64,000 bases of DNA from Cloacibacillus sp. GTDB lineage: Bacteria; Synergistota; Synergistia; Synergistales; Synergistaceae. The stretch lies in assembly GCA_036655895.1 (NCBI GenBank), contig JAVVPF010000001.1:1-64000 (forward strand). The letters are read 5' to 3'. Shown here in pieces: positions 1-64,000 of this stretch. How positions within the stretch are numbered: position 1 is the first letter of the stretch; each line of letters starts with the position of its first letter. A program made the position numbers and the translations under genes. Below the pieces are notes generated by a model that saw only the letters and a program-made list of their open reading frames with translations, had not been told where the DNA came from and did no database searches.

Positions 1-9
1 TGGTAAAGA

Positions 10-456
10 ATGCGAAAGATATGGCTAGGATTGATGTTAATGGGCTTAACGATAATAACATTGCTGACCGCTGGAATGGCCTCTTGGGGCGCTACAGGGA
101 AGATAGAACTGCGGCCGAAGGGGTATCAGCTCCAGAATGAGGCCTATGTTGTGCCTGTTGCCGATGGGCGCGATACGGTGGAGATGATAGAAACACAAAA
201 TGCCGAACTAGGAGCCCTCAGAAGGCATATAACTGTGCAGGACGGGATAGTTGATGCCATTAGCTCGGATATTGTGGCTCTGGAGGCCTCTGTGGCGGCT
301 GAACGTGAAGCATGGGAGTCAGGTGTTGAGAAGCTGCAGAAGGCAAACAAGAGGCTGCGCTCTCCGTGGTCGCTAGGGATATTTGGCGGGTATGACGCTG
401 TTGGCAGGGAATTTTGTATAGGTGCGGGGATTACGTATTCGTTCCTTAGGTTTTGA
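10..456 (+). CDS. Membrane-anchored coiled-coil protein, possibly prophage spanin-like
   Basis: I do not recognise a named family. The 148-residue product starts with a basic residue pair and a hydrophobic stretch (about residues 4-27) that would be a membrane anchor or signal peptide. Residues about 60-115 are rich in Glu, Ala, Leu and Lys and look like a coiled coil. The end is a short Gly/aromatic segment (about 119-148) ending in Tyr-Ser-Phe-Leu-Arg-Phe. An in-frame stop lies just upstream, so the ATG is the first possible start. It is the last gene before a tmRNA 3' fragment that looks like an attachment site, so it is probably the terminal gene of an integrated prophage or island. A membrane anchor plus coiled coil fits an inner-membrane spanin of a lysis cassette, but that role is inference from layout only. 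Confidence 0.55.
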   Translation: MRKIWLGLMLMGLTIITLLTAGMASWGATGKIELRPKGYQLQNEAYVVPVADGRDTVEMIETQNAELGALRRHITVQDGIVDAISSDIVALEASVAAEREAWESGVEKLQKANKRLRSPWSLGIFGGYDAVGREFCIGAGITYSFLRF

Positions 457-527
457 AAATGTTACTATAAAAATAGCTATAAATGGAATTCAATCTTATT
501 TTAGTTAGTAATAGCATAGGTCTATTG

Positions 528-556
528 TTGGAGTTCGATTCTCCGCGTCTCCACCA
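528..556 (+). other. attR-like site: 3' end of tmRNA (ssrA) gene
   Basis: The bases fold as a T arm (5-bp stem 529-533/541-545 around the loop TTCGATT) followed by the 3' acceptor strand CGTCTCC, discriminator A and an encoded CCA. This acceptor half would pair with a 5' end GGGGACG or GGAGACG, as in tmRNA genes. No D arm, anticodon arm, mRNA-like region or 5' acceptor strand is found upstream; that sequence is the foreign-looking 148-codon gene and its AT-rich tail. The simplest reading is that an element integrated at the 3' end of ssrA and displaced this fragment, with the intact tmRNA gene lying beyond the left edge. The intrinsic terminator directly downstream is what would be left from the original gene. 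Confidence 0.65.
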
Positions 557-588
557 GACTTTATATCGAGCGCAGGCTCGTTGACATA

Positions 589-616
589 TTCCCCTCGTAA
601 GAGGGGAATTTTTATT
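589..616 (+). terminator. Intrinsic terminator (original ssrA terminator)
   Basis: Perfect 8-bp stem TTCCCCTC/GAGGGGAA with a GTAA tetraloop, followed by TTTTTATT. It lies 33 bases after the CCA end of the tmRNA fragment, so it is best read as the tmRNA gene's own terminator, left on the chromosomal side of the attachment site. Confidence 0.8.
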
Positions 617-726
617 GCAGGCCTCAAAGTGTGCGCCGCACGCCAAATCTCTGTAAAATATACCTCAGCTCTCTAGCATTCCAATTAGTTTTATGTCATA
701 CTTAAATACGCACTTTATTGAAAGTC

Positions 727-752
727 GGAGGTGACGGGGCGGCGCCCCTGTT
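727..752 (+). promoter_or_regulatory. guaA ribosome binding site with intervening hairpin
   Basis: A strong Shine-Dalgarno GGAGGTGA (727-734) lies 18 bases before the guaA ATG, too far for normal use. The gap contains a GC hairpin, GGGGC-GGC-GCCCC (736-748). If it folds, the effective spacing drops to 5 bases. No in-frame alternative start lies closer to the Shine-Dalgarno sequence. This suggests initiation depends on the hairpin. Confidence 0.55.
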
Positions 753-2291
753 ATGAAGAAAGAGAATAAAATATTGATAATCGACTGCGGATCGCAGTAT
801 ACGCAGCTTATTGCCCGCCGAGTGCGCGAGCTTGGCGTTTATAGTGAGATACTTTTTTGGGACTCGCCCGCTGAAAAGCTCATGGAGGCGGCTCCGTCTG
901 GGATAATAATTTCCGGCGGCCCGCGCAGCGTGCTTGACGCCGACGCTCCGTGCGTGCCGATGGAACTGTTTGAGACGGGCGTTCCTGTGCTTGGCATCTG
1001 CTACGGTATGCAGCTGCTCGCCCATCAGTTTGGAGGCGCGGTCGAACGCGGCGAGTCCGCGGAATACGGGCGCGCCGAGGTGCTTGTCGACAAGGGTGCG
1101 CTCTTTGGCCGCATAAAAGACGAGAAGGCGCTTCAGGTGTGGATGAGCCACTGGGACGAAGTGAAATCGCTTCCTGCCGGCTTTAAGGTGACGGCGCGCA
1201 GTGAAAGCGGAGCTATGGCCGGTTTTGAATCTCCCGATGGCAAGGTCTTTGCCTTGCAGTTTCATCCAGAGGTCGCGCACACGCCGAAGGGACAGGATAT
1301 ACTTGCCGCGTTTGTATTTGATATATGCGGATGTGTGGCCGACTGGACGCTTGGCAGCGAATGGATAGAGCGCGAAATAGAAAAGATACGTTCAAAGGTC
1401 GGAAATGGGACTGTCATCTGCGGGCTCTCCGGCGGCGTCGATTCAACCGTGTCGGCCGTCATTACGCAGAGGGCGGTAGGACCTCAGCTTCACTGCATTT
1501 TCGTTGATCACGGGATGCTGCGCAAGGACGAGGGAAAACAGGTGATGGAGACCTACCGTTCGCTCAATCTTAATGTACATTATGTTGACGCCGCGGATAA
1601 ATTTCTTACGGCCCTTGACGGCGTCACGGAACCGGAACGCAAGCGCAAGATAATCGGAGAACTCTTTATCAGGGTCTTTGAAGAGGAGGCGCGCCGTCTT
1701 GGCGGCTCCGACTGGCTGCTGCAGGGTACCATCTATCCGGACGTCGTTGAAAGCGGACACGGCGGCGGCGGCGTCATAAAGAGCCATCACAACGTGGGCG
1801 GACTTCCCGACGATATGAAGATGGGGCTGCTTGAACCGCTGCGCGACCTTTTTAAGGACGAGGTGCGCCGCGTTGGGCGTACGCTCGGCATCGCGCCGCA
1901 TTTTCTCGGACGCCATCCCTTCCCCGGCCCCGGACTTGCAGTCCGCTGCCTCGGCGAGCTGAAAAAAGAACGCCTTGACGTCCTTCGTGAGGCGGACGCC
2001 ATCTTTATTGAAGAGATACGCAAAGCTGGCCTCTACGACGATATATGGCAGGCCTTCTGCGCGCTGCTTCCCGTGCGCAGCGTAGGCGTCGTGGGCGACG
2101 TGCGCACCTACGGCGAAACGATAGCGCTGCGCGCCGTATCGTCGCTTGACGCGATGACCGCGGAATGGTCGCGGATGCCTTATGAACTGCTCGACACCGT
2201 TTCGCGCAGGATCTGCAACGAGGTGCCGCAGGTCAACAGAGTGGTGCTCGACGTTACGTCAAAACCGCCGGCAACTATTGAATGGGAATGA
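753..2291 (+). CDS. guaA: GMP synthase (glutamine-hydrolysing)
   Basis: Converts XMP to GMP using ATP and glutamine, the last step of de novo guanine nucleotide synthesis, in the cytoplasm. The 512 residues match the usual length and order. The N-terminal class I glutamine amidotransferase has nucleophile Cys83 in GICYGMQ and the partner pair His171/Glu173 in FHPE. The ATP-pyrophosphatase domain has the P-loop SGGVDS at 226-231. A C-terminal dimerisation domain contains the GRHPFPGPGL motif and ends with KPPATIEWE, the typical GuaA C-terminus. It is the first chromosomal gene after the presumed attachment site and is not obviously in an operon with the next gene (30-base gap). The leader shows no recognisable purine riboswitch. 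Confidence 0.97.
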   Translation: MKKENKILIIDCGSQYTQLIARRVRELGVYSEILFWDSPAEKLMEAAPSGIIISGGPRSVLDADAPCVPMELFETGVPVLGICYGMQLLAHQFGGAVERGESAEYGRAEVLVDKGALFGRIKDEKALQVWMSHWDEVKSLPAGFKVTARSESGAMAGFESPDGKVFALQFHPEVAHTPKGQDILAAFVFDICGCVADWTLGSEWIEREIEKIRSKVGNGTVICGLSGGVDSTVSAVITQRAVGPQLHCIFVDHGMLRKDEGKQVMETYRSLNLNVHYVDAADKFLTALDGVTEPERKRKIIGELFIRVFEEEARRLGGSDWLLQGTIYPDVVESGHGGGGVIKSHHNVGGLPDDMKMGLLEPLRDLFKDEVRRVGRTLGIAPHFLGRHPFPGPGLAVRCLGELKKERLDVLREADAIFIEEIRKAGLYDDIWQAFCALLPVRSVGVVGDVRTYGETIALRAVSSLDAMTAEWSRMPYELLDTVSRRICNEVPQVNRVVLDVTSKPPATIEWE

Positions 2292-2321
2292 CGGCGTCGT
2301 CGGAAAGCGACGGTGTTTTGA

Positions 2322-3440
2322 TTGACTAAAGCGAGGTATATAGCGGCCGCCCAGAAAATACGTTCAAGCGTCGTGCCGTTCGTCGTGCTCTTTGCATTTT
2401 TTATGGCGATATCGTGGTATCTGATAAAGCCGCTTGCGATACCGCTGCTTTGGTCGATGTTGTTTTCCTATTTCGCCTATCCGCTCTTTAAATTTCTGCA
2501 CGAGAGGCTTTTTTCCGGCAGATATAAAAATATCGCGGCGGCCATAAGCACCGGAGTTATTCTGGTCTTTATCGCGCTGCCGCTTCTTTTGCTTAGCATA
2601 TTTGTTACAAAAGAGGCCGTCCGCATCAGCCGTCAGTTGGTGGAAAGCGGCATCCTTACCGGCTCATACCGCGAGATATTGGTGAATATCAAGGGGCTGC
2701 CTATTTTCGGCGGCTTTGTCAATGAGCTTGACCTCATTACGGAACTGCCAGTCGTCGATTCGCTCATACGCGACAGCGCGCGCATAGTCACCTCTTTTCT
2801 TACCATTGTCTCAAGCCAAGTGCTGGAGAGCCTCTTGAAGCTTCTCTTTATAATAATGATAGTGGCTATCACCTCCTTCTTTCTTGTCCGCGACGGAAAG
2901 AGCATGATAAATTACATCTCTGATCTGCTGCCGCTGCGAGATGAGGAGCGCGGCGCTTTCGTGCGCCGCACCGCCGTGATGCTTCGCGCCGTCGTCTGCG
3001 GCATCATTATGACGGCCGCCGTCCAGGGAACTTTGGGCGGCTTGGGCTGGTGGTATGTCGGGCTTTCGCACCCGGTATTCTTTGGTTTCTGCATGTTCAT
3101 GACGGCGATGATACCGTTCGTAGGCACGCCTTCTATCTGGATACCGGGCGCAGGCGTGCTGTTTTTGCAGGGAATGTACATGGAGAGCTTCGTGCTCTTT
3201 ATGTGGGGCCTTTGCGTCGTAAGTTCCATAGATAATTTTATAAAGCCCATCTTTATCTCTGAGGGCAGCAAAATACACATGCTCATTATTTTTATAGGTC
3301 TGTTTGGCGGCCTCTACGCCTGGGGGTTCCTCGGCGTCTTCGTAGGGCCGCTCATACTTTCGCTTGCGCTCTTCGTGCTTGACATCTATCACAGCATCGT
3401 TGCGGCGCGCTGCGACGACGGCGGGGAAGATGATGAATGA
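2322..3440 (+). CDS. AI-2E family (PerM/YdiK-type) membrane protein
   Basis: A polytopic inner-membrane protein of the AI-2E/PerM transporter superfamily, whose members export small molecules or act as Na+/H+ antiporters; the substrate here cannot be told. The 372 residues show hydrophobic segments near residues 18-56, 70-95, 155-188, 218-240 and 250-355. Family-typical motifs are IPFVGTP (264-270), SSIDNFIKP (301-309) and the Gly-rich run around 328-344. The start is assigned to a TTG after guaA with only a weak upstream GGAAAG, so it is uncertain; starting later would remove the first membrane helix. The stop overlaps the next ATG (ATGA), indicating translational coupling with mobB. Confidence 0.85.
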   Translation: MTKARYIAAAQKIRSSVVPFVVLFAFFMAISWYLIKPLAIPLLWSMLFSYFAYPLFKFLHERLFSGRYKNIAAAISTGVILVFIALPLLLLSIFVTKEAVRISRQLVESGILTGSYREILVNIKGLPIFGGFVNELDLITELPVVDSLIRDSARIVTSFLTIVSSQVLESLLKLLFIIMIVAITSFFLVRDGKSMINYISDLLPLRDEERGAFVRRTAVMLRAVVCGIIMTAAVQGTLGGLGWWYVGLSHPVFFGFCMFMTAMIPFVGTPSIWIPGAGVLFLQGMYMESFVLFMWGLCVVSSIDNFIKPIFISEGSKIHMLIIFIGLFGGLYAWGFLGVFVGPLILSLALFVLDIYHSIVAARCDDGGEDDE

Positions 3441-4075
3441 TACGGATATTTTCTGTCTGCGGCTATAAAAACAGCGGCAAGACGACGCTCTGCCGCGCGC
3501 TTTTGAAAGAACTTGCGCTTATGGGAGTACGCGTGGGCTACATCAAACGGACCTCCGAAGAGATAATGGAGACGCGCGCTACGGACACAGCGTCCGTTCT
3601 GGCGATGGGGATAACCTCCGCGCTCTGGGGGCAGGACGGCCTTCGCGTCGAAGAGGGCGACGGTGTGGAACTCACGCCAGAGCACATAGTGGCGCGCTAT
3701 TTTCCAGACGCAGAGATAGTCATTATTGAGGGCGGGAAGAGGCTTAATCTTCCGAAGATCTGGGTGGAAAATGAAGAGCCTAGAAATGGTGTAGACGGGG
3801 TGTTTATGGTCTACGACCGCGCCGCCGCGGGCGACGGGAAACTGCGTTTTGGCGCGGGCGACGAGCCGCTGATGGCTCAAAAACTTGCCGCCTCTGTTCG
3901 CGGGAAATTTTATCGCAGCTCAAAGATATATATCGGCGACCGCGCTCTGCCGATGAAAGATTTTATTGCGGATTTCGTGCGCGGAGCGGTGCTTGGTATG
4001 CTGGCCTCTTTGAAGGGCGGCAAAGACCCGAAGGCTCCGATTAGGATATATCTGGACGGCGATAAAAAAGAGTGA
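3437..4075 (+). CDS. mobB: MobB-like molybdopterin-guanine dinucleotide biosynthesis GTPase
   Basis: P-loop protein of the MobB family, which helps MobA form the guanine dinucleotide molybdenum cofactor. The N-terminus has a clear Walker A, GYKNSGKT (9-16), placed as in MobB, and a Walker B-like hydrophobic strand ending IIEGGKR near residue 100. The usual Lys-His segment after the P-loop reads IKRTSEE here, so this is a divergent member. The last ~70 residues are a poorly conserved extension. It overlaps the upstream permease by 4 bases; no mobA or other cofactor gene is nearby. A strong terminator follows. Family assignment is good; the exact role is inference. Confidence 0.75.
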   Translation: MIRIFSVCGYKNSGKTTLCRALLKELALMGVRVGYIKRTSEEIMETRATDTASVLAMGITSALWGQDGLRVEEGDGVELTPEHIVARYFPDAEIVIIEGGKRLNLPKIWVENEEPRNGVDGVFMVYDRAAAGDGKLRFGAGDEPLMAQKLAASVRGKFYRSSKIYIGDRALPMKDFIADFVRGAVLGMLASLKGGKDPKAPIRIYLDGDKKE

Positions 4076-4117
4076 CGTGTAAAAACCTAGCGGCGATCAA
4101 TGATATCCGCAATAAAG

Positions 4118-4154
4118 AACGGCCCCGCGTAAAAGCGTGGCCGTTTGCGTTTTA
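4118..4154 (+). terminator. Intrinsic terminator after mobB
   Basis: An 11-base arm AACGGCCCCGC pairs with GCGTGGCCGTT with a single C-T mismatch, around the loop GTAAAA, and runs into TTTGCGTTTT. It ends the guaA-permease-mobB transcription segment. Confidence 0.7.
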
Positions 4155-4289
4155 GCCGCGCTGCAAAATAGCGCAGGAAAATGGTTGCGCAGTTGAGATT
4201 GATTGTGTTAAAGTAAGCATGTGTACTCTTGTAAGGTTGGCAGCTCTTTTGACGATAAGGATAAAAGAGATGGAAGGACTTGCTCTTGT

Positions 4290-6134
4290 ATGAAAAAACG
4301 CTCCGCCGCCTTGTTGCTTGTTTTTTTGTTTTGCCTTTTAGCATCGCCGCTCTATGCGGCCCCCCCAAAAAACCTCTCCCTCTCCACGGAGGAGATGGAA
4401 TATTTTCAACAAAAAAAGGTGCTGCGCGTTTCTATGCTGGAGGACTGGAGACCGTTTTCCTTTCGTGACGCGAAGGGCCGTTGGTATGGACTTCCGGCCG
4501 CCATCATAGAGCGTCTTGCGAAGGCCGCCTCTGTTTCGGTCGATTTCGTTCCGGCCCGCAGCTACGCCCAGTCTCTTGAACAGCTTCGCGCCGGCTCCGT
4601 TGACATGGCCGGGGTGCTGATGCTCTATCCTACTGAGTCAACACAGACCGCCGCACGCGGCATAGTGCCGGTATGTCACTATCTCACCTCGCAGACGATG
4701 CTGCTCATGCATAAAGACGCCGAGCGGGCGCCAAGCGCTGTAAACCGCTTGGCCGACGTGAGCGGACGCATCGGCTACACTCACAACAAAAAAAATCCTA
4801 CCGTTTTTTACGAGACAATGGAAGAATGTCTGGACGCAGTGCGGAGCAGGCAGGCGGATATCGCGGCCTGTGATTTTTTCACAGGCTCCTATATGATGCG
4901 GCAGTACAAATCGCGCGAACTCATCTCCATACCCACCGTCGTAATGATGGAATTCTGGATGGGCGTGCTGCCGGGAACCGACGCAAGGCTTGCCTCTGCG
5001 CTTGTTAAAACGGTGGCGAGCTTCCCACGGAGAGATTTTAACAACGCGCTTGTCTTGGGGCAGATGCTTGCCGAAAAGGCCCCTCTAGATTTTATATATT
5101 CCTATCCTTTTGAGATACTGTGCTTTGGCGCGTCTGTCATGTTCGTCATAATCCTATGCCTTGCAACCTATACGAAAGTGCACGTGAGGCAGCATCAGCT
5201 CCTTCAGGGCTATGAGGAAAGCTACAGGCTGCTTGCCGACACCTTTGGCGAAGCGGGGATAGAATATGACTATCTCAACGACCGCCTCACGGTCTTTGGC
5301 AAAAAGTCGAACCTTGACATCGACGACGTTGTTGATGATTTCAAAGACAAGCTGAAAAACAACAATATCCGCCTTTCGCTGACGCCCGAACAGTTTGAGT
5401 CGCTTTTGCACGACGGCGCGGCCGGAAAATCTTTCAGCGCCGAATTTGAATGCGGCGTCAAATCCGGCGGCTGGATATGGTACAAACTCATCTATACCGT
5501 CATCTGCACGACGGAATCGCACAGCCGCCCGACGCGTCTTGTCGGCTGTCTTACGAACATTGACATAGAACACGCGGAGAGGGAGCGGCTGCTTGAGCTA
5601 AGTTCAAACGATCCGCTGACGAAGCTGTACAACAGACGCACAGGGGAAAAGCTCGTCAGCAATCGTCTGAAAGAGGCGGGCGACGCGCTCTCGGGGCTTT
5701 TCATAATGGTCGATATAGACTATTTTAAAAATTTCAACGACGAGCGAGGCCATCTATGCGGCGACGGCGTGCTGCGAGCCTTCGCCGACGCGGCGCGCGA
5801 ATGTTTTTCCAGCGACTCAATCCTCTGCCGCTGGGGCGGAGACGAATTTTTCTTTTTCCTGCCAGAAGAGGAACGAAACGGCATAGAGCCGCTCGTCCGG
5901 CGCATAGACCTGCTTCGTGAAAAGCTGCGGTGCTATTGCTATCAAGGCGACGCCTGCCCCGCCTCCATCAGCGTGGGCGCGGTAAGGGCATATCCCGGAT
6001 GCAGCTTTGAAACGCTCTTTGAAGAGGCGGACAAGGCGCTCTACCTTGCGAAAAAGAATGGCAGAAACAGGCTCTGTTTTGCGGACGGGACGGGCGCAGG
6101 ACCGGACGCGGAAAACGGGGGCGGGCGCAGCTGA
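4290..6134 (+). CDS. Diguanylate cyclase with periplasmic SBP-type sensor domain
   Basis: Membrane sensor that should make cyclic di-GMP. The chosen ATG has GGAAGG 12 bases upstream and gives a clean signal peptide (about residues 1-23, cleavage after LYA); an upstream ATG would bury it. Order: extracellular solute-binding (SBP_bac_3-like) domain about 30-265, transmembrane helix 273-295, PAS-like region about 305-430, GGDEF domain 437-600 with DPLTKLYNRR (441-450), the exact GGDEF motif at 516-520 and DKALYLAKKNGRNR near 581-594. The allosteric RxxD inhibition site is absent (Ser507/Ser510 in those places), so product inhibition is not expected. The stop overlaps the start of the following transporter gene (TGATG), implying coupled translation and a shared signal. 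Confidence 0.9.
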   Translation: MKKRSAALLLVFLFCLLASPLYAAPPKNLSLSTEEMEYFQQKKVLRVSMLEDWRPFSFRDAKGRWYGLPAAIIERLAKAASVSVDFVPARSYAQSLEQLRAGSVDMAGVLMLYPTESTQTAARGIVPVCHYLTSQTMLLMHKDAERAPSAVNRLADVSGRIGYTHNKKNPTVFYETMEECLDAVRSRQADIAACDFFTGSYMMRQYKSRELISIPTVVMMEFWMGVLPGTDARLASALVKTVASFPRRDFNNALVLGQMLAEKAPLDFIYSYPFEILCFGASVMFVIILCLATYTKVHVRQHQLLQGYEESYRLLADTFGEAGIEYDYLNDRLTVFGKKSNLDIDDVVDDFKDKLKNNNIRLSLTPEQFESLLHDGAAGKSFSAEFECGVKSGGWIWYKLIYTVICTTESHSRPTRLVGCLTNIDIEHAERERLLELSSNDPLTKLYNRRTGEKLVSNRLKEAGDALSGLFIMVDIDYFKNFNDERGHLCGDGVLRAFADAARECFSSDSILCRWGGDEFFFFLPEEERNGIEPLVRRIDLLREKLRCYCYQGDACPASISVGAVRAYPGCSFETLFEEADKALYLAKKNGRNRLCFADGTGAGPDAENGGGRS

Positions 6135-7417
6135 TGTCGCGCGGGGAAAGCGAGCGCCAGCTCTTCGGCTCAGGCCTCTACGAATACGCTTTTATTCCTG
6201 TGCCGCAACAGCAGCGCAAAAATTCTACGGGGCTTTTTTATGTGCTGGCCGGATACACCAGCGCGCTTTCATGTCTTGTGCTTGGCGCGAAACTCGGCGC
6301 CGCGATGCCGTTCTGGCAGGCGGTGGGCGCCTGTTTTGTCGGAGACGTTATGCTCATCATGCTAGGGGCCGGCATGGGGATACTATCTGCGCGCAGCGGC
6401 TGGTCGACGGCCTTTCTTGCAAGAGAGGAGCTAGGGCAGGCCGCCTCCGTCATTTTTTCTCTGCTCATCATCACATGCAGCATCTTCTGGATAGGCTTTA
6501 ACGGAAAATGTTTCTCTTCCATGCTGATCGCGGTATTCCCTGAGTGGCGCCTTCCCGAATCTGTGACGTCGCTCATCGTGATCGCCCTTTGGGCGGCCTC
6601 CGCCTCCGGCGGCTGGCGCACTCTGGAGATGGCGAGCCGCGTCGTCGTTCCGTGCTCACTAGTTCTGCTCTTCTACACGATGTTTCTGCTTGCAAAACAG
6701 ATGGACGGCGCCGCGTTTTTGAACGCCGCGCCGGTCAACGCCCCAGTGACCTTTGCCGCGGCCTCCACAGCGGTCATCGGAAACTTTATCTTCGGGTGCA
6801 TCATCACGCCTGATACCTGCCGTTTCGCCCGCTCCTCCAGATCTGTCGTCGCAGTCTGCTCAAGCGGCTACGCGCTAGGCCTTTTTTTGTTTAACGTCTG
6901 CGGCGTAGTGCTTGCGAAAGCGGGCGGTTTTGACGACGTCACGCGCTGCGCCTCCGCACTTTCGCTCCTCGTTCCGCTCTTGCTTTGCTCTATATTCTGT
7001 CTTGGGACGACGCAAAACATCAACATATACGGAGGCAGTCTCGCGCTGCAAAATATTTTTCGCGGGACGGCGCTTGAAGGCAACGTCTCTCACAGAGTCT
7101 CAGTCTATCTTATAGCGGGGTTTGCGTCGGCAATCGCCGTCTCAGGCGTCACCGCAAGCCTGCTTTCGATGGTCTCATATTTTTCCATCCTGATGGTGCC
7201 GCTGCCGGCCATGCTCTTTTGTGAGGCGCTGTTTTTCCGCGGCAGAAAAAAGACACCGGGCTTTCAGATGCGTGCGGCCGCCGTGTGGGGGACGGGAAGC
7301 TTCGTCGGCTATATTCTTCTGCACAGCGGCGTGGCGGCCGTTCCCTTCTGGGAACTGCTTTGGACCGGCCTCTTGTATATTTGGTCCGACCGTTTGAGGC
7401 TGCTGCAAAAAATCTAA
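6134..7417 (+). CDS. NCS1-family (CodB/cytosine permease-like) transporter
   Basis: Inner-membrane symporter resembling cytosine/purine/allantoin permeases. The N-terminus carries the short YAFIPVPQQQRK segment, like the PVPQ..RK lead-in of CodB, followed by about a dozen hydrophobic segments over 427 residues, usual for the family. Substrate-contact residues cannot be assigned by eye, so nucleobase, hydantoin or another heterocycle are all possible. It is translated from an ATG that overlaps the stop of the diguanylate cyclase gene (TGATG). Such tight pairing suggests that the sensor domain of the cyclase monitors the same nutrient or the transporter's state. Confidence 0.75.
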   Translation: MSRGESERQLFGSGLYEYAFIPVPQQQRKNSTGLFYVLAGYTSALSCLVLGAKLGAAMPFWQAVGACFVGDVMLIMLGAGMGILSARSGWSTAFLAREELGQAASVIFSLLIITCSIFWIGFNGKCFSSMLIAVFPEWRLPESVTSLIVIALWAASASGGWRTLEMASRVVVPCSLVLLFYTMFLLAKQMDGAAFLNAAPVNAPVTFAAASTAVIGNFIFGCIITPDTCRFARSSRSVVAVCSSGYALGLFLFNVCGVVLAKAGGFDDVTRCASALSLLVPLLLCSIFCLGTTQNINIYGGSLALQNIFRGTALEGNVSHRVSVYLIAGFASAIAVSGVTASLLSMVSYFSILMVPLPAMLFCEALFFRGRKKTPGFQMRAAAVWGTGSFVGYILLHSGVAAVPFWELLWTGLLYIWSDRLRLLQKI

Positions 7418-7488
7418 GAAAACACTGTTTTATATGTTGAAATGCCGTATTTATTGTTTATATGCCCAAATCACGGCGCTTAATTAGG

Positions 7489-7517
7489 TTGCTTATTGTC
7501 GCTGTTGCGGATATAAT
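7489..7517 (+). promoter_or_regulatory. Sigma70-type promoter for hppA
   Basis: TTGCTT (7489-7494), a 17-base spacer and a consensus TATAAT (7512-7517), predicting a start near 7524 and a 5' leader of about 55 bases before the hppA ATG. It is one of the best promoter matches in the window. Confidence 0.65.
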
Positions 7518-7578
7518 AATTGACTGATTCGACGGATCGTCGATAAATAAAAACACCTTCAAGGGGGTCGCTTCAACA

Positions 7579-9537
7579 ATGAATATTTTAGCCATTGTAG
7601 GAGGAATAGGAGTAATTGCACTGCTCTACGCCGTATACGCGTCGAACAAGATCAATAGTTTTACGATTGAGAACGAACGCGTTCGCGAGCTGTCGCATAT
7701 CATTCAAAGCGGAGCAATGGCATTTCTCTACAGAGAGTACAAGGCTCTCGTTCCTTTCGTCATTATCGTAGCCGCGCTGCTGGCCTGGAAAATCAGCGTT
7801 CCCAGCGCAATCTGTTTCGTAGTTGGTGCTCTTTGCAGCGCCTTTACCGGATATGTCGGCATGAAGGTCGCCACAAAATCCAACGGTAAGACCGCGTCAG
7901 CCGCTATGCACGGCATGAACCAGGCGCTTACGGTCGCCTTCACGGGCGGCAGCGTCATGGGTATGACCGTCGTAGGCGTCGGCCTTATCGGCGTAGTCGC
8001 AATGTTCTTCCTCTTCCACAACGCTGAAGTCATCACCTCGTTCGGCTTCGGCGCAAGCTCCATCGCGCTCTTCGCGCGCGTCGGCGGCGGCATCTACACC
8101 AAGGCTGCCGACGTAGGCGCAGACCTCGTAGGCAAGGTTGAGGCCGGCATTCCCGAAGACGACCCGCGCAACCCCGCCGTCATCGCTGACAACGTAGGCG
8201 ACAACGTAGGCGACATCGCTGGCATGGGTGCGGACCTTTTTGAGTCATACGTCAACTCCATCATCGCCGCAATGGCGATCGGCGTGGTAGCCTTTGAAGT
8301 GGCCGGAGTCGTTTACCCGCTCCTGCTCGCCGCGATAGGCATCATCGCCTCTATACTCGGCACATTCTTCGTCCGCGTCAAAGAGGGCGGCGACCCTGCG
8401 AAAGCGCTTCGCTACGGCCTCGGTTCAACAGGTATCTTCATGATAATAGGAACATTCTTCCTCACAAGATGGATATTCGCAGACCTCACCCTCTTCTATG
8501 CGGTCGTCTCCGGCGTCGTCTCCGGCATCCTTATCGGAGCCGCGACTGAATACTACACATCCGGCGACTATCCCAGCGTAAAAGAAATAGCCGCAGCCTC
8601 AGAAACCGGAGCCGCGACAAACATCCTGGCCGGACTCAGCGTCGGCATGAAATCAACTGCTATCCCCGTAATACTGGTCTGCTGCGCCATCATTGCCGGC
8701 GTCTACTTCGGCGGCCTTTATGGAATAGCCTGCGCGGCCGTTGGCATGCTTGCCATCACAGGCATGGCGCTTTCAGTTGACGCATACGGCCCCATCGCGG
8801 ACAACGCGGGCGGCATCGCCGAGATGGCGGACCTTCCTGAGGAAGTCCGCGTCATCACAGACAGACTTGACGCCGTAGGCAACACGACGGCGGCAGTCGG
8901 CAAAGGCCTCGCCATTGGATCCGCGGCGCTCACAGCCCTTGCGCTCTTCGTCGCGTACGCCTCCGCTACGCGTCTTCAGGTCATCGACCTCAGAGACCCG
9001 TACGTAATGGTCGGCCTCTTCCTCGGCGGTCTGCTTCCCTTCGTCTTCAGCGCGCTTTCAATACAGGCTGTCAGCCGCGCCGCTGAAAAGATGATAGAAG
9101 AAGTTCGCCGTCAGTTCCGTGAGATCCCCGGAATCATGGAGGGTACAGGCAAGCCTGAGTACGAACGCTGCGTAGACATCTCCACGGCGGCGGCTCTCCA
9201 TGAAATGATCCTTCCCGGACTTATGGCGGTCATCGCCCCCGTCCTCGTCGGATTCCTGCTCGGCCCCGCAGCTCTTGGCGGACTTCTCGGCGGTTCCATA
9301 GTCACGGGCGTCATGATGGCTATATTCATGTCAAACGCCGGCGGCGCTTGGGACAACGCGAAGAAATACATTGAGTCCGGCAACTTCGGCGGCAAAGGCA
9401 CACCGGCGCACGGCGCAGCCGTCGTAGGCGACACCGTAGGCGACCCGTTCAAGGATACAGCCGGCCCCAGCCTCAACATCCTCATCAAGCTGATGTCGGT
9501 CGTTGCGACAGTTCTTGCTCCGCTCTTTGCGCTATAA
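7579..9537 (+). CDS. hppA: Membrane-bound ion-pumping pyrophosphatase
   Basis: Integral membrane enzyme that hydrolyses pyrophosphate and pumps H+ or Na+ outward, saving energy in anaerobes. The 652 residues are almost wholly membrane helices. The substrate site is clear: [19 protein letters not shown] (194-212), [12 protein letters not shown] (401-412) and, near the C-terminus, [14 protein letters not shown]. At 434-439 it reads GNTTAA; Ala at the diagnostic place (Lys in K+-independent enzymes) marks the K+-dependent class, which includes the Na+ pumps. The ion cannot be settled by eye. It is a single-gene unit with its own promoter, a GGGGG-type ribosome site and a perfect terminator. Confidence 0.96.
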
Positions 9538-9569
9538 CGCAATAAAAACAGAAAAAATGTGATAATAGT

Positions 9570-9610
9570 TTAGAGGGAGAGACAGATACGATCTCCCTCT
9601 AAATTTCTTT
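9570..9610 (+). terminator. Intrinsic terminator after hppA
   Basis: Perfect 11-bp stem TTAGAGGGAGA/TCTCCCTCTAA with an 11-base loop, followed by ATTTCTTT. It separates hppA from the dnaG-rpoD operon. Confidence 0.85.
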
Positions 9611-9628
9611 ATCGAAACGGGGAGAGCC

Positions 9629-11377
9629 ATGGCCGCTGACGAAATACATGAAATAAAATCCAGGCTTGACATCGTTGAGATCGTCGCTGAATATGTAAAA
9701 TTGAAAAAAAATGGGCAGACCTTCTGGGGCTGCTGTCCGTTTCATAATGAAAAGACGCCCTCGTTCAGCGTATCGCCTCAGAGGCAGTCCTTTCACTGTT
9801 TCGGCTGCGGAAAGGGCGGAGATATTTTCACCTTCATAATGGAGATGGAACATCTCGAATTTAAAGAGGCGCTTGAAAAGCTCGCAGAACGCGCCGGAGT
9901 TACGATCACAAGACGCGCGGAAAGGCCGAAGACGGCGGCGCTGGACATAGGCGCGGCGGCGCTCGAATATTTCCAAACGTCGCTTACGGGCGCGGGCGGA
10001 GAGGCCGCAAGAAGTTATCTTGAGCGCAGAAAGCTCACGCCGGAGGAGTGCGCCAGATTTGAAATAGGCTGGTCGCCTACCTCGTGGGATGGGCTGGTGC
10101 GCGCGCTGCAAAGAAAAGGCTTCACCGGGCCGCAGCTTGCGGAAAGCGGGCTTGCCTCGCCTGGACGCGACGGAGGATATTTCGACCGTTTCCGCGGTAG
10201 GGTCATCTTTCCCATCCGCGCCATAACGGGAAGGCTCGTCGGTTTCGGCGGCAGGATACTTGACGGTGAAGGCGCAAAATATTTGAACAGCCCGGAAAGC
10301 AGGCTCTTTAACAAAAGGCACAACCTCTACCTGCTTGATAAGGCAAAGACTGCTATGAATGCTAAAGGGTGCGCGATACTTGTCGAAGGATACATGGACG
10401 CGATACGCGCGCATCTTTTTGGATATACAAACGCGGCGGCCTCATTGGGGACCGCCCTTACAAATGAACAGGCGTCATTGATAAAACGGATGACCGGACT
10501 CTGTTATGTGTGCTATGATTCAGATTCCGCCGGACAGGAGGCGGCGCTTAAGGCAATGTACATTCTCCACGCCGAGGGCGTCACGGCCAAAAGAGTTCTC
10601 TGGCAGGGCGGAAAAGACCCTGATGAAATACTCCTGCTTCCAAACGGCGTCGAGCTCTTTGAAAACGCAATAAAAAACGCGCTTCCGCTTCCGCTCTTTC
10701 ACGCGCAGCTGCGGCGCGAGGCGTTAAAAGATCCTCTTAGAGCGCCTGAGGCAAGACGTGACCTCTTCGACGGCCTCTCCACGCTATCCGTCTTTGACGT
10801 AATGCCGTACATGGACGAGCTTAGCGCGGCGCTTTCGGTCTTCCCGCACGAAATGCAGCGAATGATCGAGGAACAGAGAAAGTCCGGCGGGGGAGAGCGC
10901 GTCCTGGAACGCCCGCGCTATTTCACGAACGACGAGGAACCAAACGCGCAGTCTGAGCCGGTGCAGTTCGGAGACGACCTTGAATATATGCTGTGCAGCC
11001 TGCTCTGGGGAAGGGGCGAGCTCCGCTCCGAATATGACGCGGAAGAGATAATGCGCTATATAAAGGACCCCGGCGTGCAGAATATAGTTTTCGCGCTTTT
11101 GGGAGGCGAAGAGCCCTCCGATATGGAGCGGCGATGGCAGCAGATGGGGGACCGGACGGGGCTTCAGATAATCGCAAGAGGCGACGGCCTGCTCTCAAAA
11201 GAGGGCATCATAGATGAAACCGCCTCGAAATTGATAGAAACGATGCGTCAGAATTTTTTAAAGAGAAAAATCTCCTCTTACGTAAAAAAGATAAAGGTCG
11301 GAGCCATCTCCGAAGAGGAATACAGCGATTATCTAAAATACAACAGATTATTAAAAGGAGGGAACATTAAGGCATGA
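9629..11377 (+). CDS. dnaG: DNA primase
   Basis: Synthesises RNA primers at the replication fork. The N-terminal CHC2 zinc domain has Cys36, His39, Cys57 and Cys60. The RNA polymerase core/TOPRIM domain follows with VEGYMD (252-257) carrying the catalytic Glu and YDSDSAG (296-302) carrying the metal-binding Asp pair. The C-terminal ~130 residues would be the helicase-binding domain, as usual in a 582-residue primase. The ribosome site GGGGAGAG sits a few bases before the ATG. It overlaps rpoD by ATGA, giving the classic primase-sigma arrangement. Confidence 0.97.
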
Positions 11378-12729
11378 AAAAAACAAAGGTAAAAAAAGAA
11401 GAAGCAATGCCGAAAGAGAAGTCCCCTGTCAATGAGAAGATGCCGGAGATGTTAGAAAACGACCCTGCGGTGGAAGAGCAGGAAAACGATGTTGAGGTCA
11501 TTGAAGACGCGGATATCGAAAAAATAAATCTTGAAGACGAACCGGTGATCGACGAACCGGACCTGCTTGACGCGATAGCTCCCATCGACGACCCTGAGCC
11601 CATTCCGCAGGCCGTAGCCGGAGACGATCCTGAAAGCGCCGACTACAGCGCCTACATAGACAACGTCCGCGACCTCCTTCACGAAGGCAGGGAAAAAGGC
11701 TTCGTCACCTACGAAGATATAGAAAAGAGGATGCCGAAAGACTTCCTTACTGCAGACATACTCGACAACCTCTACATGAACCTCATGGAGCTGGGAGTCG
11801 ACGTGCTCGACGAACCGAAGACCAAAGTAGAGCCCGGAGACGGAGAGACGGCGCTTCCCACTTCCGCGAACACGGAGGATATGGGCGACCTCGAAGACCT
11901 TCCGCTCTCCGACCCTGTGCGTATGTACCTGAGAGAGATAGGCAAAATACCGCTGCTCACCTCGGAGGACGAAGTCTCCCTTGCGAAGGGGGTAGAGGCG
12001 GGCGACGTTGCAAGCAAAGACGCGCTCGTTGAGGCAAACCTCCGCCTCGTCGTAAGCATCGCAAAAAAATATATCGGACGCGGAATGCTCTTTCTCGACC
12101 TCATTCAGGAGGGCAACCTGGGACTTATCCGCGCGGTCGAGAAGTTCGACTATCACAAAGGATATAAATTCAGCACATACGCCACGTGGTGGATACGCCA
12201 GGCGATAACGAGAGCAATAGCTGACCAGGCGAGGACCATCCGCATCCCGGTCCACATGGTAGAGACTATCAACAAACTGATACGCGTATCGCGCCAGTTG
12301 GTCCAGAGGCTGGGACGCGAACCAACAGCAGAAGAAATTGCGGCCGGCATGGAGATACCGTCCGACAGAGTGGAAGAGATCCAGCGCATTGCGCAGGAGC
12401 CGGTCTCGCTTGAAACCCCTATCGGCGAGGAAGAGGACAGCCAGCTCGGCGACTTCCTCGAAGACAAAGACCTGCCAAGCCCGGAAGAGGCGGCGGCAAG
12501 CCAAATACTGCGCGAACAGCTCGACGAAATGCTCGACGACCTCACCGACCGCGAACGCGAAGTGCTTCGCCTGCGCTTCGGCCTTGAGGACGGACACGCC
12601 CACACGCTTGAAGAGGTGGGACGCCGTTTCGGAGTAACGCGCGAACGCATCAGGCAGATAGAGGCCAAGGCGCTGCGCAAACTGAGGCACCCAAGCCGCA
12701 GCAAGAAACTTAAAGACTTCCTCGAATAA
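11374..12729 (+). CDS. rpoD: Primary sigma factor (sigma70/SigA)
   Basis: Principal promoter-recognition subunit of RNA polymerase. The 451 residues begin with a Lys-rich then acidic stretch (1-85). Region 1.1 lies at about 92-150, region 1.2 at 178-210 ([11 protein letters not shown]), region 2 at 217-290 with the -10-binding [11 protein letters not shown], region 3 at 297-375 and region 4 at 385-448, whose helix-turn-helix covers [20 protein letters not shown]. The large spacer between regions 1.2 and 2 found in proteobacterial RpoD is missing, so it is SigA-like. It overlaps dnaG by four bases and ends in a strong terminator. Confidence 0.97.
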
Positions 12730-12740
12730 AACATAATGAC

Positions 12741-12774
12741 AAAAGGCATCCGTGCGTCAGCCGGATGCCTTTTT
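12741..12774 (+). terminator. Intrinsic terminator after rpoD
   Basis: Perfect 12-bp stem AAAAGGCATCCG/CGGATGCCTTTT around a 9-base loop, with the T run built into the 3' arm. It closes the dnaG-rpoD operon. Confidence 0.88.
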
Positions 12775-12791
12775 AAGAAGCTTCATAAATA

Positions 12792-12820
12792 TTGCGCTTA
12801 GTAAGATAAAGCATTATACT
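12792..12820 (+). promoter_or_regulatory. Sigma70-type promoter for rqcP (and probably eno-rex)
   Basis: TTGCGC (12792-12797), 17-base spacer and TATACT (12815-12820), directly after the rpoD terminator and about 35 bases before the rqcP start. Confidence 0.55.
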
Positions 12821-12860
12821 TCTTCAAAAGCGCACTTTTAAGCGTTGGGGACGGATTTAC

Positions 12861-13133
12861 ATGAGAATAGATAAATATTTAAAATTATCACGGCTGATAA
12901 AGCGCAGGACTGTAGCTCAGGAAATGGCCGAAGTGGGAGCCGTCCGCATCTGCGGCCGCCAGTGCAAGCCGGCCTCTGAAGTGAAGCGTGGCGACGTCGT
13001 TGAGATAGCTTATCCGCGCCGCATCCTCACCATCAAAGTCGAAACGGCGGAGGAGCAGGAGCTGAAACATGGAGTTCCCGCCTACAGCGTCGTTGAGGAG
13101 AAAGAGGCGGACAAGAGTGAAAGGCCCTGGTAG
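12861..13133 (+). CDS. rqcP: S4-domain RNA-binding protein, RqcP (YabO) family
   Basis: A 90-residue protein consisting of one S4 domain (about 1-60) and a charged tail. The opening [17 protein letters not shown] is very close to the start of Bacillus RqcP (YabO), which with RqcH adds C-terminal alanine tails to nascent chains on stalled 50S subunits. The related Hsp15 of proteobacteria has a similar fold and is the main alternative. rqcH is not in the window. It is the first gene after a promoter and stands 29 bases before eno. Confidence 0.82.
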
Positions 13134-13162
13134 CCAGCGGCATTTTTTATCAAGGAGGAATA

Positions 13163-14443
13163 ATGATGGCACGTATTGAGAATATCCACGCCAGAGAGAT
13201 ATTGGACTCCCGGGGTTATCCCACGGTAGAGGTCGAAGTGAGGCTCGACTCCGGCACAATAGGCGGCGCGAGCGTGCCGTGCGGCGCGTCGACGGGAAGG
13301 TACGAAGCCTTTGAATTAAGAGACAAAGACAACGGCCGCTACGGCGGACGCGGGGTCCAGAAGGCGGTCAAAAATATAAACGAGGCCATAGCTCCCGCGC
13401 TTAAAGGCGTAGACCCGTCGGAACAGGCTCTGGCCGACGGCATAATGACGGAGCTTGACGGCACGATGCACAAGGTGCGTCTTGGCGCAAACGCCATACT
13501 CGCGGTCTCCCTGGCCTGCGCGCGCGCCGCGTCCAATGAGCTTGTCATCCCGCTTTGGCGCTACCTCGGAGGGCTCAACGCCTCTTTGATGCCCGTGCCT
13601 ATGATGAACATAGTAAACGGCGGAGCGCACGCCGACAATAACATCAACATCCAGGAATTTCTCATCGTACCGCACGGAGCGCCCTCCTTCTCCGAATCCC
13701 TGAGAATGGGTTCTGAGACCTACCACGCGCTGAAAGCGATCCTAGCGCGCGGCGGCAAGCCGACCGGCACGGGAGACGAAGGCGGCTTTGCCTGCGATTT
13801 CCGCGACCCGGACGAAATACTCGACACTATAATGCTTGCCATCAGAGAGGCCGGCTACCAGCCCGGAAAAGAGATCTCAATAGGGCTCGACGTGGCGGCG
13901 ACGCAGTTCCTAAAGGACGGCGCCTACTGCTTCCCCGATGTCAAATGCCGATACACATCGGGCGACCTCATCGACATGTATGAAAACATTTGCTCAAAGT
14001 ATCCCATCATCTCGATAGAAGACGGACTTGCCGAAGACGACTGGCAGGGCTGGGTCTCGCTCACGGAGCGCCTCGGCAAAAAGATACAGCTCATAGGCGA
14101 TGACCTCTTTGTGACGCACACCGACAGGCTCAAAATGGGCGTTGAAAAGGGCGCGGCAAACTCCATACTGATAAAGCCGAACCAGATAGGCACTCTTACG
14201 GAAACTCTCAACGTGGCCGAGCTTGCCGCGCGTTCCGGATACAATATCATCATATCGCACCGGTCGGGTGAAACCTCCGACTCGTTCATCGCTGACCTTG
14301 CGGTGGCGACCGGCGCGGGACAGATAAAGGCCGGTTCTCCGCACGGCATGGACAGAGTAAGGAAGTACAACAGGCTGATACGCATAGAAGAAGCTCTTGG
14401 AAAGCGCGCCGTCTTTGCCGGCAAGCCTTCCTTGAGGGGATAG
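13163..14443 (+). CDS. eno: Enolase
   Basis: Glycolytic enzyme converting 2-phosphoglycerate to phosphoenolpyruvate; also a degradosome partner in some bacteria. All active-site elements are present: GASTG loop (41-45), catalytic Glu206 in TGDEGGF, Mg-binding Asp243, Glu286 and Asp313, catalytic Lys338 in [16 protein letters not shown] (365-371) and Lys389. Two ATGs lie in tandem; the strong AAGGAGGA is 3 bases before the first and 6 before the second, so translation may begin at the second (13166). Spacing to rex is 10 bases, implying co-transcription of a glycolytic enzyme with the NADH/NAD+ sensor. Confidence 0.97.
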
Positions 14444-14453
14444 AGGAAGAATA

Positions 14454-15092
14454 ATGAGGGTAGCGGAACCAACTGTAGAAAGACTGATCCAGTACTATCG
14501 CCTGCTCACGCTGATGAAGGAAGAGGGGCGCAAAGTCGTTTCGTCGCTTCAGATGGGCGAGATGCTTGGAATAAAGGCAAGTCAGGTGAGGAAAGACCTT
14601 TCCTATTTCGGAGAGATAGGAAAGCGCGGCGTTGGTTATCATGTGAATCGTCTCTGCGCGCACATCGAAAACATACTTTCATCTCCGCGCGTCTGGCACG
14701 TGGCGCTCGTAGGCGTCGGCAACCTTGGAACGGCGCTCATGGGACACACGGCCTTTCAGAGCTACAAGTTCACTGTAGAGGCGCTCTTTGACGTCGACCC
14801 TGACAAGGTCGGCAAAAAGCTGATGGGCGTCGAGTGCTTCCACACCGACGACATCGCCGCTGTAATGGAAGAAAAAAATATCGAGGTGCTGCTGCTGGCA
14901 GTTCCCGCGGCCGCGGCTCAGGCCTGCGTCGACAAGGCCGCGCTTTCGCCGACCTTAAAAGGCATATTGGCCTTTACGCCGGCCACGGTAGTCGTGCCCG
15001 ACCGTATCTTGTTTTACAGAGTTGACATCTTCGTCGAGCTTGAAAAGCTTCTTTTCTTCTTGAAGGAGCAGGAAAAAACACCGTTAAATTAA
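14454..15092 (+). CDS. rex: Redox-sensing transcriptional repressor Rex
   Basis: DNA-binding repressor that senses NADH/NAD+ and usually controls fermentation and respiration genes. The 212 residues hold an N-terminal winged helix (about 1-80, with KASQVRKDLSYFGEIGKRGVGY typical of Rex) and a Rossmann domain with GVGNLG at 87-92. The C-terminal domain-swapped helix is visible at the end (FVELEKLLFFLKEQ). It follows eno by 10 bases. I found no convincing Rex operator (TTGTGAA-type inverted repeat) in the intergenic regions. Confidence 0.95.
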   Translation: MRVAEPTVERLIQYYRLLTLMKEEGRKVVSSLQMGEMLGIKASQVRKDLSYFGEIGKRGVGYHVNRLCAHIENILSSPRVWHVALVGVGNLGTALMGHTAFQSYKFTVEALFDVDPDKVGKKLMGVECFHTDDIAAVMEEKNIEVLLLAVPAAAAQACVDKAALSPTLKGILAFTPATVVVPDRILFYRVDIFVELEKLLFFLKEQEKTPLN

Positions 15093-15187
15093 AATGAGAT
15101 AGGCACAAGCGCCCATCTCATGATAAAATAACCGTTGTGGCGGCAATTAAGCTAATTGAATATCAAGATTTGTAAGGAGGAATTGTT

Positions 15188-15670
15188 TTGGGTCAGCAGG
15201 GCGGTTTGATGGGGATGATGTTGCCTCTCGCAATGTTTGCGGCGATTTTCTATTTTATGATTATCAGGCCGCAGAAGAAAAAGCAGAAGGCTCACGATGA
15301 CATGCTTGCCAATATCAGCAAAGGCGATACAGTCATCACGGCCGGAGGATTTTTCGGCGTAGTTCGCGAGGTGCTCGACGACAGCTATATCATTGAGCTT
15401 GACGAAGGCGTGAAGGCGCGTATCCTCAAGAGCTCCATATCAATGAAGAAGTCCGACGGATCTGCGGTAAGCGCGCAGCCAAAGAAGAAAAAGGCGAAGA
15501 AGCAGGACGGCGCTCAGGACGATGTGAAACCGGCTGAACTGGAATCACAGGCCGGCGATGCTCAGGCCATAGAGGCCGCGGCGACAGACGGCGCTCCCGC
15601 CGAAGCCGTTATAGAAGATCAGATCATCGATTCAGAAGCAAAAGCTGATGAAGCAAAAAAAGAGGCTTAA
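15188..15670 (+). CDS. yajC: Preprotein translocase subunit YajC
   Basis: Small inner-membrane partner of SecDF. A single membrane helix at about 8-26 is followed by the QKKKQKAH basic stretch and the short conserved domain GDTVITAGGFFGVV. The 160-residue chain is longer than usual because of a Lys-rich then Ala/Glu/Asp-rich tail after about residue 95. The start is TTG; TAAGGAGGA lies 7 bases upstream, which makes it well supported. secD follows after a terminator-like hairpin. Confidence 0.93.
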   Translation: MGQQGGLMGMMLPLAMFAAIFYFMIIRPQKKKQKAHDDMLANISKGDTVITAGGFFGVVREVLDDSYIIELDEGVKARILKSSISMKKSDGSAVSAQPKKKKAKKQDGAQDDVKPAELESQAGDAQAIEAAATDGAPAEAVIEDQIIDSEAKADEAKKEA

Positions 15671-15705
15671 CTTCAGCCTGAGCTAAAAAAGTACTCTGTA
15701 TCCAG

Positions 15706-15750
15706 CGGAGAGGACATTATTTTTATAACAGTCCACTCCGTTTTCTTTGT
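15706..15750 (+). terminator. Terminator-like hairpin between yajC and secD
   Basis: CGGAG-a-GGAC (15706-15715) pairs with GTCC-a-CTCCG (15731-15740) apart from one A-A mismatch, with an A/T-rich 15-base loop, then TTTTCTTTGT. The secD ribosome site follows immediately. As no obvious promoter lies between the hairpin and secD, it may be a leaky terminator or attenuator, or an mRNA processing/stability element. Confidence 0.5.
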
Positions 15751-15766
15751 AAGGAGGCGCGTGTGA

Positions 15767-17149
15767 ATGCTAAAGAGAGACAAATGGCGGCTTATATTTG
15801 TCATAGCAGTAATTTTGATTGCCGCGGCAGTTGCATTTCCAATAAAAGGCAAGGTCCGTCTCGGGCTTGACTTAAGAGGCGGTGTACATATCATTCTGCA
15901 GGCAAAGGGGACTCCGGAAAATCCGCTTACCCCCGACAGCCTTGAAAGGCTGCTCGTAGTTCTTCGTTCCCGTATCGACCAATATGGCATAGCGGAGCCC
16001 GTTATCCAGCGCGAAGGCGACGACCGTATAGCTGTCGACCTTCCCGGCATCGAAGACCCGGAAGCGGCGCTTGATCTCATCGGACGCACCGCGGTGCTGC
16101 AATTCCGCCAGGTGCTCGGAGAATCTCCGCACGTTCCCGCAAAACCGGTGCGCTCAAACTACGACAGCGACGAACAGTTCAAAACTGCGCAGGAACGTTG
16201 GACCAAGGCTAAAGCTGAAGTCGACGTTTACATAGACCAGATGAAAGAGGCCGTCAAAGGCAACGCTGACATGATGGTCGCAAAGGGCGAAAACAGCGGA
16301 GCCTACCTCCTCGGCAAGCAGTATGTTGGAGGCGCGGAGCTTACAAAGGCCGAAACAAACTTCGACCAGTTCGGCAAAGCCGCGGTATCGCTGAAATTCA
16401 ACACGGACGGCGCAAAGCTCTTTGACGAAGCGACGGCGGTCAACATAGGCAAGCAGATAGCCATCGTGCTTGACGGCGTAGTGATCTCAGCGCCGGTCGT
16501 ACAGCAGCGCATCTCCGGAGGAGAGGCTCAGATAACAGGCTCCTTCTCAACGGAAGAGGCGAACAGGTTGGCCATCATGCTCCGCGCGGGCGCACTTCCC
16601 GTCAACGTCGAGATACTTGAAAACCGCTCTGTTGGGCCGACGCTCGGCGCGGACTCCATCCATGAAGGCGTGAAGTCCGGCCTCATAGGCGCTGCGCTCG
16701 TCGTAGTATTCATGATAGTCTACTACGGACTGCTTGGCATCGCGGCCGACATCGCGCTTGCAGTCGCAATGCTCCTGGTCGTGGCTACGCTCATCGCGCT
16801 TAAATCGACGCTTACTCTGCCAGGCATCGGAGGCATGGTGCTTACGATAGGCATGGCGGTCGACGGCAACATTCTCATATACGAAAGAATGAAAGAGGAG
16901 TTCCGTTCCGGCAAGACCCTTATGGCGGCGCTTGACGCCGGCTTCCGCAAGGCGCTTGTCGTCATTCTGGACTCAAATATCACGACCCTCATCGCAGCCG
17001 CGATACTCTTCTACTTTGGAAGCGGCCCGATCCGCGGTTTCGCTGTAACACTGAGCATTGGCGTCGTGGCCTCCGTCTTCTGCAACACTGTGGTGACACG
17101 CACGCTGCTTGGCATAGTCCTTTCAGCGCGCAAGAATCACACCTTATAA
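15767..17149 (+). CDS. secD: Protein translocase subunit SecD
   Basis: Membrane component that uses the proton (or Na+) gradient to pull secreted proteins through SecYEG. At 460 residues it is the compact form, shorter than the ~615 of E. coli. An N-terminal helix (about 6-26) precedes LGLDLRGGVHI, then the periplasmic P1 head and a C-terminal block of five helices (about 305-455) with GMAVDGNILIYERMKEE. AAGGAGG lies 10 bases upstream of the ATG. secF follows after 19 bases. Confidence 0.96.
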   Translation: MLKRDKWRLIFVIAVILIAAAVAFPIKGKVRLGLDLRGGVHIILQAKGTPENPLTPDSLERLLVVLRSRIDQYGIAEPVIQREGDDRIAVDLPGIEDPEAALDLIGRTAVLQFRQVLGESPHVPAKPVRSNYDSDEQFKTAQERWTKAKAEVDVYIDQMKEAVKGNADMMVAKGENSGAYLLGKQYVGGAELTKAETNFDQFGKAAVSLKFNTDGAKLFDEATAVNIGKQIAIVLDGVVISAPVVQQRISGGEAQITGSFSTEEANRLAIMLRAGALPVNVEILENRSVGPTLGADSIHEGVKSGLIGAALVVVFMIVYYGLLGIAADIALAVAMLLVVATLIALKSTLTLPGIGGMVLTIGMAVDGNILIYERMKEEFRSGKTLMAALDAGFRKALVVILDSNITTLIAAAILFYFGSGPIRGFAVTLSIGVVASVFCNTVVTRTLLGIVLSARKNHTL

Positions 17150-17168
17150 GAAAGGGAGGCAGTAAAAA

Positions 17169-18053
17169 ATGGCTACATTTGACGCTTCAAAATTACATTT
17201 CCCATTTATGAAATACCGGATGGTGCTGCTTGGCATCAGCCTTGTCTGCATAATCGCGTCCCTTGGGCTCTTCTTCGCCAAAGGGCTGAACCTGGGAGTC
17301 GACTTTACCGGAGGACTTGTCCTTCAGGTGAAATTTGAAAAGTCCGTAGACGTAGCGGAGGTCCGCGCGGCGTTAAGCGGCATCGGACAGGGCAACGCGA
17401 CGATACAGGCCTTTGACAACAGCGACATACTCCTGCGCTTCCAGGCTCAGGATGATAACGTCCGCAAGCAGGTGCTTGAGACGCTGAAAGAAAAAATCGG
17501 CCCCTACAAGGTGCTGCGCATCGACAAAATAGGCCCGGTGGTCGGAAAAGAGCTTCGCGCTCAGGCGGCCTACTCGCTTCTGCTCGCTCTTGCCGGCATC
17601 CTGCTGTACATGGCCTATCGTTTCCGTTTCCGTTTCGGAGCCGTGGCGGTAGCCTCGCTCATGCATGACGTCATAATCATGCTTGGCGTCTACAGCCTCA
17701 CAGGAAAAGAGGTCTCCGTCACATTCATCGCGGCCATCCTCACAGTCGCGGGCTACTCGTTGAACGACTCCATAGTCGTCCTCGACCGTATCCGCGAAAA
17801 CTGGGGCAGCATAAACAGCAAGGGCATCGTGGCGCTCGTCGACAACTCCATCAACCAGACGCTGTCGCGCACCATCAACACCTCGCTCACGACGCTGCTT
17901 CCAGTCATTTCGATGTACATCTTCGGCGGCGAGGTAATAAGCAACTTTGCCTTCGCCTTCCTGATAGGCATCGGCGTCGGCACCTACAGCTCCATCTACA
18001 TCGCAAGCTCGCTGCTTGTGGAATGGTATATAAGGTCGCCGAAATATAAATAA
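17169..18053 (+). CDS. secF: Protein translocase subunit SecF
   Basis: Partner of SecD in the accessory translocase. The 294 residues show a first helix (about 17-38), LGVDFTGG (42-49), a small periplasmic domain and five C-terminal helices. The family motif GYSLNDSIVVLDRIREN is near residue 195, followed by the SRTINTS segment. Encoded as a separate chain, not fused to SecD. A strong terminator follows. Confidence 0.96.
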   Translation: MATFDASKLHFPFMKYRMVLLGISLVCIIASLGLFFAKGLNLGVDFTGGLVLQVKFEKSVDVAEVRAALSGIGQGNATIQAFDNSDILLRFQAQDDNVRKQVLETLKEKIGPYKVLRIDKIGPVVGKELRAQAAYSLLLALAGILLYMAYRFRFRFGAVAVASLMHDVIIMLGVYSLTGKEVSVTFIAAILTVAGYSLNDSIVVLDRIRENWGSINSKGIVALVDNSINQTLSRTINTSLTTLLPVISMYIFGGEVISNFAFAFLIGIGVGTYSSIYIASSLLVEWYIRSPKYK

Positions 18054-18073
18054 CCGCATTACGCTTTACTACT

Positions 18074-18112
18074 AAAAAATCTCTCCCTCGTAATTTGGGA
18101 GAGATTTTTTTT
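18074..18112 (+). terminator. Intrinsic terminator after secF
   Basis: AAAAAATCTCTCCC pairs perfectly with GGGAGAGATTTTTT around a 9-base loop, then more T. It separates secDF from the lapA-domain/recJ operon. Confidence 0.88.
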
Positions 18113-18188
18113 ATTTTATGTTGTATCATATTGAATGTAAATGAAGATGGGCGGGGCCTCAAAGGCCTTTGCCGCGGGAGGAATTTTT

Positions 18189-18554
18189 TTGAAAAGCTAT
18201 ATTCTTGCGATCGTTGTTACTATGTTTCTCTCTGCGCTTTTTGCCTTTCAGAACATCGGAGAGGTGACTGTAAGGTTCCTGTTTTTTGAGTGGACTTTGC
18301 CGCAGGGGGTCTGGGAGGTAGTGCTCTTCTCGTCGGGCGCCGCCATAATGTGGTTCTTCTCGCTGTTCTCTGTATTTGAAGTTCGTTCCAAGTATAAAAA
18401 AGAATTAAAGGCGAAAGACGAAAAGATAGCCTCTTTAGAACAGGAAAAGAAGACTATCCTTGAATCGCTGACAATGAAGGCCCACACGGCGCCGCTGGAT
18501 GAAAGCGAAACGCAGCAGACGGGCTCCGCCACGGGAACTGAAACGGCAGAATAA
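18189..18554 (+). CDS. LapA-domain (lipopolysaccharide assembly protein A-like) membrane protein
   Basis: Small inner-membrane protein of the DUF1049/LapA-domain family; E. coli LapA works with LapB in controlling LPS synthesis, but the domain occurs widely and the role here is unproven. The TTG at 18189 is chosen because GGGAGGA lies 6 bases upstream and the product then begins directly with its first helix; an in-frame ATG 48 bases earlier lacks a ribosome site. Two helices (about 2-22 and 37-60) flank a short loop with AFQNIGEVTVRF, followed by a charged coiled coil (65-95) and a polar tail. It is not related to the Pseudomonas LapA adhesin. recJ starts 2 bases after its stop. Confidence 0.75.
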   Translation: MKSYILAIVVTMFLSALFAFQNIGEVTVRFLFFEWTLPQGVWEVVLFSSGAAIMWFFSLFSVFEVRSKYKKELKAKDEKIASLEQEKKTILESLTMKAHTAPLDESETQQTGSATGTETAE

Positions 18555-18556
18555 AA

Positions 18557-20221
18557 TTGGTAGTTCGCTGCACCAGAGATGAACTGAACATTTTTACCCA
18601 GTCCGAGGTCTCAGCGGAAATAGCGGCGAAATTTAATTGTTCTCCATTTCAGGCGTCATTGCTGGAAATGCGCGGCCTCACAGCCGATGTAATGCCGCGT
18701 GAAGTAGAAAATTGGCTTTCTCCCCATTTACCGCACCTGTTGGAGAAACTTGACCTGGGCGCAACAAACAATAAGGCGGCAGAGCTTGTGAGAAAACTTT
18801 CTTCAAGCTCCGATGTCGTTGTATACGGAGATTACGACGTTGACGGTATCTCATCCACCGCCATAGCTATGGAACTTGCGCTTTCCTACAAGGCGCACGT
18901 AAGATATTTCATCCCTCACCGCTTCAATCAGGGTTACGGGCTTCATAAAGACGTGGCGGAGACGATCGCAAAAAGAAAGTGCGACCTCGTCATCGTCGTC
19001 GACTGCGGCTCTCAGGACGCGGAGGCCGTAGAGATATTAAAAAAACACGGCATCCCCGTCGTAGTATTCGACCATCATCTCGTTGAGGGAACTGTGGCTG
19101 CGTGTGACACGATAGTGAACCCGCAGATAGCGGGGGACGCCGCGGCAAAAAGGCTCTGCGCCACCGGCGTGATATGGAGCTGGATATGGCAGAACGAGCT
19201 TCTTCCGCAGAAACAGCTTTTAAAGCTGCTCGACGTGGTCGCGCTTGCTACCATCGCGGACTGCGTTTCGATGGCCTCGTCGCTGAACAGGGCGCTAGTT
19301 CGTGAAGGACTGAAGTCCATACGCGCAAACGCAAGGCCCGGCCTCAACATATTGATGGAACAGCTTGGGATAACTCCCGCCGCTATCGACACGGAAGACC
19401 TCGCGATGAAGATAATCCCGTGTCTCAACGCGGCGGGCCGCCTCTATCTGGCAGACCTCGCGGTCGACATACTCTTTCCGAGCACACATCTGGAAACCAA
19501 CGTAGGACGCCTCATTGCGTTAAACCGCAAAAGGCGGGAGCTTTCGTCGAAGATTCTAGAACAGGTGGACGAGTTCAGCAGCGGCCGCTTTAAATACGTG
19601 CTGACAAACGACGATTGGTCTGTCGGCGTATTGAGCAGCGTCGCAAGCAGGATATGCGGCGAAAGGAACACTCCCGTGGCTCTTGTAGCCGCGGTCGGCG
19701 AAATAATGCGCGGAACGCTGCGTATGCCGGCGGGCGGAGACGCGGTCGGCGTTTTAAAACGCCTCGCCCCGATGCTCAACACATGGGGCGGACACAGGCT
19801 CGCCGCAGGCTTCAGCGTTAAAATGGAAAACTGGGAGCCTCTGCGCGAACAGATGGAGCGGATGCTCTCTGAGATAAAGGTCGTCAACGAAAAATGCGAC
19901 CTGCTTTACTGGAACCCGGTAAATTTGAATATAGAGACATGGCATGAGGCTGTGGCGCTCGGCCCCTTCGGAATGGAAAACCCGGCGCCCCTGCTTTACG
20001 CGCCCTACGGCGGGCAGATGAAGCTGCTGCCGCTTGGTAAGACAGGAAAGCACGTCAAGATAGAGCTTGGCGCCGCTTCGCTTCTGGCCTTCGGCGCGGC
20101 CGACATGCTGCGCGAAGAGCGTCCTATCGACGGATGGGTCTATAAACCCCGTTTGGATACGTGGCGGAATGTGACGTCGCTGCAATTCGTACTTGAAAAA
20201 ATCGTCACACACGATGGATAA
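18557..20221 (+). CDS. recJ: Single-stranded-DNA exonuclease RecJ
   Basis: 5'-3' exonuclease for recombination and mismatch repair, of the DHH phosphoesterase family. The metal-binding motifs are intact: GDYDVDG (91-97), DCGSQD (149-154), FDHH (171-174), and the DHHA1 motif GGHRLAAGF further on. The C-terminal OB-like domain is present, giving 554 residues, a usual RecJ length. The start is a TTG with only a weak ribosome site, directly after the preceding stop, so translation is probably coupled. The end overlaps possible starts of the rel gene. Confidence 0.95.
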   Translation: MVVRCTRDELNIFTQSEVSAEIAAKFNCSPFQASLLEMRGLTADVMPREVENWLSPHLPHLLEKLDLGATNNKAAELVRKLSSSSDVVVYGDYDVDGISSTAIAMELALSYKAHVRYFIPHRFNQGYGLHKDVAETIAKRKCDLVIVVDCGSQDAEAVEILKKHGIPVVVFDHHLVEGTVAACDTIVNPQIAGDAAAKRLCATGVIWSWIWQNELLPQKQLLKLLDVVALATIADCVSMASSLNRALVREGLKSIRANARPGLNILMEQLGITPAAIDTEDLAMKIIPCLNAAGRLYLADLAVDILFPSTHLETNVGRLIALNRKRRELSSKILEQVDEFSSGRFKYVLTNDDWSVGVLSSVASRICGERNTPVALVAAVGEIMRGTLRMPAGGDAVGVLKRLAPMLNTWGGHRLAAGFSVKMENWEPLREQMERMLSEIKVVNEKCDLLYWNPVNLNIETWHEAVALGPFGMENPAPLLYAPYGGQMKLLPLGKTGKHVKIELGAASLLAFGAADMLREERPIDGWVYKPRLDTWRNVTSLQFVLEKIVTHDG

Positions 20222-20243
20222 TATGCGCGGCGGTGATGAAAAG

Positions 20244-22565
20244 ATGAATACGGAGAACAATAACAAAAAAGCGCCGGCACCTAGCGTGCGATCGGCGCAC
20301 CTCACAGAGATCGCGAACATGAGCGGTTTTTCGATGGGCGAAAAAGAAAGCCGCGCGTTGATGGAGAGCTTCTGGGGCCGCATCGCCGAGGAGCAGCGCG
20401 TCCCGTCGCTGCGTCTTGCGTGGCAGGACCTCTGGAGCAAGGCCGCGCTCTACCTGACAAAAGAAGATATGATGACAGTAGGCGAGACCTTCGTCTATTC
20501 CTCAGTGGCGCACGGCGCGCAGCGCAGGTACACAGGCGAACCGTACATAATACACACGGTGAGCGTCGCCGCCATCCTGTGCAGCATGGAGATAGACCGA
20601 GTCACAATAGTGGCCTCGCTGCTCCACGATGTGCTCGAAGACACGCCCATCACGCCGGAGCAGCTCAAAGAAAAATTCGGCGAAGAGGTCGTCACTCTTG
20701 TGGACGGCGTAACGAAGCTCGGCAAGCTGCAGTTCAAATCTCTTGAAGAATATCAGGCTGAAAACATTCGCAAGATGTTCGTCGTCATGGCGAAGGACAT
20801 CCGCGTCGTCCTCATCAAACTGGCCGACCGCCTGCACAACATGCGCACCATCTCCTCCCACAGGCGCGAAAAACAGCTGGCCATAGCGCACGAAACGATA
20901 GAAATATACGCGCCGCTTGCGCACCGGCTTGGCATCTATCACGTAAAAAGGGAGCTCGAAGACCTCTCCTTCCGTATACTTGACCCAGAGATGTATTACG
21001 ACCTCAAACGACGCGTGCGCAAAAAACTTCCCGAACGCGAGCTAATCATAAAAGAGGCGATGGACATCCTTACAAAACGCCTCATGGAAGACGGGGTGGA
21101 AGTCTCCGTCAAAGGCCGTCCGAAACATTTTTACAGCATCTACGAAAAAATGCGCCGCAAGAACCTGTCGCTCGAACAGCTCTACGACCTGCTTGCTCTG
21201 CGCGTGGTGGTGAAGACCATCGGCGAGTGCTATCAGGTGCTTGGCATAGTACACACCATCTGGAAACCTATCCCCGGGCTTTTTGACGACTATATAGCAA
21301 ATCCGAAGAGCAACATGTACCAGTCGCTCCACACCACGGTGGTCGGGCCAAACGGCGACCCGCTTGAAGTGCAGATACGCACGCGCGAGATGCACTACCT
21401 GGCGGAGTACGGCATCGCCGCGCACTGGAACTACAAAGAGGGCGGACAAAAGGTCGACAACCTAGACAAAGGGCTTACCTGGATACGCAAAGCGCTCGAG
21501 ACCGCGCCCGACAGCCACGACGGGGAGGGAGACGGCGTCCAGTTCCTCGACAACCTCAAAACGGACGTGCTTTCAAGTGACGTCTTTATCTTCACGCCGC
21601 AGGGCAAGGTCGTTTCAATACCGAACGGATCCACCTCGATAGATTTCGCCTACGCCGTCCACACGCAGATAGGCCATAAATGCGTAGGTACGATGATAAA
21701 CGGCCGTATCGCGCCGATGGACCAGCAGCTTCAAAACGGCGACATCGTGCGCATCCTCACCTCGCCGCAGGGCAAACCGTCTCGTGACTGGCTCAAAATA
21801 GCAAAGTCAAGCCGCACAAGGTCAAAAATAAAATCATGGTTCAGGCAGCAGGAGAGGCAGGAGCGCGAAGAAAAACTAAAGCGCGGCCGCGAAATGCTCG
21901 AAAAAGAGGCAGCCCGCCGCAGCCCCGCCACGCCGAACCCGCTTGAAGCGATAACATCGCAGCTTACGCACGTAGCCCGCGAACTTGGCTATCTGAACCT
22001 TGAAGAACTGATAATCTCAGTAGGTTCAAGCGCCCATTCTCCTTCAAGCGTGCTTGGGCGCATCTCGCCGGAAGAGCCGAAGCCTTCGCCCGAGACGCTG
22101 CCGCCGGCCCCGCCCCAGCGCAAAGAGGCGGATTCCGAAATCATAGTTGAAGGCACGCAGGGGGTGCTCGTAGCCTTGGCCCAGTGCTGCCGCCCGATAC
22201 CGGGAGACCCGATCACAGGCGTAGTCACTCAGACGCACGGCATCTCCGTCCACAGAAAAGACTGCAAGAACATTGAAAAGGCCGACCCGGCAAAACATGT
22301 CACAGTCTCGTGGGGCATCGCTAAAAACACGCGATACACCGCGCGCATCAAGGTGGAAGGCATCGAAAAGCAGTCGCTTCTTGGCGACATAGTGCAGACC
22401 ATCACGACGATGGACGGCCTCATCGCAAACGTCAAGGCGAACGTCGTCAACAACACGCGCACGCGCGTAACGGCAGACCTGCAGGTGAAGGACTTGGAAC
22501 ACCTCTACCGCATCATAGCGAAGCTCAATAATATTTCAGGCATTTTAGAGATAACCAGGGGGTAG
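20244..22565 (+). CDS. rel: Bifunctional (p)ppGpp synthetase/hydrolase (Rel/SpoT)
   Basis: Makes and degrades the stringent-response alarmone. Domain order from the chosen ATG: HD hydrolase (about 95-230) with His104 and HDVLED at 128-133 intact, synthetase (about 245-360) with GRPKHFYSIYEKM, TGS (about 395-460), a helical linker, a region with the conserved Cys pair in QCCRPIPGD, and a C-terminal ACT domain. Retention of the HD residues supports hydrolase activity. The ATG at 20244 has GGTGA 7 bases upstream; in-frame ATGs at 20193, 20214 and 20223 are alternatives, the first two overlapping recJ. Confidence 0.95.
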   Translation: MNTENNNKKAPAPSVRSAHLTEIANMSGFSMGEKESRALMESFWGRIAEEQRVPSLRLAWQDLWSKAALYLTKEDMMTVGETFVYSSVAHGAQRRYTGEPYIIHTVSVAAILCSMEIDRVTIVASLLHDVLEDTPITPEQLKEKFGEEVVTLVDGVTKLGKLQFKSLEEYQAENIRKMFVVMAKDIRVVLIKLADRLHNMRTISSHRREKQLAIAHETIEIYAPLAHRLGIYHVKRELEDLSFRILDPEMYYDLKRRVRKKLPERELIIKEAMDILTKRLMEDGVEVSVKGRPKHFYSIYEKMRRKNLSLEQLYDLLALRVVVKTIGECYQVLGIVHTIWKPIPGLFDDYIANPKSNMYQSLHTTVVGPNGDPLEVQIRTREMHYLAEYGIAAHWNYKEGGQKVDNLDKGLTWIRKALETAPDSHDGEGDGVQFLDNLKTDVLSSDVFIFTPQGKVVSIPNGSTSIDFAYAVHTQIGHKCVGTMINGRIAPMDQQLQNGDIVRILTSPQGKPSRDWLKIAKSSRTRSKIKSWFRQQERQEREEKLKRGREMLEKEAARRSPATPNPLEAITSQLTHVARELGYLNLEELIISVGSSAHSPSSVLGRISPEEPKPSPETLPPAPPQRKEADSEIIVEGTQGVLVALAQCCRPIPGDPITGVVTQTHGISVHRKDCKNIEKADPAKHVTVSWGIAKNTRYTARIKVEGIEKQSLLGDIVQTITTMDGLIANVKANVVNNTRTRVTADLQVKDLEHLYRIIAKLNNISGILEITRG

Positions 22566-22573
22566 ATTTTTTA

Positions 22574-23017
22574 ATGAAGGCGCTCTTGCAGAGAGTGACG
22601 AAAGCCGGAGTATCCGTAAGCGGAGAAGTGATAGGCGAGATCCAAAAAGGCATAGTCGTGCTTTTGGGAGTTTATCCTGATGATACGCAGCAGGATATAG
22701 ATTGGCTCTCAGAAAAAATAATAAATCTTCGCATTTTTGACGACGAAGATGGTAAAATGAATCTTTCAGCGGCAGATATAAGAGGGGAAATTCTTGTAAT
22801 ATCTCAGTTCACCCTCTGCGGCGAGTGTAAGAAAGGCCGCCGTCCGTCATGGGCCAAAGCGGCCGCGCCGGAGTTTGCCAATGAGATGTACGAAAAATTT
22901 ATTGATTCGGTCAAAAAGAGCGGGCTTTTCGTCGCGCATGGACAGTTTCAGGCCTATATGGCCGTAGACATCCACAACGACGGGCCTGTGACCCTAATGA
23001 TAGATACTAAGGAGTGA
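22574..23017 (+). CDS. dtd: D-aminoacyl-tRNA deacylase
   Basis: Cleaves D-amino acids (and glycine mischarged on tRNA-Ala) from tRNA, in the cytoplasm. The 147 residues include both family motifs: SQFTL (77-81) and the cross-subunit GPVT (137-140, in HNDGPVT), and KGRRPSW after the first. Eight bases after rel, the usual neighbour of dtd in many bacteria. A GGGG-rich ribosome site is present at the end of rel. Confidence 0.95.
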   Translation: MKALLQRVTKAGVSVSGEVIGEIQKGIVVLLGVYPDDTQQDIDWLSEKIINLRIFDDEDGKMNLSAADIRGEILVISQFTLCGECKKGRRPSWAKAAAPEFANEMYEKFIDSVKKSGLFVAHGQFQAYMAVDIHNDGPVTLMIDTKE

Positions 23018-23022
23018 ATCAA

Positions 23023-23658
23023 ATGAACATTAAGAGATTTCCGCTGGGGGCTCTGTGGACCAACTGTTATCTGATATGGGACGATAAAGGCGACGGCTTC
23101 ATTGTAGACCCTGGCGGCCCGGCGGAAGAGGTGGAAGATTTTATCCGCAGTCACGACATCAAACTCCAGTGGATACTTTTGACGCACGGGCACAACGACC
23201 ATATCGGCGGCATTCCCGGCCTGCGCAACCTCTCGGATAACGGCGTAGCGGTCCACGCGGACGACGCTGAGTGCCTGACAAGCGCCGAAAAAAATCTCTC
23301 CACCTACATGGGAGCCTCTGTTGAGATGCCGTCAGCCGACAGGCTGCTGCACGACGGAGACAAACTCAAGGTGGGCAGCATGACGGTCGACGTCGTCCAC
23401 ACGCCGGGCCATACGCTGGGAGGCGTCTGCCTGCTCGTCACAGACACCGCGAAGGACGAACAGTTCCTCGTTTCAGGCGACACGCTCTTTGCCCGTTCCG
23501 TAGGCAGAAGCGACCTTCCCGGAGGAGACGAGAACGTCCTCATCGAATCGCTGAAAAAACTTGACGGGCTTCCCGATAAAATGCGCGTCTTCCCAGGCCA
23601 CGGCCCAGAGACGACGATAGGAGCCGAAAAGCGTTATAATCCCTACTGGCCTAAATAG
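23023..23658 (+). CDS. Metallo-beta-lactamase-fold hydrolase (YcbL/glyoxalase II-like)
   Basis: Cytoplasmic zinc hydrolase of the glyoxalase II-like group, often thioesterases; substrate not known. The metal motif HGHNDH lies at 55-60, followed by the downstream His in HTPGHTLGG, Asp in SGDTLF and the C-terminal His in PGHGPET; GRSDLPGG is typical of YcbL-type members. The ATG at 23023 is chosen because AAGGAG sits 8 bases upstream; a GTG at 23014 is inside that ribosome site. The rel-dtd-hydrolase order is common in Firmicutes-like genomes. Confidence 0.88.
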   Translation: MNIKRFPLGALWTNCYLIWDDKGDGFIVDPGGPAEEVEDFIRSHDIKLQWILLTHGHNDHIGGIPGLRNLSDNGVAVHADDAECLTSAEKNLSTYMGASVEMPSADRLLHDGDKLKVGSMTVDVVHTPGHTLGGVCLLVTDTAKDEQFLVSGDTLFARSVGRSDLPGGDENVLIESLKKLDGLPDKMRVFPGHGPETTIGAEKRYNPYWPK

Positions 23659-23667
23659 AGGCGCCGC

Positions 23668-24366
23668 GTGAACATCTCCCAGATCCCCTCATGCGAGCGT
23701 CCGCGCGAGAAGCTGATCGAGCATGGAGCGGAGTCGCTGTCGCTTGCGGAACTTCTCGCCGTTCTTTTAAGGACCGGCCTTCCGGGTGAGGACGTCGTCA
23801 CGATGTCGCAGAACCTGCTGAATAAAATGGGCGGACTTGAAGGCATGGCAAGGGCGGGAATGGCAGAACTGATGCGCGAAAAGGGACTTAAGGCTGCTAA
23901 GGCGGCGTCGCTTGCCGCGGCGCTGGAACTTGGAAAGCGCATGGTGCTGCAAAACGACGCGGAAAAGGGAAAATGGGAGCACAGGCTGCGCACTATAGCC
24001 TTTGAAACTAAATACATGGAACGCGAGGGGATATACGCGCTCTTTTTAAGCGCGAGGGACAAGCTGCTTGGCGAATCCCGGCTCTCTTACGGGGGGCTTT
24101 CAGGCGCGTTCCTCGACCTGCCGGTCTTTTTCAGGCAGGCGGTGCGCGTCGGCGCGGTGAAGGTGGTGCTGCTTCACAACCACCCTGACGGAATAAAAGA
24201 CACAAGCGCGGACGACAGGAAACTTACGGAATATGTGGAAAAGGCGCTTCGTTTTTTGGGAATAGAATTAAAGGCGCATTACATCGCAGCCGACGGCGAA
24301 CTTTTTCTGATAGGACGCGCAGTTTGCGAACCGGAAAAAGGAACGCCGCTACGCGCGGCGGATTAA
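23668..24366 (+). CDS. radC: RadC family JAB/MPN-domain protein
   Basis: RadC family, formerly called a DNA repair protein; its real role is unsettled. The 232 residues have an N-terminal helix-hairpin-helix part (about 1-90: LRTGLPGEDV, LLNKMGGLEGMARAG) and a C-terminal JAMM-type domain with HNHPDG and the Ser/Asp of DTSADD, so the metal ligands are kept. The usual Ser of HPSG is Asp here. The start is GTG, 9 bases after the hydrolase gene. A RadC gene just upstream of mreB is a common bacterial arrangement. Confidence 0.9.
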   Translation: MNISQIPSCERPREKLIEHGAESLSLAELLAVLLRTGLPGEDVVTMSQNLLNKMGGLEGMARAGMAELMREKGLKAAKAASLAAALELGKRMVLQNDAEKGKWEHRLRTIAFETKYMEREGIYALFLSARDKLLGESRLSYGGLSGAFLDLPVFFRQAVRVGAVKVVLLHNHPDGIKDTSADDRKLTEYVEKALRFLGIELKAHYIAADGELFLIGRAVCEPEKGTPLRAAD

Positions 24367-24410
24367 GAGGCACTTGCAACTTGCAATATATTTGAAAGCG
24401 GGGGTTAAAT

Positions 24411-25466
24411 TTGTTCAATTTCAGACCGAACCTTTTCAATAACGAAATCGGCATTGACATTGGAACGGTAAATACAGTCATATATGTAAAGTCGAAGGGC
24501 GTAGTCATAAACGAACCTTCCGTCATCGCGGTGCGCAACATAAACCGCAAAGGACAGAAGGAAATAATAGCACTAGGCTCAGAGGCAAAGAAAATGGTCG
24601 GACGCACGCCGGTGGACATCACCACGGTGCGCCCTCTTTCCCACGGCGTCATTGCGGACTTTGAGATGACGCAGCACATGCTGCGCCACTACATGCAGCT
24701 CGCGGTCGCATCAAGCGGGATGTTCTCGCACCCGCGCGTGGCCGTCTGTGTTCCGGCAAGCGTCACAGAGGTAGAAAAACGCGCCGTTGTAGAGGTTACG
24801 CTCGCGGCCGGCGCAAAAGAGGCCTTCGTAGTCGAGGAGCCGCTTGCCGCGGCGCGCGGCATAGGGCTGCCGATTGACGAAGCGCAGGGCAACATGGTTG
24901 TAAATATGGGCGGCGGCACCTGCGACGTGGCGGTGCTTTCTCTTGGCGGCATCGTCATAAACCAGTCCGTCCGCGTGGCGGGAGACGCCATCGACGAGGC
25001 TATCATCATGATGCTTCGCCAGAATTACACGCTTGCCATCGGCGACACCACCGCCGAAGAGATAAAAATCGCAATAGGTTCGGTCATTCCTATTGATCAG
25101 GAACTTAAAATGGACGTAAAGGGCCGCGACCTCGTGGACGGCCTGCCGAAGGTCATAAGCATCTCCTCCGAAGAGGTGCGCGAAGCGATAGAGCCCATCA
25201 TCATGCAGATAGAGGACACCATAAGGTCTACCCTAGAACGCACTCCGCCGGAGCTTGTCCGCGACGTCGTCGATCAGGGTATAGTGCTCTCTGGAGGCAC
25301 AGCGAATTTAAGAGGCCTCAACATCCGCTTTGCTGACGCGCTCAACGTGCCGATACATCTTGCGGAACAGCCGCTCTTTTCTGTGGCGCTCGGCCTTGGT
25401 AAAATACTCGAGATGCCGCAGGATAAAAAGCGTCTCTCCATCGCCGTTGAGAAACAGGGAGCATGA
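24411..25466 (+). CDS. mreB: Rod shape-determining protein MreB
   Basis: Actin-like cytoskeletal protein that guides the elongation machinery along the membrane. The nucleotide-binding phosphate 1 motif IDIGTVNTVIYV is at 15-26, phosphate 2 is NMGGGTCDVAVLSLGG near 165, and the adenosine motif LSGGTANLRGL is near 295. The usual Gly-Thr-Ala-Asn-Thr of phosphate 1 has Val instead of Ala. Starts at TTG with a G-rich ribosome site 10 bases upstream. First gene of the shape/division cluster that continues to rodA. Confidence 0.96.
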   Translation: MFNFRPNLFNNEIGIDIGTVNTVIYVKSKGVVINEPSVIAVRNINRKGQKEIIALGSEAKKMVGRTPVDITTVRPLSHGVIADFEMTQHMLRHYMQLAVASSGMFSHPRVAVCVPASVTEVEKRAVVEVTLAAGAKEAFVVEEPLAAARGIGLPIDEAQGNMVVNMGGGTCDVAVLSLGGIVINQSVRVAGDAIDEAIIMMLRQNYTLAIGDTTAEEIKIAIGSVIPIDQELKMDVKGRDLVDGLPKVISISSEEVREAIEPIIMQIEDTIRSTLERTPPELVRDVVDQGIVLSGGTANLRGLNIRFADALNVPIHLAEQPLFSVALGLGKILEMPQDKKRLSIAVEKQGA

Positions 25467-25482
25467 GGGGATTAAAAAATAA

Positions 25483-26271
25483 ATGCGTCTGTTAGTCAGA
25501 GGCGTCCGTCCGGGCGTGAGCGGATTCATCTCAGTGATCGCCGGCATGGCCATACTCTTTTTCATGACCGCCGCGCCTTCTGTCAAATACGCGGCCATTG
25601 AGGTGGTAAACGCCGCCCTCACCTATCCTGAAAAGCCGGTGCTTTACGTCCGCAACATCGTAAAGATAAGCGGCAACTGGGTGCTGGAGAGGGCGAGCCT
25701 TCAGGAACGCGTGGCGAAGCTCGAATTAAAAAACCAGGCGTTTGCGGAGGCGCTCCAAAAGGCCGGCATCGCGAAGCCCGCGCCCAAGGTCTCCTACATA
25801 AGGGCCGTAGTGACGCTGCGTTACCCGCAGGACTGGTGGCAGGAGTTTCGTATCGACAAAGGAGCTAAAGACGGCGTGCTTGAAAAAGCGGCCGTCACCT
25901 CGGAGGGCTATTTCGTCGGCCGCGTCACGCGCGTCGGCGATAATTACGCGTGGGTCGAGCTGATCACCTCCGCCTCATTTCTTTTGGCGGCGGCGGTCGA
26001 CCAGACGCGCGACCTGGGCGTCGTAAACGGCGACGACTTCGGACGCCTGAAACTGCTCTACGTGCCGGAGGAACGCCAGCTTAAAAAAGGCATGACCATC
26101 TCCACCTCTCTTATGAGCGACCTCATCCCGCCGGGGCTTCCCATCGGCACGATAATAGGCGCGGAGGACAACAAAGAGGGCTATACGGAGATGCGTCTTT
26201 CGGCTGGCGCGCATTTGACGCAGCTCTACAATGTAGAAGTCTTTACTGGAAAGGGCGTGGAACGTCAATGA
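25483..26271 (+). CDS. mreC: Rod shape-determining protein MreC
   Basis: Membrane-anchored periplasmic scaffold of the elongasome that activates PBP2/RodA. An N-terminal membrane segment (about 13-33) is followed by a coiled coil (about 62-90, LQERVAKLELKNQAFAEAL) and the paired beta domains from about 105 on. The length of 262 is usual. It starts 16 bases after mreB and overlaps mreD by 4 bases. Confidence 0.93.
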   Translation: MRLLVRGVRPGVSGFISVIAGMAILFFMTAAPSVKYAAIEVVNAALTYPEKPVLYVRNIVKISGNWVLERASLQERVAKLELKNQAFAEALQKAGIAKPAPKVSYIRAVVTLRYPQDWWQEFRIDKGAKDGVLEKAAVTSEGYFVGRVTRVGDNYAWVELITSASFLLAAAVDQTRDLGVVNGDDFGRLKLLYVPEERQLKKGMTISTSLMSDLIPPGLPIGTIIGAEDNKEGYTEMRLSAGAHLTQLYNVEVFTGKGVERQ

Positions 26272-26735
26272 CCTTCCTGTTCGTTATATGGCTCCTTCAG
26301 GACTTCGCGCAGCTGCTTTTGATGGGCATCTGCATGGTGCCCGACGTCTTCTTGCTTGCTATACTCTTTATGGCGCTTCTTCCCGACACCACGTGCAACA
26401 GGCAGACTGCGCTCGTATGGGCGGCCTTCATAGGCGGCGTAATATGGGACCTTAGGTGGACCAACCTGCCGGGGCTTACGGCGGCTATCGGCGGCGGCGT
26501 AGTCGGCCTTGCCTGCTTTCTGTGGCAGAAGACGCCGGCGCAGGGACGTTCCGCCGGGCTCTTTGCCACGATGTGCATCTTCTGCGAACTGCTCTACGCC
26601 GGAGTTCATTTCTTTTTCTGGACGATTCCCAGTCAGACGGCGATGCGCCAGTTTATCGTGCAGCAGCTTATGGCGGTACCGCTTATAATCCTTTTCTCGT
26701 GGCTGTTCTGGAAGGTCTCTTTAAGACATGCATAA
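26268..26735 (+). CDS. mreD: Rod shape-determining protein MreD
   Basis: Small polytopic membrane protein of the elongasome. The 155 residues contain about five hydrophobic segments and little else; MreD sequences are weakly conserved, so the assignment rests on size, membrane profile, the early FGGVIWDL-like segment (IGGVIWDLRW) and position between mreC and mrdA, which it overlaps by 4 and 8 bases. Confidence 0.88.
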   Translation: MTFLFVIWLLQDFAQLLLMGICMVPDVFLLAILFMALLPDTTCNRQTALVWAAFIGGVIWDLRWTNLPGLTAAIGGGVVGLACFLWQKTPAQGRSAGLFATMCIFCELLYAGVHFFFWTIPSQTAMRQFIVQQLMAVPLIILFSWLFWKVSLRHA

Positions 26736-28542
26736 CCCGCAATACACAAAATTTGACGCCGTCCGCCGTCTGCGTTTTTTGCAGTCGGCAGTCTTCGTCT
26801 CTTTTTTGCTGCTTGCTTCAGGGCTTTTTTTCTTTCAGATAATACAGGGCAACGACTACATAAAACTTGCTTCCAACAACAGGCTTCGCATACTTAGGAT
26901 AACGCCTCCGCGCGGCAGCATCGTAGACGTAAACGGCGCTCCTCTTGCCGTAAACGTCAGGACCTTCAACATCAACGGCTATCCCATAGATTTGCAGAAG
27001 GAGGAAAACATCGCCTCCATCACGTCGCTGCTTCAGCGCAACGGCATCCCGATGACGCAGGAAAAATTCCGCGAATTGGTCGCAAAACAATACTCCGCGC
27101 CATACCGCGCCATCACCGTCGCCACAAACCTCACCTTCGCGCAGGTGGCTGAGATAATAATGGACAAAGATTTTAAAAAGACGCTCTTTCTAACCTCCGT
27201 CTGGCGGCGCACATATCCCGCTGCGCAGTACGCGGCGCACGTCGTGGGCTACGTCGCAGAGATAACCAAAGAGGAGCTGGAGGCAAGAGATTCCGAGTCC
27301 TACATGGGCGGAGACATGATAGGCAAGAACGGCATCGAGGGAAAATACGAGGAGCGGCTAAAGGGCGCGGCTGGCGAAGAAGTCATAGAGGTCGACTCCA
27401 GAGGCCGCAAGCTTCGCAATGTGAGCTACCTCAAATCCACCAAGGGCGACGACATGACGCTCACCATCGACATAGCGGCGCAGCGCTACGCGGCGGAGCT
27501 TTTGGGTGATTTTCGCGGCGCCGTCATCGCGATGGATGTAAAAACCGGCGCGGTGCGCTGTCTTTACTCGGCTCCAAGCTACGACCCGAACCCGCTCACC
27601 TGGGGCATAACAAACGAAGAATGGCGCGCGCTGAACGACAAAACGAAGCGCCCCATGATGAACCGCGCCATATCGGGGGCCTATCCTCCCGCCTCCACCT
27701 TCAAACTTATAACAGGCTCCGCAGTGCTTGAGACTGGAACGGTAAATCAGTACACGAGCGTCTACTGCCCCGGCTACTACGAACTGGGCAACAGACGTTT
27801 TCGCTGCTGGAAACACAGTGGACACGGGCGCGAGACCATAGTGACCGCGCTCAGGGACTCATGCGACGTCTATTTTTATCACTTCGCCTACCAGATGGGC
27901 ATAGACCGGCTGCTTAAGACCGCCGAAAAATACGGCGTCGGAGAAAAAACGGGGATAGACCTTCCCGGAGAGGTATCGGGCACTCTTGCCGGTCCCGACT
28001 GGAAGAAGAAAAGAATAAAAGAGAACTGGTACGGCGGAGATACTGTAAACTATTCGATAGGGCAGGGATATGTGCTGATGACGCCGCTGCAAGTCCTCAG
28101 GGCCTACGCAGCGGTGGCGAATGGTGGTAAACTTTTAACGCCCAGGCTGAATGCCGCGGCTCCAGTGGAGAGCGCTCCTCTTGATATATCGTCAAACGTC
28201 ATGAAACTCATACAGGGCGGTATGCAGGAGGTAACAAAGAGCGGCACCGGTAAAAGGGCCAGCTCATTTGGCGTGGCCGTCGCTGGAAAGACCGGCACGG
28301 CGCAGAACTCGCACGGCGAGGACCACGCGTGGTTCGTAGGCTTCGCTCCCGCCGACGACCCGAAGTATGTCGCCGTGGCAATAGCGGAGGCCGGCAAAGC
28401 CGGCTCGTCTGTAACTGGGCCTATAGTAGGTAAAATGCTGAATTTCTTGATAAACGGCAAAAAATATGCACAGCCGTCCGATACGGCGGGGGTCGCCTAC
28501 CCCGCGCCCGCCGGAGGCCAAAGCAGAGGTGCTGAAAGATGA
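26728..28542 (+). CDS. mrdA: Penicillin-binding protein 2 (elongation transpeptidase)
   Basis: Cross-links lateral-wall peptidoglycan, anchored in the inner membrane with the catalytic domain in the periplasm. Membrane helix about 19-40; pedestal domain with the PRGSIVDVNG motif (61-70). Transpeptidase motifs: Ser323 in STFK (323-326), SCD (378-380, the SxD form usual in PBP2) and KTGT (521-524). 604 residues is typical. Overlaps mreD by 8 bases and minC by 4. Confidence 0.95.
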   Translation: MHNPQYTKFDAVRRLRFLQSAVFVSFLLLASGLFFFQIIQGNDYIKLASNNRLRILRITPPRGSIVDVNGAPLAVNVRTFNINGYPIDLQKEENIASITSLLQRNGIPMTQEKFRELVAKQYSAPYRAITVATNLTFAQVAEIIMDKDFKKTLFLTSVWRRTYPAAQYAAHVVGYVAEITKEELEARDSESYMGGDMIGKNGIEGKYEERLKGAAGEEVIEVDSRGRKLRNVSYLKSTKGDDMTLTIDIAAQRYAAELLGDFRGAVIAMDVKTGAVRCLYSAPSYDPNPLTWGITNEEWRALNDKTKRPMMNRAISGAYPPASTFKLITGSAVLETGTVNQYTSVYCPGYYELGNRRFRCWKHSGHGRETIVTALRDSCDVYFYHFAYQMGIDRLLKTAEKYGVGEKTGIDLPGEVSGTLAGPDWKKKRIKENWYGGDTVNYSIGQGYVLMTPLQVLRAYAAVANGGKLLTPRLNAAAPVESAPLDISSNVMKLIQGGMQEVTKSGTGKRASSFGVAVAGKTGTAQNSHGEDHAWFVGFAPADDPKYVAVAIAEAGKAGSSVTGPIVGKMLNFLINGKKYAQPSDTAGVAYPAPAGGQSRGAER

Positions 28543-29207
28543 TACAATTAAAGGGCAGGCAGGCCGGTTCTCTGAAATGTATAGTGCCGGCCGACATGAG
28601 CGAACGTCAGATGTTCGATGGATTTGCTTCGCTGCTTTCTACGGGCAGCAGCCTGTTGAACGGCAGCGAGATAGTCATCGACCTGCAGGAGCGCAGATTT
28701 TCTCCGTCCCTTCTGACGAAGATATGGAAAAGTTTCATCGAGCCAAGCGGTTCTTCGATATCGTACTGGATTGTGACGGACAATGATTCTCGCGCCTCTC
28801 TTGAACGGATGGGCTTCAAGGTCTCTCCAGAGGACGCGACTCCCGTGGCCGTCCCAGTAAGGTCCGACGCTTTGGGTGTAGACGCGTGCGTCTATTTTGG
28901 CACGCTGCGCGGCGGCCAGAAGATATCGCACACAGGCGACGTCATCGTCATAGGCAACGTAAATCAGGGCGCGGAGATTGCGGCCAAAGGCGACGTCACG
29001 ATAATAGGCCGGCTCAACGGCCTTGTTCACGCCGGCTGCTGCGGCGACGACGCCATGATAATTCTTACCAGATCGCTTGAAGCGGGGCAGATAAGAATCG
29101 GGACGAAAGTTGGTATAATAGACAGGGATTCTCCGTACTGGGGCAAAGAGGTATCTATCCAAATATCAAATGGAAACGTGCAGGTGCTCCCATGGCCGGC
29201 ACTATAA
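28539..29207 (+). CDS. minC: Septum site-determining protein MinC
   Basis: Division inhibitor that blocks FtsZ polymerisation away from midcell. The N-terminal domain (1-105) is poorly conserved; the C-terminal beta-helix (about 115-220) shows the diagnostic TLRGGQKI, GDVIVIGNVNQGAEIAA and GRLNGLVHAG repeats. It starts by ATGA overlap with mrdA, which ties the division-site system to the wall-elongation genes. Confidence 0.93.
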   Translation: MIQLKGRQAGSLKCIVPADMSERQMFDGFASLLSTGSSLLNGSEIVIDLQERRFSPSLLTKIWKSFIEPSGSSISYWIVTDNDSRASLERMGFKVSPEDATPVAVPVRSDALGVDACVYFGTLRGGQKISHTGDVIVIGNVNQGAEIAAKGDVTIIGRLNGLVHAGCCGDDAMIILTRSLEAGQIRIGTKVGIIDRDSPYWGKEVSIQISNGNVQVLPWPAL

Positions 29208-29221
29208 AGGAGGACAACGGT

Positions 29222-30022
29222 TTGGCTTGCAGAACTATAGTCATCACTTCAGGTAAGGGCGGCGTCGGCAAAACGACGACGACGGCAAACCTCGCAGCAT
29301 CGCTTGCCGCGGCGGGCCTAAGAGTGGTCGCCATCGACGGCGACGTGGGGCTCAGGAATCTCGACGTCATTATGGGCCTTGAAAACAGGATAGTGTATAC
29401 GCTCATCGACGTCATTGATGGCAACTGCCGCCTGAATCAGGCGCTCATCCGCGACAAAAGGTTTGACAATCTTTTTCTCATTCCCACCGCGCAGTCAAAG
29501 ACAAAGGACGCCGTATCCTCCGAGCAGATGATAAAGCTGTGCGCCGACCTGCGCCGCGATTTTGATTTTATTTTGATAGACAGCCCCGCCGGCATAGAAT
29601 CCGGTTTCAAGAACGCGGCGGCCGGAGCGGACGAAGCGCTTGTCGTGACGACGCCCGAAGTCTCCGCCGTGCGTGACGCTGACCGCATCATAGGGCTGCT
29701 TGAGTCTATGGGCAAAGCGCCGATACAGCTTATTGTAAACAGGATACGCCCCGACATGGTCAAGCGCGGAGAGATGCTCACCATACAGGACGTGCTTGAC
29801 ATACTGGCGGTCGACTTGGTCGGCGCCATTCCTGACGACGAATCCATCGTCATCTCGGCAAACCGCGGCGAGCCGCTTACGCTCTCTGGCGAATCACGCG
29901 CGAGCGCGGCATACGGCAACATCGCAAAACGCCTTTGCGGTGAAGAGGTCCCCTTCTTGGACCTTTCAAAGCCCGAGGGCGGCCTCTTCGCCTCTCTGCG
30001 CAGATTCTTCACAAAGGGCTAG
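29222..30022 (+). CDS. minD: Septum site-determining protein MinD
   Basis: Membrane-associated ATPase that recruits MinC and is moved by MinE. The deviant Walker A GKGGVGKT is at 10-17, the switch motifs follow, and the C-terminus ends in a basic amphipathic helix (SLRRFFTKG) that binds membrane. The TTG at 29222 is chosen: AAAGGAGG lies 8 bases upstream and the product then begins as MinD proteins do. An ATG at 29192 overlaps minC and precedes that ribosome site, giving a ten-residue unrelated extension. Confidence 0.94.
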   Translation: MACRTIVITSGKGGVGKTTTTANLAASLAAAGLRVVAIDGDVGLRNLDVIMGLENRIVYTLIDVIDGNCRLNQALIRDKRFDNLFLIPTAQSKTKDAVSSEQMIKLCADLRRDFDFILIDSPAGIESGFKNAAAGADEALVVTTPEVSAVRDADRIIGLLESMGKAPIQLIVNRIRPDMVKRGEMLTIQDVLDILAVDLVGAIPDDESIVISANRGEPLTLSGESRASAAYGNIAKRLCGEEVPFLDLSKPEGGLFASLRRFFTKG

Positions 30023-30031
30023 GTGTGAACT

Positions 30032-30334
30032 ATGGGCATTATTGACGTTATCAGCGGCCTTTTTGGAAAAAACAAGAGCAGCTCGGTTGCGAAGGAACGC
30101 CTGCAGCTTGTGCTCATCCACGACAGGAACGACATTTCGCCTGAGGTGCTCAACGCGCTGCGCGGCGAGATGATCAAAGTGATAAAAAAATACCTCGATA
30201 TAGACGAGACCGGAATCGAACTGGATCTGAACAGGGAAGACCACTCCGTGGCGCTGCTTGCCAGCATCCCGCTGAAAAACCTTCAGCGACCGGCTAGGGG
30301 ACACAAAAGGACAGGCGAGACAAAGAATCAATGA
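30032..30334 (+). CDS. minE: Cell division topological specificity factor MinE
   Basis: Stimulates MinD ATPase and drives pole-to-pole movement. The 100 residues show the membrane-binding start (GIIDVISGLFG), the anti-MinCD helix/beta segment (about 17-35) and the topological domain with LNREDHSVALLASIPL. The tail after residue 88 is basic and unconserved. Nine bases after minD. Having MinE rather than DivIVA indicates oscillating Min control. Confidence 0.93.
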   Translation: MGIIDVISGLFGKNKSSSVAKERLQLVLIHDRNDISPEVLNALRGEMIKVIKKYLDIDETGIELDLNREDHSVALLASIPLKNLQRPARGHKRTGETKNQ

Positions 30335-30364
30335 TTTTCGCCGGAGGAACCAGGTTTGCAATAA

Positions 30365-31486
30365 ATGGCTGAAAAATATTCAACGAGCTGGGCCGACATC
30401 AGATCCTACATGGACTGGAGCCTGCTCATTTTTACGCTGATACTGTTTGGCTTCGGGCTGGTCGCCATATACAGCGCAAGCGCCTCGTTTGCGCGCGGCG
30501 GCGCGCCCGTCTCGGACTTTGTCGTAAAGCAGACGCTCTGGGGCGCGATGAGCGCGCTGCTTTACGTCGCCGTCTTGAAAACGGACTACCGCAACATCAT
30601 AAAATATGCGTGGTTTTTCTTTGCCGCCATCATTGTTATTTTTATAGTGCTGCTCGTCATAGGCCATACGGCTAAAGGTTCTCAGCGGTGGTTCAACCTG
30701 GGCTTCATTCGCTTCCAGCCCTCGGAGCTGGGAAAGGTCGTATTTGCGCTCGCTATTGCGAAACTTTGCTCAAACCTCCCGCCGAACACCGTGCGCGGCA
30801 TCGGCACGGCGCTGCTCATGGCGGGCTCCGTCATCGGCCTCATCATGATACAGCCGGACCTTGGAAGTTCGCTCGTCTACGCGGTGATGCTCTTTGCCGT
30901 TTTTATCGCGGCTGGCGCGCCCGTCAAGATACTGCTGGGGATGGTCGGTTCTTTGCTTGCGCTGCTGCCGGTGGGCTGGATGATATTAAAGCCGTACCAG
31001 CGAATGCGCCTGCTTGTCTTTCTCGACCCGACTGTGGACCCGCAGGGCGCGGGCTACAACGTCATCCAGTCGCGCATAGCTGTAGGCTCCGGCGGCATCT
31101 TTGGAAAGGGCTTCATGCACGGCACTCAGGGAAAGCTGCATTTTCTGCCGGAGCCTCATACAGACTTTATATTCAGCGTCTTTTCGGAGGAGTTCGGCTT
31201 CGTCGGATGCTCCGTCGCCCTCATCCTCTTTGGGCTGCTTCTTTGGAGGATACTCTCCATCTCGCAGTACACCAAGGAGATGGAGGCAAAACTTCTGTGC
31301 GTCGCGATAGCCGCGTGGATATGGTTTCAGATAGTTGAAAGCGTCGCCATGAGCATGGGGCTGGCGCCTGTGACGGGGCTTCCGCTTCCTCTTTTCAGCT
31401 ACGGGGGAAGCTCGCTGCTCGTCATCTCCATAGGGCTCGCGCTCGTTCAAAGCGTGAACATCGTAGCAAGGCGGGAGCGCTTTTAA
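30365..31486 (+). CDS. rodA: SEDS glycosyltransferase RodA
   Basis: Polymerises glycan strands with PBP2 during elongation. The 373 residues have about ten helices. Motifs: GSQRWFNLGFIRFQPSE near 100-120, DLGSSLVYA, then GTQGKLHFLPEPHTDFIFSV and the C-terminal GLPLPLFSYGGSS, all typical of RodA/FtsW. It is called RodA, not FtsW, because it closes the mre-mrdA-min cluster. The ribosome site GGAGG is 17 bases before the ATG, which is long. No terminator is visible after it. Confidence 0.92.
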   Translation: MAEKYSTSWADIRSYMDWSLLIFTLILFGFGLVAIYSASASFARGGAPVSDFVVKQTLWGAMSALLYVAVLKTDYRNIIKYAWFFFAAIIVIFIVLLVIGHTAKGSQRWFNLGFIRFQPSELGKVVFALAIAKLCSNLPPNTVRGIGTALLMAGSVIGLIMIQPDLGSSLVYAVMLFAVFIAAGAPVKILLGMVGSLLALLPVGWMILKPYQRMRLLVFLDPTVDPQGAGYNVIQSRIAVGSGGIFGKGFMHGTQGKLHFLPEPHTDFIFSVFSEEFGFVGCSVALILFGLLLWRILSISQYTKEMEAKLLCVAIAAWIWFQIVESVAMSMGLAPVTGLPLPLFSYGGSSLLVISIGLALVQSVNIVARRERF

Positions 31487-31583
31487 TACGGCATGGCGCG
31501 GTAAATAATTACTTTTAATGTTGAAATTACGGCGGGATTATTTGCAAACCTGCCTTTTTATAAAGATTTAGGGGGATATTTTT

Positions 31584-33362
31584 ATGTATGCAGCACTAGA
31601 TGAGACGCGCCTAAAGAGGCTTTTGTCCTCTGTAAAGCGTCCGTCGCGCTATATCGGCGGCGAATGGGGGAGCGGCCCTGTAAAAGAAGAGGCCGGCCTC
31701 GTTCGTATATGTTACGCCTTTCCAGACCTCTACGAGGTCGGGATGAGCTATCTTGGCTTTCAGATACTCTATCAGCTTACAAAATCGCTGCCCTACGCCG
31801 ACGCGGAGAGAGTTTACACGCCGTGGCCCGACATGGAGGCGGCTATGCGCGACAGCAAAACGCCTATATGGGCGCTCGAGAGCAAACGTCCTCTCAAAGC
31901 CTTCGACGCAGTAGGCTTCACACTTCAGTACGAGCTTTCGTACACGAACATACTGACTATCCTGGACCTCGCCTCCATTCCGTTCCGCGCGGCGGACAGA
32001 ACGGAAGAGGACCCGATAATTTTGGCGGGAGGCCCCGGCGCGCTTGCGCCTGAGCCGACGGCGCCGTTCATCGACGCCTTCCTTGTAGGCGACGGCGAGG
32101 CGCTGATACCCGATGTCTTAAAATGCCTGCACGAGCTTAAGGGCGCGCCGCGCGCGGAAAAACTTGCGGCGCTTGCGAAAATTGAAGGCGTATACGTCCC
32201 CGCGCTTTTTTCCGGCGGAAGGATACGCCGCCGTATAGTGGAGCGGCTTGACGAGGCCTTCTACCACACCTCGATGATAGTTCCAAACACGGGCATAGTG
32301 CACGACCGTGCTACGATGCAGGTCTTCAAGGGCTGCACGCGCGGCTGCCGCTTCTGTCAGGCCGGCATGATAGACAGGCCGCTGCGCGAAAGAAGCGCGG
32401 AATCGGTCTGCGCTCAGGCGCGTCAGATACTCGCCTCGACTGGCTGGGAGGAGACGGGGCTGCTTTCGCTCGCCACCTGCGACTGGCAGGGGCTCGCTCC
32501 CACCATGGAAAATTTAAAACCTGTGCTTGCGGAGAATCAGATAAAACTTTCCCTGCCGAGCCTGCGCGTAGACGCCTTTTCCGTAGAGCTCGCCGCGGGG
32601 CTTGAAAGCATGAGAAAGGGCGGCCTCACCTTCGCGCCCGAGGCCGGCTCGCAGCGTCTGCGCGACGTAATCAACAAGGGCGTCACGGAAGAGGCGATAG
32701 AGGACGCGCTTTCTTCGACCTTTGAACACGGATGGGACCGCGTGAAGCTCTATTTCATGATGGGGCTTCCGACGGAAACTCAGGAGGACCTTGCCGGCAT
32801 ACTCGACATCTGCAACAAGGCCGTCTCTATAGCGAAAAGAAACAAACGGCGCGGCGACGTCAACGCCTCTGTGGCTGGCTTCGTCCCGAAGGCTCATACG
32901 CCGTTTCAGTGGGAGGCGCAGGCGACGATATCCGAGCTTCGCGAGCGCGGACGGTGGCTCAAAACGACGCTGCGCAACCGCAAAGTTTCTCTCTCCTACC
33001 ACGAGCCGGAGCAGACGTTCCTTGAAGGAGTCTTCGCGCGCGGAGACTCGCGCCTTGCCGCTGCAATCGAGGAGGCGTGGCGCCGCGGCGCCCGCTTTGA
33101 CGGATGGAGCGAATTTTTTAACATCGAACGCTGGAACGAGGTCTTCCGCGATCTGGATATAGACGCAGCCGCCTACACGGGCGCGCGCGGTGTGGACGAC
33201 GTTCTTCCGTGGGACCATATAGACAGCGGAGTTTCAAAAGAATACCTGCTGCGCGAACGCGCAAAGGCGCTTGCGGGCTGTGTTACGGAGGACTGCCGCC
33301 TTTGCTGCAACGGCTGCGGCTGGCAGGGAAAAACGGAGGTGTGCCGCAATGCCCAGGATTAG
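31584..33362 (+). CDS. B12-binding-domain radical SAM protein (TIGR03960 type)
   Basis: Uncharacterised radical SAM enzyme family conserved in Firmicutes-like genomes. The N-terminal ~200 residues resemble a cobalamin-binding domain (ILAGGPGALAPEP near 150). The SAM/Fe-S motif CTRGCRFC places Cys251, Cys255 and Cys258 for the [4Fe-4S] cluster; the barrel continues with LSLPSLRVDAFS and FAPEAGSQRLRDVINKG. The last ~25 residues form a separate Cys cluster (CRLCCNGCGW) that could bind a second metal centre. It overlaps the DUF2344 gene by 14 bases; in many genomes the two are fused. The substrate is unknown; the RNase G neighbour hints at RNA. Confidence 0.85.
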   Translation: MYAALDETRLKRLLSSVKRPSRYIGGEWGSGPVKEEAGLVRICYAFPDLYEVGMSYLGFQILYQLTKSLPYADAERVYTPWPDMEAAMRDSKTPIWALESKRPLKAFDAVGFTLQYELSYTNILTILDLASIPFRAADRTEEDPIILAGGPGALAPEPTAPFIDAFLVGDGEALIPDVLKCLHELKGAPRAEKLAALAKIEGVYVPALFSGGRIRRRIVERLDEAFYHTSMIVPNTGIVHDRATMQVFKGCTRGCRFCQAGMIDRPLRERSAESVCAQARQILASTGWEETGLLSLATCDWQGLAPTMENLKPVLAENQIKLSLPSLRVDAFSVELAAGLESMRKGGLTFAPEAGSQRLRDVINKGVTEEAIEDALSSTFEHGWDRVKLYFMMGLPTETQEDLAGILDICNKAVSIAKRNKRRGDVNASVAGFVPKAHTPFQWEAQATISELRERGRWLKTTLRNRKVSLSYHEPEQTFLEGVFARGDSRLAAAIEEAWRRGARFDGWSEFFNIERWNEVFRDLDIDAAAYTGARGVDDVLPWDHIDSGVSKEYLLRERAKALAGCVTEDCRLCCNGCGWQGKTEVCRNAQD

Positions 33363-33954
33363 GATAATTTTTGAAAAGTGCGGCCTCTTTACCTTCGTAA
33401 ACCACATGGATCTGCCAGTCATCTTTGCGAGGGCGGCGCGCCGCGCGGGGCTTTCGCAGGAGTTCACGCAGGGTTTTTCTCCCCATCCGAGGATAAGCCT
33501 GGCCGCTCCTCTTGCCATAGGCGTAGAAGGCTTCTGCGAGCCGGCGGATTTCTGGTTTGAAAAATGGGAGGCCGGCTCTCTTGAACTCTGGAATGAAATG
33601 CTTCCCGAAGGCTTGAATATATTAAAGGGCGCGGAAGTGCCCGACGGCGCGGCTCTTGCAAAGTTCGTTGACGCCGCGCTGTACCGCGTGACGTTTTGCC
33701 GCGGAGTTCTGCCGCTTCTGGCAAAAGAGGCGGCGGAGAACGCGGCAAACGCCATAGGCGCGCTTCGCGGCTGCGAATACAACGACGGCGTCCTGCTCAT
33801 ATCGGTAGGCGACCTGGAGCGCTGCGGAGGCGGCTTTTTTGTAAAGGTATTCACCGAGGCCGGTCTCATAGAGGGTTGGTCCGACCTTTGCATTGAGAGG
33901 CTTGTGACGGGCGCCTGGGACGAAGAGACGAACTCCGTCAGACCGCTCTTATAG
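33349..33954 (+). CDS. DUF2344 / TIGR03936 radical SAM-associated protein
   Basis: Partner protein of the preceding radical SAM enzyme; function unknown. The 201 residues start PRIRIIFEKCGLFTFVNHMDL and include LSQEFTQGFSPHPRISLAAPL (about 40-60), the hallmark of this family (an LRFSQGFxPxPxI-type motif). GGAGGTG lies 7 bases before the chosen ATG; an earlier in-frame ATG inside the radical SAM gene lacks a ribosome site. It has two Cys near residues 10 and 118 and no known catalytic motif. RNase G follows in 12 bases. Confidence 0.83.
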   Translation: MPRIRIIFEKCGLFTFVNHMDLPVIFARAARRAGLSQEFTQGFSPHPRISLAAPLAIGVEGFCEPADFWFEKWEAGSLELWNEMLPEGLNILKGAEVPDGAALAKFVDAALYRVTFCRGVLPLLAKEAAENAANAIGALRGCEYNDGVLLISVGDLERCGGGFFVKVFTEAGLIEGWSDLCIERLVTGAWDEETNSVRPLL

Positions 33955-33966
33955 GAGGCGTAAGAT

Positions 33967-35469
33967 ATGGCAGGTTGGTCAAAAAAGATAATAGCAAATC
34001 TTATAGACCCTGAAGAGATCAGGATAGCCATAATTGACGAACAGGGTAAACTCTACGAATTTTTTGTCGAACGTATGCTTGAACACCAGCGTACCGGCGA
34101 GATATATAAGGCGCGCGTGGACAGCGTCCTTCCCGGGATGAACTCCGCCTTCCTGAACCTGGGCGACGGCAGAAACGGATTTCTCTATCTGGACGACGTC
34201 AGATGCGGCGAGGTAAAGCCCGGCATGGAGATGCTGGTGCAGGTGGTGAAGAACGCGCGCAAAGGCAAGGGGGCGCGCGTCTCCCCGCGTATATCCATCG
34301 CGGGCCGCTACATGGTGCTTATACCCGGCGGACACGAGACGGGCGTCTCAAAGCGTATAGAAAACGACGACGAGCGCGAAAGGCTGCGCCTCATCGCAAA
34401 GGAAATTCGCCCAAAGGACTTCGGCATAATCATTAGGACCGTGGCCGAAGGCTGCGACGCGGAGAGCCTGCGCTGCGACGTGGAGGACCTCGTTTCGCAG
34501 TGGCGCGCCATAGAACACAGTGCGAAGCAGAACAGCGCGCCCTGCCTCATCCACCGCGACCTTGGGCTGATAGAGCGTGTGCTGCGCGACGAACTGACGG
34601 AAAACATCGACGAAATTGTCGTCGACAGCGAGGAAGAGGTTGAAAATATCCAGGCCATCGTCAGGAAATTCTTCCCGGAACGCGACCCAGAGGTCAATTT
34701 CTTCCGAGGAAAGATACCGCTCTTTGACGTCTACGGCCTTGAAAGCCAGCTCGCGGAGCTTATGGACAGAAAAGTGTGGCTCTCATCCGGCGCCTACCTT
34801 GTAATAGACCAGACGGAGGCGCTCACAGTCATTGACGTGAACACCGGTAAATTCATCGGGTCAAAAAATTTGAACGACACCGTGCTTCAAACAAACCTGG
34901 AGGCCGCCGTTGAGATAGCGCGTCAGCTCAGGCTTCGCGCGCTCGGCGGCATCGTAGTCGTGGACTTCATAGACATGGAAAACGAAGCGGACAATCAAGC
35001 GCTGGTGCAGAAGTTACAGGAGCTGTTCAAAAGCGACAGGTGCAAGGCGCGCGTCTACGGAGTGACGGGCCTCGGACTGGTCGAAATAACGCGCAAACGC
35101 GCGCGCACGGACATTCGCGCGGCCATGTCCCGTGGCTGTCCCTTCTGCGGAGGGCTTGGCTCCGTCGAAAAAGAAGAAAGCGTAGCCATCCAGATAAAGC
35201 GCTTCATCCGTAAAATAGTGCTCTCGTCAAAATCGGAGGCGCTTTTGATAGAATGCCACAAAGCCGTAGCTGACTACATCAGCGAGACCTTCCTAAGTGC
35301 GTGGCAGGAGGAGTTTGACAAAAAAATCTTCCTGCGCGGCAGCCAGGAGATATTTTGGAGCAAGTACCGTTTGGAATGTCAGGGCACGCTTGCCCAGGTG
35401 GAACATAAAATAAACGCACTACAGAAAAGAGAGGGCTGGGCAGTTGTATATCGGTCGCCTTCAGCTTAA
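33967..35469 (+). CDS. rng: Ribonuclease G/E family endoribonuclease
   Basis: Cuts single-stranded RNA in rRNA maturation and mRNA decay. S1 domain about 37-120 (ARVDSVLPGMNSAFLNLGDGRNGFL); catalytic Asp290 in IDVNTG and the Asp pair of DFIDM (333-337); zinc link CPFCGG at 391-396. At 500 residues it is the short RNase G form without the RNase E scaffold tail. TAGGAGGC lies just upstream. The smc gene begins inside its last 26 bases. Confidence 0.94.
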   Translation: MAGWSKKIIANLIDPEEIRIAIIDEQGKLYEFFVERMLEHQRTGEIYKARVDSVLPGMNSAFLNLGDGRNGFLYLDDVRCGEVKPGMEMLVQVVKNARKGKGARVSPRISIAGRYMVLIPGGHETGVSKRIENDDERERLRLIAKEIRPKDFGIIIRTVAEGCDAESLRCDVEDLVSQWRAIEHSAKQNSAPCLIHRDLGLIERVLRDELTENIDEIVVDSEEEVENIQAIVRKFFPERDPEVNFFRGKIPLFDVYGLESQLAELMDRKVWLSSGAYLVIDQTEALTVIDVNTGKFIGSKNLNDTVLQTNLEAAVEIARQLRLRALGGIVVVDFIDMENEADNQALVQKLQELFKSDRCKARVYGVTGLGLVEITRKRARTDIRAAMSRGCPFCGGLGSVEKEESVAIQIKRFIRKIVLSSKSEALLIECHKAVADYISETFLSAWQEEFDKKIFLRGSQEIFWSKYRLECQGTLAQVEHKINALQKREGWAVVYRSPSA

Positions 35470-38400
35470 AGGTTTTAAGAGCTTCGGCGGCTCGCACGAC
35501 CTGATACTCTCATCAGGCTTCACCGCCATAGTTGGGCCAAACGGCAGCGGCAAGAGCAACCTTCTTGACGCTCTGCGCTGGTCGCTGGGCGACACCAGTG
35601 CAAGCAGCATCCGTGTGAAAAAACAGTCTGACCTGCTCTTCAACGGCTCCCAGAGCCGCGACGCGGCGAAGGAGGCAGAGGTGACGCTCCACCTCAAAGA
35701 AGAAGACCGTCTCTGCGTCATAAAGCGCCGAGTGACCGCGCCGGACGGTGCTACCAGCCTCTTCGTAGACAACTCGCGCAAGACGCTCATTGAACTGGAC
35801 GAGGTCAAACGCGGCTGGAAACTCGAGGGCGCGCGCTTTGCCTTCATAGGGCAGGGCGAGATACAGGCGGTGCTTAAGCAAAGCCCCTCCGAACGCAGGA
35901 TGCACCTCGAAACGCTCTTTGGCATAGATATATACAGGAAAAAAAGGATGGATTCGCAGAACCGCCTGCAAACGGTAAAAGAAGAATACGACCAGCTGCG
36001 GCATCTTATGGGCGAATTATCGGCGCGCCGCGAGGAGATAGCTCCGGAGGCGGCGCGCGCGGCGCAGATGCGGGCTATACTCGACAGCATCGAGGACGAC
36101 CGCAAAATGCTCTATTGGCTGCGGCGCGCCTCGTGCGAACAGGCGCTTGCTTCGATAGTCCGCGAGATAGAGGCGGCGAACGCGCTCTGCGAGGGGACGA
36201 TTTTCTGGTCGCGCTTCTGGAAGAGCGCGGCGCAGGAGATAGAAAGAAGAATAGGGCAGGCGGCGCAGCAGCATCAGCAGCAGAGCTGGGAGCTGGAACA
36301 GTGCCGAAACCGCTTTGCCTCCCTCACTAAATCCGGTTATTCGTCGGCCGCCACGCTTCGCGGCGCGAACGCGCGCCTCATAGAGGCGGGAAAAGAAAAC
36401 GCGGAGACGAAAAAGCATTACGAAGAACTTTTGGCGGACCAGAAAAAAGGTCTTGCGGAAAATAAAAAGGCGCGCGAAGAGGTTGAGCGCGCGCAGCGCA
36501 CACTTGAAGAGGTCGATAAAAAATGGGCGCTCTACAACGAACGCCTCGAACAGACCAAGACGGAACGCGAAAACTGGAACAAAGAAAAGGGCCGTCTTGA
36601 CGGAGAGCTGCAAAAATGCAAAGCGAAGCTCGGCTTCCTTGGCAAAGACCTGCTTGAACTTCGCACGAAAAAGACAGACGCGCCGGAAGAACGCAAAGAT
36701 ATAGATTTACAGATAAAGCTGCTGGAGGCCGAATGCGAAAAGGCTAACGCCGAGCAGGAGGTGCTCGTAAAGGAGCATACGCGCCTTTACGCGCTCTGCC
36801 AGACGATAGCGCAGGAGATGCAGCGCGCGAAGCGAAATGCCGTGACGCTGCGCTCAAAGCTCAACGACACGGTTGAAGCGCTGCAGGCGGGCCTTTATCC
36901 CGGCCCCGTAAAGCATCTGCTCTCCGCGGCGAAGCTCAAAAGACTTGACGCCGACCCGCACGCGGTGATAGACGTCTTCTCTGCGCCTGCCTCGCTTTCC
37001 GCCGCACTTGAAGCCTACCTTGGCGGACGCCAGTTTCAGCTGCTCGTAGAGAATATGGACGAGGCGGGGCGCTGCATAAACAGGCTCAAACAGAACGCGG
37101 CAGGAGTCGCCTCATTCCTTCCGCTTGAACGCGCGAGGCCGCGTTTTCCGAACAAGGCCGCGCGTCTTCCGTCACGCGGCGTCGTCGGCTGGGCCATCGA
37201 ACTTATCCGCGTGGAGCCTCACTGGCTTCCCGCCATAGAACACATCATGGGCGACCTGCTCATAGTAGATTCCTACGACGTCGGCAAAGAGCTAGTCCGC
37301 GGCGGCTTCAAAGGCCCCATCGTCACAACGGAGGGCGACGTATTCCAGCCCGGCGGCACAGTAAGCGGCGGCCGCAGCCAGAAGAGCGGGCGCGTGCTTG
37401 AAATGAAGGCGCAGGCGGCGAAGCTTGAAGAAGAGGCACAGGCGGCGCAGCGCGAGGCCGACGAACTCTCAAAGAGCTTCAAAGAGGCGGAGGGCAAAGA
37501 GATAGCGGCCTCCGAAAGTAAGGAAACATATACAAAAAAAATACGCGAACTGAACGGCAGAGTGGCGCTTCTTGAAGACCAGCGCGAGTCCATCGCAAAA
37601 GAACAGCGCAGAGCCGCCGGAGAAAAGAGCCGCATTCTTGAATCTATAAAGCAGGAGGGCGCTAACTGGACCTCCATCCTGAAATCACTGGAAGAGCTAG
37701 AGGTAAAGCGCGACAGCGCGTCGGACGTCGAGGACGACCGCCATCTCATTGAGGAGCGCGAAAGATGCAAGTCCGAGGCCTCCGTCGCCGCAGGGAAACT
37801 CTCTTCCGGTTTTGCGATAATGGAGCGCATCAGAAACGAAGTAAAATCCGCGGAAAACAAGCTGCGCCGCCTCGAAGAAGAGATGAGCGAGCTTGACCAA
37901 AACTGCGTGCGCGAACGCGCGAACCTTGCGCGCGTAGGCGGGAGCTGCCTTGAAATACACCTTCGCCGCAAAGAGCTGCTTGCGGAGATGGAAGAACACG
38001 GCGGCCTCTACGCGAAGCTTGAAAAGGCGCGCGGCTACATAAGCGACAGAAAAAGCGGCGCCGACGCAAGAATGCGCGGAGAGTCCGAAAAATTCTCGCA
38101 GGCTCAGGCAAAGAAAAACGAAAACGAACGCGAGATAGACGAACTTATAAATACCTGGGAAGAGCAGTATCCGTACCCCGGCGCGGCAGAGCTGCCGACG
38201 GACCGCGACATGGAGGAGCTGCGCCGCAAGATACGCGACGGCGACAGAAAAATAAAGGCCTTCGGCGACGTCAACATGGGTGTGCTCTCCGAGGATCAGA
38301 ACCTAAAAGACAGGCTCGCCTTCCTCGGCGAACAGACCGACGATGTGCGAAAAAGCGCGCAGGAGCTGGAACGCCTCATAAACGAAGCCGACGCGATGGC

Positions 38401-38866
38401 CTACAAACAGTTCTCCGAGTCGCTTCTTAAAGTTGACGAACGCTTCTGCTTCCTCTTTAAAAAACTTTTCGGAGGCGGCGAGGCGCACCTTGTCATGACG
38501 GAGGGCGAGACCATTTGGAACACTGGCGTTGAGATAGACGCGCGGCTGCCCGGAAAACACGCGCAGGTGCTGAGCCAGTATTCCGGCGGCGAAATATCGC
38601 TCATCTCCGTCTCGCTGCTCTTTGCGACGATGGAGGTCGCCGGCTCCCCGATAGCGGTGCTCGACGAGGTAGACGCCGCGCTTGATGAATCGAACCTTCG
38701 CCGTTTCAGCGAGCTTACGAAAGAATACGCAAAAAGCCGCCAGATACTTGCCATGACGCACAGGCGCGCCACAATGGAACGCGCCGACGTGCTCTACGGC
38801 GTCACGCTCCAGGAGCCGGGGCTTTCGCAGGTTGTCGGCGTCAAGCTAGACGACTGGACCAACTGA
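35444..38866 (+). CDS. smc: Chromosome segregation protein SMC
   Basis: Condensin ATPase for chromosome compaction. N-terminal MYIGRLQLKGFKSFGG and Walker A GPNGSGKSN (about 30-38); long coiled coils (about 170-495 and 650-1000) flanking the hinge (about 500-640, from AGLYPGPVKHLL to VSGGRSQKSG); C-terminal signature LSQYSGGE and Walker B VLDEVDAALDE. Total 1140 residues. The TTG start inside rng agrees with the conserved SMC N-terminus. ScpA/ScpB are not in the window. Confidence 0.95.
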   Translation: MYIGRLQLKGFKSFGGSHDLILSSGFTAIVGPNGSGKSNLLDALRWSLGDTSASSIRVKKQSDLLFNGSQSRDAAKEAEVTLHLKEEDRLCVIKRRVTAPDGATSLFVDNSRKTLIELDEVKRGWKLEGARFAFIGQGEIQAVLKQSPSERRMHLETLFGIDIYRKKRMDSQNRLQTVKEEYDQLRHLMGELSARREEIAPEAARAAQMRAILDSIEDDRKMLYWLRRASCEQALASIVREIEAANALCEGTIFWSRFWKSAAQEIERRIGQAAQQHQQQSWELEQCRNRFASLTKSGYSSAATLRGANARLIEAGKENAETKKHYEELLADQKKGLAENKKAREEVERAQRTLEEVDKKWALYNERLEQTKTERENWNKEKGRLDGELQKCKAKLGFLGKDLLELRTKKTDAPEERKDIDLQIKLLEAECEKANAEQEVLVKEHTRLYALCQTIAQEMQRAKRNAVTLRSKLNDTVEALQAGLYPGPVKHLLSAAKLKRLDADPHAVIDVFSAPASLSAALEAYLGGRQFQLLVENMDEAGRCINRLKQNAAGVASFLPLERARPRFPNKAARLPSRGVVGWAIELIRVEPHWLPAIEHIMGDLLIVDSYDVGKELVRGGFKGPIVTTEGDVFQPGGTVSGGRSQKSGRVLEMKAQAAKLEEEAQAAQREADELSKSFKEAEGKEIAASESKETYTKKIRELNGRVALLEDQRESIAKEQRRAAGEKSRILESIKQEGANWTSILKSLEELEVKRDSASDVEDDRHLIEERERCKSEASVAAGKLSSGFAIMERIRNEVKSAENKLRRLEEEMSELDQNCVRERANLARVGGSCLEIHLRRKELLAEMEEHGGLYAKLEKARGYISDRKSGADARMRGESEKFSQAQAKKNENEREIDELINTWEEQYPYPGAAELPTDRDMEELRRKIRDGDRKIKAFGDVNMGVLSEDQNLKDRLAFLGEQTDDVRKSAQELERLINEADAMAYKQFSESLLKVDERFCFLFKKLFGGGEAHLVMTEGETIWNTGVEIDARLPGKHAQVLSQYSGGEISLISVSLLFATMEVAGSPIAVLDEVDAALDESNLRRFSELTKEYAKSRQILAMTHRRATMERADVLYGVTLQEPGLSQVVGVKLDDWTN

Positions 38867-39600
38867 TGACAGCCTGCCACGACCTTCTGTACGGCGTTTT
38901 AAAAATAATCCAGCCCGAAGAGGGGCGCGGGCTTCGCGTCAACGTCGATACGATATTGCTTGCGCACTTCACGCGGCCCAGACGCGGCGAACGGATACTC
39001 GAAATAGGCTGCGCACACGGCGCGATTTCGCTCATCCTTGCAAAAAGAGGTTTTGCCGTGGAAGGTATAGACATCCAGCCCCATCTGATAGAGCTTGCCG
39101 TGGAAAACGCAAAACTGAACGGCCTTGACGCAAAATTCCGCACCGCTGACATTCGGTGTTACAAACAGATCGCCGAAGCTCAAAGCTTCGACCGGATAGT
39201 GGTCAACCCGCCCTACGACGAGGCGGCAAGAAGCCGCCCAAGCCCCAAAGAGGCGCAGGCGGCCGCCATGCACGGCGCCTGCTGCGCTTTGAGCGATATA
39301 ATAGAGGCGTCGCACTACCTGCTGAAAAACAGGGGACGGCTAGACATCGTGATGCGCGAAGACAGGATAGGCGAACTTTTTGAGCTGCTGGGACGCGCCA
39401 AGACGCCGCCTAAAATAATGCGCTGCGTCCACCCGAAGCCGCATGAAAGAGCCTCCGTAGTGCTGGTGGAGGCGATGCGTTCAGGGCGGCACGGCATCGT
39501 AATAGAGCCGCCGCTGTTTATAACGGCAGAGGACGGCGAAGAGACGCCGGAGCTCAAAGAGGCCTACGTGATAAAGGAGGATGCGCAATGCCGCTCATAA
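38866..39600 (+). CDS. tRNA1(Val) adenine-N6 methyltransferase-like protein (TrmN6/YfiC family)
   Basis: SAM-dependent N6-adenine methyltransferase. The SAM loop EIGCAHG is at 46-52 and the catalytic NPPY at 114-117, followed by the family-typical downstream stretch with Ser-Pro-Lys/Glu-Ala...His-Gly. In E. coli the homologue methylates A37 of tRNA-Val; here the RNA target is inferred. Its ATG overlaps the smc stop (TGATG), and its own end overlaps rsmI by 13 bases. This methyltransferase-rsmI pairing is frequent in Firmicutes. Confidence 0.87.
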   Translation: MTACHDLLYGVLKIIQPEEGRGLRVNVDTILLAHFTRPRRGERILEIGCAHGAISLILAKRGFAVEGIDIQPHLIELAVENAKLNGLDAKFRTADIRCYKQIAEAQSFDRIVVNPPYDEAARSRPSPKEAQAAAMHGACCALSDIIEASHYLLKNRGRLDIVMREDRIGELFELLGRAKTPPKIMRCVHPKPHERASVVLVEAMRSGRHGIVIEPPLFITAEDGEETPELKEAYVIKEDAQCRS

Positions 39601-40424
39601 TCGTACCGACGCCCGTCGGGAACCTTGAAGACATGACGCTTCGCGGTCTGCGCGAACTGCGGGACGCGGACGTCATTGCCTGTGAGGATACGCGGCATAC
39701 GCTGCGACTGCTCAACCATTTTGAGATAAAAAAGCCGCTATTTTCGTGCCACGAACACAACGAAAGCGAACGCGTCGAAATGATGCTGGCCCGTCTTGAG
39801 GCGGGGGAGCGTGTCGCGCTCGTCTCTGACGCGGGCACACCGGGGCTTTCAGACCCAGGCGGCATCATAATCAAGGCCGCGATGGAACGCGGACTGCCCT
39901 GCTCCGTGCTGCCGGGCGCAAACGCGCTTTTGCCTGCGCTTCTGCTATCGGGCATGGATATGACCTCATTTGTGTTTGTCGGCTTCCTGAAAGGAAAAGA
40001 ACAGGAAAAGAAAAAACGTCTGGAAGAACTGAAAGATATAAAAGAGACGCTGGTCTTCTACATGTCCCCGCACCGGCTACTGAAAGAGCTGAATCTTATA
40101 GGCGCGGTGCTGGGCGACAGGCGCGCTTCGCTCGTTCGCGAGATAAGCAAGATACACGAAGAGACGCTTTCTGGCACGCTGCTTTCATTTTGTGATACAA
40201 TTCCAGAGGAAAAAATACGCGGCGAGTTTGTCTGCGTAGTAGAGGGCGCGCCCGCGCGCGAAACGCCTCTCTGCGAAGACGACTGGAAAGAAGAGGCGCT
40301 CCACCTTGCCGCGGAGGGCGAACCCGTGAAGAAAACGGCCGTGCTGCTTGCCGAAAAATACGGCGTTCAGCCCAATAAAGTCAAAAAGTTTTTAATAGAA
40401 AATCGCACTGGGGAGGAAGCATAA
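39588..40424 (+). CDS. rsmI: 16S rRNA (cytidine-1402-2'-O)-methyltransferase RsmI
   Basis: Methylates the ribose of C1402 in the ribosome decoding centre. Tetrapyrrole-methylase fold with VPTPVGNLEDMT at the N-terminus, CEDTRHT, SDAGTPGLSDPG and the MSPHRLLKEL segment, all RsmI hallmarks, in 278 residues. The C-terminal AEKYGVQPNKVKKFL is the small helical domain. It overlaps the methyltransferase upstream and metG downstream (1 base). Confidence 0.95.
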   Translation: MPLIIVPTPVGNLEDMTLRGLRELRDADVIACEDTRHTLRLLNHFEIKKPLFSCHEHNESERVEMMLARLEAGERVALVSDAGTPGLSDPGGIIIKAAMERGLPCSVLPGANALLPALLLSGMDMTSFVFVGFLKGKEQEKKKRLEELKDIKETLVFYMSPHRLLKELNLIGAVLGDRRASLVREISKIHEETLSGTLLSFCDTIPEEKIRGEFVCVVEGAPARETPLCEDDWKEEALHLAAEGEPVKKTAVLLAEKYGVQPNKVKKFLIENRTGEEA

Positions 40425-42382
40425 TGTCAGATAACAATTTTTACATCACTACGCCCATTTATTATGTAAACGACGTGCCTCACATAGGCCACGCATACAC
40501 GACGATAGCGGCGGATGTGCTGAACCGCTGGCACAAATCTGGAGGGGACAAGAGCTATTTCCTGACCGGAACGGACGAACACGGGCAGAAGATACAGACC
40601 GTCGCCGAAAAACGCGGCATCACGCCGATTGAGCTCTGCGACGAGGTCGTACAGAATTTCCAGAAACTCTGGACGGCGCTTGACATCAAAAACGACGACT
40701 TCATCCGCACCACTGAGCCGCGCCACGAAAAGGTCGTGCAGGAAGTTTTCCGCCGCCTGATGGCCACAGGCGACATCTACAAAGGAGAATACGAAGGCTG
40801 GTACTGCGTGCCCTGCGAGACCTACGTCCCAGAGGCGCAGATGGGCGAGGGAGAGACCTGCCCCGACTGCCACAGGCCCCTTACAAAAATGACGGAGGAG
40901 ACCTACTTCTTCCGCCTCTCAAAGTTCCAGGAGCCGCTGCTCAAATTCTACGAAGAAAACCCGGATGCCATCATGCCCAAGAAGCGCTACAACGAAGTTG
41001 TCAGCTTCATAAAGAGCGGCCTCCGCGACCAGTCTATATCACGCACCACGCTCAAATGGGGCATACCTCTTCCCGGAGATGAGGCGCACGTCATATATGT
41101 TTGGTTTGACGCGCTCATCAACTATCTCTCCGCTATGGATTTCCCGCAGCCCGGCGGCAAATGGGAAGATTTCTGGCCCGTAGTGCGCCACCTTGTAGGC
41201 AAAGACATCATCCGCTTCCACTGCGTCATTTGGCCCGCGATGCTGATGGCGCTCGGAGTGAACCCCCCAGTTCGCGTCTTCGCGCACGGCTGGTGGACGG
41301 TCGAAGGCGAAAAAATGTCAAAATCGCTCGGCAACGTAGTAGACCCGTTTGAAATGGCGAAGCTCTACGGCATCGACGCCTTCCGCTACTTCCTGCTCCG
41401 CGAAGTTCCCTTCGGCCACGACGGAGACTTCTCTGAACTGGCTATGGTACAGCGCATAAATTCCGACCTCGCAAACGACCTTGGCAACCTGCTCTCGCGT
41501 TCGCTGCAAATGGTTGAAAAATTCCGCGCGGGCGACGTGCCTGCGGCCTACACTGCAACTGCGCTCGACAAAGAGATAGAAGAGCTCGCCAACAAAACCG
41601 CCGCCGAAATGGATTCGCTCGTCGATCGCTTTGCCTTTGACGACGCGCTGAAATGCCTCTGGAACTTCATCAGCCGCGCCAACAAATATATCGACGAGAC
41701 GGAGCCGTGGAAACTTGGCCGCGAAGGCGACGTAGAGCGTCTTGACGCCGTGCTGCGCACCCTTTGGGAATCGCTCCGCCTCTCGGCCGTGCTCATCGCG
41801 CCCTACATGCCGCAGACGGCTGACAAAATCTGGCAGCAGCTTGGACTTTCCGGCGATCCGCTTGACGGCGGACGCGCTTCGTGGAAGTGGGGAGAGATGC
41901 CGGCACCCGTCAAAGCGGCGAGAAGCGGTATACTCTTCCCGCGCATTGACATAGAAAAATGGAAGGCCGAAAAAGAAGAGCGCGACATTGAAAAGCGCGC
42001 CCAGGCAGACCCGACCGCCTATTTCAAATATCTTGAGCCGAAGCCGCAGATAGAATACGACGATTTCGCTAAGCTCGACCTGCGCGTGGCGCTCGTTGAG
42101 AAAATAGAGGTAGTGCCAAAGGCTGACAAGCTCTACATCCTGAACCTCGACCTCGGCTATGAAAAACGCGTCATCGTTTCAAGCATCCGCGAATTTTACA
42201 AGCCCGAAGAACTCGAAGGTAGAAAGATACTCGTCCTCGTAAACCTGAAGCCCGCGAAATTCCGCGGAGTGCAGAGCAACGGAATGCTGCTCGCCGCCGA
42301 AAGCCCCGAGACAAGACAGGAAATATTGACGCTCGTCACCGTAATGGACGACAGCATCCCGGTAGGTAGCCGCATAAGCTAA
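40424..42382 (+). CDS. metG: Methionyl-tRNA synthetase
   Basis: Charges tRNA-Met. Class I motifs PHIGH (19-23) and KMSKS (297-301). The insertion has one four-Cys zinc knuckle (Cys128, 131, 146, 149). The anticodon-binding helical domain follows, and the C-terminal ~105 residues are an EMAP-like tRNA-binding/dimerisation domain (FAKLDLRVALVEKIEVVPKADKL). 652 residues is normal for the fused form. Start overlaps the rsmI stop (TAATG). Confidence 0.97.
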   Translation: MSDNNFYITTPIYYVNDVPHIGHAYTTIAADVLNRWHKSGGDKSYFLTGTDEHGQKIQTVAEKRGITPIELCDEVVQNFQKLWTALDIKNDDFIRTTEPRHEKVVQEVFRRLMATGDIYKGEYEGWYCVPCETYVPEAQMGEGETCPDCHRPLTKMTEETYFFRLSKFQEPLLKFYEENPDAIMPKKRYNEVVSFIKSGLRDQSISRTTLKWGIPLPGDEAHVIYVWFDALINYLSAMDFPQPGGKWEDFWPVVRHLVGKDIIRFHCVIWPAMLMALGVNPPVRVFAHGWWTVEGEKMSKSLGNVVDPFEMAKLYGIDAFRYFLLREVPFGHDGDFSELAMVQRINSDLANDLGNLLSRSLQMVEKFRAGDVPAAYTATALDKEIEELANKTAAEMDSLVDRFAFDDALKCLWNFISRANKYIDETEPWKLGREGDVERLDAVLRTLWESLRLSAVLIAPYMPQTADKIWQQLGLSGDPLDGGRASWKWGEMPAPVKAARSGILFPRIDIEKWKAEKEERDIEKRAQADPTAYFKYLEPKPQIEYDDFAKLDLRVALVEKIEVVPKADKLYILNLDLGYEKRVIVSSIREFYKPEELEGRKILVLVNLKPAKFRGVQSNGMLLAAESPETRQEILTLVTVMDDSIPVGSRIS

Positions 42383-42418
42383 AGGCCGAAAGCCGCGCGA
42401 TAAAATAATAAAAAAGAC

Positions 42419-42466
42419 GGGAGAAAGCCGAAGCGAGCACGCAAGCCGGCTTTCTCCCTATTTATT
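42419..42466 (+). terminator. Intrinsic terminator after metG
   Basis: Perfect 12-bp stem GGGAGAAAGCCG/CGGCTTTCTCCC with a 16-base loop, followed by TATTTATT. The T tract is imperfect, so strength is uncertain. Confidence 0.65.
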
Positions 42467-42529
42467 GAAAAGTTCAGCGTGGGCAAAAGAGATCTCCCCG
42501 CGGCTGCGGCTCTATCTCTGTCTTTATTG

Positions 42530-42535
42530 TATAAT
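42530..42535 (+). promoter_or_regulatory. Possible -10 element for the tatD-tgt-tsaC operon
   Basis: A consensus TATAAT lies about 40 bases before tatD, after the metG terminator, where a promoter is expected. No convincing -35 hexamer stands at 16-18 bases, so this is tentative. Confidence 0.35.
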
Positions 42536-42575
42536 AGGCGGGTATATTTTATTTTTGCATTGAGAGGAATACAAA

Positions 42576-43382
42576 ATGTTTTTAACGGACGCACATTGTC
42601 ATTTAAATAAAGAATATTTTCCTGACGGACTGGACGGGGTCTTTACCCGCGCTGCGGAAAACGACGTACGCAGGATGCTCTTTGCCGCGTCGGACGTCGC
42701 CTCAAGCCGCGAGGCGCTCTCGCTTGCCGAAGAAAAACGCCGTTTGCCTGAGATATACGCGCTTGTCGGAGTGCATCCACACGAGGCGTCGAAGGTCTCT
42801 TGCGGCTACCTTGACGAGCTTGCGCAGCTGGCAAAAAGCGACAGAGTCTCCGCGATAGGCGAGATAGGGCTTGACTATTTTTACGACAGCTCGCCGCGCG
42901 ACGTGCAGAGGCGGGTATTCTCGGAGCAGGTGGAGCTTGCTAAAAAAATCGGCAAGCCGATAGTGATACACGTGCGCGACGCGGCAGATCGCGCCGCCGG
43001 CCCCGCAAACGAAGAGCTGCTCGCTATGCTCAAAGAGCAAAACGCGGCCTCCGTAGGCGGCGTCATACATTGCTTCTCCGGCACGGAGGAGGACGCGGCG
43101 GCGGCGCTTGCGCTTGGCTTTTACATCTCCTTCGCCGGCCCCATCACATACCCAAAAAATCAAAGGCTGCGCGAGATCGCTATGAGCGTGCCGCTAGACC
43201 GCCTTCTCTGCGAGACGGACTCGCCCTACCTGGCGCCTCAGGGCTTTCGCGGCAAGGCGAACGAGCCGCGCCACGTCCGTTCCGTCTACGAGTATCTTTC
43301 GATGCTCAAAAAGATGCCGCTTGAAGAATTCAGCGCGGCGGTCAAGGAAAACGGCGAAAGACTATTTGGATGGAGCAGATGA
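42576..43382 (+). CDS. tatD: TatD family metal-dependent DNase
   Basis: Amidohydrolase-fold nuclease implicated in DNA repair and tRNA/D-amino-acid quality control. The metal site shows His7 and His9 (DAHCHLN), Glu in GEIGLDYF, His in VIHVRDA, His in GVIHCFSG and Asp in CETDSPYLAP. 268 residues is the usual size. Ribosome site GAGAGGAA. First gene of an operon with tgt, six bases ahead. Confidence 0.94.
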   Translation: MFLTDAHCHLNKEYFPDGLDGVFTRAAENDVRRMLFAASDVASSREALSLAEEKRRLPEIYALVGVHPHEASKVSCGYLDELAQLAKSDRVSAIGEIGLDYFYDSSPRDVQRRVFSEQVELAKKIGKPIVIHVRDAADRAAGPANEELLAMLKEQNAASVGGVIHCFSGTEEDAAAALALGFYISFAGPITYPKNQRLREIAMSVPLDRLLCETDSPYLAPQGFRGKANEPRHVRSVYEYLSMLKKMPLEEFSAAVKENGERLFGWSR

Positions 43383-43388
43383 TATAAA

Positions 43389-44513
43389 ATGTTTGAATAT
43401 AAATTGATTGCGGAATGTCCAGAAACCGGCGCGCGCGCGGGAGAGTTCACAACGCCGCACGGCGTTATCAAGACGCCCGTCTTCATGCCGGTCGGCACTC
43501 AGGCTACTGTAAAGTCGATGACGCCGCCGGAGCTTGAAGAAATGGGCGCGCAGATAATACTGGGCAATACCTACCATCTGAACATGCGGCCCGGTGAGGA
43601 TATCGTGGCGGAGGCTGGCGGCCTCCACCGCTTCATGGGCTGGAATCACCCGATACTGACCGACAGCGGCGGCTTTCAGGTATTTTCGCTCTCAAAGCTC
43701 AACAAAATCGGCGAAGAGGGCGTTGAGTTTCGTTCGCACATCGACGGCAGCAAACATTTCATGCGCCCCGAGGATTCTATGGCGATACAGGAGAAGCTGG
43801 GAAGCGACATAGCGATGGCCTTTGACGAGTGCGTCTCGCTGCCGACGACGGAAAAATATTCGCGCGAGGCGATGGAGCGCACGATACGCTGGGCGAAGCG
43901 CTGTTCAGATTTTCACAGCCGCACCGACCAGGCGCTCTTTGGCATCGTACAGGGCGCGCTATACGAGCACCAGCGCATTGAATGTATAGAGCGGCTAGAA
44001 GAAATCGGCTTTCCGGGGTACGGCATAGGCGGGCTTTCCGTCGGCGAGAGCCACGCGGAGATGTACCGCGTGCTTGACGCGCTTTCGCCGCACATGCCGA
44101 AGGCAAAGCCCCGCTACCTTATGGGCGTGGGGTTTCCGACCAACCTCGTTGAGGGAGTGGCGCGCGGCATAGACATGTTCGACTGCGTCCTGCCTACGAG
44201 AAACGGGCGCAACGGCCAGGTGCTGACGCGTCTTGGAAAAATGAACATAAAAAATCAGGGCTTCGCGCGCGATTTCACGCCTGTAGACCCAACATGCGGC
44301 TGCTACGTCTGCCGCAATTTCACGCGCGCCTATCTGCGCCACCTATACACGGCGGGCGAAATGCTCTCAGCGCGCCTGTGCAGTTGGCACAACCTGCATT
44401 TCTTGGTCAACCTCATGCACGACGCGCGGGCCGCCATTATTGACGGAAGATTCCCCGCCTTCCGCCGTCAGTTTATGGAAAATTTCATGGAGGGCGCCTA
44501 TCTTAATGAGTGA
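43389..44513 (+). CDS. tgt: tRNA-guanine transglycosylase
   Basis: Exchanges guanine-34 for preQ1 in queuosine tRNAs. Catalytic Asp92 in [19 protein letters not shown] binding loop, the nucleophile region [11 protein letters not shown], and the zinc site [17 protein letters not shown] near residues 302-320. 374 residues. queA and the preQ1 synthesis genes are not in the window. Its stop overlaps the next gene by 8 bases. Confidence 0.96.
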
Positions 44514-45486
44514 TATCGAAAGCCGCGTAAAGAAAAAAATCAATACGCTCACCGGCGAACAGCGCGAAATAATAGAGCGCGGTTCTAATATCATAAAATC
44601 AGGCGGACTTGTAGCCATCCCGACAGAGACAGTCTACGGCCTTGGCGCAAACGCGCTTGACGCCGCGGCCGCCTCACGCATATACGAGACGAAGGGACGG
44701 CCCTCGGACAATCCGCTCATACTCCATGTTTCAAGCATCGAAATGACGGAGCGCCTGGTTGAGATAACGCCGGGCGCGCGCAGGCTCATGGAAACATTCT
44801 GGCCCGGCCCGCTTTCGATCGTTTTGACCGCAAAAGAGATAATACCGCTTCGCACTAGAGGCGGCCTTGCTACAGCCGCCGTGCGTATGCCGGACAACGC
44901 CTTCGCTTTGGCCCTCATAGAGGCGGCGGGGCTTCCGATAGCGGCGCCCTCCGCCAACATAAGCGGACGTCCCAGCCCGACGGACGCCGCCACAGTGTGG
45001 CAGGAGATAGGCGGTAAAATCCCGCTCATAATAGACGGCGGCGAAACGAAATTCGGCGTAGAGTCCACAGTGCTGGACATGACGGGAGAAAACCCAGTGC
45101 TGCTTCGCCCCGGCGGCCTTGCGAAAGAGGAGATAGAGGCGGCGCTCGGACGGCCGGTGCTGCTCCCGCAGGATCAGAAAATGATAAAACGTTCCCCAGG
45201 CACAAGATACCGCCACTACGCGCCATCCATCCCGCTGCGCCTTTGTGCGCCGGAGGAGGCGCCGCAAAACGCGCAAAATTGGGCGTGGATAGGGACTGCC
45301 GTCCCCAACGGCACGCCCGCGGTAAAAATAATATTCAAAGACGACGCGGAGTACGCAAAAGAATTATTCCGCGCGCTGCGCTCCATTGAAAAAAGCGGAG
45401 CGGAGATCATCTACGCGCAGAGGCCCGACGAAAAAGGCATAGGCCTTGCGCTCAAAGACAGGCTGGCAAGAGCCGCCGGAGCCTGA
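44506..45486 (+). CDS. tsaC: Threonylcarbamoyl-AMP synthase (Sua5/YwlC type)
   Basis: Makes threonylcarbamoyl-adenylate from threonine, bicarbonate and ATP for t6A37 of tRNA. The YrdC/Sua5 domain (about 35-215) shows [21 protein letters not shown] and [15 protein letters not shown]-terminal Sua5 extension follows ([11 protein letters not shown] lies in the linker), making it the 326-residue Sua5 type, not the short TsaC. The ATG is preceded by GGAGGG 10 bases away; an earlier in-frame ATG lies deep within tgt and is rejected. Confidence 0.94.
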
Positions 45487-45491
45487 CGCAA

Positions 45492-45944
45492 ATGCTGATA
45501 ATAGAAGAAAAGAAGGATAAGACGCGCTTTCTGCCGATTCTTATAATTGGCGATGAACAGCTCAGCATGATAGAAAAATATATCAACACAGCGTCGCTTT
45601 TTGTACTCTATGACGACGAACCGCGCGCCGCAGCCGCAGTATGCGACAACGGCCACGGCGTTTACGAGATAAAAAATATCGCCGTCAAGCCTGAATATCA
45701 GAGACGGGGATATGGGAGCGCGCTTATAGATTTCATCTGCCGTTGTTATGCGCTGGAGATGCAAAAACTCATATTAGGCACAGGAGCTGGCACCTCCGTA
45801 GTAGATTTTTACAAAAAGCTTGGGTTCTCAGAATACGGGCTTATCAAAAATTATTTTTCTGACAACTACGATCTTCCAATCATAGAAGACGGCATACTCC
45901 TTCGCGACATGGTGTTAATGGAGCGGACGGCAAAAAGTCTATAG
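45492..45944 (+). CDS. GNAT family N-acetyltransferase
   Basis: Small acetyltransferase with the acetyl-CoA loop QRRGYG in IKNIAVKPEYQRRGYGSALI (about 57-76) and the C-terminal FYKKLGFSEYG. The acceptor is unknown. Last gene of the long + strand block; its 3' end overlaps the convergent LysR-type gene by 6 bases. Five bases after the tsaC stop, so co-transcribed. The RimI acetyltransferase that often lies near t6A genes is a different subfamily; I see no ribosomal-protein-specific motif. Confidence 0.85.
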   Translation: MLIIEEKKDKTRFLPILIIGDEQLSMIEKYINTASLFVLYDDEPRAAAAVCDNGHGVYEIKNIAVKPEYQRRGYGSALIDFICRCYALEMQKLILGTGAGTSVVDFYKKLGFSEYGLIKNYFSDNYDLPIIEDGILLRDMVLMERTAKSL

Positions 45945-46859
45945 CACCAGACGCCCCATTTGTTCTTTATCCGGTAGAGGGCCGTCGTCGAAGGCTCTTG
46001 CCGCCGCAATGAAGGCTTTGAGTGAGTCTGTAAGATATTTGTTCTTGTGATAGGCGAGCGAGAACACCCTCTCCCAGTCGCTGTGCGGGCCGCAGATGGC
46101 GCGCACTCTGCCGCTTTTTAAGTGCGGGGCGAGCAGCCGTATAGAGGCCACGCCAAGACAGCCTTCCTCTGTCACGGCGCGGAGCGTCGCGTCAAAACAG
46201 GCCACCTCCCATTTTATCTTCAGCTTGCCTCCGTGCGCCATTACGAAATCTTCAAAAATGGCGCGCGTGCCGCTGCCGTGCTCGCGCATGACGAAATATT
46301 CCGCGCAGGCCTCATCCAGCGTCACCGTCTTCTGCTTTGCGAAGGGGTGAGCCGCCGCGCAGAAGAGCACGGTAAAATCGTCCATCAGCCTCTCCGTAAC
46401 GAGGTCGGGGCTTTTGACGCGTCCCTCGACCACCGCTACGTCCAGTTCTGACGAAAGAAGCATCGACTCGATAGTCTCCGTGTTGTTGACGAAGCTGTAT
46501 ATCTCCGTCTCGGGCATCCCAGCCGCGAAATTCTTTAAGACTTCGGGCATCACGCACATGCCTACCGTGACGGAAGAGCCGACGCGCAGCCTGTGCCTGC
46601 GTTTTTCAGGCAGCATCGCGTATTCAAGCTCCTCAAAAGAGAGAAGCACACGGCGCGCCTCCTCCAAAAATTTTTTGCCCTCTTCCGTTATGTATATTTT
46701 TTTTGCCAGCCGTTCAAACAGCCTCACTGAATAATGCTGTTCAAGCTCCGCGATTATCTGGCTCACCGCCGGCTGTGAAAGATGCAGCTCGCGCGCGGCG
46801 GCGCTCATCTGTCCGCTTGCGGCGACTGCTGCAAATACCCTTAAATGGTTGAGCGTCAT
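45939..46859 (-). CDS. LysR-type transcriptional regulator of the sulfur module
   Basis: The N-terminal winged helix (about 1-60) has the standard LysR pattern MSAAARELHLSQPAVSQIIAELE; the rest is a two-lobe periplasmic-binding-like effector domain. In overall sequence style it recalls CysL/YeiE-type regulators, which control sulfite-related genes, but this is only a resemblance. It is transcribed away from the disulfide reductase and sirohaem reductase genes, with a palindrome between them. No terminator separates it from the convergent acetyltransferase gene. Confidence 0.9.
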   Translation of the reverse strand: MTLNHLRVFAAVAASGQMSAAARELHLSQPAVSQIIAELEQHYSVRLFERLAKKIYITEEGKKFLEEARRVLLSFEELEYAMLPEKRRHRLRVGSSVTVGMCVMPEVLKNFAAGMPETEIYSFVNNTETIESMLLSSELDVAVVEGRVKSPDLVTERLMDDFTVLFCAAAHPFAKQKTVTLDEACAEYFVMREHGSGTRAIFEDFVMAHGGKLKIKWEVACFDATLRAVTEEGCLGVASIRLLAPHLKSGRVRAICGPHSDWERVFSLAYHKNKYLTDSLKAFIAAARAFDDGPLPDKEQMGRLVL

Positions 46860-46875
46860 AGTTTCTACCTGCCTT

Positions 46876-46896
46876 GATATAAGTATAAATTATATC
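46876..46896. promoter_or_regulatory. LysR-type operator palindrome
   Basis: Perfect 7-bp inverted repeat GATATAA-N7-TTATATC containing a T-N11-A core (46880/46892). Its centre (46886) is about 65 bases upstream of the start predicted from the reductase -10 box at 46939, the standard activation-site distance for LysR proteins, and it covers the predicted start of the regulator gene itself, fitting autorepression. Confidence 0.65.
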
Positions 46897-46900
46897 TATC

Positions 46901-46928
46901 ATTATATTTTATAAATATTAATAATCAA
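46901..46928 (-). promoter_or_regulatory. Promoter of the LysR-type regulator gene
   Basis: On the - strand: TTGATT (46928-46923), 16-base spacer, TATAAT (46906-46901). The predicted start near 46894 falls within the palindrome. The region is very AT-rich, so chance matches are possible. Confidence 0.5.
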
Positions 46929-46938
46929 TAAGAGGAGC

Positions 46939-46944
46939 TATAAT
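46939..46944 (+). promoter_or_regulatory. -10 box of the reductase operon
   Basis: Consensus TATAAT with no recognisable -35 hexamer at the usual distance, as expected for an activator-dependent promoter. Predicted start near 46951, leaving a leader of about 27 bases. Confidence 0.5.
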
Positions 46945-46977
46945 CTTTTCAACAACTTATTTGAAGGGCGTGAAAGA

Positions 46978-48609
46978 ATGAAAATTTTAGTCATCGGCGG
47001 AGTGGCGGCTGGCACAAAAGCGGCGGCGAAGCTCAAACGCGAAGACAGGTCGGCGGACGTGCTGATACTTGTAAAAGATGAAGAAATATCATACGCGGGC
47101 TGCGGCCTGCCCTATTATCTGAGCGGCGTCATAGAAAACAGAAGCTCGCTCATCGTAAACACCCCTGAAAAATTTTCAGCGCTGACGGGCGCTCGGGTGC
47201 TCACCGGCAAAGAGGCCGTGGCTCTAGACAGAACGGCCAAAAAAGTCACCGCCGTTGACGTAAAAAGTGGTCAAAATGAAGAATATTTGTACGATAAACT
47301 TGTCATAGCGACGGGCGCTTCCCCGATAGCTCCGCCCGTTCCCGGCCTCGACCTTAAAAACGTCTTCTTCATGCGCCGTCCCGACGACGCAGAGGCGGTA
47401 CGCTGCGCTATGGCGGGCGGAGAGATAAAACGCGCCGTCGTCTGCGGAGCCGGCCTCATCGGCCTTGAAACGGCGGAAAACTTGGCGGCGGCTGGAATAA
47501 AGGTGACCGTCATCGACATGGCGCAGCAGATACTGCCCGGCTTTGACCCTGAGATAGCGGGGTACGTTGAAAATCATCTGGCCGCTAAGGGAGTCGTCTG
47601 CCTCACAGGAGCTAAACTGCTGGAGATAACGGGCGCGGATAAGGCCGAAAAAGTTGTCACCGACAAACGCTCGCTCAAAGCCGACGCCGTGATCCTCTCG
47701 CTCGGCATCCGTCCGAACACCGCTTTTTTGAACGACAGCGGTATAGAGCTGCTGCCCAATAAAACCATAAAGGTGAACCGCCAGCTCATGACAAACGACC
47801 CTGACATCTACGCCGTCGGAGACTGCGTCAGCGTATCCAGCCGCCTCACCGGAGCCTCCGCGTGGTCGCCGATGGGCTCCTCCGCAAATATAGAAGGACG
47901 CCTTGCCGCGCAGAGCCTGGCCGGAAAAGAGGTGGCATACGCTGGCGTGCTCGGCACCGGCATTTGCAGCCTGGCCGGCCTCAACGTCGGGCGCACGGGG
48001 CTTTCGGAGGCCGCAGCAAGGGCCGCTGGCTGGGACGTTGTATCCGCTGTGAGCGTTGTGGACGACAAAGCCCACTACTATCCCGGCGCGTCAAACTTTA
48101 TAATAAAGCTGACCGCCGACAGAAAAACTGGAAAATTCCTGGGCATACACGCGCTGGGCACAGGCGCGGTCGACAAGCTGATAGACATGGCTGCGGTGGC
48201 CCTCACAATGAACGCCACCCTTTCGGACCTTGAAAACATGGACCTCGCCTACGCGCCGCCGTTCTCCACGGCGATACACCCGTTCGTACATGCGGTCAAC
48301 GTTCTTATAAACAAAATAAACGGCGACTTTGAGACCTTCACTCCGCTTGAATACGCAAACGGAGCCGCCTCCGACTACAGGACGATAGACGTATCCATCC
48401 AGCCGTCGCTCAAAAACGCGCCGTATCTGGACCTGTTGAAGATAAACGGCCCGCTTGAAGAATATAAAAAAGATGAAAAACTGCTGCTCGTCTGCGCGAA
48501 GGGCAAGAGGGCCTACCTTGCGCAAAACAGGCTCAAATTTTACGGATACGTAAACACAAAGGTGCTTGAAGGCGGACACACCTTCAACGAAATCAAAAAC
48601 GAAGACTAA
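46978..48609 (+). CDS. CoA-disulfide reductase / NAD(P)H persulfide reductase with rhodanese domain
   Basis: FAD-dependent pyridine-nucleotide disulfide oxidoreductase. FAD motif GGVAAGTK (7-14); a single active-site Cys42 in SYAGCGLPYYLSG, as in CoA-disulfide reductases, not the CxxxxC of glutathione reductase; NAD motif VVCGAGLIGLETAE near 154; second FAD motif PDIYAVGDC. The C-terminal ~90 residues are a rhodanese domain with Cys506 in CAKGKRA. This architecture is that of enzymes reducing CoA disulfide, persulfides or polysulfide. Sits 12 bases ahead of the sirohaem reductase, so they probably act in one sulfur pathway. Confidence 0.9.
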   Translation: MKILVIGGVAAGTKAAAKLKREDRSADVLILVKDEEISYAGCGLPYYLSGVIENRSSLIVNTPEKFSALTGARVLTGKEAVALDRTAKKVTAVDVKSGQNEEYLYDKLVIATGASPIAPPVPGLDLKNVFFMRRPDDAEAVRCAMAGGEIKRAVVCGAGLIGLETAENLAAAGIKVTVIDMAQQILPGFDPEIAGYVENHLAAKGVVCLTGAKLLEITGADKAEKVVTDKRSLKADAVILSLGIRPNTAFLNDSGIELLPNKTIKVNRQLMTNDPDIYAVGDCVSVSSRLTGASAWSPMGSSANIEGRLAAQSLAGKEVAYAGVLGTGICSLAGLNVGRTGLSEAAARAAGWDVVSAVSVVDDKAHYYPGASNFIIKLTADRKTGKFLGIHALGTGAVDKLIDMAAVALTMNATLSDLENMDLAYAPPFSTAIHPFVHAVNVLINKINGDFETFTPLEYANGAASDYRTIDVSIQPSLKNAPYLDLLKINGPLEEYKKDEKLLLVCAKGKRAYLAQNRLKFYGYVNTKVLEGGHTFNEIKNED

Positions 48610-48621
48610 GGGGAAATGACG

Positions 48622-49575
48622 ATGGCAGCGTGCATAGTGACGCCTGAACAGGAAAAGGCCGTAAAGGCGTTAGGTTTTTTAAGGAACAAGGGGACGGATA
48701 ATTTTTCAGCCAGGATAATCACCGTCAACGGCAAAATAACAGCCGACCAAAACATCCGGCTCTCTGAGGCCGCAAACAAATTCGGAAACGGCGTCGTCAC
48801 CATGACCACGCGCCTGACGCTCGAATGTCAGGGCGTCCCATTTGAGAAGATAGAGGACTTCCGCGCCTACATCGCCGAGGCCGGACTTGAGACCGGCGGC
48901 ACCGGCTCCAAAGTGCGCCCAGTCGTCTGCTGTAAAGGCACCACCTGCCAGTACGGTTTGATAGACGCCTTCGCCCTCTCCGAAGAGATACACAAACGTT
49001 TTTACAAAGGATACAGGAGCGTGAAACTGCCCCATAAATTTAAAATAGCCGTCGGCGGATGCCCCAACAACTGCGTCAAGCCGGACTTGAACGACTTTGG
49101 CATAATCGGACAGCTTGTACCGGCCTACGATGAGGACGATTGCAGCGGCTGCAAGAAGTGCGCGGTAGAAAAGGCCTGCCCGACGGGTGCGGCAAAACTT
49201 ACGGACGGAGCGCTCAAGATAGATAAAACGCTCTGCAACAACTGCGGCCTCTGCGTTGGCAAGTGCGTCTTTGACGCAATAGAAGACGGCGCGCGCGGCT
49301 TTAAGGTGTATATCGGCGGCAGATGGGGAAAGAACGTCGCCGTCGGACGCGCGCTTTCAAAAGTTTTCACCACAAAGGAAGAGACGCTAGAGGTTCTCGA
49401 AAGAGCGCTTCTGCTTTATCGTGAGCAGGGCAGAACGGGCGAACGCTTCTCCTCGACAATAGCGCGCCTTGGCTTTGACTACGTGGAAAAGGAAATCACC
49501 GAGGGAGAGATCCTCGCAAGAAAAGATCAGATAATAGAGTCCGAGCTGCACGCAACGGGCGGCGCCACCTGCTAA
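48622..49575 (+). CDS. Sirohaem/4Fe-4S sulfite (or nitrite) reductase-like protein with two ferredoxin clusters
   Basis: Resembles anaerobic sulfite reductase subunit C (AsrC). The N-terminal half is a ferredoxin-like repeat domain. The coupled sirohaem-cluster ligands follow C-X5-C...C-X3-C: Cys103, Cys109 (CCKGTTC), Cys147, Cys151 (GGCPNNC). Between and after lie two four-Cys ferredoxin motifs (174-186 and 205-215). 317 residues from the second ATG, which has AAGGGGA 7 bases upstream; the first ATG (48616) is only 1 base from it. AsrA and AsrB electron-input subunits are absent here, so the electron donor is unknown. Sulfite is the likely substrate, by family. Confidence 0.85.
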   Translation: MAACIVTPEQEKAVKALGFLRNKGTDNFSARIITVNGKITADQNIRLSEAANKFGNGVVTMTTRLTLECQGVPFEKIEDFRAYIAEAGLETGGTGSKVRPVVCCKGTTCQYGLIDAFALSEEIHKRFYKGYRSVKLPHKFKIAVGGCPNNCVKPDLNDFGIIGQLVPAYDEDDCSGCKKCAVEKACPTGAAKLTDGALKIDKTLCNNCGLCVGKCVFDAIEDGARGFKVYIGGRWGKNVAVGRALSKVFTTKEETLEVLERALLLYREQGRTGERFSSTIARLGFDYVEKEITEGEILARKDQIIESELHATGGATC

Positions 49576-49633
49576 AATAAAAAGCATGCGAAAAGGGGAC
49601 CGCGCAGGCTGCGCGCCGCTCTTTTCGCATGCT
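49573..49633 (-). terminator. Intrinsic terminator of the 143-residue protein gene
   Basis: A 13-bp stem AGCATGCGAAAAG/CTTTTCGCATGCT encloses an inner GC hairpin (CGCGC...GCGCG). On the - strand it ends in TTTTTATTTT. On the + strand no T run follows, so it may stop the sirohaem reductase transcript only weakly. Confidence 0.75.
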
Positions 49634-49655
49634 CTATAAATGGGCCGCGCGCCGT

Positions 49656-50087
49656 TTATGTGTCGGCGCGTTCAACCACTCCGCGCTTGGCGCAGCCGTC
49701 ATAATCTTTTCCTTTGAACGTCAGGACGGAGCTGTATTCATTCTCAAATCCGTTGTCGTCCTTTGATTTGGTGAAAATTATCTTAAGCCCCACCTCGGCC
49801 TCTTTACTTGCCTCATTCGCTCCGGGCAGTTTACCTGTAAAAACTTCGCCGTTTTCTATGCTTTTACGTTCAACTGTCAGCTGTTCAAGCGGGGAAGTCC
49901 CAAACTCAAGCTCCATAATGTCTCCGCTTATCGTGGCGCGCCACAAAAATTCCCCGCTGTAAGCGGTGTAGGCCGCAGGCGCAGCAACGCCCGCCTCTTT
50001 GCCCGCCTCCTGAGTGCGGAAGAAACAGAAAACCGCAAACATCAGCGCAAGCGCCGCCACGATCCGCAATATCTTTGTTTTATACAT
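49656..50087 (-). CDS. Small exported protein of unknown function
   Basis: I do not firmly recognise it. The 143 residues begin with a basic pair and a hydrophobic segment (about 7-23), a signal peptide or anchor. The rest is a beta-rich soluble domain with YSGEFLWRATISGD near 43-56 and ends in GKDYDGCAKRG. The layout (an opening aromatic segment, a mid-part and a final y.GC motif) vaguely recalls the COG3650 membrane-protein family, but the match is weak. It has AAGGAGGTG just before the ATG, its own strong promoter and its own terminator, so it is a monocistronic unit between the sulfur module and the secretion operon. Confidence 0.65.
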   Translation of the reverse strand: MYKTKILRIVAALALMFAVFCFFRTQEAGKEAGVAAPAAYTAYSGEFLWRATISGDIMELEFGTSPLEQLTVERKSIENGEVFTGKLPGANEASKEAEVGLKIIFTKSKDDNGFENEYSSVLTFKGKDYDGCAKRGVVERADT

Positions 50088-50115
50088 CGTACACCTCCTT
50101 GACTGTTTATTTATT

Positions 50116-50143
50116 ATTATACGTAAAAGTCAAAGAGCGTCAA
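50116..50143 (-). promoter_or_regulatory. Strong sigma70-type promoter for the 143-residue protein gene
   Basis: On the - strand: TTGACG (50143-50138), 16-base spacer, TATAAT (50121-50116), start predicted near 50109. It is the closest consensus match in the window (5/6 and 6/6). Confidence 0.65.
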
Positions 50144-50246
50144 ATGCTTTTAAGCTGCTTTTGTCTCTGTATTTTATATATTAAAGTTTTCTAAAGCTTT
50201 TGCGATGTTAAGTATAAGAATCATATAATACTTGCTGTACTGGAGC

Positions 50247-50281
50247 TTTTGGGCCGCTCTATAAATTAGAGCGGCCCAAAA
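50247..50281. other. Long stem-loop downstream of the adhesin gene
   Basis: Perfect 15-bp stem TTTTGGGCCGCTCTA/TAGAGCGGCCCAAAA with a 5-base loop, 5 bases beyond the adhesin stop. No T tract follows on either strand, so it is not a textbook intrinsic terminator. It may protect the 3' end of the 9-kb adhesin mRNA or terminate by another mechanism. Confidence 0.6.
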
Positions 50282-50286
50282 TGAAC

Positions 50287-53200
50287 TTAATTATTTAAAC
50301 CGGACGCAGGATTTCCCATTATCTCGTTTGCGATTTTAAGAATAACTTCATCCCCGCCTACGTGCCCCGTGTATGTGGTGTAATCTGCGTCCTTAGTAGT
50401 GGTCTCCCACATTCCATCACTATCGTTACCAAGCAAATCAGTCAACTTTACAGCATCACCGTTCTCTCCGTTGATTGTGAGGGTATGGCCGCTGTCCGTC
50501 ATGTCAAGCACATCTTTCGCGGAGAGGTGGTCTAAGGTATGGTCTCCATTTCTTAAGTCTATTACCTCGATGTTTTTGATATTTACACTGCCGTTGAAAT
50601 CGATGTTGTTATTAGTGAGGTCAGTATGATAATTCGGCATCACTAGAGTATCACGGCCTTCGCCTCCGTCATACGCAGCGGCAGCTCTGCCTTTATATAT
50701 AAGCATATCGTCTCCATTTCCGGGAGCGGCGTTTGATATTTCAACATCAAATTTCTCATATCCGCTATGAGTGGAGACAGAGGTGCTAGATCCTTCTACA
50801 GTCCAGATATCCATATACGCCTCTTTTACGCCACCAGTTGCTGTATGCAGGAATTGGAGATCGCCGAGTCTCTCGTGCTCTATGCCTGAGACTGTGTAAG
50901 CGTCAGTTGCTGAATCATAGGTTGCGGTCAGAAATACATCGTCATGCGAATTATAGAAAGAGACTCCATCGCCAAGCCCCTTTATGCTGATGCTGACCGT
51001 TTCAGAGCCGTCGGTGTCGATGACTGTAGCGTTGGGGTTTAAGTTTATAAAGCTGCCCTCCATGCCTACGGCGCGCGTTGGCGCAAACGATGAGATACCG
51101 TCGGCGACCGCTTCAAATGTAATCTGAAAGTTATCAGAATGTGCAGAGGCTGCGGGGAGCAGAGCTCCTTCGCCGGAGAGCACGGAAAGCGTCAGATTTT
51201 CCACCCCGCTGTAGTTGTCAAGCGATTGGACAAAGACGTTTGGAATAGAGCCGTCTGCGTTTAATTTTATTGACCATACATATTCAGTGCCGTTCCACAT
51301 CTTTGAGGCAATTGTCGCGCCTGCGCCGTCGTCCGAGTCGCCGTACCATACGGTATACTTATCGGCATTGTCGCTGAATCCGGAGAGCACCGCGCTGTAC
51401 GCTTTTTCTGAGCCGTCGTTGTCTATGAGTCCAGTGCTTGTGATATTGAGCTTTATAAGCGCGTCTTCTTTGCCGGAGGCATCCGCAGTATGAATGTCAT
51501 AGCCGCTGTCGATTGGTGCTACTTCGATATTCAGCTTGTTGCTTATTGAGGTCACAATATCAGTATTTGAAGCTCCCTGTTCCTGTACGAGCAGCATTGC
51601 CGTAAGCACAAACGACCCTGAATAATAATCGGCCGGCTGGTAGGTAAAGTCAATGGAGCTTCCTTTTGTGACGCCCTCAATTACATAATACGAGCCGTTA
51701 GCAATGCCGGATACGCCGGATACTGTCTCAAGAGCATATATTGTGCCGTTATAGACAAGCGTGTCTGAGGCGCCGGCTCCGTCCATCTTGATATATAATT
51801 TTCCCCCGTTCACTATATTGCTATGCGTACCGTCGGGGCCGTCCTGAAGGTTGAGCGAAAAATCAATTTGGTGATTTTCGCCTTTTTGGTTCTCAGCAAC
51901 AGATGTGTTTGTTGATGTGAGTTGAAGTATCATGGCGTCGGTGACGGGGGCGACGTCAGGTTGTATAACAACGCTGCCGCTCTGTTCCAGTCCTCCATTG
52001 TTGGCGGTATCTCCGTCGTTATCCCAGCCATGAGTGGACCATTCGATATTTAGGTTTGTAGCGCCGTTGTTTGAGTTGAAATCTTCAGGCAGGGTCACCT
52101 TCAGATTTTCAAGAACGCTCTGTAGATCGGCATTGTTTCCGCATCCCGTGATAATGTATTTGCCGCCGGTGACAGCGCTGCCGTTGATCTCCGAGCCGGT
52201 CGGCAGGCCGTTCACAGTTATTTCAAAACGGTAGACTCCACTGTTGTCAACGTCGGTTGTTCCGTCTTTGACAAATTGCGCTTGGAAGAGAGTCCACATC
52301 GTGGTATCCGATGAATCTTCGATTGTTCCGGTGCCTTTGATGAGCATGACGTCTGGAGCCTGGATATCAACGCCCTTGTCACCAGTGGGGAAGTTGATAT
52401 GCAGATTCCACGATGCGTCCGTGCCTGTATCCAGTTCCGCTCCCGTAAGCGAGCCGGAGCTGTCCTGCGTCACGCCTGTCACCGTGATCGTCGCATCTTT
52501 GCCGTTCCAGGCCCAGAGGTTTCTGTTGCTTTCATCGACAGCAAACTGGAGCGTTTTTTCTATTGAATCATTGCCATTAAATTCGTTTCCAGTGCCTTGG
52601 TACTTCAAGACCCAAACGCCGGTATTTTTTCCGCTGCCGTCGTCGCCAAGATATGTACCGCCAACAAGTCTTACGCCGTCTGGTATGCCTTCAACGCGTA
52701 TCATCACGAGCCGTTCGCTTCCGTCTTGATCGACAGGCGGCTTCACGTCTACAGTGATATCAAACGACGCGGAGCCAGTGACGGTGACGTCGTTGTCTGT
52801 TGCTGTAGCTTTGCCTGAGCTAACAGTGATGTCGCCGTCATTGATGACATCCATATTAGCTTCGTCCGTTACCGGTTTGACTGTGACCTTGTATCCGTCG
52901 GTCAAATCAGATTTGATGGTCACAGAATCAATAGTCGCTGTTTGCTCCGCATTTTTGAAGTCGGTGATGCCGTACTTTACTTCAAATGTTTCCGAGCCGG
53001 ACCAGTCCTGAGCGCCCTTAATAAATATCTTGCCCATTGCGTCGCCGGATATTTTATAATAGCCGTTCTCTATGGTTATTCCTGTTATGTTGCCTGCGGC
53101 GGCAGCGGCAAGGCTTTGGCCTGTCGTTCCGTTCTCGGAATATGAAAGAGTAAAATGTTTGCCGCCGTTTCCGTCTACATCCGTTATCTTTAGGAGCACA

Positions 53201-56200
53201 TAGGCCACTGTTTCATCCGTATCGCCATTGTTATGCACTACGTCAAACGATACTTGCGTCAGCACATCCTCCGACGCCTCGACAGACGAATGTATCGCTG
53301 CCTCCGGCGTTGGAGTTACAACCACTGTCACGTCGGTCATGCTAGATTGTTTCGAATTACCGTCGTTTTCTGTGGAGACTGCCTGGGCCTGGAATTTTAT
53401 CTCTCCGCTGAAGTTTGGAGGGGTCGTAATGAAATCCTTGTCTGTAGGATTGGTGACGAGCCATGACCTGCCAGCTCCTGTACCGCCGAGGAACTGAACG
53501 TTGGCTCCCGAAAGAGAAAAGCCCTCCTGAAGCCCCGTGATCCTCACGGTCACTATTTCTGACGTATCCGTTTTGTCCGCCTGCTTGACGATGAAGCTGC
53601 TGATAGGGATGCCGCCGGTCTCAGCCTGAGCCTCTGTAAACGCTGTGGTTCCGGACGCGACGGGGTTATTTACGACAGTAACATCGTCGGCCACGCCTAC
53701 TACGTCAACATGGAGCGTTATGCCGCCAGTTGCAGGGTATGGCGTGGAGGTTGCTGCGCCGTCCACAGATACGCCCGTTACCGTAAGATCAAAATCTACG
53801 TTGCTGTCCGTTGGCGGCCTGATAAAAAGCTTAGTGGTATCAAAGTTGTCGATAGTTATTTTAAACGAACCGTCTGCGTTTTTAACAACCGTTATTCCAC
53901 TTCCGCTTACATTTGGGCTTGTGGCAGTATACTCAACGCCGTCGTATTTAATGGTCGCGTCTTTTGGTACTCCGTCTATCGTCACATTGAAAGTCTCCGA
54001 CGGGTCTACGCTGGCGGGTTTGATGGAAAGGTTTATAAAGGTGTCCTCTTCGCCTTTGGCCTGCGCCGCCGCTATTGTATAAATGCCGTCCGGAACAGGG
54101 GCAATGACGATGTCAGTAAGTTCTGCGGCGCCCGAAGTGTTTGTCACTTTGGTTCCAGTATCCGCGTCGAAATCTTCCGTATATGCCTGCATTCCGATTT
54201 TAAAGGTTCCAGAGACGTTATCGGGAGCCTTGAATTCAACGGTGTCCAGATATTGTGACTCTATTTTGATCGGCTCGCCTGTATATTTTATTTCTATCCA
54301 TGTTATCCCGCCGTCTGTGCTGTATCGAAAAGAGGAGCCAATAGCGCTCTCTCCGGCAATTCCGTTGGTTAGAAGAACAGGAGTAAACAACGCATAAGTC
54401 TTTTCCGCCCCAGAGTTATCGGTATCTAGGTTCTTCCACGGAGTTTTTAAATCCACCCCGTCAGTCTTAAGGTCAAACCATGTGTCTTCAGTGCCGGGAG
54501 TGGTGTATGCGTGGTTGCCATTCATCGTAAGCTCATGATTGCTGTCAGCCGGCGTCGGGTCGCCGGTTCCTTGCACCCTTTCGGCTATCGGCGTGACAGT
54601 GACTTCGATATCAAGAGCTTTGTCCGCTGTGTCCGTTTTGCCATTTCCGGTGTCTTCTGTGCCCACTGTGATGTTAAGCTTGGCGTCGGCGCTTGAATTT
54701 TTGGGCGGCAGGATCTTATAGTCGGCGTATTTATTTCCGGTTATATCTGCTGCGGCAATGGAATAATTTTTTGCGCCGTCACCAGTAAACACAAGATTCC
54801 CGGCGCTATCATATATTGCCCAGCCAGCGGGCACATCATTGACGGTTATGGAGGTTATTTTTTCGCTGTTGTCACCGTCGGTGAGTTTCAGGTTTTTCAG
54901 GAAATCAACGGCGGAATCTTCTGTTGTTGTCACATCGCCTGCGCTGACGTCGCCTGCCACCGGATCAACATGGATAACCAGCGTTATAGAGTCTGACTCT
55001 GTAACTGTCGTCACGGTTGAATCGCTGTCGGTGTCTTTTGCACTAAGCGTAACTGTTATTTGAGAGAAGTCGCCGCTGAAATTTTTCCCGGGCGTAACTT
55101 GGATATCTGGCATAGCGCCATCTTTGCCCAGGGCGGCACTCCATGTCCCGTTGTCTATGTTTATTGTGGTTCCGTTGATGGCTGTTCCTTTCGGGATGCC
55201 GCTTAGTGTGATGGTGCGGCCTTCGCTGCCGTCGGTATCGTTGAATGTCTTTGTAAGAAGATCTTTTAGGTTGAATGTCGCGTCCTCTTTTATAGTCAAT
55301 ATGCCCTTATCGGAGGTGCTGGAGGCATCTATGACCACGCCGCTACTTGTAGCTCCTGGGTTAAAGTCAAGTGCAACGTCGTCCGTTACAGCCTGCACTT
55401 CAACGTGGATGTCGATGGTCGTATTTGCGCTGTTTGCCGGAGCGAGCGGATTTCCGCTTTTGTCGACTTCGTAGCTGTCCACTTTGAGCTTCATGTCTAC
55501 ATCATTATGGCTATCTGCCGCTGGGATGAATTTTAGAGCTGCGAACTCCTCCCGCGTCAGGAAGATTGCACCCGTCGTGTCTATGCCGCTGTAATGCAAA
55601 GTTGTGTCCGCGGCCGTTGTGCCTGATGTCCCGACGATGATTATCTTCACAGAGCCGTTATCTGAGGGGCTTGTATATAAAGAAGTTCCGTCAGCCTTTG
55701 TCAGCTTGCATCCGTTGTCTATGCCGTCTATGGTTATAGCTCCAAGCCTTTCTCCGTTCAGAGAATCGGAGACGGAAGGACATGTGAGGCCTAGCGCGAC
55801 AGCAGTATCTTCCGGCGTCGCTTTGTCGATATCAACAAGGCTAGGTGCATCTGCCTCGGGATTTATCGTTATTGTCAGCGTTGAATCAGCTGTGTAGTAG
55901 GTATCAACAGAGGCGGAAAGGCCGTTCGTCACCGTATAGGTCACTACAGGCACAGAGCCATGATAGTTTTGGACTGGCGTAAAAGTCCAGCTTCCGTCTG
56001 CCTTTAATGTGAGGCTGCCAACCTTATCTATTGTGACCGTCTCTCCGGGAGCATGTTCGTTTAAGTCGCCTTCAACTCTAAACTTTGTGACCACAAGCCC
56101 TTCTCCATAATCAGGGTCGTCCGTGTCATTGGTCAACACGTTGCCGCTTTGAGTGACATCCTCATCGGCGTTGCTTGTATCTGGCGCTACGGCGGGCGCG

Positions 56201-59200
56201 TCATCTGTTCCGGTTATCGTTATGGTTATGGTCTGCGCGTCATTGTTATTTGCCGCGCTGGAATCATCCGTCGCCTTGACTACATATTCAATGACGATAG
56301 TTTCACCCTTCGGAAGGAAGTTAAAGGTCTCCGTTCCGGAATTGAAATTCCAGTTGATAGTCCCGTCGTTGGCAGTATTTCCAATGACGGCCGAATTATC
56401 CACAGCAAGCATCGACAGCAGTTTGTTTAGTGTCTCCTGCGGTATTTTTGTAGCGTCGAAAGTTCCGCTGTTCGCAATTTTGACCTCTGTCACGGAAGGT
56501 GTGACGCTGTCTTTAGTGTCCACATCGGAGACGGAGAGCGTGCCTGCTGTAGTGAGAGCCGCGTTTGTTTCTGTAAGGCCCGCACTGTCGCTGTCTGTTC
56601 CGGACAGAGAAATCACAGGCGCGTCGTTTGTCCCTGTTATGGTTATAGTAAGAGTCTCGCTTGCCGTGGCGCCATGTTCGTCTTTTATCACTACATTGAA
56701 CGTATCTGTTATAGTCTCTCCAACGCGCAGAGCCTGTACATTGGCGTTTGCGTTGTCGAGGTCGTATGTGTATGTTCCGTCAGCTTTTATAGTGACGGAG
56801 CCGTAGACGCCCGTAACGGCGTTGTTTACGTTGGCTTCACTGTCTGCAACTTTGAAGACCGTTAACGTATGCGCGTTGTCTACGTCCGCGTCGTTTTTAA
56901 GAATGTTCCCGTCGGAGGTCGTATGACTTTCGTTTGTTATGGTTCTCGTATCCTCGACTACCGAGCCCTCGTTGTTGACAGCGGTAGGCGCGTCGTTGGT
57001 GCCGTGTACGGTGACGGTTATTGTCTGGTCTGTGGTTCCGCCGTGGCCGTCCGAGACTGTGACCGTAAATACCTCGTCATGCGTCTCGTTTTCAGCTAAA
57101 GCCTGAACGTTGGTGTCGTCGTTGCGCAGGGTGTATTTATACGAGCCGTCAGCGCTGATTGTAATATCTCCATACGCTCCATTGACTACGGAGCCGACTT
57201 TTGCAGCCTCGCCGTCAACGGCGCTTATAGCATGTATATCGCTTACGTCTACATCCGTAACGTGGTCTGTTATTACGTTTCCAGAGACGAAGAGCGCATC
57301 GTTTTGCGCAGCCGTTTTGTCTGCGTCCTCTGCGACCTCTCCTGTAATAGCGGAGACAATCGGCGCGTCGTTTGTGCCGGTTATTGTGATTGTTATTTGG
57401 TGGGTGTCGGAGGCGTTTTGGCTGTCGGTGGCCTGGACTGTGTATGTTAGTTCGAGCGTTTCACCGTTCGCTAGATAATCGAATTTTTCGTTTCCGGCGT
57501 TGAAGTGCCATGTGAACTGTTTGTCTGTATCTCCGTCCCCGAGCACCGGCCCGGAGGGCAGTCCCAGCATTGATTTAAGGGCGTCGTTATCTGACGGCAG
57601 GCCGTTCGTTACGCCGTTTGCCTTTACTTCAATGACTTTGACATGTACTATATCTTTTACATCTACGTCTTTAAGCGTCAGCGTATGGCTGGCGGTCAGA
57701 GGCGCGTCCTCTGTCAGGGCGTCCGAATCGTTGTCTGTGGTGGCAGGTTCTACTGTGATTTGCGGCGCGTCGTTCGTGCCAGTTACTGTTATGACGATGG
57801 GAATGTCTACAGAACCGCCTTTGCCGTCTGAAATCGTCGCCGTGAAGATATCATCTGTTTTTTCTCCCTCTTCCAGCGCGTTGATTTTTGCGTTGCTGTC
57901 GCCTGTGTCCGCTTTGTATGTATAGTTTCCGTTTTGATCTATGGTCAGCTTTCCGTATGCGCCTTGTAAATAGGTGCTGCCGTCTACGACCCCATCAGTG
58001 GCCCCGTATTTTATTCCAGTCGTGGTGAAGCTGTTGTCGCTGATGTCCGCGTCTGTAAAGTGTTCGCCGCGGGCAAGCGTCCCTGTAGTTGATGCGCTTG
58101 CCGCCGCGTCCTCTTTTACTGCGCCGACAGCGTCCGATTTCCATAGCGGCGCGTCGTTTGCTCCGTCGTAGGTTACCGTTACGGTGGCGGTCTCTGTGTT
58201 TCCGGCTATGGTCGTTACTGTGTAGGTGAAGCTGTCGGTCTGCGATTCTCCTGCGGCGAGGCTTTGGTCCGTCGGCGTGTATATGACTTTGTTGTCGGCG
58301 GTTATCGTTATTGTGCCGTGGCTGCCCTGTGTCACTTCGGTGATTTTGGCGCCGTCCGCGAAGGTGTCGTTTTTGAGGAGGTCTATTGTGATGGGGGTGT
58401 TTTCGTCGGTGGAGCCCGCGTCGTTTGTCGTGTCGGAGACGGAGCCTACGGTGACGCTGACCTCGGAGGTGTATGTCCTGTTTGACTGGTCGTGGAAGAC
58501 GCAGGTTATTGTGTCTTCTCCGTGGAAGTCGGGGTTTGGCGTGTAGATGAGCGCGCCGTCCGCGCCTATGGAGACTTTGCCGTGCGCGGCGTCGGCGGTG
58601 GCTGCGGTGAGGCTGAAGCCGTCCAGCCGTTCGTAGTTTTCAAGCGGGTTTATCCTAACGAAGCCGTCTTCCAGCGTGCGCACGGCCATGCTGTGCGGCG
58701 TCGGAGGGTTTATTCCCGTGTCTGTGGATATGGGGCGTTCCAGTTCTTCGTATGAGGGGCGCATTTTTTCGCCGCTGTGCCAGCCGTCGTCGCGTCTTCC
58801 CTCAAAGTCGCGTATGGGGTCGTGGTATGAGGTGGTTTCTTCTGTTATGGAGGCGTTGTAGGCAAATTTCACGCGCGGGTTGAGGGTAGCGCGGCCCGCC
58901 AGCTCTTCGGTGGTGTTTACGTCGCGTCCGTAGCCCAGGTTGAAGTCTTCTTTGTATTCTATGCGGGGCGTTTTTACAAATGAGTGCGCGGTGCCGTCTT
59001 CCATGGTTTGCGGGGCGCCATCCTGCTGCGCGTCGTCTGTTTTCTGCCGCTGGTCTGGTTTGTCGGGTATCTCGGGTGCGGTTTTCGCGTCGATGTCGTC
59101 TGGCACGGTTTCCTGCACGCCTGCGTCGCCAAGGATGACGTCGGCGTTTGGCGCTATTTCGCGCGTGGCTCCGTTAGGGTCTTCAAGTTCTATATGGCCG

Positions 59201-59325
59201 TTTTTTGTGATTATTTCGTCGCCGTCTTTGAGCCTCTGTCCTGCTGTTATGCGTGAGATGCGCCCTGTTTCGTCTTTTATAAAAACTTCGCCTGTTACGA
59301 TTTTTACTACGTATTCGTTTGCCAT
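50287..59325 (-). CDS. Giant VCBS-repeat adhesin secreted by type I system
   Basis: A 3012-residue surface adhesin. Residues 1-70 (VVKIVTGEVFIKD..., GQRLKDGDEIIT) resemble the N-terminal retention module of LapA-like adhesins, which lodges in the TolC pore. After an acidic linker (70-290), VCBS/cadherin-like repeats end in GANDAP or GTNDAP-type motifs at about 388, 516, 650, 775, 898 and 1039, about 117-141 residues apart. From about 1300 to 2850 a second, more diverged repeat carries an Asp-rich DTDGSE-like turn about every 110-165 residues, likely calcium sites. Near the C-terminus one degenerate RTX turn (YDGGEGRDTLV, about 2885) precedes the uncleaved type I secretion signal. GAGGAGGA precedes the ATG. 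Last gene of the secretion operon. Biofilm or host/cell adhesion is inferred. Confidence 0.9.
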   Translation of the reverse strand: MANEYVVKIVTGEVFIKDETGRISRITAGQRLKDGDEIITKNGHIELEDPNGATREIAPNADVILGDAGVQETVPDDIDAKTAPEIPDKPDQRQKTDDAQQDGAPQTMEDGTAHSFVKTPRIEYKEDFNLGYGRDVNTTEELAGRATLNPRVKFAYNASITEETTSYHDPIRDFEGRRDDGWHSGEKMRPSYEELERPISTDTGINPPTPHSMAVRTLEDGFVRINPLENYERLDGFSLTAATADAAHGKVSIGADGALIYTPNPDFHGEDTITCVFHDQSNRTYTSEVSVTVGSVSDTTNDAGSTDENTPITIDLLKNDTFADGAKITEVTQGSHGTITITADNKVIYTPTDQSLAAGESQTDSFTYTVTTIAGNTETATVTVTYDGANDAPLWKSDAVGAVKEDAAASASTTGTLARGEHFTDADISDNSFTTTGIKYGATDGVVDGSTYLQGAYGKLTIDQNGNYTYKADTGDSNAKINALEEGEKTDDIFTATISDGKGGSVDIPIVITVTGTNDAPQITVEPATTDNDSDALTEDAPLTASHTLTLKDVDVKDIVHVKVIEVKANGVTNGLPSDNDALKSMLGLPSGPVLGDGDTDKQFTWHFNAGNEKFDYLANGETLELTYTVQATDSQNASDTHQITITITGTNDAPIVSAITGEVAEDADKTAAQNDALFVSGNVITDHVTDVDVSDIHAISAVDGEAAKVGSVVNGAYGDITISADGSYKYTLRNDDTNVQALAENETHDEVFTVTVSDGHGGTTDQTITVTVHGTNDAPTAVNNEGSVVEDTRTITNESHTTSDGNILKNDADVDNAHTLTVFKVADSEANVNNAVTGVYGSVTIKADGTYTYDLDNANANVQALRVGETITDTFNVVIKDEHGATASETLTITITGTNDAPVISLSGTDSDSAGLTETNAALTTAGTLSVSDVDTKDSVTPSVTEVKIANSGTFDATKIPQETLNKLLSMLAVDNSAVIGNTANDGTINWNFNSGTETFNFLPKGETIVIEYVVKATDDSSAANNNDAQTITITITGTDDAPAVAPDTSNADEDVTQSGNVLTNDTDDPDYGEGLVVTKFRVEGDLNEHAPGETVTIDKVGSLTLKADGSWTFTPVQNYHGSVPVVTYTVTNGLSASVDTYYTADSTLTITINPEADAPSLVDIDKATPEDTAVALGLTCPSVSDSLNGERLGAITIDGIDNGCKLTKADGTSLYTSPSDNGSVKIIIVGTSGTTAADTTLHYSGIDTTGAIFLTREEFAALKFIPAADSHNDVDMKLKVDSYEVDKSGNPLAPANSANTTIDIHVEVQAVTDDVALDFNPGATSSGVVIDASSTSDKGILTIKEDATFNLKDLLTKTFNDTDGSEGRTITLSGIPKGTAINGTTINIDNGTWSAALGKDGAMPDIQVTPGKNFSGDFSQITVTLSAKDTDSDSTVTTVTESDSITLVIHVDPVAGDVSAGDVTTTEDSAVDFLKNLKLTDGDNSEKITSITVNDVPAGWAIYDSAGNLVFTGDGAKNYSIAAADITGNKYADYKILPPKNSSADAKLNITVGTEDTGNGKTDTADKALDIEVTVTPIAERVQGTGDPTPADSNHELTMNGNHAYTTPGTEDTWFDLKTDGVDLKTPWKNLDTDNSGAEKTYALFTPVLLTNGIAGESAIGSSFRYSTDGGITWIEIKYTGEPIKIESQYLDTVEFKAPDNVSGTFKIGMQAYTEDFDADTGTKVTNTSGAAELTDIVIAPVPDGIYTIAAAQAKGEEDTFINLSIKPASVDPSETFNVTIDGVPKDATIKYDGVEYTATSPNVSGSGITVVKNADGSFKITIDNFDTTKLFIRPPTDSNVDFDLTVTGVSVDGAATSTPYPATGGITLHVDVVGVADDVTVVNNPVASGTTAFTEAQAETGGIPISSFIVKQADKTDTSEIVTVRITGLQEGFSLSGANVQFLGGTGAGRSWLVTNPTDKDFITTPPNFSGEIKFQAQAVSTENDGNSKQSSMTDVTVVVTPTPEAAIHSSVEASEDVLTQVSFDVVHNNGDTDETVAYVLLKITDVDGNGGKHFTLSYSENGTTGQSLAAAAAGNITGITIENGYYKISGDAMGKIFIKGAQDWSGSETFEVKYGITDFKNAEQTATIDSVTIKSDLTDGYKVTVKPVTDEANMDVINDGDITVSSGKATATDNDVTVTGSASFDITVDVKPPVDQDGSERLVMIRVEGIPDGVRLVGGTYLGDDGSGKNTGVWVLKYQGTGNEFNGNDSIEKTLQFAVDESNRNLWAWNGKDATITVTGVTQDSSGSLTGAELDTGTDASWNLHINFPTGDKGVDIQAPDVMLIKGTGTIEDSSDTTMWTLFQAQFVKDGTTDVDNSGVYRFEITVNGLPTGSEINGSAVTGGKYIITGCGNNADLQSVLENLKVTLPEDFNSNNGATNLNIEWSTHGWDNDGDTANNGGLEQSGSVVIQPDVAPVTDAMILQLTSTNTSVAENQKGENHQIDFSLNLQDGPDGTHSNIVNGGKLYIKMDGAGASDTLVYNGTIYALETVSGVSGIANGSYYVIEGVTKGSSIDFTYQPADYYSGSFVLTAMLLVQEQGASNTDIVTSISNKLNIEVAPIDSGYDIHTADASGKEDALIKLNITSTGLIDNDGSEKAYSAVLSGFSDNADKYTVWYGDSDDGAGATIASKMWNGTEYVWSIKLNADGSIPNVFVQSLDNYSGVENLTLSVLSGEGALLPAASAHSDNFQITFEAVADGISSFAPTRAVGMEGSFINLNPNATVIDTDGSETVSISIKGLGDGVSFYNSHDDVFLTATYDSATDAYTVSGIEHERLGDLQFLHTATGGVKEAYMDIWTVEGSSTSVSTHSGYEKFDVEISNAAPGNGDDMLIYKGRAAAAYDGGEGRDTLVMPNYHTDLTNNNIDFNGSVNIKNIEVIDLRNGDHTLDHLSAKDVLDMTDSGHTLTINGENGDAVKLTDLLGNDSDGMWETTTKDADYTTYTGHVGGDEVILKIANEIMGNPASGLNN

Positions 59326-59343
59326 GTCAATTCCTCCTCAATT

Positions 59344-60753
59344 TTAATGTTCTCTGAACGCTTTTTCTTTCGCCCTCATAAGAGGCTTGAGGAGGTACGA
59401 AAGTATTGTTTTTTTGCCTGTGATGATGTCGACCTGCGCCACCATTCCCGGAAGTATCGGTTTGTCCGCGCCAAATTCTTTTTTTGTGGTCTTGATGCGC
59501 ACCGTGTAGTAGGTGTTGCCTCGTTCGTCTGTTATCGTGTCTGGGCCTATGTATTCTACTGCGCCGTCCAGTCCGCCGTAGACGGCGTACTCGTAGGCTG
59601 TGAATTTGACTATGACTTTTTGTCCCGCGCGTACGAAGGCTCTGTCGTTTGGCGAGAGCTGCGCTTCGACTACGAGTTCGTCTTCGTCTGAGACTATTTC
59701 CGCTACGGAGCCTCCCGGCATTACGACCGCGCCGGTGGTGTTGACGAAGAGCCTTTTTATTGTGCCGCTTATGGGCGCTTTTATTTCGGCCTGTGAGACG
59801 CGGTCTACGAGCGCTTTGTTGCCTTCGGTGAGGCTTTCAAGTTCGCGCAGCGTCGCTGTCAGTTCGTTGCGCCACGCGTTTGTGAAGCGAAATTCGGTTT
59901 CGCGCAGTTGTCCGTCGGCTTCGTTGATGGCGGCTTTTGTTCTGGTGAGCTGGGCCTGCGCCTGATTTCTGTCGCCTATGGCGCGCGCGCTTTCTTTTTG
60001 GAGGCGTATGACTTCCAGTTCGGAGACTGCGCCTGAGGCGAGCAGGTTTTTTGTGGCTTTGAGTTCGTCTTTGGCCAGTTCGCAGGCGCTTGTGAGCTGC
60101 GAGAGGCGTGCCGCGGCCTCTACGAGTTCCTGTCTTCTTTGGTTTGCCTGTTCCCGCGCGACGCGGAGGTTTGAGCGGAGTTCGTCTATGCTTGTCTGGT
60201 ACAATTTTCTTTCGTGTTCGACGATGTTGGGCACGGCTTTTATCACTTCCTGCGCCGGCTCGAAGGGATGGCCTTTTGTGAGCGCGTCGAGGCGCGCGGC
60301 TTTTGCCATGAGCGACATGACCTGCGCCTGGCGTTCGCCGAGCGAGGAGGTGAATCTTGTCGGGTTTATTTTTATTATGACGGCGTCTTTTTGGACTACG
60401 TCGGATTCATGGACAAGTATCTCTTCTACCATGCCGCCGTCTACGGCCTGTATCACCTGGGTGCCGGAGGTGGGTTTTGCCTTGCCTGTGCCGTGGACCA
60501 CTTCGTCAAGCGGCGCAAGCGCGGCCCAAAGCAGCAGTATGAGGAATATGGCGCATATTATGTAGATGAGGAATCGGGTCTTGACCGGTTCCTGAAGGCT
60601 TTTCGCAAGTCCGGCCTCCGCGGGCCAGTCTTTGCGGCTTCCGTCGTCGGCTGCGCCGAAGAGGCGCGCGAATATTTTTCCCGTCAGCATCTCTCCGAAT
60701 CGCTCGGCTTTTGATATGGCTTTGCCTGTTTTTTCATAGGCTCTTTTTTCCAT
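59344..60753 (-). CDS. HlyD/LapC-type membrane fusion protein
   Basis: Periplasmic adaptor joining the ABC exporter to the outer-membrane channel. Cytoplasmic N-terminus about 1-58, membrane helix about 60-82, then a lipoyl-like half (VIQAVDGGMVEEILVHESDVVQKDAVI), a long alpha-helical hairpin (about 150-315) and the second lipoyl/beta-barrel part (IKAPISGTIKRLFVNTTGAVVMPG, PGMVAQVDIITGKKT near the end). 469 residues, typical of type I adaptors. Its ATG overlaps the exporter stop (TGATG), and the adhesin starts 18 bases after it. Confidence 0.94.
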   Translation of the reverse strand: MEKRAYEKTGKAISKAERFGEMLTGKIFARLFGAADDGSRKDWPAEAGLAKSLQEPVKTRFLIYIICAIFLILLLWAALAPLDEVVHGTGKAKPTSGTQVIQAVDGGMVEEILVHESDVVQKDAVIIKINPTRFTSSLGERQAQVMSLMAKAARLDALTKGHPFEPAQEVIKAVPNIVEHERKLYQTSIDELRSNLRVAREQANQRRQELVEAAARLSQLTSACELAKDELKATKNLLASGAVSELEVIRLQKESARAIGDRNQAQAQLTRTKAAINEADGQLRETEFRFTNAWRNELTATLRELESLTEGNKALVDRVSQAEIKAPISGTIKRLFVNTTGAVVMPGGSVAEIVSDEDELVVEAQLSPNDRAFVRAGQKVIVKFTAYEYAVYGGLDGAVEYIGPDTITDERGNTYYTVRIKTTKKEFGADKPILPGMVAQVDIITGKKTILSYLLKPLMRAKEKAFREH

Positions 60754-62948
60754 CAGGCAGGCCTCCTTATCTGTCCCTGTTTGAGCGCCGCAAGGACGGC
60801 CTCTTTCGGCCCGTCGGCTATGACGCGCCCTGAGTCAAGGATGATTATTCTTGTAGCGAGGTCGAGCAGAGATGATTTATGCGTTACCAGAAAGAGCGTT
60901 CTGCCTTGCAGATAGCTCATGAGGTTGTGCTTTATCAGCTCTTCGCTTGTTGAGTCCATTGAGGAGGTCGGTTCGTCGAGTATGAGCAGGGGCGGCTTTT
61001 TCAGCACGGCGCGCGATATTGCGACCGCCTGCCGCTGTCCGCATGAGAGGCTTGCGCCTCTTTCGCCGACCTGCATCTCAAAGCCTTTTGGATGGCCGCC
61101 GACGAAGGCGCCGAGGCCGCCGATGCGCGAGGCTTCAAGCAGCTCCGCGTCGCTTGCGCCGGGGCTGCCCATTAGCAGGTTTTCTCTGAGCGAGCCGAAG
61201 AAGAGCATGACGTCCTGCGGAACGACGCCTATGTTTCGTCTGAGTTCCGCCGGGTCTAGCTGGCGCGTCTCTATGCCGTCGACGAAGACTCCGCCTTCTG
61301 CGGGCTGGTAGAAGCCAAGCAGCAGTTTTGTCAGCGTTGTTTTCCCTGAGCCTATGGGGCCTATGAAGGCGACGCGCTCTCCGGGGTTTATTTTGAAGCT
61401 GACGCCTGTGAGCGCCGCTTTTTCCTGTTCAGGGTAGGTGAAGGTGACGTTTTTAAATTCCACGGCGCCGGTTATCTCCGGTTTGCTGAGGAAGGAGGAA
61501 TCATCAGGATGTTCAGTTTCTTTGTTCATGATGTCGTCGAGCGCGGCAAGCGATCTTGCGGTGGAGTAGTACTGCATGAGGAGCCCAGCCACGCGGCTGA
61601 TGGGCGCCATTGCGCGCGAGGAGAGCATGTAGGCGGCGATTAGGCTGCCCATGCTTATGGTGTTTGTCTTTATTTCGTATACGCCTATTATCATTGTCGC
61701 GATGGAGACGGTGAGCTGCACCCACTGAGTCCAGTTGACGACGGAGGATGAGAGCAGGTGGAGCTTGATGTTGATATCTTCAAGGTATTCGACGGTCTTT
61801 TCCCAGCGGTTCTGCATCTGCCCTTCGGCGCCCTGAGTTTTTACTGTGTCTATGGCGACGAGGCTTTCTACGAGCGTTGAGTTTTTGAGCGAGCTTGCGC
61901 GGTTGGTCTTCTCGGAAAGTTCGCGCATCTGTTTCTGTACGAGGACGGCGTGCAGCAGTATGAGCGCGGAGCCTATGAGCAGCGGCACTGCGAGCGGCCA
62001 CGCTATTATGGCGATGACTGCGAGGAAGAATATAGCAAAGGGAAGGTCTACGTAGGCGAATACGGTGGCGGAGGAGATGAAGCTGCGCACGCTTTCGAAG
62101 CCCTGCACGCTGTGTATGAAGGAGCCGACGGAGGCGGGGCGCTCTTTTGTGCGGAGGCCGAGCACCTGCCGCATCATGTCCCCGGAGAGGCGTGAGTTTG
62201 TGCGGGCCGCGGCTACGTCCACAAGATACCCGCGCGCCATGTGGAGCACGAAGTCGGCCGTCACCATTATGAAGACGCCGACCGCCATCACCCAGAGGGA
62301 TTCTATGGCGTTGTTCGGCACGACGCGGTTGTAGACGTTCATTACAAAAAGCGGCATTGCAAAGGCAAAGAGGTTGCTGAGGACGGAGGCAAGGATGATG
62401 TCGCGGTAGAGCGGCCTTTGAAGGGATATTTTCTCCCAGAACCAATGGCCCTTCTTCTCTTTTTCGTAGCTTGGCGCTCTTTCGTCAAATTTGAAAAGCG
62501 GAGCCATGTAGACGGCGTAGCCGCTGAAGCGGGAGGCCAGCTCTTCAAGGCCGACTGAGACCTCTCCGTCTTCGACCTCTGGGAATACGACGCGGGCCGC
62601 GCCGCGTTCGGTGTCTACGGAAAAAAGCACGCACGACGAATCTTCTTCGAGCAGCAGCACTGCGGGCATGAGCAGGGGGTTGAGCCGTTCTATCGGCCCC
62701 TGGACGAAGCGCGCGGTCAGCCCCGCCTTTTCCGCGGCGCGGCAGAATGACGACGGCGTAAGCAGGCCGCCTTCAAGAGGGAGGCCCGCCAGCATCGCGT
62801 CAAGCGATATGCGCCTGCCGTGAAAGCGCGCGACGGCCAGCAGCGAGGAGGCAAGCGGGCCGCCGTATTGCGTGCGGCACTTGCCTCCTTCTGCACAGCC
62901 GCTGTTGCTCACTTCGGCCCCTGTGGTAGGAAGTTCTTCATTTGGCAT
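60753..62948 (-). CDS. Type I secretion ABC exporter, LapB/LssB type
   Basis: Inner-membrane ATP-driven exporter for the adhesin. Residues about 25-170 form a C39 peptidase-like domain in which the catalytic Cys region reads GGPLASSL, so it is a non-cleaving substrate-docking domain. A six-helix transmembrane domain covers about 185-465. The nucleotide-binding domain has Walker A GPIGSGKT (530-537), an unusual signature LSCGQRQ (634-640, Cys636 in place of the first Gly) and Walker B LLILDEPTSS. 731 residues. Starts 3 bases after the TolC-like gene; stop overlaps the adaptor start. Confidence 0.93.
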   Translation of the reverse strand: MPNEELPTTGAEVSNSGCAEGGKCRTQYGGPLASSLLAVARFHGRRISLDAMLAGLPLEGGLLTPSSFCRAAEKAGLTARFVQGPIERLNPLLMPAVLLLEEDSSCVLFSVDTERGAARVVFPEVEDGEVSVGLEELASRFSGYAVYMAPLFKFDERAPSYEKEKKGHWFWEKISLQRPLYRDIILASVLSNLFAFAMPLFVMNVYNRVVPNNAIESLWVMAVGVFIMVTADFVLHMARGYLVDVAAARTNSRLSGDMMRQVLGLRTKERPASVGSFIHSVQGFESVRSFISSATVFAYVDLPFAIFFLAVIAIIAWPLAVPLLIGSALILLHAVLVQKQMRELSEKTNRASSLKNSTLVESLVAIDTVKTQGAEGQMQNRWEKTVEYLEDINIKLHLLSSSVVNWTQWVQLTVSIATMIIGVYEIKTNTISMGSLIAAYMLSSRAMAPISRVAGLLMQYYSTARSLAALDDIMNKETEHPDDSSFLSKPEITGAVEFKNVTFTYPEQEKAALTGVSFKINPGERVAFIGPIGSGKTTLTKLLLGFYQPAEGGVFVDGIETRQLDPAELRRNIGVVPQDVMLFFGSLRENLLMGSPGASDAELLEASRIGGLGAFVGGHPKGFEMQVGERGASLSCGQRQAVAISRAVLKKPPLLILDEPTSSMDSTSEELIKHNLMSYLQGRTLFLVTHKSSLLDLATRIIILDSGRVIADGPKEAVLAALKQGQIRRPA

Positions 62949-62951
62949 TAT

Positions 62952-64000
62952 TTAATCCTTGTTTCCCAGCTCTCTCACTATTCTGTCCATGTCTATGCCG
63001 GCCTTTTGCGGCTCTGGCATTTCGACTTTTTTGATGTCGTAATAGGAGAGGAGGCGGCCTACCGAAGTGAGATAGTCCGCCTTCATTGAGGAAAGGTTAT
63101 AGAGAGCGTTGACATAAGCCAGCTCCGATTGAAAGGACTCGTTTTCAGCGTCGAGGACGTCGAGCAGCGTGCGTCTGCCGGCCTCGAACTGTTTGACATA
63201 GGCTGTGCGCATTACCTGCGCCGCCTTTTTATGTTCCTCAAGGTTCGGGATCTGAAGTTCGATATTTTTCACGTCGTTATACGCTATCAGCACGGCCTGT
63301 CTGACGTCGCGCTCTATTTTTTTGAATACCTCTTCGGATTCCTGATACTGTTCCTCGGACTTTTTTATATTGGCTTTGTCTATGCCGCCGTTGTAGAGGT
63401 TGTAGCGGAACATGAGCTCCACCCATGATTTATCGCGGCGTCCCTTGTTGCCGTCTGTGTCGTGATCGAGATTCACTCCGGCGCGGAAATCAAGCTTCGG
63501 CCTCATGCGCGACGCCTGCTCCTGTATGGCGTGCCGCATTGAATTGGTGTTTTCTTTGTACGACGCGACCTGCGGGTTGCCGGTCAGCGCCTCTGTCACG
63601 CAGGCCTCTGGCTGCTCGGGCAGAGTCACTTCGATGACGGCCTCTTCCATCTGCTCTGCCGGCTCTATTCCCGTGACGCGCACATACTGCGTTATTGTGT
63701 CGTGCAGGTTGCTCTCCTCCGTCAGGCAGTTGACCTTTGCGAGCGCCAGACGTCCCATCGCGGTCTCAAGGTTGACCTTGCTGTCTACTCCGGCGATGGC
63801 TCTCTTTTTGACCTTTGCCAGCAGTTCTTCGTGGCGCGCGACGTTGTTTCTGGCCATAGCGACCGCCTTGCGGTATCTGATGACGTCCTGATGACAGCGG
63901 AAGCCGGCGTAGGCCACCTCTTCAAGCTTTGCCGAAAGGTCGAAGTAGCGCATGTTTTTAGCGTATTCGTAGCGCCGCACCTGGCTGCGCGTCAGATTGC
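62952..64000 (-). CDS. TolC-family outer membrane protein (5' end outside window)
   Basis: Outer-membrane channel of the type I system. The frame stays open to the window edge, reading NLTRSQVRRYEYAKN at the start of the visible part, which is typical inner TolC sequence, so the gene continues to the right and the first part is missing. Visible helical hairpins include RAIAGVDSKVNLETAMGRLALA and LEAGR-like QFEAGRRTLLDVLDAENESFQSELAYVNALYNLSSMKADYL, the TolC/LapE repeat signature, with the beta-barrel segment around DKSWVELMFRYNLYNGG. It is the first visible gene of the secretion operon. Confidence 0.9.
   Translation of the reverse strand, partial: NLTRSQVRRYEYAKNMRYFDLSAKLEEVAYAGFRCHQDVIRYRKAVAMARNNVARHEELLAKVKKRAIAGVDSKVNLETAMGRLALAKVNCLTEESNLHDTITQYVRVTGIEPAEQMEEAVIEVTLPEQPEACVTEALTGNPQVASYKENTNSMRHAIQEQASRMRPKLDFRAGVNLDHDTDGNKGRRDKSWVELMFRYNLYNGGIDKANIKKSEEQYQESEEVFKKIERDVRQAVLIAYNDVKNIELQIPNLEEHKKAAQVMRTAYVKQFEAGRRTLLDVLDAENESFQSELAYVNALYNLSSMKADYLTSVGRLLSYYDIKKVEMPEPQKAGIDMDRIVRELGNKD

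Follow-up and report, generated by a model that had tools for sequence, protein, structure and literature searches.

A temperate podovirus-type prophage very probably ends at a displaced tmRNA 3' end beside guaA in a Cloacibacillus genome

The window (the whole stretch analysed, 64,000 nucleotides) comprises positions 1-64000 of contig C1 (223 kb) in the 2.9-Mb draft genome of Cloacibacillus sp. (G000), which is distributed over 160 contigs. The features at its left end are collected in Table 1. No tRNA or tmRNA gene was called in the window by ARAGORN, and nothing in it, tmRNA included, matched Rfam at the gathering score (curated thresholds). A genome-wide search with RF00023 gave a weak match at C1:426-556 (15.9 bits). 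The 27 bases at the end of this match are identical to the last 27 bases of a complete ssrA gene on another contig (C2:112336-112689; 100%, 27/27, window DNA against the genome), while the chance expectation for a match of this length in a genome of this size is ~3e-10. The identity between C1 and C2 ends on either side of this 27-base core, and the genome contains nothing beyond a single complete ssrA and a single displaced copy of the 27 bp. The original prediction, that the window holds the T arm, 3' acceptor strand and CCA of ssrA, thus agrees with the exact match; the expected common end of about 28 bases was found, with a length of 27. A tRNA origin of the fragment was considered and rejected in view of the exact ssrA match.

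Table 1. Features at the left end of the window (window coordinates).
Feature	Position	Strand	Evidence
Rz-like lysis gene, 3' end (45 residues + stop)	3..140	+	overlaps ORF 10-456 in another frame; G015 homologue
148-aa protein, last prophage gene, probably lysis-related	10..456	+	context of G015 homologue; alignment
attR, displaced ssrA 3' end (T arm, acceptor strand, CCA)	530..556	+	27/27 vs C2 ssrA
Intrinsic terminator, chromosome side, probably the original ssrA terminator	588..614	+	terminator scan, fold
guaA-like gene, first on the chromosome to the right of the element	753..2291	+	ORF list; homologue 516 bp behind G028 ssrA

The good terminator that had been noted behind the fragment was recovered by the terminator scan as a stem of 9 pairs followed by a T tail (588-609). 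Its fold has an energy of -15.5 kcal/mol (z -5.0), and none of 200 shuffled sequences folded equally well. The ORF that starts at 753 is guaA-like to judge from its sequence, not by a family search. Because positions 557 to ~671 gave no alignment with other genera, we infer rather than observe that they represent the original downstream region of ssrA.

The 148-residue product of ORF 10-456 has, according to the alignment, a hydrophobic N-terminal segment, a charged middle and a conserved C-terminus. It belongs to no Pfam or PHROG family (only sub-threshold Pfam matches were obtained), and 8 of the 52 genomes of the bacterial family, G000 counted, carry related copies. No close relatives of it were confirmed in viral contigs. 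The ORF is 61% identical over its whole length to a homologue in the second of two elements described below for the related genome G015. The gene that ends at position 140 shares 32/43 residues (74%) with the G015 prophage gene overlapping this homologue. Both homologues overlap in G015 too, and they are located just behind small membrane protein genes and the genes of an SLT transglycosylase and an M15 peptidase. As these homologues lie in a lysis cassette, ORF 10-456 is probably a lysis-cassette gene as well. Its product, a small secreted or membrane protein, is possibly spanin-like: of the traits of an Rz/Rz1-type spanin pair, the overlap and the lysis context are present by homology to G015. 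The N-terminal segment contains no cysteine in the alignment and hence no lipobox, so that a lipoprotein reading of the 148-aa protein is unsupported. An endolysin gene was not found near C36 (a contig discussed below) or C1; the sole M15-type match in the genome is weak (36%) and lies on C8.

The ssrA gene on C2 is the only complete one in the genome and encodes the tag VEDNYALAA. Behind it there is a terminator-like hairpin (-15.6 kcal/mol), and a gene for a tyrosine integrase of 393 aa starts 190 bp behind ssrA on the same strand. Both items that the original prediction proposed to look for, a full ssrA with the same ending and an adjoining integrase gene, are therefore present. The integrase consists of arm-binding, central and catalytic domains (Arm-DNA-bind_3, Phage_int_M and Phage_integrase; PF13356, PF22022 and PF00589) and matches a PHROG integrase with E 5e-53. 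No close relatives of it were confirmed in the viral contigs searched, and one scan against genome contigs gave only 5 distant relatives (21-24% identity). C2 stops 10.2 kb past ssrA, amid prophage-like genes, among them those for three HTH regulators and for an FRG-domain protein; others are small and without known function.

Two proteins of this contig end deserve separate mention. The FRG-domain protein (L013:1379-2302, minus strand) strongly matches the PADLOC candidate defence model PDC-S15 (E 7e-87). A 261-aa protein encoded near the integrase (G000:C2:117838-118623, L013:2938-3723, minus strand) appears by eye to have N-terminal membrane segments and a coiled middle, and its C-terminal domain resembles part of a tail fibre (phrog_2712, E 5e-6; 36% over 59 residues of the C36 tail fibre). 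Near full-length matches to it among the 52 genomes are limited to G000 and the G015 ssrA element, and no relatives were confirmed in viral contigs. It is possibly a candidate superinfection-exclusion protein expressed by the lysogen.

Comparison with related genomes defines both the empty and the occupied state of the site. In G028, a one-contig genome of another genus of the same family, the guaA ATG follows ssrA at 516 bp with nothing between them; the element-free arrangement suggested for comparison thus exists. In the one-contig genome G015 the distance between ssrA and guaA is ~15.7 kb and an element lies between them, bounded by a 55-bp direct repeat into which the last 12 ssrA bases and the ssrA terminator fall. 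It carries terminase genes and encodes an integrase 76% identical to that of C2, a methyltransferase, Vsr and a restriction/TIR-like protein. Part of this cargo (L074:3494-7042) consists of a cytosine methyltransferase, a restriction-like protein with a match to spbK, and Vsr. The right end of the element aligns with ~100 bp of the window just before the core (430-530), and none of 500 Markov-shuffled sequences did equally well. In addition to the site and the integrase, the G015 element shares its terminase with our genome, where it has a single match, on contig C36 (about 73-76%); it differs in that its terminase is split and that none of the head and tail genes searched for was matched in it.

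C36 (27,554 bp), read in reverse, encodes a primase/helicase, a regulator, the small and large terminase subunits, a portal protein, a protease and the major head protein, as well as a pair each of tail-tube and internal virion proteins, a protein of 2467 aa and a tail fibre. It is most likely the middle of the prophage, between the C2 end and C1. The phage structural genes are thus located on C36, and the linkage of C36 with C2 and C1 is by synteny only: no overlap longer than 13 bp was found among the ends of the three contigs, and neither gap is spanned by any contig. The summed length of the C2 part, C36 and C1:1-556 is ~38.3 kb plus unsequenced gaps. The order of genes is supported by the second prophage of G015, where int, HTH, primase, terminase, portal, head, tail and the ORF-10 homologue follow each other, collinear from int to lysis with the proposed order C2-C36-C1. 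Unlike our element, this prophage adjoins tRNA-Ser and has more phage genes after the ORF-10 homologue, whereas in the window ORF 10-456 is the last gene before the core, a difference that speaks against a plain copy of the G015 layout. The G015 lysis cassette is located inside the tail region and not at the element end, so module order varies between relatives. A search to the right of this prophage for exact repeats of the tRNA-Ser end gave nothing above 12 bp, so the attR of the prophage is unplaced. With another terminase relative (L139), collinearity runs from the primase to the tail genes; its available stretch stops before the lysis region. Among known phages, the element resembles temperate podoviruses of the phiV10/Tyrion type in a 776-aa tail protein (~41% identical over 80% of its length) and in its portal, head and tail-tube families, which we take to be of podovirus morphotype. 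The terminase differs in being closer to those of other phages, with Phage C72C1 as the best match (40.5%). The 2467-aa protein of the virion region (L094:1705-9108, minus strand) matches the large polyvalent protein domains LPD3 and LPD22 (the latter just under the cut-off) as well as phrog_9880.

Taken together, window positions 1-556 very probably (about 0.92) represent the right (attR) end of a prophage, temperate and of podovirus type, that is inserted at the 3' terminus of ssrA. The two cores, the intact ssrA with its adjoining integrase, and the phage genes on the C2 end and C36 are accompanied by one relative with an empty site and another one with the same architecture, and judged by sequence all marks of integration at a tmRNA gene are present. 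Evidence on the other side consists of the unspanned gaps between contigs whose ends overlap by no more than 13 bp, the failure to find an endolysin gene near C36 or C1, and the lack of alignment of positions 557 to ~671 with other genera. The unseen prophage or island predicted immediately to the left is supported by the C2 ssrA and integrase and by the empty G028 and occupied G015 sites. Since the window starts at base 1 of C1, "left" must mean other contigs, namely the right end of C2 and probably C36, whose linkage to C1 is proposed from synteny. Elements with tyrosine integrases that act at tRNA and tmRNA genes (PMC4383910, PMC3146451) bring their own copy of the gene 3' end, so that after integration the gene is complete at one end and a displaced piece lies at the other. 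In our case the phage integrase, encoded at the far end, would recombine the 27-base attP core with its identical counterpart in the tmRNA gene. At attL this would keep ssrA whole, directly followed on the element side by a terminator, and at attR, before guaA, it would leave the displaced copy of the 3' end. The contig order would be C2 right end, C36 reversed, C1. The action of the integrase on the 27-base core is likewise presumed, and the element may still be able to excise. One prophage end is thereby fixed, and the prophage explains why the contigs C1 and C2 end where they do, one on each side of it.

It is possible in principle that the 27-bp copy comes from a second or older element, or from a tandem array in the same site, and that the C2 element and C36 do not end at C1. 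The contigs are indeed unjoined, and the position of the G015 lysis cassette within the tail region means that module order differs among relatives. However, ORF-10 type genes belong to the same prophage family, the genome has only one terminase of the C36 type, and a tandem array would leave more copies than the one complete ssrA and the single displaced core observed. We therefore consider this origin improbable. Still less probable is an artefact of assembly, or the fusion of a foreign contig to guaA: the draft does comprise 160 contigs, but C1 is 223 kb long, guaA is next to ssrA in both G028 and G015, and the same type of element is found in the one-contig genome G015.

Prophages inserted at the end of ssrA are an ordinary and well understood kind of arrangement, and no new mechanism emerges from this one. 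Islands and prophages in tRNA and tmRNA genes are the subject of the Islander database (PMC4383910). Such elements have, like ours, a tyrosine integrase, a target gene restored at one end and a 3' fragment displaced at the other; the mechanism is the same and the host lineage different. The account of ssrA-specific islands of Dehalococcoides (PMC3146451) similarly describes a single ssrA reused as integration site across related genomes; those islands carry reductive dehalogenases, whereas the present element is a prophage with virion genes. No literature was found that combines Synergistaceae, prophage and tmRNA, and a search on Cloacibacillus prophages yielded neither term in any title or abstract.

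In this bacterial family ssrA has served repeatedly as an integration site. Both ssrA and the integrase were searched in 36 family genomes, 28 of which have ssrA above the family cut-off. An integrase homologue lies within ~310 bp behind ssrA in 7/28 (G000, G015, G019, G023, G025, G029 and G032; partial in G029), which is a lower bound because only homologues of the C2 integrase at E 1e-20 or better were seen. Such homologues occur in 23/52 genomes, mostly away from ssrA. The available DNA downstream of ssrA in G025, G032 and G023 contained no attR repeat of more than 14 bp.

The T arm of both ssrA copies in G000 reads GGAG-loop-CTCC, and that of G028, G015, G020, G013 and G025 reads GGGG-loop-CCCC. 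On the basis of this difference from five relatives one may propose that the phage core rewrote the T arm of the host tmRNA, donating a compensated tmRNA allele together with its own terminator; we regard this as rather unlikely. In G024 a second ssrA-like 3' end is found on another contig (L082:3304, G024:C1), with 40 upstream bases that are ssrA-like but diverged; it may be a relic or a second tmRNA-like piece.
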